Source: Omphalotus guepiniiformis (lineage: Eukaryota; Basidiomycota; Agaricomycetes; Agaricales; Omphalotaceae). Taken from it: 64,000 bases of DNA. Position numbers and translations under genes: made by a program. The DNA lies in the NCBI GenBank assembly GCA_028554645.1, contig JAQOOI010000076.1:1426001-1490000 (forward strand), in the 5' to 3' direction. The notes under the pieces were generated by a model. That model searched no databases, was not told where the DNA came from, and worked only from the letters and a program-made list of their open reading frames with translations. Shown piece by piece: positions 1 to 64,000 of this stretch. Each line of letters starts with the position of its first letter. Position 1 is the first letter of the stretch.

Positions 1-661
1 TCGTCCTCGAACGAAAAAAGTCTTCTTGAAGACCCGCCGCCCAGTCACTGTCCAGCCGCGTCGTCGATATGGAGTGCGGCGGTCAAACTAGCTTTCATCT
101 ACGAACACGACTTGCTCTGGCTGATAGTACCGACCAAAGGTGTACCGGAACTGGGCTCGTTTCCGTTCACACCGCTCGATAGCAACTTTGGTGATCTAAA
201 GTTCCATATTATGTCAAGAAAGGACTTTGACCATCCAGTTCACGACACACCTTTTTCAATGACAAAACCTGTGCTTTTCAGAACCCTCCAGATTGTTGAG
301 ACATTCACTTCAACTCCTCTTCTCGTTGAAAGCTCCTGCTTGATCTCGTCCAAGTATAATTCAGGTGCTTTGACAAGGAGTCCATGAATAAACTAGGTAT
401 GTTTCAATCAAGAGGTCGAGGCAGAATAGAAGAACTTACCCGGACATCGAAAAAGGTAAGCTTCCGTGGTCTTCCTCGCAGGCTGACACGCCCGAATCGA
501 TCTTGTAGCCGAACTGCTTTTCGATGTTCTGAGAGAATGCGCTGAACTGTCCTGCGCTTGCAATTGGATTTGTTCACAATTTCATCAATAGTTGAGCATG
601 TCCTTCTTAGATGAACAAGAGTACGTCGCAAATCATCTGAGAGACGCTTTCCTCGTGTCAT
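1..661 (-). pseudogene. Tc1/mariner-type DDE transposase, partial, with a premature stop
   Basis: Read on the minus strand from an ATG at 661. Exon 1 (440-661) encodes a helix-turn-helix like those of Tc1-type transposases (IDEIVNKSNCKRRTVQRIL) and ends at a GTAAGT donor. Exon 2 (249-392) gives a second HTH with LDEIKQELSTRRGVEV and STIWRVLKSTGF. Exon 3 (from 195 to beyond base 1) carries the start of the DDE domain, FVDES followed by FDRRTPYR. The introns are 47 and 53 nt. A TAG at 88-90 interrupts the catalytic-core motif where these proteins normally have Ser or Ala, so this copy looks inactive. The rest of the domain lies outside the window. I could not define terminal inverted repeats or a TA target duplication. 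The family call is from recognition of the motif layout; inactivity is inferred from the one stop. Confidence 0.75.
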
Positions 662-1223
662 TGGTAGGTCTATGAGTGAGCGTAGTCGAGGTATGAAGTC
701 AAGAGGTAAATTACAGAGCCGGTGTGACCTAACCTCACTCAGCACCTCTCACACTTGTATCTATACAAACGTCAACCTGGGCGCGCACTATACATCACTA
801 CTGGCCACGACATATTGCAATGAGTTGGCTGTCCCAAAGGTTGTTCACGAGGTATGGTGTTCAGGGCACTGGAAGGGGGTGCTTTTCTGGATGAAGGAGT
901 ACAATGTTTTTTTACGAATCTATTGCTTGGGCGCACAAGAAGGGAGTATTACGACTGTAACGAGCCAAAAATCGAGTAGATCGGTGCAGAAATGAGTGCG
1001 ATATCGTGTTGGAAAGATCCTGCTGTATTTCTTGAAAAAATCGTGCGCGTGAGAGCATGTGCCAACTCTTTTGCAAACAGCAATAAAGAGCCTGTGAAGT
1101 CGCTGAAAGTGTATCGGCCCGGAATTTAGGTCGCTGTATATCAATTACCTTTAGATCAAACAAAGCAAATGCCATTTCTGGTTCCGCGATCATATTCTTG
1201 TCTGCGTTCCTTTCAAATCTCTC
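662..1223. other. Intergenic, no gene recognised
   Basis: This stretch between the transposase remnant and the PalB gene holds only short open frames without family resemblance. The start of the transposon may lie here, but no terminal repeat could be fixed by eye. Confidence 0.4.
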
Positions 1224-4200
1224 ATGCAAAGATCGCCCGCAAGAGATGCTGAAGTACGAAACATGCTCTTCATTTCTCATTACATATATACTTATCTAGT
1301 GGCTTTGAAGTCGGCCTATGCAAAAGCCACGAAGGCAGAATTGACGCGAGACTATGATAACGCATTTCGCCTGTATATCAAAGCAACAGAATCGTTTCTT
1401 CATCTGAGTAGATCAGGCTCTGCTACGGAAAGGGAGAAATCAGCCTGGAAAGCTCAGGCGAATAAAGCACTTGAAAGAGCGGAAAAGATCAAACAAATAA
1501 TCGGAAAGTCGAAGCCAAACCAAGGGCCAGTCGATGTTAAAACTGCCGGAATCGAACACCATTTCGAATCAGCGGTGCAACTAACGCCAGTAGTCGTCGA
1601 TCATTTCTCTCCGCGTAAGCGTATGAACCCTCAGTTTCCTCACGCGAGCCTAACTTACTACGAAGAGGAACAAAGCTACGTGCTAAAGAAGGGTGAAACC
1701 GTCAACGGCAGAGTATATCCCCTCTGGAATGACCAACCCGGAACAATGGCGTATGACGAGTTCTTCATTTGTACATATATACTTGAGCTCTTATACTCGT
1801 CTGCAGGGAACTCAAACAGCCTCCTCTGTCCGAAATACAACAGACAATGGCAGCTATTTGGAAGCGGGGCAATGAATACCCATCCAAGCATCCGCCAAGA
1901 ATGGCCCTTTCTCCTCAAGATATATCACAAAATATAGTATCAGACTGTTCATTGTGTGCATCGATAGCAGTCTGCTTGGAGCATGCTCGACGGTTTGGCT
2001 CCAATGTTGGTTGGTCATTCTGTTGTTACAGTTATAACTGCTAATGTTCCAGTAGCTTCTTGAGCCGATCTTACATGAGCCTTCTCAATCACGAAGAACG
2101 CAAATAGTCGCAGCATCCCGCGAATCCGCATTGAATGTTTATGAACTCAAACTGTTCTATAATGGGAACTGGAGACGCGTACGTTTACTTTTATTGGTTT
2201 TCACCGTAGATGAACCTTTGTTTCCTTTTAGATCAGTAAGATAAGGCACACGCAGCATGCCAGATGCTAACTGACTCTTATTCATAGCAATTGATGATCA
2301 GCTGCCTTACCATCCGACTCTAGATATACCTCTGTGTTTAAGCTGTGCTTCCTCTGAAGTAGGTATGGAGGCGTTACCGGTTTGGCCAAGCCTAATTGAG
2401 AAGGGGGTGAGTGGATTACCAACGATCGTATGAAATTCGATGCATTGAAAGCATACAGTATTTGACCTTAATGGGTGGATATGATTTCCCGGGGTCGTAA
2501 GTCACTATCTTAGCAATTCAAAATGTACAACGTTGATAGTTCCTTTGTATCATAGGAATTCGTGCATCGATATACAGTATGCAGCGTTTAGATCTCGTTG
2601 CGTTTCACTGACACATCTACTAGTACCTTACTGGGGTGGATACCGGAACATATTGACATCAAGAGGTACGGAGACTGAGATACAGTTTGTACTGAGTGCT
2701 GATTCTGTTCCCAGCCCAGAATTTGAGAGAGAACGCACCTGGACCAGAATCCTGGATGGATTTATCTCTGGTGCGTTCCACCGGATGTATAGAGATCTTC
2801 AACACCTAAACGCTTAGCTCGTGTCGCAGGCCAATGCATGGTCACTCTTGGGACTGGATCAGACCTGAATAATCAGCATAGTACCCTCCATCTACTACAG
2901 GCTCACAGCTACGCAGTTATCGGTGCGTCGCTTGTCGATATATACACACTCGGCTGAAATTCGGGATACAGATATATGTGAAACCAATAGTGAACGATTT
3001 CTCACAGTGCTGGATTCATGGGTTTTGTCTAACGATACAAGCTTCTCCTCTCGTCAAAAGCCCAGTTCGTGTCCTAACGCACCTTCATGGAGAGGAGATA
3101 CTGATCTCAATTTTTACAGGAGTCCTAAACATCTCTTGGTCAGATGCCCTCGAGCTATTTGAAGGCTTATATCTCAGTTGGAATCCTGAGATGTGGGAAT
3201 CAACCTTGGTATATCATGGGTATGTGCCCGTCTCGTCTGAACTACAAACCCTGAGATTGGCTTGTCAGCAAGTGGAGAATAAACGATAACGAGACTTGTT
3301 AGTTTCCCGTTCCTGACCCTTCATTATGGTCTCATGCTTTCGAGATAGCATCTTCTCGCCAAATCCGTGTTACCATTCGTACCTCTGATGACAACAGGGA
3401 CCAAGAAGTCTGGGTATTGCTCACCAGACACGTTCGTGATACCAGACAGACTTCGGCATACATCGCTTTGAAAACACAATTAGAGGACGATTCTGCCGCA
3501 ACCTTGTTTACATCCAATGATCAAGCTATTGCTGAGAAGGTTAGGTTTTCGTCCATACTCCAGACGCCATGTCTAATTTATCTATCAGGGAAGATACACC
3601 AACAGTCCGCACTGTCTGGTAATTAGGTTGCTTCTGACAATGACCACTGCATTGATTCCTTTCTAGAATAGGCTGAAGATTCCCCCGCTTCAATCATGTG
3701 GAAATGGAACCTTATCCATTTCCGCGCTTTACGAGGGGCCATCGGAGGACGTTGGATTCACGGTGACAGTATATTCAGCAAAGACAAGAATTGCTTGGGA
3801 AGAGAAGAAATCGAAACTTCCGTTCACAGAAAAGGTGGCGTACTTCTGCAATTGTCCTCATTTTGCACTGACGCGTGTTCGAAGCTCGATGACGATTTCA
3901 CCGCTAGGAATTCTGGAGGAAACTCGACGAATCCATCTTTCATGATTAATCCTCAGTATCATCTTCGCATAAATCCACCAAAACAGGCTACATCTAGATC
4001 GAAAGCCAAGGTCGTCTTGACAGTACAATCGAACAAGGATTTGCCAGTCCATATAATGGTTGTATGGTCACAAGGAGAGCGAGTCTATGAGTATATTGAT
4101 TGCCTTACACCAAATAAAGACCGAGCTAACGGTTATTTTAAAGGCCGTCACAGAAAGATATCGTGGCCACCTCCGGGAAATACGCCTATGGTTTTGCCAG

Positions 4201-4900
4201 AGCCAGTGCACTGCTCTCGCGTACGCTCTAATTTCTAATTCGAGTCCTATGTACTTATGCCACTTTCAGCCGGGAGTTATAATGTTATTGTATCCGCCTT
4301 CGAACCCAACCTGCTTGGATCATTTTCACTGTCCATCGACAGTTCAGAAAGGATTGACATTTCAAGGATTTCTCAGGAGGGAGCCGGTATGTATAGCAAG
4401 ATCGTGAAGGGAACATGGTGAGCTTTCAAGAGCCGATATGCACTAATGGTTTCATAATCATGTTTGAAGGAATCACCTAACAGCTGCGGGAGCTCCGAGT
4501 TACAATCGTTATTTTCACAACCCAGTGTTCGAGCTTCAGGTGCCATCATCAGCCCAGATCAAGTGAGCAACTCTCATTGAAAGTGTACTTGTACAACAGT
4601 CGATCAATTAATTCGTGTAGAGTCCGTCTACAGCTTGTTCGTCAAATATCCGGGGCTTCCTTGAATTTGACTGTCTATTCAGTCTCACAAGATATGTCCG
4701 TCGAAGAGCACGCCACTTCTGGAGCCTATGATGATGCGATATCAGGTGTCGCGACGCCTCTGACATCCTTTCCCAAGGGAACCTATTGGCTCGTCCCATC
4801 GACATACACACCTGGCGTGCACGCCACCTTCCAGCTGATGGTGTATAGCACCGTCGCATCCATAGAAATCAAGGCGCGGAATGTGCCCGTGTCGGGCTGA
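1224..4900 (+). CDS. palB: Calpain-like cysteine protease of the PalB/Rim13 (calpain-7) family
   Basis: A 21-exon model that closes in frame at 882 aa. Residues about 30-85 form an MIT domain (ATKAELTRDYDNAFRLY). The protease core follows: VNGRVYPLW, the catalytic-Cys region DCSLCASIAVCLEHARRFG, ELKLFYNGNWRR, IDDQLPYHP, and the His region AHSYAVID. Two C2L-type domains follow (EVWVLLTRHVRD; NPQYHLRI; YFHNPVFELQVPS). In ascomycetes this protease works with ESCRT-III in ambient-pH signalling and cleaves the PacC/Rim101 factor; that role is transferred by homology. Position 2232-2235 is a 4-nt exon (see findings). Where the family has Asn-Pro-Trp, the frame reads LDSWV. The start at 1224 is the least certain part, since no in-phase upstream exon was found, and the exon boundary near 3064 has alternatives. 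It converges with RIT1, 101 bp away. Confidence 0.88.
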
Positions 4901-5001
4901 TTGACTTCACCTTTTGACACTGACGATTTCATTTGTGCTTGGAGAAGTGGAGAGGGTTCTGCGGAGAAGATATCTTACTCAATGGGAGCATGAGTTGCCT
5001 T

Positions 5002-6778
5002 CTACTTTATGAACAAGCTTGATGTCAAGAGGAACTCGTTCACCCTCTTGAGTGTGTTGCGAGAGGGATTGGCTTCTGGTCGATCAGCAATGATCCACTC
5101 CAATCGTTTCCGGATGGTGTTCTTGTCTAGAAATGCTTCATACTTGAGTAAACCATCATGTGTAGAAAATGTATTCAATATACCAAGTATTTCCCTAGAT
5201 CCCGTCACCGTAAACAGTCCGTCTTCATCGAAGAATTTCTGTAGGGTCACCACAGCGACGCCAACGCTGATATCTTTACCGGTATCACAGGAGATACAGA
5301 CGCGCATTCCTCGGGACAATTGTGCCTGTATGAATTCCACGGAACGCGGGAGAACGGTGTTCAAAAAATGTGCTTGGCCTTTCTTTCCCTCGAGGTGTTG
5401 GATTCTCAATAAATTAGGCTTTTCATCTCCAAAGCCACCGACGCTCTGCTGAGTGATTGTGATGAATGCCATGTCATAAGGCACAGCACCGGATTCTGCC
5501 TTGAAGCAGGTAGAAGTTCCCGGTCCAGTCGTTAAAACATCGGAGTTAGAGCACAGGACAATGCGTCCATCCACTTTTGTAATCACAGAGGGCATTCGAG
5601 CAGTCTCTTCCACGCGCGCCTTTGAAACAATTGCAGAAACGACACTGTCGATGGACGATCGATCTGCAGACAGGATTTGATTGCGATTGTTCCAGAATAT
5701 GCCCGGATTCAGTCCCTGAAATCATTGAAAAAGACTCCCTGAACATCTTTTCCCCGAGGTTTTGAATATATCTCACCATTCCCCACAGTTCGTGATCGTC
5801 ACCAGAACCTTGGACATACACATAACCACCCCTTCGACGGTCCGAGCCTTCCTCGACTTGAGCGGAGGCAGATACACAAATTATTGGTAGAAATCTCCTT
5901 TCCTCATCTGAGAAAGTAGGGAATACAGAAGACGCTGGAGTGATCCATATTGGCCTGAGAGGGTGCGGTAGGTGCGGTAGCGCGTACGATGATTTCTAGA
6001 AATAAACATATAAGAGACGGAAAGGTGCAGACACCATTGTGTGCTCACTGACGTTTAATGAACCCGCCCATCCATCAAGAAGCCGTTCAATTTGAGAGTG
6101 TTCCTGGCTGCTGACTGAGCCTGGAGGTGTATGAAGATCCACATCCCACTGCAAGCGTGCAGACGATGAACTTTCTTGGGCATGACGCAAGAGGATTGCG
6201 CGATTTATCACAGCGCACCAAATAGGAACAGTTTTGGACAAGGCGTCGGGTATTCGTTTTCCTGACCTTGTCGAGTCTACAAGGACCATACTGTATAGCT
6301 GTCAGATTTCACTGGTATCAGCGAAAAGGAAGGAATGCCACGGACCCTTGATACTCCGAAATGAGGGGTAGTAAGTGTAGGTTGGGCCGTCTTAGGTTGT
6401 AACTCCAATTCGAGAAATGGCCGTCTGTCGATTTGAAGTAGGCCGGGTATGGTGCTACCTAAGATTTTGGATAAACAATCGATAGCCCTGATTCCTGTTA
6501 AACGGGCCCACGATAGTAGGATCGGTGTACCAGGCACCGCATCGTAAGTTTGCTACATAAAAAGGGATTAGCATAAACGCGTCGCAAACAGGCTCAAATG
6601 CTATACGTAGTAGCGGCAGGTTAGGATAGGCATCGTGAACTTGGTTTACGAACTTGATGTCTTCTTCTATGGAATGCACGCGATTATAAATGTCCAAGGA
6701 TTCCTTACGCAGGTAGGATAATGCTTGGCTCTTATCATGTTGAAGTTCGGTATTGAATAAGGATGAAGTAGGTATCAT
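5002..6778 (-). CDS. RIT1: tRNA A64-2'-O-ribosylphosphate transferase Rit1
   Basis: Six exons (6607-6778, 6512-6552, 6346-6458, 6053-6290, 5777-5995, 5002-5715) give 498 aa with all phases consistent. Rit1 adds a ribosyl phosphate to A64 of cytosolic initiator tRNA-Met, barring it from elongation. Visible family motifs are KESLDIYNRVHSIEEDIKFV near the N terminus, NLRCGAWYTDP, YFKSTDGHFSNW, VDSTRSGKRIPDALSKTVPIW, and the C-terminal phosphatase-like domain with CDTGKDISVGVA and a final NPSRNTLKRVNEFL. The start is the ATG at 6778, just before the conserved N-terminal block. An upstream in-frame ATG at 6865 would add 29 unconserved residues. It shares a 166-bp divergent promoter region with the coiled-coil gene at 6945. 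Confidence 0.92.
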
Positions 6779-6944
6779 ATGGAGGTTACAATTGGCTGAG
6801 GAGAAAGAAAGTGTTGTGGTTAGACGCCCATCAAAACGCGTGCACGTGAGGCCAGTCGCGTTCACACCATATCAGTTCCACCATCAACTCCAGATACTGA
6901 AAAGATCTCCTCTTCAACGTGTAATAAGAAAGTGTTGCTCTACC

Positions 6945-9083
6945 ATGTCTCTTTCCGATGTTGAAAAAGTCTCAGCCATGATATCTTGCCTCGGTGGACC
7001 TTCATATCCTGCTTCTGAGTTGGAATGGGCGATCGAGCTTACGGCGGGTAGAAATGTAATGAGATGGCTCGCGTCACAAGTCGATGTGTTGGAAGACGGA
7101 GACGATGAAGACGTCATTCTTCGCGCCGCACTCCAGGACATTGCTCTAGAAGACGAGGAAGTTCAAATGTGCGTAATCTTGCCCTGATAGCTACTCCTCT
7201 CTTGATACATGGTGTTGCAGATTGAAACGGCTGAAACAGCCTGTGCAAGACTTGGATAGCGCTCCTTCACCTAAAACTGCTTCGAGCGACTACCTGGCGC
7301 CAAGTAGACGGAGGTTTGTCGCCGGCTTCATGCTGCTCTCTCGCCCCACTGATCGAAGTTCCGAGTGTAGCTTACATTGCACTCTTCTCGACAATCTAGC
7401 TTATTCTACCGAAACAGAAGTTACTCAGTTGAAGCTTAGACTGCAACAGACTAAGTGAGTGCTACGAGTCCTTGTGTCCTGCTCACCCTGATGGACATCA
7501 TCAGACTTGCCTCCCAGCAACTGTCTCGAACTGTGAAGACCCTAAAGACAGAACTTGAACGACTGGACGGAGAAATACATGAGCAGGAGGATGGACTTTC
7601 GGACCTTTCTATCAAGGTATGTCCCAACCAGAATATCCTTTGAGTGATAAGTTTCGTAACAATATACAGATGGATACTGCCATCTCACGTACAACTCAAC
7701 GCTCTTATGAGATTATTGATACCCTCAATTTCGATCCGCACAATGTTGCACAAGGTCAATGTGTGTTTCAATTCCAAGCTACCGTCTGCCAGGCAACTAA
7801 TCCATTAAAAGCAGCTCTCCAAGCTGATACAAGCACTGCCATGCTAGCCACAGTTCTGGACAATCGTTCAGAGATCACCGAGAAAATCGCTCGGCAGCTG
7901 GAGACCGTTACCTTGTATCAGCAACGTCTGCCTGCCTCTCAAGATCTGAGATCTGAGGCTTCACGACTACAAGCACTTCTCTTTCGCAATCACAAAAGCT
8001 CGAGTCTTCGATCCTTGGCCGAAGATAGTGCTTTCTGTGGCCAGATGCAGGAATACGTTAGATTACTGCAAAACCTGGCCAGCGATGATGGCGAGATATA
8101 TGATGTTTTGCAGCAGATTGTTGACGCTGAAATTCGACATGACGGAAGAGCTTTAGACGTCGACATTGCCGATGAACTGAACATGGCTTGGAATACTGAT
8201 CAAGCAAACGTCTTGCAAGCTAAGGCATTGATACTTAAAACTGTGAGTCGGTTTCTGTGCCTCATGAATTCACGTTTATCTATACCCTACATCTAGGCAC
8301 TAAGAAGGTTCGACGATAGTGTCTGTCCACCTCTCCAGGATCTACATAGGTTCCTTTCTGAGCGTACTTCCTTCTTGCGAGACACTGCTGCTGCTGTCGG
8401 AGCGCTCGGGGAAGAGATGGAAGAAATAAATGGTGATCTACAGAAAGCCATGCAACGAAGACCCGTGGTGATGAAGGCTGATCAGGAACGCGACTTTGAA
8501 GAGGAAATAAGGAAGACTTTGAAAGAGCTGAAAGGTAGACTCACCTTGTATCCTAGAGGTGCTTTCTGCTAAAATGAATACACAGACCTTAGGCTTTCGG
8601 ATCTTCCTCCTCTGGTGCTTCTAGACCAAAAAGATATCCTAGACGAATTACACGCAGTGCAAGAGAGAAATCAGACACTCGATATTCAGGAAGATCGCTG
8701 GACGGACTCGTTACCTTCATCATTAAACTCTCTGCAAGTATCCGCGTATTTGCCTGATATTGTTGCATTTTTTAATTTTGCGTCATCTCAGGCAAGCAAG
8801 GCATGACACCGTGCTCTCTGCTACCTATGGACATTCACTTTTGAACACGATTCCGCCTTATCACCCATCCCCTAATATCGTAGATCTGCAAGTAGACGCC
8901 AAGGCTAAGCGCGATGAATTGACTTCAGCTGTTCACACGTTGCAGAAGGTCTGTAGATCCTTGCTGTTAGTATGAAGTGACTCACTCAATTGAGATACGT
9001 AGGGAGTCGAGTCTATGGAGAGTAGCCGGACCCAGCGGAAACTTAGATCATTCGTAGATCGATGGAATGCGGTGCCTACGTGA
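6945..9083 (+). CDS. Coiled-coil protein resembling augmin subunit HAUS3
   Basis: Eight exons (6945-7168, 7221-7454, 7505-7616, 7670-8242, 8297-8534, 8586-8745, 8792-8948, 9003-9083) give 592 aa, closing in frame. The N terminus has a small globular motif (LEWAIELTAGRNVMRWLASQ), then long heptad-rich stretches (LKLRLQQTKLASQQLSRTVK and onward). This matches the layout of HAUS3/Aug3, a subunit of the augmin complex that recruits gamma-tubulin to spindle microtubules. The assignment rests on architecture and the N-terminal WxxxxV/LxWL pattern, not on strong identity, so another coiled-coil spindle or tethering protein is possible. A 97-nt in-frame intron inside exon 2 (from GTAGAC near 7300) cannot be excluded. 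Exon 7 needs the GTATTT donor at 8746; the stronger-looking GTATCC donor would lead straight to a stop. Confidence 0.6.
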
Positions 9084-9263
9084 ATTTGCATGTTCGAGCA
9101 AGCTTAGCTTGATCAGGTCATTTTATTGTACATCTCTATCACTTTATCATTGAACTTCTCCAATGTTTGCTTTCAACTGTAAACTACGTGGCCCTTCCCG
9201 GAAATCAACTGCATTGTGGCCTGTCATAGCCTAGAGCGCAACAGTGGCTCCCAGTCAACACGT

Positions 9264-11385
9264 TCAACCTTCGAGAGAGACCAATTCTTTTAATATCATC
9301 GCACTGCAACACATCAAATGGAGCCATACCAAGTCAGGTTTCAGATCTTTGACACTGGCAGCACCGAGAAGCCGCATGCCCGTAATTATTTCTCGATGAA
9401 GAATGCTGATGATCTTGGAAACTCCAGCTTCGCCGTAGGCCTAAAACAGACGTGTTTGTCTCAACTAGTTACTCAGAGGTCTGACAAATAAACTTACACT
9501 TTGGGCATAGAGGAATGCTCGACCAAGGCCCACTGCTTTGGCTCCGAGGCAGAGTGCTTTCAAAACATCTGCAATTCGATGCGATGCGGTCAATAAGAGT
9601 TTAGAAGGAGTGTCCTAGTTAGGATCACCTGTCGCACGTTGAATTCCACCTGAGATAGCACTGTCAGAATTGCACGAGCAAGGCAATCAGTGCTCTAGCT
9701 TACCATCGATGTAAACTAGCACACCGTGTTAACAAGTGCATGCAGATGATCGGCTGGCAACGCACCTTCCATCTTGTTGAATACATCAGGTCTCTCTCGA
9801 CGAATCCGATAAAGAACTTCTATAGGTGGTAAAGAACTAGGTAACGTCAGTCAGTTCTGCATAGTAAAAGTAATAGTGAACATACTATTCTAGTTGTCGC
9901 CCTAAAATAGTTCCGTGAGACGATATTATATTTGGACAGGGAAAATTCAGCACTCACCGCCATGGTTCGAGAGCAGTATTCCGTCTACTCCAGCTTCAGC
10001 CGCCAGCACGGCATCCTACGAAAGCAAGTGAATGACTTTTAGTTAATTCGCTTCGCCGAGGATGGAAGAGCAGGGAATGAATACCTCAACGGACTGGACA
10101 CCTATGAATATCGCCTGTGAGCAAGCCCAGGCAAAGAAAGTAAAAAAGGATTTAAGAACTACAGGTAACTTCGTGACACTTCGAAGCCATGGAATTACAT
10201 TGTCCCAAGTCATATCGACATCAAATAAGAAAACACCCTGATCACTGGAACCTAGGACATTGATTTTGCCATCTCCTTCGCCCTCTTGGTAGTACTTCTG
10301 CCCCTCCTGTTCTGCTTCGAGCACCCAAGGGCTTCTCACGTCTCTTTCTCTGTTCCCAATCACAGGCGCATCCACCGTTAGAAATATAGCTTTATATCCA
10401 AGTTTCTCCATCTCATTCACCAATTTCGTAGCTTCAGTTTGATCCTTCGTCTTATACAGTTGGAAAAACAAAGTCTGGGAAGGTAAAGCGTTGGCAGCGA
10501 GCTCAGCGGGTGACACTGAGGAGTACGTCGAAACCATTTGAATGATATTTGCTGAGCCGCAGGCTCTCGTAATGTTCAATTCACCTTCAATAGAACTCAG
10601 CAAACAAGCGAGAAATACAACTGAGATCTCATCCTACCTAGTGGATGTCCGAGTTTTGCAATTGCGGCTCCAGAAGCAAAAATCGGTAAGGCGGACTTGT
10701 AACCTAGAATCGTAGTAGAAGGATCGCATTTAGACAGAGGACGCAAGACTCGAGCATTGAAGAAAAATCGAGAGAATGCTCGCGCATTTTCACGAAGAGC
10801 TAGCGTTCCGATAAGCAATCTAGAATATCTCTGCAGAAAGACGAGCCTCACTAATTTCGTCGTCCGTGCCTGCAGAATAGAAGGACAATGCTTTATATGA
10901 CAGAACCTTTCTTGCAACGTCCTTGAACAAACGCTTTTAGGGCACTGAAACGATTTACAAGGCATGTAAGATACCTCCATATCACCCAAGCTCAGTATCC
11001 GGTGCAAGGGTGGTCTTTGCTTTAATGCTTCCTCAACTCGAATTTCGTCCTTCGTTTTCGGAGTCGTTTCCTTCTCCAAAGCGAGCTGACTAATTGCAGC
11101 AGAATCGAGTGTACCGAGATGTTGTGAGGGCGAGAGACTCTTTTCGAGAGCATCTTTGGGATGTATGGGTTCGTATGCTAATGTCGCATCTCGTCCTGCA
11201 AACTTGAGAATGATACCGGCGCCTCCCGGGTGTTTCTGGATTACCGACTTAGTTCGGTTTGTGAATAAGGAGAGCACTTTACACACCTGAAGAAAATCTG
11301 TTACATCGTAGACTTTGTCGTTTATAATGACCCAGCAAGAGCTGGAGTTATTGTGTACTGCAACTTCGTTCAAAGTCAAGGCCAT
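9264..11385 (-). CDS. CYB2: Flavocytochrome b2, L-lactate dehydrogenase (cytochrome)
   Basis: Twelve exons give 505 aa. Residues 1-75 are a cytochrome b5 domain with SCWVIINDKVYDVTDF, the haem ligand in KHPGG and the second His in PIHPKD. The remainder is the FMN-dependent alpha-hydroxyacid dehydrogenase barrel: STTILGYKSALP, FFQLYKTKDQ, FLTVDAPVIGNRERDVRSPW, LLSNHGGRQLE (active-site His and Arg), YIDGGIQRATDVLKALCLGA and GRAFLYAQSAYGE. The enzyme oxidises L-lactate or a related hydroxyacid and passes electrons through haem to cytochrome c. The start at 11385 puts the b5 domain at residue 2, so no mitochondrial presequence is seen; the ATG at 11412 adds only nine residues. Exons of 12, 16 and 21 nt encode part of the barrel. 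After KLPVVLK at about 10146 the frame has some 16 unusual residues before GVQSVE. The last ~25 codons are unconserved. Confidence 0.9.
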
Positions 11386-11800
11386 GATAGATACCTTCTG
11401 GTATGTTTCCAAGAACAGTGGAAGCGACTCTCGGTCCGGGTAATACTATTAGGACGCAGAGAAGTCAGCTGGACAGTACAGTCCTTCCTCATTACAGCGT
11501 TTCACACGACAATGTTCAGATGTAGAATTCTCGAAGGCCATAGCGAGAAAAGCGTGGACTCGGAGCGCCGCCTACGGACGAAGGGCGAGAGAGAGGCCTT
11601 CAGAACGTTGATGTTATCCGAATAATGAGAAGACGAGTTGAAGCGAGATAATTCGAGACCTTTTACGCAAAAATAACGGAATTCACTTGGGGTTTCGTCA
11701 GTGTATCAGCTTGAAGGAAGAGTATGGGTTCACGTGCAGACGCGAAACGCGCTACATAAGCGCTGAGTCCTGCTTTGACTTCAAGTGGGCGATCATCATC
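11386..11800. promoter_or_regulatory. Shared divergent promoter region of CYB2-like and DIS3 genes
   Basis: These 415 bp separate two genes transcribed away from each other. No TATA box or other specific site could be fixed by eye. The region is assigned only from gene orientation. Confidence 0.4.
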
Positions 11801-14800
11801 ATGGTCGAAATAACAATCAGGAAAAGACCTAAAACTGAAGCAGTTATTACACAACGAAAATTCTTCAAAAAGACTGCTAGAGGCAAAGTTATCAAGGGTC
11901 AGGCCTTTTCTCTACTATACAAGCGTCTCATTTTCTCATTTTCCTCATCTTACATAGTCCTTCGTGAACGATATCTAAGAGACGATGTCAGCTGTGGAAT
12001 CCAAGACTGTAGAGAATGTGAGAACGTCACAAGTGATTCTTTGCCTGCTAGAGGAGGGATAGAGCATCAGCTGTTCCCGAATGGACACTATGTGCTGCCT
12101 GATACGAATGTGTTTTTGGCACAGGTATATGGTCCACTACTGTTCGCACGTACTTCGATTAACTCTCAATCTTTCAGATGGACCTCATAGAATCCAATCT
12201 GTTCAATCCTCCGATGATTCTCTTGCAAACTGTTATTGAAGAAGTTCGACATAGGTCCTTACCGCTTTACAATCGCTTGAAGGCCCTTACGAAGTCAGAA
12301 GACAAACAGGTATGGGTGTTCTACAATGAATATCGCTCGTGAGTGCTCCCAAAATCATTTACCACTTGTCGGTGACCAAATCTGCTGAGACAGGGAAACA
12401 GCCATTATTCGAGAGGAGGATGAAACACCTAACGACCGTAATGATCGAGGTACGCAGTTTCATTGGATTTCTTTGGGCCTCAAACAACTGGCTTGCATAG
12501 GTATCCGAACTGCTGCAGCTTGGTACAGCTCCCACATCTCTTTGACACACCCTCCGATTCGCGGCCAGCCTCCACCTGTACTTCCTACGATTGTCTTGAT
12601 GACCGAAGATGCTGCCAATCGACAAAAAGCTGAGAAGGCGGGTATAACATCTATATCAGGTTATTGTGCCTCTGTAGTGTCCTTCAATTTGCTAATGTTG
12701 AAATACAGTGCGCAAGTACGTTGAAGGGATGAAGGATGCCAATCAACTCCTTGATTTGCTTTCCGCTGCCGGGTCCGAAGAAATCGAGCCAACGAAAGCT
12801 GTTGCGGGACGGCAGGTGCTTTATCCTGATGTGAGTCTCATCAAACAACTATCGACCTTTTCTAACGTCGCGCAACGTCAGTATCTCCCATCTTCCACAT
12901 TGGTCGCTGGCGTGAAAGTTGGCGAACTCCATCAGGGACACTTCAATGCTAATCAGTATAACTACCTGGAAGTGAGCAATGCGGTCACTCTGTGCGAGCC
13001 TGACTTCACTATTTTTCCAGGGAAGCGTGCCTGTCCCAGCATTTACAAAGCCTATTCTGTTGGTAGGGAGAGAAAACATGAATCGAGCAGTTCAAGGAGA
13101 CATTGTCGTTGTCGAAGTATTCCCAGAGAAGGACTGGAAGGCGCCCGCCGATGAAGTCGTTGATCAAGAAGGTTGATCAATCTGTCCACTGAGATTTAGA
13201 TCATCTAGCTGATTTCTTCCACAGCTACTCTCAAGAACGATGACGCAGAAGACTCAGGAGAAGAAGGAGACGAAAATGGCGAAGAAGTCTTGACAAAAGA
13301 ATCCCGAGTGCACTCAGAAACGGCGGGTCAGAAGCCACCTTCTGAAAGACAACCTACCGGACGCGTCGTCGGGGTCATCAAACGCAATTGGCGTGCCTAC
13401 GTATGCCACATCGATAGCACCTCACTCACATCCACCCTCACGACATCACTCTCCACCCAAACTGTTTTTGCGACCCCTGTGTCCAGATTACTCCCTAGAA
13501 TCCGTTTACGGACCCGGCAAGCACCCACACTACTTAACCAAAAAATCCTCGTTACCATCGACCGATGGGATGCGACATCGCGCTACCCGGAAGGTCATTT
13601 CGTGCGGGCGTTAGGAAAGGTCGAGAGCAAGGAAGCTGAGCAGGAAAGTCTCCTTCTCGAATATGAAGTACCGTATCGACCCTTTGGGAAGGCTATTTTA
13701 GATTGTCTACCTGTGGAGGGGGAACAATGGGTGGTACCTCCGAAGGGCGAGGCAGATGTTAAGAACGTTTGGAGGGATAGGGAAGATTTGAGGGATATGC
13801 TTGTGTGTAGTATTGACCCGCCGGGTTGCCAGGATATCGATGATGCCCTACATGCAAAGTTACTCCCGAATGGGAATATCGAAGCTGGCGTTCGTGAGTC
13901 ACGCGTGGCTCATTTCGTTAGACGCCTTCAGACTGACCGTCTGTCTCATCAGATATCGCGGATGTGTCACATTTTGTTCTCCCGGATAATCCAATGGATG
14001 GTGAAGCAGCTGCTAGGGGAACGACAGTTTACCTCGTCGATAACCGCATTGATATGTTACCGTCCTTACTTGGTACAAATTTGTGCTCGCTGAGACCCTT
14101 CGTGGAACGTCTTGCCTTCTCTTCTATCTGGGTACGTGCGGAACCTGCATTGACTACTTCTTGTTGTCTAATCACTCACCGCAGGAACTAACGCCAGATG
14201 CTGAGATCGTCAGCGTGCGATTTACAAAGTCTGTCATCAAGTCTAAAGCAGCGTTCACATATGAAGAGGCGCAGATCAGAAAGGATGACCCGTAAGTAGC
14301 CCTCTTCATTGCTTACTCTGCATACTCACATCAAAAATTTTCAGTCATCTACAAGATGAACTAACAACCTCCATCCGACTCCTCAACAATCTCGCCATCA
14401 AGTTAAAAGCGAAACGGATGGCCGCTGGCGCTCTCAATCTCGCATCGCCTGAAGTCAAAATCCATCTCGACAGCGCCGAGTCCTCCGACCCAATCGATGT
14501 CGAGCAGAAGGAGCTCCGCGAGACTAACAGCTTGGTGGAAGAATTCATGTTGTTGGCAAATGTAAGCGTGGCGAGGAAGATTGAAGAGTCATTCCCACAA
14601 ACTGCTGTGCTGAGGAGACATTTACCGCCGCCCAAGACCAACTTTGAGAAGCTGCAGGATATTTTACGAAAGACAAAGGGTCTGACGCTGGATGTCAGTA
14701 GCTCAGGGGCGCTGGCAGATTCGTTGGATAAGTGTATAGTATGTACTTTTGTTGTTGCCTGTGGAATCTGCGCCAATGTTTCTTATAGACCCCTCGGAGC

Positions 14801-15580
14801 CTGCTTTCAACACTCTCGTTCGAATCATGGCCACCCGCTGTATGCTTTCCGCAGAATATTTCTGCTCAGGTAGTGTTGGGAAGGACACTTTCAAACACTA
14901 TGGTCTCGCGAGCGAGATATACACTCACTTCACTAGTCCCATCCGACGATATGCAGGTTAGACATCGCCTAAGCTGTGTGTTTTTAGGATACTAAAACTC
15001 TACAGATGTTCTTGTTCATCGACAGCTGGCTGCTGCCATCGGTTTCACACCACTGCACGGCTCATTACACTCCAAATCGCATGTAGAAAGGGTTCTCGAT
15101 GTTGTTAATCGACGTCATCGCATGGCTCAGATGGCCGGTCGAGCGAGTGTCGAGTTCTATGTGGGTTTGGCACTGAAAGGCAGGAGCGAGGCTTCAAAGA
15201 CACGCGGCGAAGGTGAAGTTAAAGAGGAGGCCTATGTGATTCGGACGTTCAGGAATGGAGTTGGCGTCTTCGTGTCAAAGTTCGTATCCAATTCTCCCCG
15301 ATCGAGCGCGAGCCATGTCTAACCGGACTTATTCTTTTTGAATATGGTCAGATTGGGAATCGAAGGGTTAGTAACGTTCAAACGCGATACACAATTCGAT
15401 GCAGACAACTATACGATCACTGTACCTGCATCTGCTTCAAGCTCAGGGGGTAAGGAGGATGTGAAAATTTCGGTGTTTGACAAAGTCGTTGTGCAGATTG
15501 AGGTCGAGAAGGATAAGAACACACAGAGGGGGAAGGTTAAGATGACATTGATTGAACCAGTAAATTCGAGAGTCTTGTAG
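11801..15580 (+). CDS. DIS3: Exosome exoribonuclease Dis3/Rrp44
   Basis: Many-exon gene. It starts with the conserved segment around [16 protein letters not shown], then a Cys-rich motif ([19 protein letters not shown]), then a PIN endonuclease domain ([20 protein letters not shown]-like TPNDRNDR). Two cold-shock domains follow ([34 protein letters not shown]). The RNB catalytic centre reads [13 protein letters not shown], then HIADVSHFV after an intron, and [14 protein letters not shown]. The C terminus has [11 protein letters not shown] and the S1 domain (LGIEGLVTF). It is the processive 3'-5' nuclease and endonuclease of the RNA exosome in nucleus and cytoplasm. Both the PIN and RNB acidic residues visible here are intact. 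First exons are 11801-11897 and 11958-12124. The stop at 15580 follows VNSRVL. Confidence 0.95.
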
Positions 15581-15746
15581 TGTAGGAATATTGTATTCTT
15601 TACACCGTACATACAGTGTGGATGCACTGCCAGAAGAGCTACATACTTAGCGTGATGACGAATGACACATATCCTCGGCGGTCCGCGTTGACGAGGCTTT
15701 GCCGCTTCCTTGTCACATCTACCCCACTTCTTCCTCCTTCGCCACC

Positions 15747-16139
15747 ATGGCCGATAGTCTGTCTCCTGAATGTACGCCTTTGAAGAAGGAATATGACTCT
15801 TGTTTCAACGCGTGGTTTGAAGGATATCTGGAACCAGCCGTGTCCGCATCCGCGTCTCCAGAAAAGTACGCGGAATACTCAAAACAAAAAGCAGAAGAGT
15901 TTCAACAGAAGTGCGGTAAAATATGGGATAGCTATAGAGGTTGTGTGCAGGTACGCGTTCTAACCTTTTGTTTAAGGACTAGAGTCTTAATTGCTAATTT
16001 CTGGCATATTTCTCATGTGCAGAAAGCCTTGAAGGAGCAAGGGCTTGATAAAATGCTTCAGCAGGCGCGAGATGAAAGGCCTTTGACGCAACCTCCCCCA
16101 TTATCGCCTGCTCCAGATTCCTCCTCAAAATCTTCATAA
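15747..16139 (+). CDS. MDM35: Mdm35/TRIAP1-like twin CX9C protein
   Basis: Two exons (15747-15950 and 16023-16139) encode a small protein beginning MADSLSPECTPLKKEYDSCF. It carries two CX9C pairs (CTPLKKEYDSC and CGKIWDSYRGC), the signature of Mia40-imported intermembrane-space proteins, followed by the family hallmark KALKEQGLDKML. Mdm35 partners with Ups/PRELI lipid-transfer proteins to move phosphatidic acid and phosphatidylserine across the mitochondrial intermembrane space. A segment of about 25 residues between the two pairs (EPAVSASASPEKYAEYSKQK) is longer than in yeast Mdm35. The Ser/Pro-rich tail is unconserved. The start has a textbook context (gccaccATGG). Confidence 0.93.
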   Translation: MADSLSPECTPLKKEYDSCFNAWFEGYLEPAVSASASPEKYAEYSKQKAEEFQQKCGKIWDSYRGCVQVRVLTFCLRTRVLIANFWHISHVQKALKEQGLDKMLQQARDERPLTQPPPLSPAPDSSSKSS

Positions 16140-16954
16140 GTGTATTATCATATATTCCAGCGGACATAGTATTGTAGCATAGGTGCGTACACAACGGTGC
16201 TTTCTACGTTAAATGTCAGTCTGACTTTCGGCAGTTATATCTCTGTTGTCACCATTCCCCAACTCAGTGCATGCATATATTTGCGAGAACAGAAGACTGG
16301 ACTTGTACTCTTGACTTTCGACTCAATCGAGCTGGGTGATCTTCTTTCGGAGTGCAATCACTCAGCTGCTAGAGTGGAACTGAACCCAGGTCACTTGAAA
16401 ATGATGAACTCATATCTATCGTCTATGGGGCCAGTCACATACATTCATTATACTTAAAAGCGATATGGACACCAAGGCGTTGTGTTGTTCAGTAGCTCGG
16501 ATATTGAACATTTGGGTCGCCGCTTTTGAGTCTGGATCTGACAACTGTGCACTCACAAATGGGCCATGTTCGCGAAAACTTGCTCTTGCCTCTGTACGGA
16601 TATTGAGCTCAAAAATGAAATTAATTGAAGATGGTGGATGGGGCGATGAGCAATCTGTGGGTCACGTGCTGCGCTGTCTCGGCCCGTGAGCATGAACTGT
16701 TGAACACCCACGGTTGATGTCAAAGAGTGGTCGCTTTTCATTCTCTGCCTTGCAATTTCCACAACGGGGACGCAGTGCGCGAACCTGTGTAGCAGGTACA
16801 GTAGCAAGGGACTCAATATCTGGTATCTACTCCCTTATCACTTTCTGTAAGTTATATTCGTTTCGTTACTTTGCCTCCTTTCCTGTACACCATTTCAGTG
16901 GAGCGCTTGTAGTTAACTGTATTCTTTACAGGGTTCTTCAACTGACTTGATTAT
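16140..16954. other. Intergenic region with a CACGTG box
   Basis: No gene is recognised in these 815 bp. A perfect E-box palindrome, TCACGTG, lies at 16662-16668, about 290 bp upstream of the J-protein start. It could be a bHLH factor site, but that is inference from the motif alone. Confidence 0.35.
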
Positions 16955-18388
16955 ATGGTGTACTCGACGCTTCTCAGTATTGCTGGATGGTCATTTGTAC
17001 CCAAACTCGCAACTCATCATGCTCTCAGGATCGTCCATCGCTTCTATCCCCAAATCCTAGGCGCTTCGCCACCCGCACCTGGAACGTCAGCATATAAGCA
17101 GCATTTTCGCTACACTTATGCGGTAGTCATTCTGGGATACCTCTTCTACAACTTTCTGCAGGGATCGCGATCTATGGTCCCCAATTTCTACGAAGTGCTC
17201 GGTGTTCCTCCAGACGTCGACGAAAATGGATTGAAGTTGGCGTTCAGGCAATTTGCCAGGAAATATCATCCGGATAAGGTTGGCCCACAAGGAGAGGCAC
17301 TATTCATGGACACTAGAGATGCATTCGAGGCTTTGAAGAATCCAACCGTACGCTTTGCTTACGACAGGTGAGCTTTGTTGTTGCCTCTCGAATAGCTCCA
17401 TCTAATTGCGAATTTTAGATTTGGACCTGACGTACTTCAATGGTCTAAGTTGAGCACTGCAAGAGAGTATCTTCGCCATGGTCTCATGCAATCTGCTGGA
17501 TATCACATTGTCACAGCACTGTCTTTATTCGTCATCTCTAGTATCGGTCAAACAAGTCCCGTAAAGTTTTGGCGTAGGCCTTTCATCGTAGTATACTTGA
17601 GGGTTCTGACTTGTTCCCCCGCAGTGGCGTTATCTTCTCTTTGTCGCGATCTTTGCCTCCGAGCTTTCATTCCTTCTTTACCCCTCCCCTTCCTCAACGT
17701 CAATATTCTCAATGTTCTCGGATCCAGCCGATGGACCAACTTACAGGAGTATTCTTCACATAATATTCCCCCAGCGGGTGGCATACCAGCACATTCTTTT
17801 CCTGCACCAAATGTTCTTGTTCCTCAGCCTGGCATTGACCAAAGTTGCCCCTGCAATGTTCCCCTCCGACTCAACAGCTGAGCACCAAGCACTCATGCAG
17901 CAAATTAACTCACTGGCAGCTATGGGTGATCGTGAAGCGTCTGTCAGTATATCTTTGTGGAAATTGACTTAGCAGCTAATCTGTTGCTTCCAGCGTCTGT
18001 CATGCTTCACACCGAAATACACTCTATCCACTCATTTATACCCGAGAATCGTGTTAGCGCAACACAGATTCATCCATTCTCTGCTCCTTCTTCGGACGTA
18101 ATGGACGCCCTGACGAAAGAGATGGAGAACATGATCATTGAGACCAACGTCAAAAAAGGCGCGGGTCCGCTTCGCAGTGTATGGGAGGCCGCTGTCGTGC
18201 GCCAGAGAGCACTGAGTGACGCTTGCGGATTAAAGACTTCGTCTCATCCTGATGATGAAGATGTATCGCCGCCTTCGTCGGCTATTGATGGTGAAGGCAA
18301 TTTACCCTCGCCGAGACCATCTCCACCACCATCATTGTTGAGGAGAGGATCGAGCTATACGAGAGCACGCAGTGTCAGTTGGAGTTGA
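16955..18388 (+). CDS. J-domain (DnaJ/Hsp40) integral membrane protein
   Basis: Four exons (16955-17367, 17419-17560, 17625-17931, 17994-18388) close at 418 aa. Residues about 72-138 form a J domain (NFYEVLGVPPDVDE, the HPD tripeptide in KYHPDKV, and DAFEALKNPTVRFAYDR). Hydrophobic segments precede it (TYAVVILGYLFYNF) and follow it (HIVTALSLFVISSIG; WRYLLFVAIFASELSFLLY; HILFLHQMFLFLSLAL), so about four membrane spans are expected. The C-terminal ~120 residues are polar and Ser/Pro-rich, ending TRARSVSWS. The protein probably recruits an Hsp70 at an ER or other membrane, but the exact orthologue is not clear to me. The exon 2 donor is GTAAAG at 17561; the GTAGGC further on would break the frame. 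Confidence 0.85.
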
Positions 18389-18823
18389 GTTGATGGTGTG
18401 ATTCTTGTTGTACTACGTTCTACACGTGCTGTATCTATATATTCTACTCAATAATCCTATCTGTGGGTTGAACTTCAACTTGGAGTGATTTCATTATCGA
18501 CGGCTGATAGAACCAGCTCCTTGCTCACAAATATTACAGTGAGGAGCATGGAGGTGATGTAATCCGACACAACAAATCATAAATGAGTAAGGTAGTAGGA
18601 ATGATAGTACAAATGGTGGCGAAAGCGGTATTGAGAAGAACTACTTAGTGTCCACAAAGGAGCGGAATCTGTATCAATTCAAAGGTGACCTAGGAACGTG
18701 ATGAATCCAGAAGTACAGCAGATACAGTGATAAAAGGGCAAAGGCATCGGTGAACTCTTCATTCCATTGCCTGCAAAGAGGCAGCATACATCGTAAATGC
18801 AGGCCCAAGCGCTCAGGAGCTAA
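18389..18823. other. Convergent intergenic region
   Basis: These 435 bp lie between the ends of the J-protein and DUF4203 genes and should hold both 3' UTRs. No gene or repeat is seen. Confidence 0.4.
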
Positions 18824-20067
18824 TTACAAGCTGAACCGACTGACTAATTTCATTTTTGCTCCGTTGGCATGATCCCAAACTCCAGACAGGAACGTTGTCC
18901 GTCTGTCCGTAGGATAATTAATGGCGAGCTCTGTGTCTGATAGCGGCCGATTTCTTGAGAAAGGTTGCGCGAAAATTTTGTGTTGCGCGAAAGCCAGGAC
19001 GGGCCTAAGTGGCGTTCAGATGGTTAATTATAGCGGTGGGTGGTAAGATTCGAGAACCTACGTCAAGCCTAGTGACGAGATCAATATTATTCTAGTAGTT
19101 AGGGTTGGGTGGTAGTTTTTCTGGAGGAGGTCCTGATTTATCGTCAGGACATAGGCGTCGCCAGGAGATACACCACTTACAACTAGATGATTGTCATTGT
19201 GATCGAAAAGGAAACGAAGCCCTTGGCTCAAGCCAGACTGCTTGTTTATCACAAGGTCGGCACCAAGAGAGCTCAAAAAAGTCCCGATTGAGGAACATCC
19301 AAGGAGCTATATACAGTGAGATTTGTGCGAGCCTAAAGCAGGGAAGCAGAGCCTTTACCATCGCAGCTCGTTGCCGTATCACCGATACACCCCCCAAAAA
19401 ACCGAATAATGCGATGATGACCCAATTGACTGCGTACGCATTCGAGCTGGATATTAACAGCCCTTGCTTCAGCAGTATAACACGAATGCCGATAGACAAC
19501 CCTCCAGTTATACAAATAAGAATCATTCCTCCGAAAAGCGCGAATTCGAAGACCCCCAAGATGAAACCAAGGAAACCCAATGCGACGACGATGACTGTAA
19601 GTAAAAAGTCAGATATACCAGTCGCGTTCACGGAGTTGATTATTGCTGCCCAGGCTGCAGTAGGGAATACTCGATTAAGAATTGAATTGACAAAAGTTCA
19701 TGAAGTGAATAGGCTCACCGCAGACAGTAGCAGCTAAACCGATTCCGACTCCGGTAGTGAACCTCCACCCTCGTATCCCTGCAAGTGCCATAGGCACACC
19801 AATAGCGAAGCAAAATACAATCCAGATCATAGCAGGCGTGGAGAAATCGGACCCACTGCCATCAGTAGCAGGACCTTGAGGAATAAACTGTTCAGTTGCG
19901 GGATCGACCACTATAATCGTGCCGTTCTGCAGTGTATTGACGTCTGGCTGGGTCCGCGCGAGAACGACGTGGGTATAAAGAGAATAAGGTGGAAAAGCAA
20001 AGACATAAGTTGAGACTTGGCACAGTACTAGCCAGAGTAGTAATGCAAGGCGGGCTGCCGCCGACAT
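18824..20067 (-). CDS. Fungal DUF4203 (TM7S3/TM198-like) multi-pass membrane protein
   Basis: Five exons (19719-20067, 19359-19654, 19181-19306, 19062-19132, 18824-19004) give 340 aa. A signal peptide (MSAAARLALLLWLVLCQVST) is followed by a lumenal segment and then alternating hydrophobic spans typical of the family (MIWIVFCFAIGVPMALAGIR; FLLTVIVVALGFLGFILGV; MILICITGGLSIGIRV; AVNWVIIALFGFLGGVSV). The final exon contains TPVLAFAQHKIFAQPF, a block the family carries at its C terminus. That exon is reached through a GTAGGT donor at 19061; without the splice the frame stops at 19058. The function is unknown beyond membrane localisation. Confidence 0.8.
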
Positions 20068-21736
20068 AAGAAGTGAATGTGAGTCGCCAGATCGGCGCAG
20101 TGAGTGAACGAAAGCAAGATGAAAAAGTTCCCGAATTTGCAAGAAGTTGTGGAATGGACCCGCCACATGTTATTAGACGGATGCTAGACGGATGCAAAGG
20201 GATGTGAGATGCAAGCGCAGTACCCAGAATTTGGAATGAAGTCGACAACAGAGTTAAAATATCAATGAAAAAACGGAAATAGGAACAAGACAAGTACAAC
20301 TGTTGCTAAGGTGGGGTGTCTTTATCTGACTATAGTCTAAGTCTTGAGCTTGAACTTTCTCCCTCTGTCAGAATCTGTTCGCATGGACGCTTTGTCGTGA
20401 GGGGCAACTGGTCGCCGGGCGATATTACTATGTTTAGACGATGCTCGTTTTCGTCCTCCGGGAGAAGAGAATGGATCTGAGCTTCACAAGGAGTCGAGCT
20501 CTGAAGCGAGCTAGTGTCGACTGCAAGGCAATCCCTCGATGCTGCTTCGTCAACGGTTCTCATTCAAGATTCAGTCAATTCAGTCAATATTGTGAGTCTT
20601 CTTTCATTTGTCTCCTATTTGTATTATGAATAACCGAGTTGACAAATGAGACAGTCTAAAAAGATAATTCACCGAGATCTGAGCGAGGAAACAGAGTGTG
20701 TGTTTCCAAAATAAGGCGAGATCGGGTGCAGTACTTCTGGTTATTTTCAAGAGACCAGCTTGACACTCGCCCTGGAAGCTCCCGATCGGGAAGGGCAAAC
20801 CGGGCAAGGACTGAAGACAGCCATAGTATCACAAACATTCGAAGACACAGCATCGATTGATTAGCACGACTACATAGACTGTTAACCTAGAATCCAATTC
20901 GACATATGAGTGAACCTGTAAAACAAACGAGCTAGAGGTCAGAAACATGATCGAAAGAAAGTCATAGAAAAATTAAGAAAGCTCAGGGCCTGCTTCGCAG
21001 ACCAAATGAGATCTCATATCTCTGAGTCCTCGAAAACCCCTAGCAGAAAGACGCCAACACAAGCCCTAAACGCCTCCCAAGAAGCTACCCCGCACCAGCT
21101 GCTATATGCACGTTACCACACGCATTGAGCATGGATCTTCAGCTCGTGCGCTTATGAGCGTGCACTGTGTGTTTGATATATCGTTCCGTTGAAAAATGAT
21201 AACCACATCCAGTGACCACCCAATACAGAATAGAACTGTTCTGCACGAGCTTGGCAGAATGAACGAAAGAGGGAATTGCCAAAAAGCATCTCAACCTCAC
21301 TGTGAGACTCCGCCTTTGCTGCTACATCGTTTTGCTTGAGATTGCAGCAGCCTAACTAAAAAGAGTCGAAGGTATTATGTTGGTCTAGCCTTACAATGCA
21401 CTCTAGAGAGCTTTGAGAGATGCATTGAGGATAAAGACACGTTTAAGGGTTCAGGGTTGCTCGACGGAAGAGGGAATGTGAGGCTTCGTTTCTCGGGGTA
21501 TTTCGGGATAACAGAGTCGACCCTTTTACTACGACATCTTTGCAAAGATAATTGAGAAGGAAAAACTTGCCTTTGCTTCAGAGTCGTGCGTGCCAATGCT
21601 CGCAGTGAGTGGAAGAGGCGGAGAAGGTCTAGAACAACTTGGACAAACAAACTGAGAAGCCAACACGTCGCGCAAACCGCCTTCTCAACAGCCAATTTAT
21701 AACATTATATTCCTTCTCTTTTTTTTTTCGCCAGCA
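20068..21736. other. 1.7-kb gap with only doubtful open frames
   Basis: No recognised gene. Three minus-strand frames were weighed. The frame at 20330-20563 (77 aa, acidic, begins MRTVDEAASRDCLAVD) has no homologue I know. The one at 20656-20853 has a hydrophobic N terminus (MLCLRMFVILWLSSVLARFA) that could be a signal peptide. The one at 21375-21695 starts MAVEKAVCATCWLLSLFVQV and contains a possible GC-AG intron. None has enough support to call a gene. Confidence 0.3.
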
Positions 21737-22727
21737 ATGAATCTCTTCCGTTTGCTTGGTACGTCTCGCTCATCACAGATTGTGTTCGTTCTGATGAAAT
21801 TTGTTCAAAAGGTGACCTGTCGCATTTGGCTTCCATCATAATACTTGTGCATAAAATCCGCACTTCACGCTCATGTCGAGGTGTGTTCCGTTCATCTATC
21901 TCTTGTTACGGGGCGAGGAAGATGAATACGCTGCTCAACGACTCTTCTGTCTTCACTTTTACCCCTTGCTTATGCTATTCATCACACAGGAATTTCGTTC
22001 AAGACTCAAGCCCTCTATGTTACGGTTTTTATAACGCGCTACCTGGACATAACCTTCCGATGGATCTCGCTGTACAACCACCTCATGAAAATGTTCTTCA
22101 TTGGAAGTAGCTGCTATATTCTATACCTCATGAAATTCCGCTTCCGGTGAGCAGTCGCTCCTTCTACTTCGTCTCTTGCCGGCGCTCAACGTGTTACGTT
22201 GCTGCGCTGAAATAGACCTACTCATGATCCTTCCATCGACACATTCCGCGTTGAATACCTCATAGGACCGTGTCTTATCCTCTCTCTCATCTTCAACTAC
22301 CATTTCTGGTTTACAGAAATCCTGTGGGCCTTCTCCATCTTCCTTGAGTCCGTGGCTATTCTTCCCCAGCTATTCATGCTGCAGAGGACCGGAGAAGCAG
22401 AGGCTATCACCACGCATTACTTGGCGGCTTTGGGTATCTACAGGGCGCTCTACATCCCTAACTGGATATACAGGTATGTACACTTTACAGACGGTTAACA
22501 CCTTTACTTACCCTGTTTTGGCTATGGCCATGTAATAGATACTTCTCAGAGGGAGTTGTTGACCCCATAGCAGTAACAGCCGGCATAGTCCAGACGGGTC
22601 TCTATCTCGACTTCTTCTACGTATATTTCACAAAGTTAGTCTTCCCTTCTCTTTTGTCTAGACCTGCTGTTAACAGCCAGCAACTTCTAGAGTACTTCAA
22701 GGGCAGAAGTTCGAACTTCCAGCATGA
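21737..22727 (+). CDS. ERD2: ER lumen protein-retaining receptor (HDEL/KDEL receptor)
   Basis: Six exons (21737-21758, 21812-21880, 21990-22146, 22216-22473, 22539-22634, 22691-22727) close at 212 aa, the usual length. Motifs span the whole seven-TM family: [62 protein letters not shown], the block [48 protein letters not shown] and [20 protein letters not shown]. The protein retrieves C-terminally tagged ER residents from the Golgi via COPI vesicles. The first exon is only 22 nt, which is why simple ORF finding misses the start. Short introns with GTACGT, GTGTGT, GTGAGC, GTATGT and GTTAGT donors. Confidence 0.96.
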
Positions 22728-23214
22728 GTCTGTAATATGTGGATTTCTCGAACGTCTTGAGAGATCCCGAAGAGTGAAAGCTGTGGAAGAGATTTGGCGG
22801 GACGGTAGAATGGCCTGGCTGTCATTGTTTCTCAGGACTATACACCTGTGACCGTTCTCTGGCGGCGTCCTTATCATATTAATAGACCGCTTTGTATCTG
22901 GTGATCATTCCTTGGGAGTGATTTTTGTGCACAGAAAACACTGAGGGCCTTCCAGGTGCACACCCGCCCACGTCAGACATATCTTCAGAACTCAGTTTCC
23001 AATCTTGGACCTCTATAGCTTTTAAAAATAGTGCTATGTATTGAGTAAAAAAAGACGGTAATCGATACAACTTGAGACATCATAGATAGCATGCAGTTAA
23101 AGTGGGTAACAAATGTCCAGTAAGTGATGGTATAAACTAGAGCGATATCCAACAACTACATCTCTCAATTTGTCCTATTCATCTGAGTCCGCAGTGCGAG
23201 TTATATAATATAGT
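22728..23214. other. Convergent intergenic region
   Basis: These 487 bp lie between the ends of ERD2 and the C2-domain gene. Nothing recognisable apart from expected 3' UTRs. Confidence 0.4.
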
Positions 23215-24052
23215 TCATGCTGGCCGATCGTCTCTGCTATATTGAGGAGATAGCAAACCTTTGTCTTCGAAGTCGCCCACGAGGGTGCTTTTTGGACTCG
23301 AAGGGACCACCAACCGCTCATCCATCGCTGACCCAGCCGTGGATAGCTCTCGAACATTAACAATGATCACTCCGTCTGTTGAGGTGCCTGTTTCTGACCG
23401 CAGGGGGAGCTCAATCGCTGTATAGAACATACGTCATCAGCGTGTCTGGTACGATGAGGTGCAGTAGAGAAGGCTTACTCGATTTCCGATCAGTCTGGCC
23501 TTGCATACTCCTCAACTTCCCAAAGGTGTAGGTGTCTGTCCTCGCGAGAACAGTCGTAGTTTTGGAAAACGCAGAACGACCCTTCACTTGAAACGATATC
23601 TGGACTGAGGGAGTTATCCACATCCTGTTAGGGAAAATTTAGTCGGATTTGTTCCTAGAACTGACAGAGTGAATGCAGAAACGCACGGGCCGAGATTGTC
23701 AAACCATTCGGGGTCAGCGGATGATTTGCATTTCACAGCAGATGTCGTATAGTGGGAGGCTCGTCTCAGACCTTCGCCTGATACGTTCATGCCAACAAGC
23801 ACATTTGCGGGTCTTTTGCCTCGAGACTTGGCTGATAGGAAGTCTTTTGTGCCCACAACTATCAGAGGCTCAATATACTAGTCTGAAGCGCTAGCTGAAA
23901 TAGGCACTGACTGTGAAACTGTGCTCTTTGAGGCGCGTTGAATGTACTAAGAATTAACAATTTGTCAGTCGATGAAAGGTGATGAATTTGAATCGTTCAA
24001 CTCACTTATCTTGGAGCAGGAAATGAATCTTGGGAGCATTGGTTACAGACAT
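23215..24052 (-). CDS. Short C2-domain-like protein, function unknown
   Basis: Five exons (24006-24052, 23912-23946, 23687-23858, 23479-23624, 23215-23417) close at 200 aa. The protein begins MSVTNAPKIHFLL and has C2-like elements: ANVLVGMNVSGEG, a KCKSSADPEWFD segment reminiscent of the 'NPxW' step of C2 folds, ITPSVQISFQVKGRSA, and TDGVIIVNVREL near the C terminus. Agaricomycetes have many C2-like domains, often at the N terminus of large NACHT proteins; here the domain stands alone, with no ATPase downstream. The acidic loop residues that bind calcium in classical C2 domains are not evident. A TATA box lies about 100 bp upstream, which supports the start. Membrane or lipid association is inference. 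Confidence 0.65.
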
Positions 24053-24145
24053 ATCAAGAAGCTGAATCATATAAAATACAAGGGGTGGAGTTGTGGGCGT
24101 CAAGGCGAAAGGGATATCAAGGAAAAAGAACATAACGCATGGGCC

Positions 24146-24153
24146 TTTATATA
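24146..24153 (-). promoter_or_regulatory. TATA box of the C2-domain gene
   Basis: The minus strand reads TATATAAAGG just here, about 95-105 bp before the ATG at 24052. Position and sequence fit a core promoter. Confidence 0.55.
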
Positions 24154-24770
24154 GGCTGAGTGGGGTCCACTCGCCACAATTGACAATGGCCCAATAAGCT
24201 ATATGGCTTTACCCGATAAGGCAATTTCACACAACAGCTTTTCTATTTTGTCAGACTTGCTGTTAGCAAACTGGCTAGGCACCAACTGTAACTGTGGCAT
24301 CTCAACCTGGACTCACATCTGATAAGTAATCTCCCGGAGAATTTCCAAGCTTTTGTAACGGATGACAAGAGGTTCCGGTTCGAGGAATGAACAGCTATGT
24401 GTAGGGTCCGATGCCGACGAAAAAAGTAAAGGCAGTGCTTTGTTGAGTTGTCATTGTCAGCGGGCCCAGTTTTCATAGCATAGGAAAGTAGAAGAATGAC
24501 GGTGCCGTGCGGGAACCGCTGCGCTTGTTATGGGCATCTTTCAACAGCAGTGACTGGAAAATACCAATGCGCAGCCTGCCAACTTCGGTTCATCGTTCAA
24601 CCCCAGCTGCCTGCAAGCTCCTGTATAAACTCGGAAGATCTAGATCGCAACAGAAGCAGAAGGAGTTTAAGTATTCATTTGTTGAGTACTTAAGTTGAGT
24701 AAGTACAGCAGTTTCAGTGACTTCGGGCCATAGGGGTCATCAAAGATTAGCATCGAGTTCGAGGTAACGC

Positions 24771-24920
24771 ACACCGAAAGGAGATGAGATTAATCAACAC
24801 AAAAACTTTTTAGAAAATCAAAGCGCCCCCGGCGGGACTACTATATATGGGAATCCCGCCGGGGGCGCTTTAATTTTCTAAAAAGTTTTTTCTTTTATTA
24901 ATCTCATTTCTTTCTCGTGT
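24771..24920. repeat. Long near-perfect hairpin (foldback) element
   Basis: Left arm 24771-24837 and right arm 24854-24920 are reverse complements around a 16-nt AT-rich loop (24838-24853). The innermost 18 bp (AAAGCGCCCCCGGCGGGA and complement) are perfect and very GC-rich. The next block (AAAAACTTTTTAGAAAAT) has a single mismatch nearby. The outer block (GAGATGAGATTAAT against GAAATGAGATTAAT) has one. Matching fades beyond 24781/24910. The unit sits 190 bp upstream of the lectin ATG. No flanking duplication was found. It may be a MITE, the relic of a foldback transposon, or a structured RNA. Confidence 0.85.
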
Positions 24921-25109
24921 GACGGGTGAAACGCGTGGCCTTGTTTTCTCAAGGCGGCACGTGGCTTTCATCATATTTCTCCTCCGTGCTCTGCTGGTTG
25001 CAGCGAGCTGAGTTATAGCAGACGTGTCCTGAATTATCCAGCTCCAGTTTGCTCGGCTTCTACCAATTCATTCTCAAAGAAGGGTGTCTTTGTCTACTCT
25101 ATACCGAGA

Positions 25110-26888
25110 ATGTTTTCAATTGCAAGAAGTTCTCTATCACTTTCGTTTCTGGCGTTTTGGCTATGTCTGGGACATGTGTGGGCTGCTGGAGAGCCTTCGA
25201 CGAAATTAGGGAACCAGACAATTGACAGAGTAAGTGTAATCTTCTTTAATGTTGGAACGGTGGAGCTTTAATAGCGCAGAGACGTCTAATTCATCGATCG
25301 AGTTGGACGGTTGTCACTTCTACCGTTGAATTCGCTGGCTAACCATGCTATGCTTCCTATCCAGACGGTGCAGTTGCGCACACACTCGCTCTTTGCCCCA
25401 TACATAGATCAAGATCTACAAAACCGGTGCGTTCATTGCGGTTTATTACGCTAGACTTTTTGATACCAACTTCATTGGATGCTCTTTCAGATGGTGGGAC
25501 TTTGGTGCAGATTCCTATGTTGTACGTCTCTCTGCAACCTCAAGGATGCTGATGAGAAGAGCTAAAATGTTCGCTGCTTCCTAGAATACGAATAAGCATA
25601 TACGCCTAACACGAAACCGACCTTCGCAAATGGTACTTTCCATCGCTTCTCTCTAATTTGCACCGACTCAACACACTATGTCAAGGGTTGGTTATGGTCC
25701 CGCTTACCTCTCACATCTTCCAATTTCATCATCGAAATCGAGTTCAAAGTACGCGTACCTTCCTCAAGTTCTCGCAGTATCTCTGAAATTTCGTCTTCTT
25801 CAGGTGTATGGAAGTTCAAGCCATCTTTTTGGTGATGGACTAGCTATCTGGCTCACAAAAGAGCGTGCGCAGCCTGGTCCGGTCTTTGGAAGCAAAGGTG
25901 TGTGTGCTTTCTCAATCATTTCCTCGTGTGATTTGTGCTCAACTAGGAATGCATAGATCAATTCGAGGGTTTAGGGATATTTCTAGATACGTTTGTATCT
26001 GTTTCAGAAAACCCTCTTACCTCCGTATACATCTGATCATGATCCCATTTCAGATATGCAAACGCCCGACACACCTTTTCGTTCCCTCGTATCACATCTA
26101 TGTTAGGTGATGGCAAAACGTCATACAACTATGCTAATGATGGAGATGGTCAAGAGATTGGCGCATGCTCAGTGAGTCATCCATAGCCTCTCCCCTCGTC
26201 AAGCAAGCTTCTTTAACTCTCGTGTAGGCCAACTTCCGAAGAACAAACGTTGCTACAAAGCTCAAAATTACCTATGTCAAAGACAACTTCCTAGATGTAC
26301 GTCGGACCAAGGCGTCCTCTACAGCAGTCACTGATCTGATTTTGTTCCGCAGGTCAAAGTACAATATAAAGCCTGTAAGCGCTCTATGCGATGAAGAAGG
26401 ATCTTGACATTTGTTTCTAATTCTGTTCGATTTTTTCTGATTTCTGTAGGGGATGAATGGACGGATTGCTTCTATGCAGAAGGTGTTTCTCTGCCGCAAG
26501 GACCGTATCTTGGATTCTCAGCTATGACTGGAGACGTATCCGATTCTCATGAGTGAGAATTGAAATTTCTCCCAAATATCTTTCCTGTTACCCTTACATG
26601 CATTACATTAGCATTATCGCTGTCTCCACCTACTCCGCAATCACTGGTACGGCTTCCAATAAAACGAAGCAAAAAGGAAAATCAGGGTTTGGCGGTTCGA
26701 CTTCGTCTGGAGGATGGACGGGATTCTTCTTCAAGTTATTCCTATTCTTAGGTGTTTGCATTGGTGGGTACTATGGCTGGATGGAGTATCAACGAAGAAA
26801 TAGGTATGGTGGTATGGGGATGCCTATGGGCGGTGGAGGCGCATTTGGCAGGTTCGGTGGGGTGTACTCCGATGCTAAACGATTCTGA
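25110..26888 (+). CDS. L-type lectin of the VIP36/ERGIC-53 family, type I membrane cargo receptor
   Basis: A twelve- to thirteen-exon gene. A signal peptide (MFSIARSSLSLSFLAFWLCL) precedes the leguminous-lectin-like domain: THSLFAPYIDQDLQNRWWDF, VNTNKHIRLTRNRPSQMGWL, HLFGDGLAIWLTKERAQPGP, FEGLGIFLDTYANARH and YNYANDGDGQEIGACS, which covers the calcium and mannose-binding loops of the family. LGFSAMTGDVSDSHDI closes the domain. A single membrane span (FFFKLFLFLGVCIGGYYGW) leads to a Gly/Met-rich cytosolic tail ending DAKRF. Such lectins capture high-mannose glycoproteins for ER-Golgi transport. The tail lacks a KKxx signal but ends in basic-aromatic residues. No stalk coiled coil is present, so VIP36-like is favoured over ERGIC-53. 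Confidence 0.92.
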
Positions 26889-27520
26889 TGTTTTATCTAC
26901 GGGATTGCGTTTACGCTGTAATTTACATATATAATCGCGTGAAGTATTATATGGAAGCATTATATGGAAGCAATTAGAACACCTGAAGCTTATAGGACCT
27001 CCGACCGACAAGTATAAGCACGAACATAATGATAGAATATGATACAGCTCTTCATTTTTATTTAATTGTCGAGGTTCGCGCGAGTTGTATACATATATAC
27101 TTGATCATCTACTTGCAGGATGGGAGAAGATACTACACTACTATACTAATGCTACGGGGAAAAATGTGGTAATGAGATATGCAACTACGATGAATACGGT
27201 GAGGGCAAAGAAAAGGCATTCTGAGATGTCATCGTCAGGCATAAGAAACATAGACACCTACAATGACAAGAGTTTATATCACAATGGAGACAGGAAAAGA
27301 CAGGAAGGAGAAAAAAGACTACTGCTACGATATGTATGTAATGACTACAGCTACTAAAGGATCCGATGCAAGAGATGCGAGAAAAAAATATGTAACTACT
27401 GAGAGAGGGACGATGAGAAATGTATGTACCCAAAAGATTGAGGCAAAGAGGTGGAAGTAAGAGAAGGACGAGATAAAACGAAAAAGGCTGCGAATTGAGT
27501 CCATGGTTGAAGACTTGCCC
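26889..27520. other. Convergent intergenic region with a 13-bp tandem repeat
   Basis: The unit ATTATATGGAAGC occurs twice in tandem at 26946-26971, in the 3' region of the lectin gene. Nothing else is recognised in these 632 bp. Confidence 0.4.
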
Positions 27521-30500
27521 TCAGACACCGTAGCGCGTTGCCAGCCGTTCCTGAATAACAGGCGGGAAAGCAGCCACTTGAGCGGCCCAACCTGCTTCGT
27601 CATGTTGCTTGAAACCTTGTAAGAGGGTCGTAAACATATTATTGAGCTCCGGCGACGGTTGATTCCAACGGACGATAGAATTGCAGAACCACAGGAGGCT
27701 CTGTAAATGATGTCATCAGAACATACAATGTGGAGTAAAAACGCACTAATCCATACCTTAGCGATACCAGCCGGATTGACTTGCACCATAGTACACAATC
27801 CTCGGAATGCAGAATCCTTCTCTTCATTGTCTCGGATCTCATACAAGGCCTGACACCAGGCTTGCGCGAACTCTGGAAGATGAGGCGCGACCAAAGCAGG
27901 ATGCATGAGCCCAATGCGACCGATAGAAACGGCAGCATTCTCATGAAGACTACGAGGAGCCTTGGGGTGCAAGAGGATGGGAATGAGTCGAGAAATCAAC
28001 GGGTTGACCCATTGCTGGAACTCAGGATCGTCTGGGTTGCAAAGTAAGTTAGTGCTCAAATGAAGACAAAAAAAATTACGTACCTCGGCCATAGCGAAGC
28101 GCAACTTCTCCTACCGACCACGCAGCATTATTTGATGCGCTGACGAACTCAACCTTGGGTTCGGGGTCCAGCTGCAGCGTCAATTCACTCATGATACCGG
28201 GCATGAACGGCCGAAGAATCGTGAAACATCCCATGGCCATATCTCCCACAAGAGCATATGCAGATTGACGCACGGGCGCTTGTGGGTGCTTCAGGCAAAT
28301 CGTCAGCAAAGTCAACAGATTTGGTTGGGTCTGATTAATTAACTGTTCCAGAGCCATCCCAAGACCCTGCGTCAAACCTGAAAGAAGATCAAGTGCGACT
28401 ACGAGGAACGACTTGTCAGGCTCGTCCAGTTCCGGATTTTGCTGGAATGCCTGATACTGCAAGAGAGACGTATGTATGATCGAGCAGCACCGGTCAAATA
28501 CGGGGGGCGCGTAAGGCACAAACGACGTGCCCATTGCAATGGTAACAGACGCAAGACACTGTAGAAACAGTAAGCACGGGGTGACGAGAATGTCCAAGGT
28601 AACATACCTCAAGAAGAGGTATCAAGTCGATATCGTCGTCCTTCAACTTTGCCCAACGGTTTGTTAACGGTGGCATCAGGATTTCGACATAGGTGGGATT
28701 TGAGAGTTCACGACCAACAGCATCCGCCAATGTGCCTACCGCATCATACAAGATCAACATATTCTTATGCTGATACTTGTCGAAAGCAAAGACCAGGTTG
28801 CGAAGCACGGGTTCTAAATACGGGGCAAGCTCGATACCTGCATCCTCCTCGAGAGTGGCAAATGCGCTGCAACCAGCCTCTTGAACACGTTTATTGTTGT
28901 CGAGAACCATACGAAGAAGCTAGAATACAGATCAGTTTTGCTCAATCGTAGGGAGACTTGAAGCGCACCCCCTCCATCGTTGGAATAAAGTATTTTGTCT
29001 TGTGATCATCCGAGATAGGTTGTGTGGTCCAGCTAGCGTACCGCCCAAGAGTCCAGCAAGTTATTGACCTGACAAGGGGCTATACGACACATGAGCTCGA
29101 ACTTCAGCAGACGGAGATAACAAAGAACCTTGGTGTCATTTAAAGTATTGATGAGGTATGGTACGAGAGTAGGAAGGTGAGGTTCAATTGCTTCAATGCA
29201 TCCTATGGTTTCCAGAAGAGTCAATAGACTGAATGAGTGGGTAAATTTGAAATCACCTTCAGCCATAGCACCTAATGCAAGAATACCGCTTTCCCGCTGG
29301 AGCCAATCGTTACTCCAAAGCTTATCCTTTAACGGCCCGAGAAGTACATTCAATAATTCGCCGCTAAATCGGACCGCAAGTACATCAAGAGCTGCTGCGG
29401 CGCACTTGCGAAGGTTCCACTCGGTCGACATTTCATCCACGAACTCATCGTCATCTAGATAGTCCTCTTCTTCATCCGAGTCAATAGTCTCTTCCCCATA
29501 CGCGCCAATACGAGGTTTCGGCGCCTCAGTCGATTCTCCATTGGCGTCGCGATCGTAGCCGTGCGACTTACCACCGTAGTGGCGTGGTTTGATGTCGGTA
29601 TCCTTGTCGGGTACAGCTGTATCCTCCGCATCACCCTCGAGCCACAGTAAATCATCCTCTCCATATATCATGCAGTCCAACAAGACAGGTGCAACCTTGC
29701 CGAGCAGAGGCTGCAAATATGGTGCCAACTCCACATCCTCAGCAAAAGTGAGCCAGAACTCACATGCCTCAAGAGCAACGTTCTCGTTTTTGTCTTTGGT
29801 TGAATACAGCATATATTCGGCTACATGAGCCATTTCTGGCATGAGCTTTTCAGGGCGTGCAGCAAGTAGCAGCACCAGCGCCTGACATACGTGTCGACGT
29901 ACTGAAGGATCGTCATCGGATGCTCGCCTGAATAGACAGGCAATGAATGCATCAATGTGGACGAATAATGACTGGCAATTGACCGGCACGAAATAAGATA
30001 GACATGCAACTGCGTGTGATCGCATCTTTGACGACGGGTGATCAGCGAGGGTCAGGAATTTGGGTATCATGTAGTCCAATGGTCGAGTACCACCTATCTC
30101 GACGTCCAATTTACGCGGGTAATCTTCACAAGCTTTTTCAAGGACGTTGAAAGCGGCCTGGTGGAATTTACGTCAATAGAGTAAAATCTGGATATAATGT
30201 TGTAGAACACACTTCTTGCTTATCCAGATCTTGCAGATCTAGCATATTCACAAGCTGCGACAGGCACTCCGGCCAGTTCCTGGGCTCGAGTACACCAAGG
30301 AATGAAACGATGTCTTGCCCGGCGGCGTTGCGAATCATCACAGATGAGTCATCGAAAGCTCGGAGGACTGCCGCCTTCACGTACTCTGCAACTTCAGGAG
30401 AAGAGCTCAAGATCAATCGTGCATTGTTTTTCAAAAGATATCCAGCAATCGTTCGGATTCGCTCCTCCTCCTGTGTCATAGCGGTAAGGATATGCGCTAA

Positions 30501-30711
30501 GTAGGCAATATAGTCCGGGACGCGAGTGAAACTATTCAGTTTCTAGATATCAAGATTAACATAAGGGAAAAATCTGCGTGTACCGCAAGTTTCATTGGTG
30601 GCGACTTACTTGAGTGATATTTCGTTGGACGGTTACATTCATGTCAGTCGATTCGTGTATAGTCGTCAAAATTTCCTGCAATCCTGCAGGCTGAGGATTC
30701 CAGGCAGACAT
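27521..30711 (-). CDS. KAP104: Transportin / karyopherin beta-2 (Kap104)
   Basis: A multi-exon gene starting [15 protein letters not shown] at 30711 and ending RLATRYGV at 27521, near 900 aa. HEAT repeats run throughout, for example [59 protein letters not shown] and [20 protein letters not shown]. The acidic H8 loop is clear ([16 protein letters not shown], then [16 protein letters not shown]). Kap104 imports PY-NLS cargo such as hnRNP-type proteins into the nucleus and releases it on Ran-GTP binding, with the acidic loop driving release. A telomere-like TTAGGG box lies about 116 bp upstream. Confidence 0.94.
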
Positions 30712-33123
30712 ATTGAGGTAGAAACGCGTTCAAATACAGGAAATCGTCAATAAAAGAGAGAAAGAGGTAGACGATGAATAAAGGATCTAGCTAGACTTTC
30801 TTTGCTGATGTTGACTCTCATCATCCCTTAGGGTTAGGGTTGCATGATCAGGTCACGTTTTAGATTCGATTCGGGCTTATAGATCTGAACTTTTTACTTT
30901 CCGCATCTCGACTGAGGTATTATGAAACAAGGACAGCAAGTACTATACGTAGAAGAGTGTCAGCGCTGAAGCGTTTCCAATCGTTCAACTTGTACGCTTG
31001 CAGTTATCCCCAAGGTAGCTGTTGGGTAGCTGCCGGTGACCGACTTCAAGAATCACATCAAAATGATTTGTTAACAAGCAAACGTTCCAGAAGCTAGGAT
31101 CTGACTAGGATCGATCCGTGCCGAGTTTCCAAGACTCAAAGTATTCACCAACTTTCCGGACCTGTTTCCTACCGTCCAATAGTGGGAATCGATTCAACTA
31201 TGATATGGAGCTGTGCGTGAAGGTATGATAGTGCCAGTGACCTGAGTGAACGTTCGCGGATATCTTGACAAGTTTAGGATCCGGCATTTCGACATCTTTC
31301 ATCTTGATGGTGTTGGGTTGATCAGCAAGTATTCATGAAATGTATACACCAAAGATGGTAGCTCACGAATGATATTCAGTTCAGGCCCCAGTGAGCCAGC
31401 CGCTGGCTACTTTGAGATACCTAGCTCGAATAATTATGAAGGATTGCAGGTGAAAACTCCGACGACCTCCATACCAAAACTAGAAAGATAGAGAAGAGAA
31501 GCAAGATCGGAGTGCAACAAGAATAAACCCGTGAGGTGTGCGACTGGATAAACCCATTTCCCACTGCCAACAGCTGCCAACCCCCTAGAAGGCGGTCCCT
31601 TGCAGTTGTTTATGCATCACATCTGAAGCTGTCCGTCAGAAAACACGCTGCTAGGGAGTTTGGAGCGCGAGACAGCCTCATGGGCTCAGATCCTCTCAGT
31701 TCAGCTTTGCCTCGGTATCGGTACCGGTGCGGCACTACCGAGGCCATTCGCTGTAAGAGAAAGATGGGGGAGTCATTTTGAACTGCACTGGCGAAAAATA
31801 GTCCAGACCACGGTTAGACATGTTCGTATTGAATACATAACAGAATATGGTAGTACCTTCCTCACCAGTGACCACGCCACCATCACTGAAGAACAAGAAG
31901 CATTTCAATCACGGCACGCTCCTGGAGTGCTATTCCATCCAGATACCAACATCGTGGCTGAGATATGACAGGATATGACATGATCCGCCGGGTATATATC
32001 GAGTTCATAGCCTGCGCTGGCCTGATGAAAATGGTTTAATGGAGAGGACATTTGGGAGGGCACGTATATTGGATTCGAGTTTCACCCGGCATGGCCGCAT
32101 GTCCCAGTAATACTCTCAGGGAAACCTGCAAGGTATCGGCACTGTACTTGATGTACTTCGATATCAGAACAGCGCGGCAAGCAAACCTAATCGTTACTCA
32201 CTACAGCTGTGGCCAAAGGGAAGCCTGGGACAATCATATATGTGAAGAAGGTTATCTGTAGGTACGAAAACATCCGAGTCTGGACTCAAGAGATACAAAG
32301 CGTAGAATCTGAGTGACAATTACTGTATAGTCAGCCACAGAGGACAGCCACCACCATAATGCTTACTAAGAACTTGCTTCCACATGGCTTATCGTGCCTC
32401 CCAGTGCCTACATACAAGAATTCTGTTCTGAAGTGGTGCCTCCAACTTGATGACCACCAAGCCGCAGCCACTGAGAGGTTCATTCTTTAAAGTGTAGGTT
32501 TCCTAGGTGCGCTTCAATCACTGCAGCTCTAGTCGCTCAACGTTTGCTCAACCTTCGACACCAGATGCTCATGATGTTGATTCATATCAAAGCCCTGATA
32601 AGGCAAGCGCGCTGCGGTAGAATCGATACTGTCTTAGCAAGTCCGAATGAAGATAAGAATTGCTATTCACGCGCACCATCTGTTAAGATACAACTCTTCA
32701 TCAGAGTCTACATGTGCCAGGCTGCGTAGAGGACTAGAGGACCTCATTTGGAAGCAAAGGACTTGGGATTGAGTCATCGACCAGCAGTGCGCCTCGAGTG
32801 TCTGCGCCTCATCTCCACAAAGGTACTTTCTCGATTTCAAGATACAACCCTTACAGTCTGCACATGAACGAAGAGTTCGTACTATGTAGTAAGCTTTACT
32901 AGCACCACTGACTCCAGGCGACTCCGCATTGGCACTGCATGGCGTCCTGCAAACCCCTTACTTGCACAGCCAGACGAGTTTTCATCAAAGCTTAATCGAT
33001 AATTCTGCTGATTCAAATACATAAATACCCCCCCTAGCTAAAGTCACCAATACTTTTCTCCAGGTAAACATTCCTCCTCATCGTAATACAAGGAAGTTCA
33101 TCTAAATCCAAACCACAGGAAGC
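30712..33123. other. Gene-poor 2.4-kb region
   Basis: Except for the telomere-like box near the KAP104 end, I find no gene. Frames at 31536-31968 and 32052-32261 are short, lack introns that extend them, and match no family I recognise. The region could contain decayed sequence. Confidence 0.35.
30827..30840 (+). promoter_or_regulatory. Telomere-like box, two TTAGGG units
   Basis: The sequence TTAGGGTTAGGGTT sits about 116-130 bp upstream of the KAP104 start codon. Internal TTAGGG boxes are known binding sites of Tbf1/TRF-like Myb factors in fungal promoters. Here the role is inferred from motif and position only. Confidence 0.5.
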
Positions 33124-33773
33124 ATGGACCTCACTCTTCAGCACCATAACCTGATGAACACGACGTTCTTCACCCCAGACTCCGTCCCTCTTTATACCAC
33201 TTATACCGGCATAGCTATTTTCGGAGCCAAACCAACTTTGATACAGAAACTACTTGGTCCTCCGCAAAACCAAACAGCCGAAATGGCAACAGTGGAAGTG
33301 CACAGTTGGTCCTCGGATATTGTTTCGGTGTGGGGAAACCTAGTTGGTGGGCTGCATCGACCTATGATGACCGAGTACGTGCAACTATTCTATCAGCGGA
33401 ATACTCGAGTGCTCAAGGTCATGCTCCTTTACTTAGAAGCATAGAGTGGATCGGACCCGACGGAAAAGCGTACAAATGGAAACACCACATCGGTGGAGAT
33501 TGGTCTGTAAGTTTACGTCGTCACGATCTACAAAACGTATCGACACTCAAAAAATCTCGCATGCAGCTTGTGTCTCGCTCTCATTCCAATCACGATCTAG
33601 CCTACTTTGACTCTGGACGCACGTTGGGTATACCTACTAAAACAGCTACACTTCGAGTTGGTCCGGAAGTGCTACATATCTTGGACCAAATGATTGCCAC
33701 GCTGGTTTTCGCAGAGAAAAAGTACCGGCAGAGGCAGAGAGCTAAAAGTAACGCTGGTGCGGCGAGTACTTAA
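33124..33773 (+). CDS. DUF6593-type basidiomycete protein
   Basis: The N-terminal part (MDLTLQHHNLMNTTFFTPDS; QTAEMATVEVHSWSSDIVSV) and C-terminal part (WIGPDGKAYKWKHHIGGDWS; TATLRVGPEVLHILDQMIAT; FAEKKYRQRQRAK) together show the DUF6593 layout, about 190-210 aa. The two halves are in different reading frames. A 98-nt intron from the GTGGGC at about 33351 to the CATAG before 33447 joins them in frame, but a one-base frameshift near 33330 is also possible. The family is abundant in Agaricomycetes and has no established function. A decayed copy follows directly downstream. Confidence 0.65.
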
Positions 33774-33994
33774 TGTCTTGTTCTTTATTTCTTACTATGC
33801 ACTTGTAACATTACCACGTATACATGAGAGAAGATTACATATATCCTGTACTCGTTGAAGTCTGAGCTCCAACGTCCTCTTTTCGAAGCAGTGGACAGGT
33901 GATGTCAGAGCACTTGCGCTGTCTCCTCACGAAATTCATCTCCCGAGCTCGACTAGAGTCCAGCGAGCTTCTCAGCCTACCTCTCAAAGTTAAG

Positions 33995-34660
33995 CTCAGA
34001 GCTCCAACCTTCGAGACTGAACTGATCAACCTTACCATGCAACACAATTTCATGGACACAACCTTGATTTCCCCCTCTTTACAATTTCCAGACCCGCGAA
34101 GCATTCTTCGGAACCAAGCCAAATTCAGACGTTCTTGGCGACCCGCAAACCAATCAGCACAGATGGAAACGTCGAACTGTGAGGGTAAAAACCCTGCCTA
34201 TCGGTAGAGTTCAACGAGTCGGGCTTTCTCATATGTTGATCCAGTAAGTATCATTTGGGGTTGAACCGGACGACGTGGTGTTAATGTTATCATCGGATTT
34301 TGACTTCACCTTTCTTTGGCATCGTCGACGTTGACGTCGTCTCGGGTGAATTCAAGCTCGACGGAAGCACATATAGGGTGGAAACACCTTCTCGGTGGGG
34401 ATTGGTCTGTGTGTCCAGTTCTCGGATATGCACTGCAGTGCGGAGCGTACGAACACTAGCTCTCCAACATCTCATATCTTGTTTTCCCCGTTCCGGTCAC
34501 AATCCCGCCTACTTGGACGCTGTGACGTGCACTGGGGCCCATGAATGCTGTACTTCGAGTCCATCCCGGCGCATCGAATATCCTAAATCACATAACTCAC
34601 CTTGGTGTATGCAGTGAAAAGGTATCAAAGAAAGAAGAACGCTGCCAACGGTTCAAGAAT
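33995..34660 (+). pseudogene. Decayed tandem copy of the DUF6593 gene
   Basis: Stretches match the upstream gene in the same order. These are ACCATGCAACACAATTTCAT with MDTTLISP (compare MNTTFFTP), a segment reading FFGTKP (compare IFGAKP), CCGCAAACCAATCAGCACAG (compare the QNQTAEM region), a TGGAAACACC...GGTGGGGATTGGTCTGT block (compare KHHIGGDWS), and KRYQRKKNAANGS (compare KKYRQRQRAKSNAG). The matching pieces fall in different frames and are separated by stops, so this is best read as a pseudogene, though an unusual intron pattern cannot be excluded. Confidence 0.6.
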
Positions 34661-35185
34661 TAGCTCGCCTTCAGAATACTTTATTGAAAGAAAACTTTTT
34701 GGTCTTTTGGCCTGGCGACCATGTCCGCTTCAGGTCACGGTAGACATGATCCTGTATGCCCAATCGTTAACGGTAACGACGCTCAATACTAGATAGAACC
34801 TCTCAATTACATGCTTGAGGCAGACAATATGACAAGAGAGTCGAGACGATGAGTAAAGGTGAAGAATCGTTGGACTGCGTCCAATCAGAAGCACGTGCTT
34901 AGACTCAGTATCGGGCCAATGCGGAGGAACTAGTAGGAAGATGCAAGATGTAAAATTATTTGTTTGAATGTACAATGCGAGTCAATAAGTACAGCGACAG
35001 ATGTTGGAAAATACGCTCTACCTCCGCTTTCACAGTGCAAGCCCATCATGATACATACAAATCTATGATCCTCATAAAATCCGATATATCCTATCCAATC
35101 AACGAAAGTCCATGACAGTCGACAGTCCATGCGCGTGATCCACCATGCACTCTCCGAGCCAGAGGCTGGATTTGTCTCGATTCGC
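34661..35185. other. Intergenic, no gene recognised
   Basis: These 525 bp between the DUF6593 pseudogene and the end of SFC1 contain only short unsupported frames. Confidence 0.4.
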
Positions 35186-36447
35186 CTACTCCGAATAAGC
35201 GCTACCGTCGGTGGTAGGCTTCATCTTCTCAATCACACCGCTAATCCTCTCATAGACTGCGAAAACAATTGCCTGCCCGGGTGCGACACGTAGGATACGC
35301 GGAGTTATGCCCTTGTAGAACGACTTCACGCCTTCGGCTTTCCACATGTCATCCGCGATGGCGACGATACGAGATACGGCAGAAACGCCGGGGGTGGCGG
35401 TAGACTTCTGTAAACCTGGGCGAAGGCTTTAACGCCGAGAAAGAATAAGCGGTGGGATGAGAGGACGTACGAGTTTTTATCGTGTCAATAGGAGCGTTAG
35501 ACAGCGGTCCTGCAGCGCCTGATAGCAGACCAATCAACATATGTTGATATGATGGAAGATCCTGCAACTCTGGCTGCAACTGATGTACGAATTTCTTTAC
35601 TTCTTGGTACACAGTAAAGTTCGCGCCTAACGAGTAAAGAGCATGGTAAGATATACGAGATTTCATCCAAGCACAACAAAACTCGCCTTGATTGGTCGCT
35701 TGCCTTAGCGCTGTTAAACTGACTCCTCTGTATAACGTCGAGAAACCCTCTTCTCTAACAATCGTATAGACTGCGTGTCCTGCATTCCGATACCTCGGAA
35801 TTTCCAACGGATCCGCAAGCGAGTGCTGTTGCGCCTGCAATCGTATTTTCACCACCTCCATAGGCGTGACCACTGCAACAGCTTCCGTTGTCCCTGCTCC
35901 AAGTCCCGCAATGAAAATGTTACTTGTGCTGGTTTTACCGGTCTCAGAATCGGCGAGCCAATTTTTGTAGGCCTCAAAACTAGCGAAGCGAATGGCCATT
36001 TTAGGAACGATGCCAGACAGCACTGCACCAAGACCTTTGTACAGCGCGAGAGGTGTTTCTCGGCGCACGATGTAGACACCGGTGGCGAAGAAACCGCGAG
36101 GTTTTGTCTGCAGACATGGAAGGTTAGCTAGTTGAATTTTCGAAGGAGGGCGAGGTGTAATGCATTGATATGAGGGCCCACTTCCACATCGGAAAGGGCC
36201 GTCATCGCGTAGAGAAACGGACTGATACATACCCCTGGTACACGGCCAGACTTTGAAAGCTGCATTCGCACTTTGATAGTATCGAGAGGCTGACATACCA
36301 GCTACGATACGAATCCGAGTCAGGATACATCGCGAATGGCGAGAGAGAAGAAAGAGAAAGACACACCGCTTCGCATGCACCAGCGATTCCACCCGCCGTG
36401 ATATGTGTAGCGAACCCTACGGGTTTCTTGTTACCGTTTCTTGACAT
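35186..36447 (-). CDS. SFC1: Mitochondrial succinate/fumarate carrier Sfc1/Acr1
   Basis: A mitochondrial carrier with three repeats, starting MSRNGNKKPVGFATHITAGG at 36447 and ending TTDGSAYSE. The signature motifs are QPLDTIKVRMQ-type (partly in the first intron-flanked exons), TPMEVVKIRLQAQ and APIDTIKTRLQK. Carrier-specific blocks match Sfc1 closely: LYKGLGAVLSGIVPKMAIRF, LYRGVSLTALRQATNQGANF, YKGITPRILRVAPGQAI and FAVYERISGVIEK. The protein exchanges cytosolic succinate for mitochondrial fumarate, linking the glyoxylate cycle to gluconeogenesis during growth on C2 compounds. It is encoded by several exons; the block ATNQG joins to ANFTVYQEVKKF across an intron. Confidence 0.94.
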
Positions 36448-37097
36448 AGTTCAGACGAGTGACCACTGCTATAGGACCCAGAGCGGAGAGATAAACCAAG
36501 TGAAGGACAGACCGGTTCGACGTCGAAGAGAGAGTCAGAAAGCAAAGAGCAAATCGGTAAAGCTAGGGGCTCCTAAGTATTCTGCAGGGACCGATGTTGT
36601 CATGTGAATATTCAAACCCCGCGAGAGCAAGAGCTCCTGTTTTGAGTTGGTTCCGCACGGATTCCCGCCACCATTCCTCCAAATTCCTGCCCAGTGCGGA
36701 GTTCGCTAATCAAGTGCGGGGTAATGAAGTCCCCCTTCCTTGCCCTCTCGTGCCGAACGTTGTTGAACTCGGTTCAATAATAACCTCCACGCCCTGCCGT
36801 ACGATGCCGGGCAGTTGAAATTTCGACGTGGCCCGTGGGGCCAGGTCTTGCGGAGAAATCAAATGTCTACCGGTTCAAGCTTGCAGTAATCCGGTCACGT
36901 CAGACTTTGCTTGATCAAGGTGTCTGCGACTGTGAAGGTGTTGCAATAATGTTCATGGAAATTGTGCTGAGGGCCGAATACCGACGTGGGAGTAGTTGTG
37001 CGAGTTGCAAGTTTGATGCAGTTTGGCCTCAGTAGCTCACTGGCAATTGCCGCGCGCGTCGTGACTGGCTCTCGACCGAGTTCACCATGCAGCAGTG
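36448..37097. promoter_or_regulatory. Divergent promoter region of SFC1 and homeodomain gene 1
   Basis: These 650 bp separate the starts of two divergent genes. No specific box could be fixed by eye. Confidence 0.35.
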
Positions 37098-38294
37098 ATG
37101 GAATCGCCCTCTGATCCCAAACTTACAAGACACCCTGTAGATGGGCCAAGCAGGAAGCCATCAGGGAGTCGTATCACTCCAGAAGGCTCTGCTATCCTGA
37201 GAAGTCGGTATTCCAGGTACTACTAGGGAGTATCTCGAACCTATCATGCTCATCAGTGGCTCTTCATAGAGACCTTCTACGAAGATGGGATAACCCATCC
37301 CGATAAAGAAATGCGGGATGATCTTGTTCGGAGGATACAGGTGCGTACGTTGAACTAAGTACTAGTAGCTTCAAGAAAGTGATCTCAGTTTTTGGCAGGC
37401 TTTACCCGGATGCGAGACTTACAATATAAACACTCTCCATAACTGGTTCGCTTACAACAGAAGGCAATCGGGTGCGATTTACTGTTCATCGTATACAACA
37501 TGTATAGTCTGACTTGCTCAAAATACTCGGCAAAACGAAAGGATTCTAGTGGACACGAGACCCAAGATGTCCCATCCACCTCTCGTCCGTCCTCTTCTAC
37601 ACTGAAAATCAAGATACCCAAGGCCCGCAGAACTCATAGCAAGTTAAAACTAACTCAATACCCTTCCATCAACCCGATGGCTTTGGGCCAACTCGCGACG
37701 TTGGTCAGGGAGAGTCCTTACCCATCTCAGCAGCTAATGTCGACGTGGGCGCAATTACTCAAGGCTGAGGAGAAGGACATAGCAGCCTGGGTAAGGGCCC
37801 AGCAAGAAAGAGCTGCTGGTGACGCAGCAGGAGGGGACATCCCAGCTGAAGACTCGGAGCAGTCAGAGGATGAAGAGGCATTGTCAGCATTGTATAACAC
37901 GACGTTACCGCTTCCAACACCCAGCAGCTATCCAACTCCTACGCAACCCCACCTACTTCCCCGTATTAATTTCGATTCTCCGTCCTTTTCCGCATTTCCA
38001 TCAGCATCTTCCCTCTTTGCGCCCTTGCAACTGCATAATCCGCCGCCGCCGCCACCCACAGACCAATTACTTCTAGCAATCAGCTCCAAGGCGGATTTAT
38101 ATGTAGGTGCTGCCGCTGGACCTACGGAGCACCCGAGAACCGGGTTGGAATTTGCTACGCTGTTCAAACCGTACCAAGTCGAAATGGAGAACCTTTTATC
38201 GATAGTCGAGAATCCTGAGACAGCAAAGAAAGGGAAAAAGAGGGTACTGGAATTGTGGGGATTCCCGATGCAAGGGCGTAGACCAGAGCAGTAG
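37098..38294 (+). CDS. Atypical homeodomain protein 1 of a tandem trio
   Basis: Four exons (37098-37203, 37270-37340, 37399-37490, 37550-38294) close at 337 aa. Residues about 24-83 form a homeodomain-like fold: RITPEGSAILRKTFYEDG, THPDKEMRDDLVRRIQ, ALPGCETYNINTLHNWFAYN and RRQS. The recognition helix has Trp-Phe but Tyr, not Asn, three residues after Trp. A second segment repeats the helix pattern (LGQLATLVRESPYPSQQLMS; AEEKDIAAWVRAQQERAA). The middle is acidic and Pro/Ser-rich. The C-terminal box reads EFATLFKPYQVEMENLLS. It is probably a nuclear regulator, by fold inference. The intron 1 donor GTCGGT is weak and chosen because it restores homeodomain spacing. It is followed by two paralogues with the same layout. 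Confidence 0.72.
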
Positions 38295-38785
38295 AGCCGC
38301 CATTTGTGACGGTGGCTTTGCCGTCCAACACGAGATGGAAGGGGAAGAACTCCCATTCTCCCTCCGATGTGCCATGAAGCAATTCCACTGTGGAATTCCT
38401 ATCACATACTTATTATTTTGTCAGGAGAGGATCACTTCAGACTGCTTGCGTCGATGCTTTTGATACCATTTTGTGTGACACGCTATTTGATTTGTATCAG
38501 TGCCTGTATGCACCCTTCAGTTTATACTATGATACATAGTTTCAGATATTACCGTCACATCCTCAAAGTCAAATCTCTCACTTCCTCAAAATCCTCAAGG
38601 AAATCAAGTTTTGCCAAAGCTCACTAAAGTCGAAGATCAAGACAATTGAATTGAATCAAATGGTCATTCCGGAAGTCTCACCAAATGATAGCTCAAAAGT
38701 GGATACTTGTCTCTTCCCCCGACTATATGCTATCAAGCACGTTGAACATCTTCTACTCACTGACAACCACAAGTCCTCCTCGTCT
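38295..38785. other. Intergenic between homeodomain genes 1 and 2
   Basis: These 491 bp hold the 3' end of gene 1 and the promoter of gene 2. No other feature is seen. Confidence 0.35.
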
Positions 38786-40278
38786 ATGGCCTCAAACTCA
38801 AGTACAAGCTTCAGTGCCAACGTCCAGCACAAGAAAGCCAGGAATCGGCGCATAAAGAAAGAAGGTGCTCAGATATTGAATGGTAGGTGTCGCAGTGGTG
38901 CCACCAGTCTGTCAGTGCAGTTTTCACGGATGGAATTGAACGGACGCCATGAACAGATGCATACGATAGTGGAATAACAAGTCCGACTTCTCAACAGAAG
39001 GTTGATATGTTAGAAAGAATTCATGTACGTTTCGGGTCTTGGTTCAAGGTTAAGCTGATTCAAGTTAGCGCTAATGTCCTGTACTAGGCTATACACGGTT
39101 GCGAAGAATTTACCCTTTCGAAGTTGGAATCATGGTTTATCAGGAGGAGTAGAAAGTCGGATGTACAAAGTTCTACTACTGTCGGTATGTAATTTCTTGA
39201 AGGTCTTGAAGGTCTTCAATTCCTACAACTGATCACTGTGTCTCCAGGACGATCCGTGCATCCACGTTTTCGGTCTCTTAAACCCGACGCCCTTGGAACG
39301 CTCACCACCCTAATCAGCGGGTCTCCTCAACCTTCTGCCCAGCTCGTCAACGTATGGGCAGAGCTTCTGAAAGTCAATGTAGAAGATGTCGAAGGTTGGG
39401 TTCGTGAAGAGCAGGAGCGCCTCGCCATCATTCCGACTGTATCACAGCAGCCCGAGACACACTCCTTGACGTTTGGCGAGACCAACATTCCGTCTGGTCC
39501 CAGCCAGAACCCGCTGCCCATCTTCGTAAATACGAGCCCCGAATTCTTGAATCGCAGCATGCAGTTTTCTTCCAATAATTATCTCTCTACACCCATCTCA
39601 ATAACGGAGTCAAACTCTCAAGATACCTTGTCGCCGCTCCTCGACTATACCTTACCTCATCTCCCAGGTTTACCCTCAGACTTCCGTAGTGGCTCCCTAG
39701 AAAATAGCTCGCGCCGTCCATCAGCATCTTTGTCTCCCACAACCTCATATACTCAGAATTTCCCAGCAAGTTTACACCACCTAACGCAGAGCAGAGCAAA
39801 GCCAAGTCGACTCCGAAGCCCGACCCTCGCAGAGCTTGCACTGCCTAGTCCAATTCTTAGCTCGAGTTCTGTAGCAGCAAGTGCTGCATTTCAACTTCAC
39901 ACTCCAGTCACCCCGACAATGTCCCAACTTCCTCCTAGCATCAAAAGATCGTTTTCGGACACGCATACATCGACACACCCCCCTCCTCCTCTTCTATCAG
40001 CAGCCGAACTTTCCTCGTCTTCACCACCGAGCTCATGCATGCAAAGATTAACCTCACTTTCTCCGCCTCCTTCCCTACCACAGCCACTGCCTTTATTGAC
40101 ACCGAGAGACAAGTTTCTGCTATTTTTAAACGCGAGTATCTCATCTAATGTAGACAGAGGTGCGGGTGAGGGTGACGACGCTGTACATCCTGCGACTCAG
40201 CATCCCAAATCCGCTTCGGATTTTGATGCACTCTTCGCTCCATATCAAACGATGATAGAAGATTTCTTGGCCAAATAA
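38786..40278 (+). CDS. Atypical homeodomain protein 2 of a tandem trio
   Basis: Four exons (38786-38882, 38957-39024, 39088-39184, 39248-40278) close at 430 aa. The homeodomain-like region reads RRIKKEGAQILNDAYDSG, TSPTSQQKVDMLERIH, AIHGCEEFTLSKLESWFIR and RSRKS. The second segment is LGTLTTLISGSPQPSAQLVN and NVEDVEGWVREEQERLA. A long Ser/Pro/Thr-rich middle follows (many SPxxS and PPPP runs), and the C-terminal box is SDFDALFAPYQTMIEDFLAK directly before the stop. Introns inside the homeodomain fall at the same two positions and phases (1, then 0) as in its neighbours, which shows common descent. The recognition helix has Arg in place of the usual Asn. Function unknown; transcription factor-like by inference. 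Confidence 0.75.
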
Positions 40279-40893
40279 CGAAAGAGTGGGGTCTTCCTTC
40301 TGCATGTTCTGGCCCGAGTTCTCTTCCGGAAGCACAGCCCGGTTGAGGACCACCGTCAGAGATTGAATGTGGAACAGCTTTGTGAATCTGCTCTTCGAAG
40401 ACGCTGAGTTATTGACAATTGTGTCAGCAGTCGTTCCGACATATTCTACCACCTTGTCAACGTTGTAAAAGGCTTTTCTCTGTGGACTATTTGCATTGCC
40501 ATTTGAGTATGTAGACAGGATCCACTGCCACTGAGCGCCTAATTTATTTTATTCCAATCGTGATCGCCACATATCTATTTAGAAACCTCTTTCAGATTGT
40601 CGCGCAGCCAGGCATTTTCAAGTTTCAGTAGGTCAGCTTTATGGTGAGAAAGCTCTGCTTCGAACAAAACGAAGAAGTCCAAACGTTGTAATCATCTGGT
40701 AGTGACGGCATCCCAATGAATTTGCACAAATTTCCGAGAAATTGATGTTTTCAGGATAAGCTTATTCTTCATTTAGGGACTCCATATCTCACCTGCTGCG
40801 CACCGTGACCTGGTACTACCTCCATTGTTCGCCGACAAGGTTGTGCAATTTGCCTGGCACCGACTTCCACGACCAAGACTCCGAGCCAGCTCT
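40279..40893. other. Intergenic between homeodomain genes 2 and 3
   Basis: These 615 bp hold no recognised gene. An ATG at 40805 opens a 73-aa frame in another reading frame that is not conserved with the other two paralogues. Confidence 0.35.
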
Positions 40894-41958
40894 ATGCAAT
40901 CTTCTCGTAAAAAGGTGGCACGGCTCAATGCTGCTGGATCCGAGTTCCTTCAAGGCAAGCAGTGGTCGCTTTATTCATATCAGAATATCATTTACGTCGT
41001 TCCCATCAAGAGGTCTTCATATCTAAGAAAGTGATAAGACCTACCAAGGACCAAAAGCGTAATATTATGTGGGTACTTCATGTAAGTATTGCGCAGTGCT
41101 CGACTAGCTAGTTCAGGACAACAAATAGACGCATCCCCAGCAAATTCCAGGTTGCGAAAACTACAGTGAAAGGTCTCTTGATAGTTGGTTTGACAGGGCA
41201 CGAAAGAAAGCCAACAAGGACAAGATTGAGAATGGTGTTGTGTCTTTGTCTCTTCCGCTCCTTGAAGTGTTCACTCATATCTTAATCAAGGACACATAAT
41301 TTCTGAACAGCTCCGCATCCTATTTTCTTCAACACCATTTCCATCTCCAAACGTCATCGAGGTTTGGGCAAAGCTTCTCCGTGAGCCAAAGGACGATGTC
41401 GAAGCTTGGATTCGTGAACAACAGCGTGCTATGATGGTCGAGCAACTCACGCTGTTTCAAACTACTGCCACCTCTCGACCAGAACCCGATAGTGCAATTA
41501 ATATGACTGGCCTTTGCGAACGCTTCCCCGATCATGCACAATCCATCGCTGCGAACCCTTCACTATCTCCTCTATCCAATACATCTACGCTCCCCGGACT
41601 ATTCTCCGCTCCTGGACAGAGTAGCCCTGCAATGTCAAATGCACTTGGCTTAGTCTCTTCAGGTTCTCGGTTGCCCTCAAGCTCAGGTGTAGACGTTGCT
41701 GAGATGAGCGATGTAATCCTTGATCCATTAAGCTTCTCTGTGCTCAATAACTCACCTTATACTTTCTAGCCATCACCAGCCACGGAAGCAGCAACTGGCA
41801 CTAACCTGAGCCAATTATACATGAATATCTTTACAGAACCTAACAGCGAGGAATCGATAGAGGACGCGCTTAATCCACAACATCCGATTAATTTTGCCCA
41901 ATTCAACAGCTGTTTTGAAAAGTATGAAGCTATGATCGAGAGATTCTTAAAGAGGTGA
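40894..41958 (+). CDS. Atypical homeodomain protein 3 of a tandem trio
   Basis: Five exons: 40894-40954, 41011-41081, 41141 to about 41235, 41311-41688 and 41770-41958. The homeodomain-like region reads KKVARLNAAGSEFLQEVF, IRPTKDQKRNIMWVLH, QIPGCENYSERSLDSWFDR and ARKK. The second segment is LRILFSSTPFPSPNVIEVWA and KDDVEAWIREQQRAM. The C-terminal box is FNSCFEKYEAMIERFLKR before the stop. Intron 1 uses a GC donor (GCAAGC). The last intron (GTAGAC at 41689 to TTTCTAG at 41769) removes an in-frame TAG that would otherwise end the protein before the box. The end of exon 3 has three in-phase donors, so it is uncertain by up to 30 nt. It is the shortest and most divergent of the three. Confidence 0.68.
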
Positions 41959-42150
41959 ATGATTCTACCATTTCATGGAACTATCTAAACCTTCGCCCTG
42001 TTACTCACTGACGTCCCACACAGTCAATAAGCCTGATGTAGCTAACGTTCAATACGAATCAGAACGAATACACGTAAGTCTACAAACACGAAGTAATATA
42101 ACCAGATTATACAGAAACATACAGTACCATCCAATGTAACAAATGAAACG

Positions 42151-45100
42151 CTACAATCGCCACTCGCGGAAGAAATCATAATCGCGACGAATAAACGCAA
42201 GCATGTAATCTACCACAGTACCACCCTCTTCAGCATCATCATCCTCGCCGTCTTCCTCCATTTGTATTCTACCATCGCCTTCATCGCCTTGCGAGACGTT
42301 GTCTCTTGCCCCGCCTTCGTTCATATCCTCACCCATTGAAGTCACCTGCGACATGCGCTGAGATATGGCACTCGGCTCGTCTCCACCAGCAGGACCACCG
42401 GTATCCAACCCGAAATCTGCTTCATCAGCTCCTTCCATCACATTCTCTTCTCGTTCAGCCATCCTCGCAGCTATTGCGTCCTCAGTATCTTCAAATTCAC
42501 CAAGAGCCTTGGTCAACAAAGTAGAGTTGATTGCGCTTCCACGCTCTTTGTCACTCCCTACTTCGTCCGCATCGAATCGAAATAGTGCACGCCAGTCAAA
42601 CTCTCCTTTCTGGATGACTAGATCATCAAGCGATCTTTTTTGATTGGCTTTCAGCAGCATGGCCTCCTCAACAGTATGTTGCGATACGAAACGATATATG
42701 TGCACATCGCGTATTTGGCCTATGCGATGAGCTCTGTCCTCGCATTGCCTGTCCATCTGAGGGTTAAAATCACTGTCGTAAAATACGACAGTATCGGCAC
42801 CAGTGAGACTGTTTTAAAAGATTGAGAAATAATACTTGATAGAAAGAATTTTTGCTTACTTGATCCCAACACCGCCACTTCTCGAGCTCGCGATGAAGCA
42901 GAATACCCTCTCGTCTTTGTTGAACCGCTCGGTCACGTATTGTCGATCTTCGATTCTTGTGGCCCCATCCAACCTCAGATACAGATATCCATGGAAATTA
43001 AGGAATATCTCTAAGATATCTAGAATTCTCGTCATCTGCGTGAATATGAGCACTCGATGACCGCCGGCCTTCCTTTCCCTTAGTAATGCAGCAAGTCTTT
43101 GCAACTTCCCACAATCATATTGAAGCAACGAAAGCGAGGGGAAAGCAATCTGAAGCTTGACAGCAGATGCATGCATGACACGATCAAAAGATGGTGGAAA
43201 CGCTTCAACAACGCTGGGGCCAACGCCTGACAGTGCAATGCGTGCCAGATCTCGAGCAACGACAGATGGCGTGACGAAAGCAAATTGGTCGATGATATTC
43301 GCCATAGACTCTGCGCGCTCTTCGTAAGAGAGTATAGCACGATGTACTGCTGGCACTGCGTGATTAAGATATTCAAACGTCCCAACATTGATGGAGCCAG
43401 CAGGAAGAATGGGATGATACATCTTTTGGACGACAGAGAGTAGCTCCGAGCTGTAGACAGGTGATCGGGTGCAGCGTAGATGGTTCAGATACGCAATATG
43501 TGTCCAGCGTGCAACTGTACGGGCGCGACGTGCCCACTCATTATAACTACGGAATCCTGAGATGGTACGGGTGTCTCTTGGTGGAGCTAGGCCTGGATCC
43601 TCACATAAACCGGAAATCTGTGGCGTGGCGTCCAGTCGACGTGTCTCGAGCGCAGTCATGAGGGATGTGTGTTGGTGATTAATGAACGACAAACCAAGCG
43701 CCTCCAAATCGACAGTATCCGTGGTATCGCTAAGCAGTCTGCGTCGGACGAAAAATTCCTTGATCTCGTAGTCGGCTATGGCGGATCTGTCCATCGCAAA
43801 AGACGTGACAATCGGCCGAACTTCGAAAAGGTCTGGATGGTTGCACACTTTCCGCAGCTGCATTAATATATTGGCAATCTTCTGATAAACACCAGATTGA
43901 AGTGCGTCGCGTGTTTGAGCTCTTGCCATGAATTCATCATAGAGAAATCTCTGCCGTTTAGACAAGGGACATAGCACAAGATGTTCATATTTGCTTGGAA
44001 GCTCCTTTTCGACATCTCGCTTGAGTCGGCGGAGGAGATAAGGGCGTAAGACAGTGTGCAATTTGGACACTCGTTGCATAGTTTCGTCGTCTAGAACGTT
44101 GCCCATCTCGATGGCTTTCTCCAAAGGATCTAGCGACATGTCAGTCGAATAGCCAGAAATTGAAACTTAAACCACATACTTGAGAACCATTCGCCGAACT
44201 CCTTTAAATTAGCAAAGTTGGCCCCCGACATCAGAAATTGAAGAAGTGCCCATAGCTCGGTGAGGTTATTTTGAAGGGGTGTGCCAGTCAAGAGGAGGCG
44301 TCGGAAGGAGCGAAACATCAACAGCGTGTTCCAACGTTGAGACTTGAAGTTCTTGATCATATGTGCCTCATCGAGAATCATATAATACCATGGTTTACGT
44401 TTGAATATATGGGCGTCTCGGCTTGCAAGGGTGTACGAGGTAATGCAAACGTTGAAATGAGTCTTGTCATTCCATCCCTGTCGGAGCTCTTTACGGCGTT
44501 TCGTGGTACCATGATAGCTCAGAATCCGGAATCCGGGAAGAAACTTCTTAAACTCCATTTCCCAATTCAGCAATACACTGGTAGGAACAATCTGTCCAAA
44601 GGTGAAACTTGAGTACAGCAAACAGAAGCCACCAAACAATGCTCACAATAAGATGAGGGCCCCATATGCCTCTATCACAGGCTAGGTGAGCTAATAGAGC
44701 AATTGTTTGAATCGTTTTGCTACCCAGCTACGAGTCAGTTTGCAGAAAAACAGTGGTAATGACAGAGCTTACCCCAGTCCCATTTCGTCAGCAAGAATAC
44801 CATTCAGATTGTTGGAGTGAAGACTGGTAAGCCATTCAAGTCCAGTGAATTGATAGGGACGAAGCACCCCACGAAGCAACAACGGTTGAGTGACCTTACT
44901 GCCAGGTTCCCAATTTACAGGAGCAACAGCGTACGGCTTTAAATATTCGGGAATCTGGTTGTCTGCAGCTTCCTGTGAGCTGTCTTCTTCGTCACGCTCA
45001 GCTTCGGCGGCTGCGTCTGATTCCGGAGGAGCAGGGGCATCTTCTTCAATGCTTGGAACGGGGCATGCTGTCGCTCCATTCTCAACTGGCTGTTTCCCAA

Positions 45101-47961
45101 TATCCTCTCGAGGAAGTTCACTATCGGGCAGAGGCGTGTCACGAATAGAAGAAGGCTCTGTCAATGCGTCGCCAACACTCTCTAGTATCGTTTCACCACC
45201 GGAAGTCAAAGCCTTGTCGGAGCCTTTTGATGGTGATATGAAGGGAGAATGAGGTACATCCACGTCGGAAGATGGTGGAAGAGCCGCTAACCCACGTCCT
45301 TGAACTGCTGCTTCAACTGCAGATCCGCCAGTAGGGACAACCACCTCTGGTGCTACACCTCCTTCTGAAAACGCATCCACATCAATCACAGCAACAGACG
45401 AGTCAAGTTCTTCAGGCTTCGACTGTCCAACAGCACCCATAACGGTGAGCTCATTGACATTGTTAGGTGGTGTTAGTACCCCTGCGGTTGCGGTACTTGG
45501 GCTTCGACTAGGGATGAAAGGAGTTTCTGATGCATGGAGTTCGTCGTCTTCAGAAACAGGAGACGGGTAGTCATCAGGGACCGACAAATCATGATCCATG
45601 AGCAATTGACTGGTCATACCGAGGTCCAGTGAGGAAGACCTTGAGGTCGGTCTCGAAGCATCAAGTTGTAAGGACTCGAGCTCAACGATCTCAGAGTGAG
45701 GCGTATCGTTGGAATGATGCGAGTAAACTGCAGGGGATGGCGACCGCGAATCCTCATACGCAACAGAAGGGGTCTGAGGAAGACCAGTAAGTGTATGATC
45801 GATTTCAGCCAGGTCCTCCTCCACGACCAGGTTATCTGGCATCACACTCCCTTCCTCGCTAACTCTGTCCACATCAAAATCATCATCCGGCGGTTCTTCG
45901 AATTCGTCTACATGATCCTCCTCTTCATCGGTATCCGTATCTTCTCCGGGATCATTTTCGTCATCCTCATCCTCCTCTTCACTCCATCCCATAAGGCTAG
46001 CGGATGCACTACTGTCACGACTCCGAGATCGTGATCCGTCGCCTCTGGAAAGATCAATATGTTGAGTCTCCAGTATCTGGCCCGACTGGTTAAGAATGGC
46101 GTCCAGATGTTCATGACCACGCCTCAACTCCTCAGCTTCCTCCTTCAAACGTTCTTGCTCCCGGATATGCTACAATAGATACAGAAATGAGCGATCAAAC
46201 AAAAGTCCGGCGCTCGGTCATACTCACAAATACAGCCTTCTTCCACTCTGCAGTTACCATCCTAATCGTAGCCTTCGCTAAAGCCCTCAACTGCCTCTCT
46301 TCTTGAGCCTTCATTTTATCAATCTTCACAGCTTGTGCATCCCAATGTGCACGGATTTTTGCTGCTATCTGACCGGCAATTTGAACCCCAGTAGTTCGTT
46401 TACTTCTTTCCTCGGTTTCCCTAATAACGTCCTCAATGCAATGGTCCCAAATGTCCTTTGAGACTCGCCCCCTGTGATCAGCACTATCTGGGTCATCATT
46501 TAGAATTGACGAGTCTGCGAGCAGACGGCCTTCTTTGCGCAGTTTCGTCGCACGCTCCAGCAATTCTGCGTCTGCATGGGCTCGAGCCTTCAGAGCATCG
46601 AAATCGAGTGTTTCATCGCACAGGGTGTTATACGAAGAGAGTAATTCACTTATAGAGCTGAATTTTTTAGTTGGCGGTTTTTGACGAGGACTTGAGATGA
46701 TTGGTGGTGGTCGCCTAACAATGAGTCGAATTCGTTTAACGAGTGATGGAGAGGTAGAAGGTGCCGACGTGTCAGATAGAAAACTTGTTGTTCGCGGTAC
46801 AGGCGCTGAGACCTAAAGAGACGATTGTCAGATAGCTTTCATAACAAGATGACCTATAACTTACATTACGTGACCGACTAGAAGGAGATTGATAATTTAC
46901 CTTGTGACCGGTCCTAAGAGATGTTTGCGAGTTGCCTTTGATCTTGAATACAGGTCCACCAGGATCATCAACGGCAGAAGAGTTGGAGGATACAGGATCG
47001 AGTCTCGGCCGTTTATGAGACGATATCGAAATCGCAGGTTGTTTACACGCGACGCGCTCGTCGTTCTTGTGAGCACTCTTAGCCGGTGTGATTTTGGCTT
47101 TTGCGGGAGAGTCTGATAATACAGGATCCTCCAAGCGGACTTTTCTTTTCGCTCTGGTGCTAGCCAAACCAGCGGATATCGACTCTCCAAATCCCACAGC
47201 AGACGCAGAATGCCCTTCTCTGATACTCGAACTCGCGGAATCCACCTTCTCCGCGGCACTCGTGACCTTCTCCTTCCCCTTTTCCTTGTTGTCTTTGGCA
47301 CTACCTAGGATATCCCAAACAGTTGTGTTGTCGGCGGCCTTGGCTTTGCGTTTCCCAGGCGAGGAAGATGCAACCGGTGCTGAAAGGGATGGAGGACGAA
47401 TAGGCTCTTGAATCAAATGCTTCCTTTCCGTGCGAGCACTCCTAGTACTTCGCGACGGGCCTGCGATAGAGCTCGTCTTTTCCCAGAGGTCATACTGTGA
47501 CTTATACTATCGAAGAAATTGATAGTCAATATAGCTCACGAACAATATCGGAAACGACTAACATTCTGAAATACATTAGAAGTGTCGCCTTTCGCTTGCT
47601 GACAGAGAACATTGAGCTTCAGACAGTCGCCCTCGACACAGAGGAATAGCACATACGATAGGATCGTAACCGAGCATCATACGGAAATGTTCCATGTGAA
47701 ATATCTCCCTGACCTGTACACAGTACGAGTGAATACCTCTTCAGAGCTTGTAGAAAAAGCACGACTGACGAGAGAATCATGCCTATCATACACACGGTCC
47801 AGTTCCTCCTGTTTTTCCGCGACCAAAGCTTTTCTTCCAGCTTCAACCTCTTCCACACTCAGTTCCGGCACAGCGCGCATCTTTCCCTTTCCTTCCCCGC
47901 CACCAGAGACCTTGACTCCTCTACTCCCGCTGCTGTTTCCACGGCCACTCTTCGAACTCAT
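42151..47961 (-). CDS. SWR1: SWR1 chromatin-remodelling ATPase (Snf2 family, Swr1 class)
   Basis: A large multi-exon gene, starting [20 protein letters not shown] at 47961. The N-terminal part is basic and Ser-rich. An HSA domain follows ([50 protein letters not shown]), which binds actin and Arp4. A long acidic Ser/Asp/Glu-rich linker (about 44.9-46.1 kb) leads to the ATPase: [58 protein letters not shown] family-typical large insertion separates the second lobe ([38 protein letters not shown]). The tail [18 protein letters not shown] is diagnostic for Swr1 rather than Ino80. The complex exchanges H2A for H2A.Z. Confidence 0.94.
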
Positions 47962-48663
47962 TCCAGACCACAAAACGTCCAAGGTCGCCAAAAACACTCA
48001 GGAAAGACACGCAAAACCACCAGTACTGGATAACCCGTGTCCAGAGTCAGTTATTCTGCAGTATTCGAGAGAATAAAATCCAGAGCGCGAGTAGAAGTTC
48101 CACGTTGGCGCAAGGGCCGCAAACCGCTGATCTCTTCAGATTCTGGACAGTTTCGTGAGATTCTTTGATGTGGCGAATTCTCTCTTTGTGCTTCTTTCGT
48201 CGTTGAGCAGAGAGGAATCTTTATGGCTTGTCGCGCCTTCGTTGAAAGCAAAGCAGGGATGAAAAGGCATTTTCGGGAGTCTGATGCGGTTGTTTGTATG
48301 ACAAATAAACTTGTTTGGGTGCGCAGACTCTGAGTCTTAGAGCGTTCACCGGCAAAGTCATGCCTCCATGCCTCAAAAGAAAATATCTCTATGTAAATCA
48401 TTTGGTAAATCGTAATATTGGGTGTGTGGGACGACAGTACATGAGCCAAAGCTATGATAATGTGCAACAGTAACAATGCGAGACAGCAAATAACACGAAA
48501 AACAGAAAAAAGTACTGTACATCGCCATTAAACAATCCAGTGGCGAGAAGATATCTGGTGATAGAGCTCCCCTGCCCAAGGTATACAACAAAAAGGGGTA
48601 TGTGTCTATCCAGAATTTTGGTGATTTTACAATCAATACTAGCTTGATTCCATACGTGAAAGT
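47962..48663. other. Intergenic between PKA and SWR1
   Basis: These 702 bp contain the SWR1 promoter and the PKA 3' region. A 141-aa minus-strand frame at 48051-48476 was examined and not accepted because it shows no domain or conserved composition. Confidence 0.35.
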
Positions 48664-50121
48664 TCATGGGGTGTAGGCATATTCGAAATCCGGGAATTCG
48701 AAGCCATAAGGGTCTGGTGTGATCATGCCATAAGTAGCGGCTGCATTGTCTTCAGGATATCTATCAAAACTGCACACATTATTAGCCTCTTGACAGAACG
48801 GAGAATAGAGGGAACTTACGCGCTGGCATCTCCATCACCAGTGATTTTGGGGAGATACGGTGCTGTTATTTCTCGTGCCGCGAGCTTGTCCCAATCCACT
48901 TCTCGGAACCACTGGTGTGCGAACACATCACCAGCACCGTGGTGCAAGTTCCCAAAGCGCTTCGAAGGATCACTCTCCATGAGCTTCAGAATCAGATCCG
49001 TTGCATTCGCGTTAAAAGCAGCTGGCCATCGTATGTAGGCGGGCCCACGAGTGATCTTCTCGTATAGCACGACAGGATTACCATCAGGCTGATGAAATGG
49101 AGGAAGCCCAGAGAGCATTTCGAATATAAGTACACCGAGCGCGTACCAATCGACACTGTTGTTATAACGTTGCTGGCCGATGATCTACGAAGCATTATTA
49201 CGGCTTCATTTTAATGGCGAGGCAAAATACTGATCTCGGGTGCGAGATAATCCGGTGTTCCGCACAGTGTCCACGTCGTCGAGGTACAGGCCTTTGCAAA
49301 ACCAAAATCGGCTACTTTGATATGACCATCCGCGTTGAGCAATATGTTCTCTGGTTTCAGGTCCCGATAGATGATTTGCAGTGAGTGCAGATGATTTAGT
49401 GCCAACGCTACCTCTGCGGCGTAGAACTTGGCAACGGGATCGGGAAATCTCTGATGATAGAATGATCAGCACGAAGACAAACCAGCAGATAACAAGTGAA
49501 ACCCACGTTCGACCTCCGCAACAGAGTGAAAAGTTCGCCTCCAGGCACAAAATCCATGACCATGTACAGATTAGCTGTGTCTTGGAACGTCCCCCAAAGA
49601 TTGATGATGAATGGGTGGGAGGCGCATTCAAGCATATGCTGCTCGTTATTTGTATGTTCCACTTGCTTCATCTTGACAACCCGCTCCTTGCTAAGCACCT
49701 TGATGGCATAGAAGCGTAGATTATGTTTACTTCGGACTGTGATAATAGACTGAATAAGTAGCAGCTCATCTCAACCCCGTACTCTGAACTAACCGAGATG
49801 AACTCTTCCAAAGCTACCGGTTCCAAGTGTTCTCTGTATGATGAAATCTTCGAGCCGGTATGAGCCTTTGGGCTTCCGGGGCTGGCTGAGGATGAGGGGT
49901 TTGTCTTCTTCTATGAAATCCAAACTATCCGTCCGCTTGCTCCATTCGCTCAGAGAGGTTCTCGCCGTTGATATCGAGCCTCGATAATCATACTGAGGCA
50001 GCAGCGATGAAGCGTTGGACTGCGACAACGAGGATACTGGCGAAGGGAAAGTTGGTAATGGGGAAGGACTAATATGTTCCTTGTAATTTTGATGATGAAA
50101 GTGAGAACCAAATTTGTCTGT
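48664..50121 (-). CDS. cAMP-dependent protein kinase catalytic subunit
   Basis: An AGC kinase in about six exons. An N-terminal extension of roughly 80 residues, Ser/Pro-rich, precedes the kinase domain. The kinase motifs are [13 protein letters not shown] (Gly loop), FYAIKVLSK (ATP Lys), [35 protein letters not shown] (catalytic loop), [11 protein letters not shown] and [15 protein letters not shown] with the activation-loop Thr. [20 protein letters not shown] and [20 protein letters not shown] lead into a C-terminal tail ending in the hydrophobic-motif-like [15 protein letters not shown] transmits cAMP signals controlling growth, mating and morphogenesis. All catalytic residues are present. 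The start at 50121 is chosen over 50166, whose extra segment is hydrophobic and unconserved. Confidence 0.92.
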
Positions 50122-50502
50122 CATTCGCTTGATCATGAAGAGACAAAGTCCAGTAACGAGCAGCAAGGATGAAGGGCGGGATGTAAGAGGTGAGGAACAA
50201 CTTTCAGAAACTCATTGTTCTGAAAAGAAAAGAGCTGCATCGAGGCATCACGATTCACATTCCGCGGAGAAAACTGATCACGTGTATCCGTATATGGAAC
50301 AAAGACGACATCGACACAACAGCCCCCATTCTGAGAACAATAGAAATCAAAGGGATGCCTTGCCCACCTGTGACCTGGTCCATCGTCAACTCAGGAGGCC
50401 TCAGATGCAGATTGAATACTTAGAATAGTACTGATATTATTTCATCTACTAATCTACCAGTTTGACATGTCCCATTAGATTGATGTGCACACTACATGTT
50501 CT
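50122..50502. other. Intergenic, PKA promoter side
   Basis: These 381 bp separate the PKA start from the end of the barwin-like gene. No coding feature is recognised. Confidence 0.35.
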
Positions 50503-51110
50503 TCAATCCACGAAATTCCAGCTGACTGTATCACAATTAGATTTCAGCGCATTTGACTAGGTTCAGGAATGAGCTTACTCGGAACCATCCCCTCCTCTTT
50601 GGTAGCAATCTTCGTGAACGCTCCCACCGACAGGTCAATGGAGTCCCCATTGTTACACGTCGGGCAATCGTCTGCAATGACAACAGTAACAGTCTTCAAG
50701 AGATAGAGAAAAGAAAGTCTCCGGATTTAGTTTCGAATACTTCAAAAATACATACATCTAGTGCGCACCTTCTTGTTCTTCGTGTTGGTGATTTTGACTT
50801 TCTTGCCACATAGTTTCGATGTTTCTCCAGAATTCCCATATCGTTCTTGATCAATAGCAGCGATGAGATCGGTATCTTGATGTACTTGACCGCAAGCACC
50901 AGCTACACCGTTCTGGGTAAAGAAAGTAGCTCTGAATTCAGAGTCTCTGTTAGTCCATGACCAGTTGTGATCAAATGACACTTACACTCCGTCGGTGTAG
51001 GTCTCTCCACGAGTCCTGAGATACCTTGATCCCTGTGCATCATCGGGAGCGGCGTAGGCGCTCGAGGCAACAACCAGCAAGAACGTGAAAAGAGTAGAGA
51101 CAACGAACAT
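50503..51110 (-). CDS. Secreted RlpA-like double-psi beta-barrel (barwin-like) protein
   Basis: Four exons (50986-51110, 50769-50931, 50579-50693, 50503-50525) close at 141 aa. A signal peptide (MFVVSTLFTFLLVVASSAYA) ends before APDDAQG. The mature part has the DPBB signature: ATFFTQNGVAGACGQVHQDT, KLCGKKVKITNTKNKK, TVTVVIADDCPTCNNGDSID, LSVGAFTKIA and a closing MVPISWNFVD. Cysteines are placed as in small fungal barwin/expansin-related proteins. Such proteins are secreted, and some bind polysaccharide or inhibit proteases; the exact activity here is not deducible. The DPBB acidic residue pair (the AID and LSVGAF elements) is present. A TATA-like CTATAAGAG lies about 107 bp upstream of the ATG. 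Confidence 0.85.
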
Positions 51111-52117
51111 TGTAGGAGGCGAGAATCTGAACAAAGGACAGGGAGAGAAAGAGAGTTCACAGAACGGACTTCGACCAGCGAGAGTTAGAGAGACATCAAA
51201 GCAAGTGCAGCTTCTCTTATAGTTCATCAAAGGACCAAACTAGGTCGGTTTGCATAGCCCCAGTAGCCTGATACCGACCAGTTGAGCAATTGAAATTATG
51301 CGGAGATCATAGCCGTCAAACATCTGAGCCCATTAGGGTTTCAAGGGGAAGAAACAGGCCCAGCGGTGAACGCGGCCCACAAACTATTCATTCAAGCTTG
51401 GAAGTACCAGTGCTGACATTCGGTGTTGTCGGATCTACCGAAAGAGCGACCTTGCTCGGTGCCACGCAAACTCACTGTTCTCTGGTCAGCACAATTTGCC
51501 TATACTTGAATCAGACTACGTACTCACCTGAACAGCTGAGTGGTTAACTGAGGAATTTGTTTCGGGGTACCTCCAAGAGCAAAGTCCGTTAGCGAATGCA
51601 ACTCAAAATGATGGTTGACTAAAAGAGTAAGGAGCCCGAGCAGATTCATCAGAAAAAGAGACCGCTTATACAGAAGATAAGGCGATGGAATGGGACCAGG
51701 GTCTTTTGCTGAGACCAGCTGGATATGCAGACTTCAATTGTCAGCTTCAAATGACACTTGCCATTAGGGCATGTTACTGGGGTGAGCGCAAATCGACGGA
51801 TTCAAAAGGGATGATATGTATTGCGAGCATCTCTACAGATTCAGAACAGTATGGGCGGGTTGCGCGCACACCTCCTTGAAACAACCGAACGTCCATATTG
51901 CATATTTATCGCATTCCGTAGGATCTGTTGGCGCAGATGAAGGCGATGCCGATGGAATCGAGGGCCTGATGATCTAGTGCTCAAGCGCTCATGATCCAAG
52001 AAAAGGGCAAGTGGACGGTGTACAGATATGGACATGCCGAAGTGACATTGAAGCTGTGTGCACATATGTCGGGCTAGTTTCGACTTGACATAATATCCTT
52101 CGCGTAGTATGGGGACG
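51111..52117. other. Intergenic, 1.0 kb
   Basis: Apart from the TATA-like sequence near 51217-51222 that serves the barwin-like gene, nothing is recognised. Open frames here (51290-51547, 51685-51879, 51841-52065) lack support. Confidence 0.35.
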
Positions 52118-52487
52118 TCATGATGAATTTGGTTTCAATCCCTCTGATCCCTCCGCCTAATTCTCGGGGGTGAGTGAAGTCGCTCAAATCAATAACTTCA
52201 GCTCCTACGTACCTGTCTTTGACGCTCCTCAGCTTCCATTTTTTCCATCAGCTGATCAAGATACTATTATCAGCAATGTGAGAATCACTCCTAGAGTATG
52301 CAGCTATACCTCTGGCAGACAGCAAGAGGTTAGCATCTGCTTTTCGAACTAGGATGTAAAACATCTCACCTCTTCCTCTCCGTAAGGTATCGCGATGTAC
52401 AGCAACACTAGATACAACTGTCCAAGCAGTGAGCCCTGCTAGAGAGTAGACCACTCCTCTATGCAAGATGTCAAGTATAGGGAGCAT
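52118..52487 (-). CDS. Small single-span membrane protein, COX14-like
   Basis: Exons 52370-52487, 52310-52311 (2 nt), 52213-52251 and 52118-52156 give 65 aa, closing in frame. The protein reads MLPILDILHRGVVYSLAGLT, then AWTVVSSVAVHRDTLRRGRE, then LMEKMEAEERQRQ and an acidic tail ending LKPNSS. A short N terminus with HR, one membrane span and a basic-then-amphipathic tail resemble fungal COX14-type assembly factors of cytochrome c oxidase in the inner mitochondrial membrane. The family call is tentative. The three introns are 58, 58 and 56 nt with GTGAGA, GTATAG and GTACGT donors. The gene is too short and fragmented for ordinary ORF calling. It is divergent from the F-box gene. Confidence 0.55.
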
Positions 52488-53036
52488 GGAGAAACGACTT
52501 CACGGCGGTGGAGGTGATGATTGAAATTCGGGAAATTACACCTGAATTACACTGCCACACCATGCAAAGCTGTGGGAAAACTTTTCTGGACTTTCGAATT
52601 TGTCCGAATCTTCAGGCAGGGTACTCCGAGTATCCGATAAACTATAAGGCAGCTTATCGCCAGGACTCTAGAACTACTCTAGAGTACATATCAGCAATTG
52701 CTTGCTTGAAGTCCTTTTCGTCAAGCAGAGCCCTATCTTTGGTTAGGAAGCGATTCAGACGCTGACATCGAAGAGCTTGCGCCACGTTTACGGGACAACA
52801 ATCACCTACATAATGGAACAGTGATGGAAGGACGAACAATTGTCCAAACCACAAAATTGGAGACACCCCGGTTTGGTATTTTTAACAATCTTGTGGCCCT
52901 ATTATGGGCTACAGGGGGGTCCAATAGGGGTCCATTGTCAGTTAAGTATGCCATGCACCCGGTGCCACCCACTTTCAAGGAGCTCGCTTGACCAGTCACT
53001 GGCAGCTCCTGTCGCCTCTACGTTCGCTGCTAAACG
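52488..53036. promoter_or_regulatory. Divergent promoter region, COX14-like and F-box genes
   Basis: These 549 bp lie between two divergent starts. No specific motif was fixed. Confidence 0.35.
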
Positions 53037-54675
53037 ATGGTTACACTCAAGTCAGAGGACGTTAGTATCGCACTACCTTCTCTGTGCAGTATCCCTTTCG
53101 ACGTGTTGCTAGTCATCGTCCAGTCGCTAGACTTGCAAGACTCGATTTCACTCTCAACGGTGCGTTTTTGAGGGCGAGTCACGCTATATCCACTCTACAG
53201 CGCAGTTGATCTTCCAGGTTTGCCGTCATCTACGATACCTGTCCGACCACCGCAGTTACTGGCTCCTTGTGTTGAAGACCGCGCAAGAATCGACTTTCTT
53301 AGCTTGTCCTATATCCGGAGCCCTGATCGAAAAGACGACCGAGGATTTGCGGGCTATTGCGTTTCGTACCCACAGGCGCAATAGAAACTTATCTTCCTCC
53401 GAACCTCGTATAATGGCACCAGTGACTGTTCTCGATTGCTGGGTTCCTCAGGGATTTCTCATTGAAGTTCCTGGAACACCTTTGATCGTTACACATTCTT
53501 CAAAGGACGGCTTTGCTACTTGCTGGAATGTGCAGCGCAAAGAGAACCTACGCTCGATCTATATTGGCCAGCGGACGTTCAAAATGACTAGACTCTTGGA
53601 AGGGCCAGGGAAACTACTCATTATTATTTCTACGTCTAGTCTTAAGATAGACAAACAGTAAGTTCAGATTGTGCAAATCAAGGAGCTGATTATTGATTTT
53701 CTCAGCCCCACTAGCTTCCTCTTCCTCAGAGTCAATTTCGACGCCAGTCCTCTTGCCAAAAAAGAGCCTTTCCAACTTCTTCGCGAGCATATACTCCCAC
53801 GTAATTTCGAAGTGAAAAGTACTTGTTCGACCACTCAGTGGACGGTCATGCTCAATTCTGCTGGGCCATTTTTACGGTTATTCGTATTCAGTAATCACAA
53901 CGGGAAGACCTCTGTGATTGAAACAGATCTTGAAGTAAGTAGTATTTTCTTCAAGTTGGTTCTGATTTAGAGTGATGATTCGACGTTCTGCCTATAGAGT
54001 GACGGCGGTTCGGAGCGGATTGACCTTTCATTCGGTGGCAAGGACCTCTACATGATCATCCATTACCTGGACGACAGAAAATATACGGAACTCACCGAAG
54101 TATACCGTTGCCCGAGTGATATCTTCTCTCAAGCCACCGGTGGACCAGCATCTTCAGTCGTGAAATGGAATTGCAACGGGGTTGCTGAAGAATATGAATA
54201 CCCGTCCCACGTAGGTGCTGTGAGATATCGAATCGTGGACACATCTCGCTCGGACCCGGACAGACGTCTCTTCATGACAGTATACCAGAGTACCGTTCGG
54301 TCGTTGAAGATTAGGGCCGTGGGGTTGAAATTTTGGTCTCTTTCAGATCTTTTCGGTGTGCCAAGTGCGGCTCCGGTACACTCTTGTATTATTCCAGGAT
54401 CGTTGAGGACGTCTTATGGCAAGCAACATCTATTTGCAGGTTCATACTCTGGTCGCTACTACGTAGTCCTTGGAGAATGCGGTCGTGCATGCAGGGAATG
54501 GAGCTTACGGCTCTTATACTATGATGAAGACCGCAGACAGTCTTCGGTTCGGAAACTCCCTGTTCCATCGACGATTCCCCTTGCTTCTGTGCAATCACTT
54601 TCGTTTGACGAATATCTCGGTGTAGTATACATGCTACTTATGGATGGCACAGTGTATAGCATCCCTTATGCATGA
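53037..54675 (+). CDS. F-box protein
   Basis: Starts MVTLKSEDVSIALPSLCSIP at 53037. The F-box follows at residues about 15-60 (IPFDVLLVIVQSLDLQDSIS, LSTVCRHLRYLSDHRSYWLL). Exons are 53037-53159, from 53218 to about 53657, from about 53706 to 53934, and from 54000 to 54675. The remainder (about 450 residues) has beta-rich, propeller-like blocks (TPLIVTHSSKDGFATCWNVQ; YSGRYYVVLGECGRACREWS; LSFDEYLGVVYMLLMDGTVY) but no clear named repeat. F-box proteins dock to Skp1 in SCF ubiquitin ligases, with the C-terminal part choosing the substrate. Large, fast-evolving F-box families are usual in Agaricomycetes. The substrate is unknown. Confidence 0.8.
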
Positions 54676-54839
54676 CTAAAAGGGCGTTGTTTCAAATCAG
54701 ATCATGGACTGTCAAAAACTTCCTGGACATGTACTGAGGCATGGTATTGTTACGAAGTAGAATTAGCAATCAGTCTGGGTGTAACGTGTTCAATCTATCA
54801 ATTCGTCCAAGAGGGAAAAAAACACCCAGAGGTTCAACA

Positions 54840-57800
54840 TCATGCAGTGACATCTTCTAACCGCGACATGTTGAATATACCACGACTAAACGCATCGACT
54901 ACGGCTTTATAACCTCCTTCCTGCACTTGAGCAAGGAAGAGATCATGATGATCAGCAAGCTGCTCATTATTTCTCCGAATCTCCCGTATGACACCGTGCT
55001 CTCGAGCACAATTGGGACATTCCGTGTCGTGGTCGGCGAGACACCTATAAAGAACTCGTGAGAATCAATATTCAAACCAGTAGAATATGTTGCTCACCGC
55101 TGATGATAGCTGTGGTTGCACATGAAATGGACACTTGGAAGATCCAACTGTCCTCCACAAGTCGAGCAGCGCGTGACTTGGAAAACTTTCGGATGTGCAG
55201 AATCCGAGAGATCCTCGACTTGCTTGAGTTTAGCAGCAGTCTCTGATCTGTACGAGCCAATCCATTCCTGATCCTGAAGGAAAAAACAAAATGTCAATAT
55301 TCAATCTATAGGAGAATGCGCAGACACTTGCAGCTTGAATCTCAGCTCTGTCCTGCTTTATTCTATCCATAAGCCACTCCTTCACCAGCCCGATACTTGC
55401 TACGTTGTTCCGGCTGAGAACTTGAACGATCCCTAATGGCGGCATGATGCCTTCCTGATCGATATACTGAATAATCTCCTTGACATCGTCTCGATGCCGC
55501 GAAAGCAGGTCAGGGGAAGAGGTTAAGAAACGCAGCACAAGCGCATACAGATGGGGGTGTTCCGGTCCATACATTCGCAGATGCTTTACAACTTCCGTCG
55601 AAGACGACCCTTCCTGATCCCGTTCCATCCAGAAGCGCAATACGTCTTCGTACATGCCCAGTTTCTCCCAAAGCAGTACCAGGCCCTCGGTATAGCCTCG
55701 GCTGGAGCACAGGATAAGCGCATGAGTGGTATCATAGGGAATCGTATTGCTGCGAAGAAGTCGCATGGCTTTTGCCTTCAATGCCAATTCATCCTGTGGT
55801 TTAGACGACGCAATTGTTGACGAAATTCCAGGGAGTGTCAAATACAATTCTAGAAGCGTGTTCCAAACCGCAACCTGGTCCTTCTCTTCGTCGCCATCCT
55901 TCGTGGTAGACTGCGATTCAGTCCCCTGCTTCGGCAGATCTTCATCGACACTTTGTCCCCATCTCCTAGCAGCTACCGTTTCGAGAAAGATGATGAACTG
56001 TTCCATGTGGTCGACGAAGTGGGCAAAGTAGATACGGGGACTCAGTCTTTTCACAGGCTGAACTTTCGGAGGTCGTGATGGACCAACAGTAGGCGTGGGT
56101 ACGCTCGTGATGGCAGAGGGAGGTGGTGAAGTGGTGACCGGCGTCCCAGTAGCACTCTCGCTATTCGTGCTGCCATTGAGTTGACCCGCGCCCTCTTGTC
56201 GGACCGACGAAGAATCACCAGGACGTACGGTTTTAATGGATGGAGTTGAATTTGTCGCGGTGTCAGTGGCTTGCGCGACGATGGAATTACGATTGAGATT
56301 GAGATAGGATAGATAAGAGGCGCCTCCAGGCACTGCGCCTACTGCGCCTGCCGACACCTTTGAAGGGGTTTCTTCCCCTGTGTTGTCTACCACCTCCAGA
56401 TTTGTACCGTTGGTGGTACACAGATCGATCAATAGTTCAGTTGTTTCCTCGGGCAGGTTTGCAAGCAATGCTCTACCATAACGGGCGAGATTACTTTCTG
56501 CCTACAATACGCTTAGTGAGGAAGGCAACAACAAAGCCAGTAAATAGAGAGCTTACTACTTCCGCGCCTAATTTTCTCAGGTACACCAGAGCATCAGCGT
56601 ATTTCTCGGCATCCTCTATCAATATCCTCAAATACTCTTCATGGCGCTCATACTTTCGAGCAAGATAACCTGCATGATCGAAGTAGCCTGCTTGTCTGCA
56701 TACACGTATTGCAGTGTCCAGATCGAAGGGTAACTCGTCCTGAGCATCTACCTCTCCACTCCTTGTCGACTTGGATTCGGTCTTGATGAAGCTATCCAGA
56801 CGTGCAACATCTTTGAGCTTGGTATACGTGTTCAACAGTAGGGTGGTATGATCAGAATTGGCAAGACCCTGAGAATGAAGCTCTTGCAGATAGGTAACGA
56901 GATTGTGAATTCGCTGGGCATCGAGGAACTATTGCGAGAGAATCAGTGAACAGTCGAGGGATCTAAGAAACGAGAGACACTCGACCTTTCGAATAACATA
57001 GCTAGGTTGTACATAACCCATAGTTTTAATAAACTGTGCCATGGCACCATCGTAGTCACCCTTTGAATACAGGTGATCTCCATACTGTTTGTGAATGTCG
57101 GCAACGTTTGATTCATCAAGCCCCTGTGTCCGGGCAAGATTCAAAGCAAGGCCATATAAGGATTTACGATACAGCATGTCGAGTTTAGCTGACGTAGCCT
57201 TCTCTTGCAAATGATGGAGCTTGGGAAGAGAGATACATGAGCCGGGTACAACTAGAGAGGAAGCAAAACATAGCTCACATCTCCAGCATTACCTAGCACA
57301 TACAATCCACCCCATGGCGTGCTAATAATTTCCCGGACGCCTTGGGTGAATGTTCCGGTGTACGCAACCAGTTTGTTTGCGGGGTCGAAGACTGTCACCT
57401 GACCAAAAGTCGTTAGCCCCTCAGATGTCTTCGATGGTAAAATTTCGGCACTAACCTTCGTAATCTCCTTCGCGTCCGCATCTGCAGATGTGCGCACGAA
57501 ATTGCGCACTGTCGCAGAAGCCGCAGAGGCCGAAGGCATGAACGGAGGTGACACGATGACAAGGTATATAGAATGTAAATGAATGGTAGACTTATGACCT
57601 TGAAATACGATAGAATACCATCAAGGACCCTGTGCAATACATGGAAGATAATCGTACCTTCGTATGCGAAAGCAGTTCCTCTGCCCTCAATACCACACAT
57701 ATATATGGCTTCATCGCGAGCAACAACCATCTCGCGAGAGAAAGTGCTGCTATTCATTGCTGAACATCCCAGAGCAGCTCCAATCTCATCCACTACAGTA

Positions 57801-58832
57801 GCAGAAGCGCTACCCGACCCTCGTCCCGAAGCTTGGTACACTAATACATGGTTCGTCGTCACAACGAACAGGTATAGATTTGGATATGTGGGATCCCCCG
57901 AGGCAGTCGCTTCCCGAGAATGCTTCGAGTTTTGAGGGACATCAGACCGGTCAGCCGTTGTATTCGAGGAAACAGGCTCGCGGAATCCAAGGCCAGTGAT
58001 AGGCTCAGTGGGCGACTCATGTATTGTGCGTGGTTTGGGGAGGGCAGTAAGAGACCCTGAGGATGCTAACGACTGATCGAGGTGGCGATAAAGGAGGACA
58101 GTTCCATCACCGAGACCGATTGCTAGATGAGAAAGTGTCGCGGAGAGAGCAACACTAGTCACCTATCATGAGATCAGTTCGATGAGCGATATAAGAACAG
58201 ATTATAAGTTACCGGATGTGGTCTGTTGCTCGGTTGTATCTTGGTTGAACGAAGGAGAAGAGGTGCTGTGGTCCGCTTGTCTTTCTTGTCAAGGTCCCAA
58301 ATTTTCAACAAAGGTGAATGGACCGTGTCTTCTTCCTACAAGACAATTCAGCGAAACATTTTACGAGGCAGTAAGACACCTTACCCCGAGAGTGACCAAG
58401 ATGCCTTTCCGTTCAACCATATGCGTAACCCTACCATGGGTATGTGCTACCCAACTGCTGACCGACTCAAAATCTTTGTCCAGCAGGTGAATAGAACCAT
58501 GAATATCAGCCACTAGAAGGCCCGCCGAGGAAGAGGTAATCGTCGAGATCTCCGGCGCCGCCTGTCGTTACAGTTTTAGCACATCTATCAAGCCCGAAGA
58601 ACAGACATGCCTTGAATATGTCGGGCGGACTACCAAGGTCGTGCACATCTTTTACAGGCACCACATCAAAGAACGAAAACTGACGCCACTATTGACAGAA
58701 GATAATCAGCTTCACGCAATTCACGCGAGGAAATGAGAAAGGATGAGTTGTTCAAAAGAACCTACAAGAAATATTGAGACTCACTGCAGGCGCTGAAGTG
58801 CTGCCTGCATTGGCAGCAAGACTCGAAGGCAT
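54840..58832 (-). CDS. VPS11: Vps11 (Pep5), core subunit of HOPS/CORVET with RING-H2 domain
   Basis: A multi-exon gene starting [16 protein letters not shown] at 58832. The N-terminal half has beta-propeller-like blades ([55 protein letters not shown]). The C-terminal half is an alpha-solenoid with [60 protein letters not shown] and [20 protein letters not shown], all Vps11/CHCR signatures. It ends with a RING-H2: [20 protein letters not shown], then HQRC, then CPNCARE, and [11 protein letters not shown] before the stop. The protein tethers endosomes and vacuoles before SNARE-driven fusion. It has a Pro/Thr-rich insert near 56.1-56.3 kb that is longer than in yeast. Confidence 0.94.
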
Positions 58833-59085
58833 GATGTGTCTCTTTCACCGTCAGAGATGATAAGACCAGCAGGAGAACTAATGGTGTCGATAGTTGGCGG
58901 TTCAAACGGCTGGATGAGTGGATGTAAGTAGGTGCAACGTAATCAATGCACCAGCGACCCATCACGTGATGTGGTACATTCGTCCGACCCGACTTCAAAC
59001 GACAACCCACCACCCTCGAGTTCTCTACATCCGTCTTGTCGCTACTGCTTCAAGGTGTTCCAAATCTTCATAACCTCTTTATAAA

Positions 59086-59394
59086 ATGGCATTCTTTGGT
59101 TATCGCAAATGGCCCACACCTGCAAGTCATGTCTCACCAAACAAATCCGAACTGTTGCTAACGATTCATTCCTTCTCATGCAATTCCTCAGACCCATGTG
59201 GCCATTCATGGTAGCGGGTTCCATCACTATCTACTATGTTTCTAAAATTCAGGATATGGCTGTCCGCTGTTCGTGACTTGTGTTCTCAGTTTTGACTCCT
59301 CCCTCATCACTTTCCCTATATTCTAGCCCCCGAATATGCGAAGGACCCGAAGAACCCATATGCCACACAGATTGCATCCGAGTCTGCTCATTAG
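59086..59394 (+). CDS. ATP18: ATP synthase subunit j (Atp18/i) homologue
   Basis: A short gene. MAFFGYRKWPTP is the usual start of this subunit. Exon 2 gives RPMWPFMVAGSITIYYVSKI and QDMAVRS (single membrane span); exon 3 gives PEYAKDPKNPYATQIASESA and stops at 59394. Atp18 is a small membrane subunit of the mitochondrial F1Fo ATP synthase. The exon 2/3 join (GTTCGT donor, CTAG acceptor) is in phase. The exon 1/2 join is not: the visible GTCATG donor and CTCAG acceptor leave the frame off by one, though a good branch site (GCTAAC) sits between. The alternative start at 59109 gives an uninterrupted but unconserved N terminus. Confidence 0.72.
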
Positions 59395-60134
59395 AGATGA
59401 GTAGCGACGTTGATGTGTGATGCGGAATGCAGAAGCTAGAGACGGAAAGAGTGGGCCTGTGCAGCTGTGTTTACTAGAAGAACGCGTTTATTTAAACGAG
59501 TCATTCGCGTCGATTGTGTGCAGCAAGGCTCGAGATTACACCTTTCCATGAACAAGAATTTTACGGCTTTCATTCGATGCCTTTGTACGAATTCGTGCTG
59601 CGACTAGGCTTTCACACCGACTGTTGAACATCATGGCTCCATGACTGAATACCCGCCGCGCAAGCGTCCCTAGCGCTGTTCTCTCTACGAGGTGACCACG
59701 TCGGGACATTCCTGCCAGACGATCATAAGTACCTGAGACCCGAAATATTCTTCACCTCCGTTTTCCTAATACCACATATGGTCAATTAGCTTCATCTTGC
59801 TGTGCACTGCGATTTGTTTCTCAGTGGGAAAGATTGGCTGCGTACCCTAATTCTGAAGTGTCAATGAACATCATCCGTGGATACATACTGAAATGGTAGC
59901 TGTTTGAATCGGAAACTGGAGAAGGTTTGCATCGAGAGGAAGCTCACAATCAACATGTATATATCAGCGTGTATATATGTTCCTGCTCACCCCGACTTTA
60001 TAGGTAAATTATGTGGAATGTCGTACAGAATGCAAAAAGGTGTCGTTACTCATGTACAGAAAATAGATGTGCTATGTATCATTACAAAATAGTAAACTCT
60101 TAAACAGTGAACACATCACCCTCCTACTACCTCT
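59395..60134. other. Convergent intergenic region
   Basis: These 740 bp between ATP18 and the subtilase stop codon hold no recognised gene. Confidence 0.35.
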
Positions 60135-61775
<1,641 letters not shown>

Positions 61776-61837
61776 GATTGTGGGGGTAAGATCCAAGCAC
61801 CGCCGCCTTGGCAATTGATAACGCGGCCTTATTGACC

Positions 61838-61848
61838 TTTATTTATCC
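61838..61848 (-). promoter_or_regulatory. TATA-like element of the subtilase gene
   Basis: The minus strand reads GATAAATAAAG here, about 65-75 bp before the ATG at 61775. It is a plausible core promoter by position. Confidence 0.4.
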
Positions 61849-62899
61849 GGTCCATGAACCTCACTGCGGCCTCGGATGACTCCATAGATAACCACTTACA
61901 GCTCTTATACTCGTGTGATACGCATGGTTCAGCCTTAATTAGCCTCGTACAATCTGTGTCCAAGAAAGGTCTTTAAAGGGCTGCTTCTGAAGGCAGACTC
62001 CGCTTCGTCGAGCGATAACTTCAAATTGGGCCGTCGGTCTAAGGGCTGGGGATAATGCAAATGGCTCGAACGTAAAACTGGAAGACCGACTCGGAGAATC
62101 TTGTAACGTCTATCATACCCAGCTGAAAAAAATACTACGTACTAGCACTTACTTCCACCAGCTATAAATTGGATGAACCCCAGCACGTTCCATTTACATT
62201 CCTGATAGTCGTCCTCAAGGCCTGTCAAAGTCTCAGCACCTTTCAGCCATCGTAACATCCGAGTAGGCTATTGAGATACTTTTGCGTGTTTTCAAGCTGG
62301 AACGACCTGTACATCCCGTTTAGTACACATGTCGGATGATGCTTGGCTCACTAGATGACAATCCCAAGATACGTCCCGAAGTTGAAAGTACTAGTTAATT
62401 GTTGTGTTCATAGACATCAGAGCTCAAAAGCCTGTTATCATGTACGGCGCTGACGGGGAAAGTCGAACTTCCACTTCTTATATCAGGCCGCGTTGGCATC
62501 ACTCCGGGTCATGGTTTCTGACGTATTCAACGCTATCCAAAGGTTGCATATGGGTATGCCTGAACCGTTGAGAGGCAAGTATCAGACCTCCGAGTTATCA
62601 GTCAAGTCCACAATGTTGAAAGCGCCGCATTTGTATGGCAACAACTTCAACTTTGTAGAACTACAAAACTGAGAAAAACCTAATGGAGCTTCCCAAAAAT
62701 CTATGGACAGTCGAAGGTAATAAGAAGGCAATTATTGGTCAAAGATTGAGAAATTGACGCAATTATTGGTTACATTATTCCCCTGAAATGCCGGTTGAAA
62801 GCCCCGGACCGGGGAACTGTCATTCCGCCGCGGCATTGAAAATATTGAATTTACCAGGAAATTACACATCTCGATCCAGCTGCAGTTGGGCTACATATA
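61849..62899. promoter_or_regulatory. Divergent upstream region, subtilase and SulP transporter
   Basis: About 1.1 kb between two divergent starts. A CTATAAATT near 62163-62171 is TATA-like but far from either start. The SulP ATG at 62900 is directly preceded by ACATATA. No other gene is seen. Confidence 0.35.
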
Positions 62900-64000
62900 A
62901 TGGCTCATCCTATCTCCAGCGGAGGTCCGAGCTCCCACAAACCTCATATCGTGCCTATCTCTACAGCCAGTTCACTATTAGGCGCAGAAGGTGTGAGCAC
63001 ACCTCACAGCGACACTGACAGGGAGCCGCTCATGGACACCGATATTGAACGAGTTGCGGGTGTGAGCAACATCGACTCTCGGGGATATGGAAGTATTTCA
63101 AGCTCGGAAGCAGGTGCGTGTTAGTAGTTATCAGCAAGGGCGGGGCCATGATTAACTGGTGCATTCTGGTTTCTTCGTTCAGGTAGCTTGAACAAGCCCT
63201 CGAGGTCCGAAGACAGAAAGAGACTCAAGAAGAAAGTTCAATACTACATTCCATCTTCTGCATGGATACCGAATTATTCCTTTTCTTCGTGAGATTCTTC
63301 CAAACGAGAATTGAGGGGCTACAGCTCATCGGTGTGATAGGCTAGGCGGCGACATGTTAGCTGGGCTTACAGTCGCAAGCATGCTTATTCCTCAGTCTGT
63401 CAGTTACGCATCATCACTAGCAAAATTGAGTCCTGTTACTGGGCTGGTGCGTGAATGTTCCATCAATTGCAGTTCATCGTGCTCAATTACACCTATCTAG
63501 TTTGCGGCTTCGATACCTGGCATAATTTACGCATTCCTTGGTACTTCACGACACATGAACGTAGCCCCTGAAGCTGCTCTGAGTTTGCTATTGGGCCAGG
63601 CTGTCGATGAAATACGCCATGAAATTTCGGATCCCCACTCTGATAAGGGAGAAGCGCTGGGTATAGCTGTTGCAACTGTAATAACGTTACAGGTCGGCTT
63701 GATCTCCTTCCTATTCGGTTTTTTTCGATTGGGATTCATCGATGTCATCTTGAGCCGCGCTCTTCTTCGTGGATTTGTTGCAGCAATGGCTGTTATCATC
63801 ATGATGTACGTTCTCTGGTTCTGCAGCATTTTTTCCCCTTCAGTAACCGTTTTGCGCGTTAAGTGAGCAGCTGATGCCAATGTTAGGTCTTGTGGCCCTC
63901 GAACGTACAGTTCACCCAGGCACTACTGCCGAGAAATTCATATTTCTCATAGAGAATATGTTTACGCATAGTAACCCTGTCACAACGCTCGTTAGTTTCA
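62900..64000 (+). CDS. SulP family anion (sulfate-type) transporter, 5' part
   Basis: The gene runs off the right edge. It starts MAHPISSGGPSSHKPHIVPI with a polar cytosolic N terminus (PLMDTDIERVAGVSNID). The membrane domain begins with YYIPSSAWIPNYSFS, then the SulP hallmark GGDMLAGLTVASMLIPQSVS, YASSLAKLSPVTGL, FAASIPGIIYAFLGTSRHMN, VAPEAALSLLLGQ and FRLGFIDVILSRALLRGFVA. Exon 1 is 62900-63113; later exons join at about 63182, 63345, 63504 and 63862. SLC26/SulP proteins move sulfate, bicarbonate or other anions. The STAS domain expected at the C terminus lies outside the window, so the substrate cannot be judged. Confidence 0.88.

Follow-up and report, generated by a model that had tools for sequence, protein, structure and literature searches.

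A tandem trio of divergent genes with predicted double homeodomains between SFC1 and an SNF2-type helicase gene in Omphalotus guepiniiformis

Three neighbouring genes, here called g1, g2 and g3, lie on the + strand at positions 37098-41958 of the window, the 64,000-nucleotide stretch of Omphalotus guepiniiformis DNA that we analysed (C77:1426001-1490000, in a genome of 42.5 Mb and 80 contigs). They are sited between SFC1, a mitochondrial carrier gene by domain match (35352-36416, - strand), and a gene for an SNF2-type helicase with SNF2 and helicase domains (about 42151-47506, - strand), for which the name SWR1 comes from an earlier, sequence-only reading of this DNA. Upstream of the trio, beyond SFC1, is a DUF6593 protein segment (33150-33770, + strand), and a segment of a Peptidase_S8 (subtilase) gene lies elsewhere in the window (60772-61314, - strand). 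Rfam and tRNA scans of the whole window gave no match.

The gene models were spliced by hand from the DNA, and their exons are predictions. The first gene, g1 (37098..38294, 325 aa), has exons at 37098-37203, 37270-37340, 37399-37471 and 37567-38294. The exons of g2 (38660..40278, 472 aa) are 38660-38882, 38957-39024, 39088-39184 and 39248-40278; its start is uncertain and may be 38660 or 38786. The exons of g3 (40894..41958, 278 aa) are 40894-40954 (GC donor), 41011-41081, 41141-41234, 41291-41712 and 41770-41958. With this predicted splicing, all three frames are intact, with no internal stops, and the rebuilt models reproduce the coordinates originally proposed for three same-strand genes. 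Two common introns had been described within the homeodomain. Both are indeed found inside the first homeodomain-like unit, D1, at matching sites and in the same phase (phase 1 and phase 0, respectively), but the genes have three introns in common, the third, in phase 1, falling just past D1 in each gene.

Several splice sites are unusual. The donor of g1 intron 1 is the non-canonical GTCGGT; among 19 in-frame splices enumerated for this intron, 37204-37269 is alone in preserving GSAIL together with the residues after it. The presumed intron 1 of g3 (40955-41010) has a GC donor, GCAAGC. An in-frame TAG in g3 is removed by the intron at 41713-41769, and the C-terminal box of the protein is reached only with that splice. 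Half of the proposed introns (5/10) have a CTNAY-like site at most 45 nt from the acceptor.

Each protein carries two homeodomain-like units, D1 and D2, joined by a linker (all coordinates on the + strand). In g1, D1 is a homeodomain with an extended turn (37173..37471, from aa 26, helix 3 WFAYNRRQ; introns 37204-37269 and 37341-37398 inside), and D2 is a degenerate second homeodomain (37680..37820, from aa 122, helix 3 WVRAQQER). In g2, D1 (38852..39162, from aa 65, helix 3 WFIRRSRK) contains introns 38883-38956 and 39025-39087, and D2 (39289..39429, from aa 144, helix 3 WVREEQER) has a unit net charge of -4. In g3, D1 (40924..41215, from aa 11, helix 3 WFDRARKK) contains introns 40955-41010 and 41082-41140, and D2 (41302..41439, from aa 80, helix 3 WIREQQRA) is assigned from sequence only. 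The D1-linker-D2 block of g1 is 43% identical to that of g2 and 26% identical to that of g3. Scores for the N-terminal block exceed the maximum from 500 shuffles in every pair (254 vs 48 for g1-g2, 155 vs 48 for g1-g3, 172 vs 54 for g2-g3). The earlier view of atypical homeodomain genes that arose by tandem duplication and diverged strongly is supported. The fast evolution that was also proposed is not demonstrated, because old age would give the same picture. The GCE-x-[YF] motif holds in all three genes as GCETY, GCEEF and GCENY, followed in each by the WF helix, as had been noted. Judged from the sequence, the turn in D1 is lengthened by seven residues, the extra residues lying between the start of helix 2 and Trp48. 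Across the trio, neither the spacings (30 and 23 residues) nor the intron places vary.

None of the three genes reaches the cut-offs of standard homeodomain profiles. For PF00046, the best score was 14.6 bits against a cut-off of 22.9, from g1 D2 only (E 0.03); for Homeobox_KN (PF05920), g1 scored 10 bits against a cut-off of 24, and g2 and g3 gave no match. A profile search of the genome at E <= 1 returned 13 PF00046 and 3 PF05920 matches, none of them in the window. Single-sequence PDB searches gave one match for g2 and two for g1 D2, all unrelated. AF2 models were made for g2 (D1 and D2) and g3 D1 from two-row alignments, D1 being modelled separately because most rows in the VIA list of the initial model came from D2. 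The models of g2 D1, g2 D2 and g3 D1 all have a three-helix fold with a helix-turn-helix, and their best fold matches are homeodomains. For g2 D2, the model fits DUX4-HD2 with an rmsd of 1.0 Å over 50 residues. The best fold match of D1 is WUSCHEL/WOX, whose homeodomain has expanded loops, but in sequence this match is weak (E values of 0.047 and 0.25). A Mos1 transpososome chain is found at Foldseek rank 32 (E 0.57). From these models (g2 D1 and D2, g3 D1), we predict that D1 and D2 adopt the three-helix fold of the homeodomain superfamily. The proposal of a homeodomain fold thus came through structure prediction unrefuted; what had been called a second helix-3-like repeat does exist, but this description understated it, as it appears to be a whole three-helix homeodomain-like unit.

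Homeodomain position numbers given here are ungapped counts from Trp48. Trp48 is present in all six domains and Phe49 in all three D1 units; position 49 of D2 is V, V and I in g1, g2 and g3, respectively. By the ungapped count, which is least certain for g1, Asn51 is missing from all six domains, the residue being Y, R and R in D1 and A, E and E in D2. In g1 D1 (WFAYN), one inserted residue would restore an Asn to this place. Position 53 is R, S and R in D1 and Q in every D2. D2 has fixed residues of its own, W48, R50 and Q53, in all three genes. The net charge of helix 3 is +2, +3 and +2 in D1, and 0, -4 and -1 in D2. The mating-type HD1 of this genome is also without Asn51, having E51 in its helix 3, WFIEARKR (C22:1437952), and Asn51 is kept in the five other homeodomain helices listed for this genome, one of which (C22:1652034) is a below-cut-off match. 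In WUS, Asn51 (N90) specifies adenine and is held to be crucial for binding, according to the available part of PMC7203112.

A C-terminal box had been described in all three proteins. By sequence comparison, it is EFATLFKPYQVEMENLLS in g1 (38148..38201), where a 30-aa tail follows, and DFDALFAPYQTMIEDFLAK in g2 (40219..40275); in g3 it is INFAQFNSCFEKYEAMIERFLKR (41887..41955), which depends on the splicing of 41713-41769. The similarity is clear between g1 and g2 and between g2 and g3, with 0/500 shuffles reaching the score, and weak between g1 and g3, with 2/500 reaching it. We take this FxxLF-type box to resemble activation motifs.

Searches of the genome with the g1, g2 and g3 proteins and one C-terminal query found no paralog outside the trio among the best candidates scored, at E <= 0.001 or at E <= 10. 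In the protein database, the g2 query had no match at E <= 0.001 among the best 7,982 candidates scored, and the g1 query had none at the same threshold among 154 candidates. SFC1, used as a control query, matched 2,716 proteins, of which the best 120 listed are from mushroom-group fungi with identities up to 82% (80% for Moniliophthora roreri, up to 82% for Armillaria species); the database therefore contains such fungi. The trio paralogs share no five-residue words, and the negative database results for g1 and g2 therefore exclude only close relatives. A scan of viral contigs, where a relative is not expected, gave 81 pattern matches, none confirmed as a relative. The available text of PMC8305134 holds nothing on such genes, and a full-text literature search, mostly of non-subscription papers, found no such family described in the titles and abstract openings among the matches listed. 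We regard the trio as a real, divergent, tandem double-homeodomain family, whose functional role we infer.

In mushroom fungi, both mating and the development of mushrooms are under the control of homeodomain genes. As the sequence-only reading had held, the trio is not the mating-type locus; this is ruled out by its same-strand arrangement on C77, by a divergent HD1/HD2 pair with an M3 peptidase on C22, and by the lack of STE3 matches on C77. The pair consists of the mating-type HD1 (C22:1437952, + strand) and an HD2-like gene (C22:1436765, - strand), about 17 kb from an M3 peptidase of the MIP type, identified by profile match (C22:1418659-1420196). Another M3 peptidase with a PF01432 match lies on C20. 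The genome has 44 matches to STE3-type pheromone receptors, none on C77; counted exon by exon, they are spread over seven contigs (C6, C8, C19, C39, C55, C61 and C78). The matches at C6:126319 and C19:1631530 score equally, and could represent a single gene present in two haplotypes.

Known homeodomain systems resemble the trio in part. WUSCHEL/WOX proteins of plants, which are among the best profile matches, share with D1 a longer turn before helix 3, and the alignment pairs the GIT-x-PT-type residues of D1 with AIRSPT of WUS. In contrast, the Asn51 of WUS (N90) is not in place in the trio. The identity of D1 to WUS chains is 18-22%, and descent of D1 from WUS is therefore not demonstrated. 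WUS carries one homeodomain, whereas the trio has two units, and WUSCHEL/WOX proteins have a WUS-box and an EAR motif at the C-terminus (both from the available part of PMC7203112). DUX4-type proteins of mammals have two homeodomain folds per chain with a short linker, as does the g2 model. However, the D2 units of the trio are without the usual DNA-contact residues, and the g2 model does not match DUX4 in how the two units are arranged relative to each other, aligning with DUX4 double-homeodomain chains over about 110 residues with an rmsd of 15 Å. Common ancestry is not implied by this likeness. Agaricomycete mating-type HD1 proteins are fungal, like the trio, and E51 is found in the HD1 encoded by this genome; unlike D1, this HD1 has the normal spacing of 23, and unlike the trio, it is one of two divergently transcribed genes close to MIP on C22. 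HD1 proteins of the TALE type are marked by three additional residues in the interval from helix 1 to helix 2; the extra residues measured in the trio lie between the start of helix 2 and W48. Among animal proteins, HOPX is a lone small domain, and ZHX proteins also carry zinc fingers. As far as the available portions of the two papers go, HOPX is a homeodomain without DNA binding (PMC6997107), and a degenerate homeodomain in mating-type HD1 is tolerated when HD2 works (PMC4101180).

What is the likely function of the trio? On balance, and with modest confidence, we favour the reading that these are divergent proteins of an old tandem trio, each with two homeodomains; most likely they are nuclear regulators of transcription and work through partners. 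A partner-dependent regulator is suggested by the two kept folds, the basic but unorthodox D1, the neutral-to-acidic D2 with its fixed residues, and the FxxLF-type box. D1, with its basic recognition helix and kept Trp48-Phe49, would contact DNA weakly, non-specifically or only beside a partner. D2, with its neutral-to-acidic helix 3, may provide a surface for binding proteins, perhaps for dimerisation. The middle, rich in Ser and Pro, would be disordered and act as a linker; for the C-terminal box (FxxLF...PYxxMIExFL), we propose an activation or cofactor-binding helix. By analogy, the nearest working logic would be that of mating-type HD1, where the HD2 partner binds DNA, or that of HOPX. 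More tentatively, the trio may represent a previously undescribed fungal double-homeodomain family. Its proteins would combine a D1 whose second turn is long, as in WUSCHEL (GCE-x-[YF]), with a pseudo-homeodomain retained for protein contacts alone, and dimers would form between the tandem members themselves or between one of them and a canonical homeodomain factor. If our reading is right, some fungal homeodomain proteins have given up contact with DNA in favour of contact with partners, in the manner of HOPX in animals, and censuses of mushroom homeodomains are incomplete, since the trio escapes the standard profiles.

An alternative explanation is that the proteins are autonomous, sequence-specific DNA-binding factors, with D1 and D2 side by side as in DUX4 and a recognition code without Asn51. 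The basic recognition helices of D1 (+2, +3 and +2) and the alignment of the g2 model to DUX4 double chains over about 110 residues are consistent with this, although the rmsd is 15 Å. We consider it unlikely, given the loss of Asn51 in 6/6 domains by ungapped count, the Gln at position 53 of every D2, and the D2 helix 3 charges of 0, -4 and -1. It is also conceivable, but improbable, that the trio consists of decaying duplicates and includes one or two pseudogenes, the candidates being g1, for its odd donor, and g3, for its GC donor. The non-canonical donors, the in-frame TAG of g3 that has to be removed and the missing DNA-contact residues point in that direction, but under our models each gene has an uninterrupted frame between D1 and the C-terminal box, and neither the intron places nor the spacings of 30 and 23 have changed.

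Two helix-turn-helix units with a short linker, together with the Mos1 transpososome chain at Foldseek rank 32 (E 0.57), might instead reflect a domesticated transposase DNA-binding region, of the Tc1/mariner or CENP-B type, that has converged on a homeodomain-like shape. We judge this very unlikely: homeodomains give the best matches in both sequence and fold, all copies found sit at one place, and the common introns fit ordinary gene duplication. We give hardly any weight to the idea of a recognition module resembling that of the mating type, either relocated or paralogous, with rapidly diversifying partners. Such a module would be in line with a D1 that, like the HD1 of this genome (E51), is without Asn51, and with the strong divergence of the neighbours, but the genes are on the same strand, there is no divergent HD1/HD2 pair at the trio, the real locus is on C22, and 0/44 pheromone-receptor matches are on C77. 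Partner-dependent regulation by old double-homeodomain proteins is the reading that we prefer.

A separate observation concerns C22:996222-997310, where canonical homeodomains with WFQNKR, WFQNQR and WFRNLR lie in consecutive frames. In a literature search on three homeodomains in fungi, only an oomycete paper was among the matches listed. The arrangement on C22 looks like one triple-homeodomain gene, and the homeodomains of this putative gene all seem to be interrupted at one common position, after ‘GM’.
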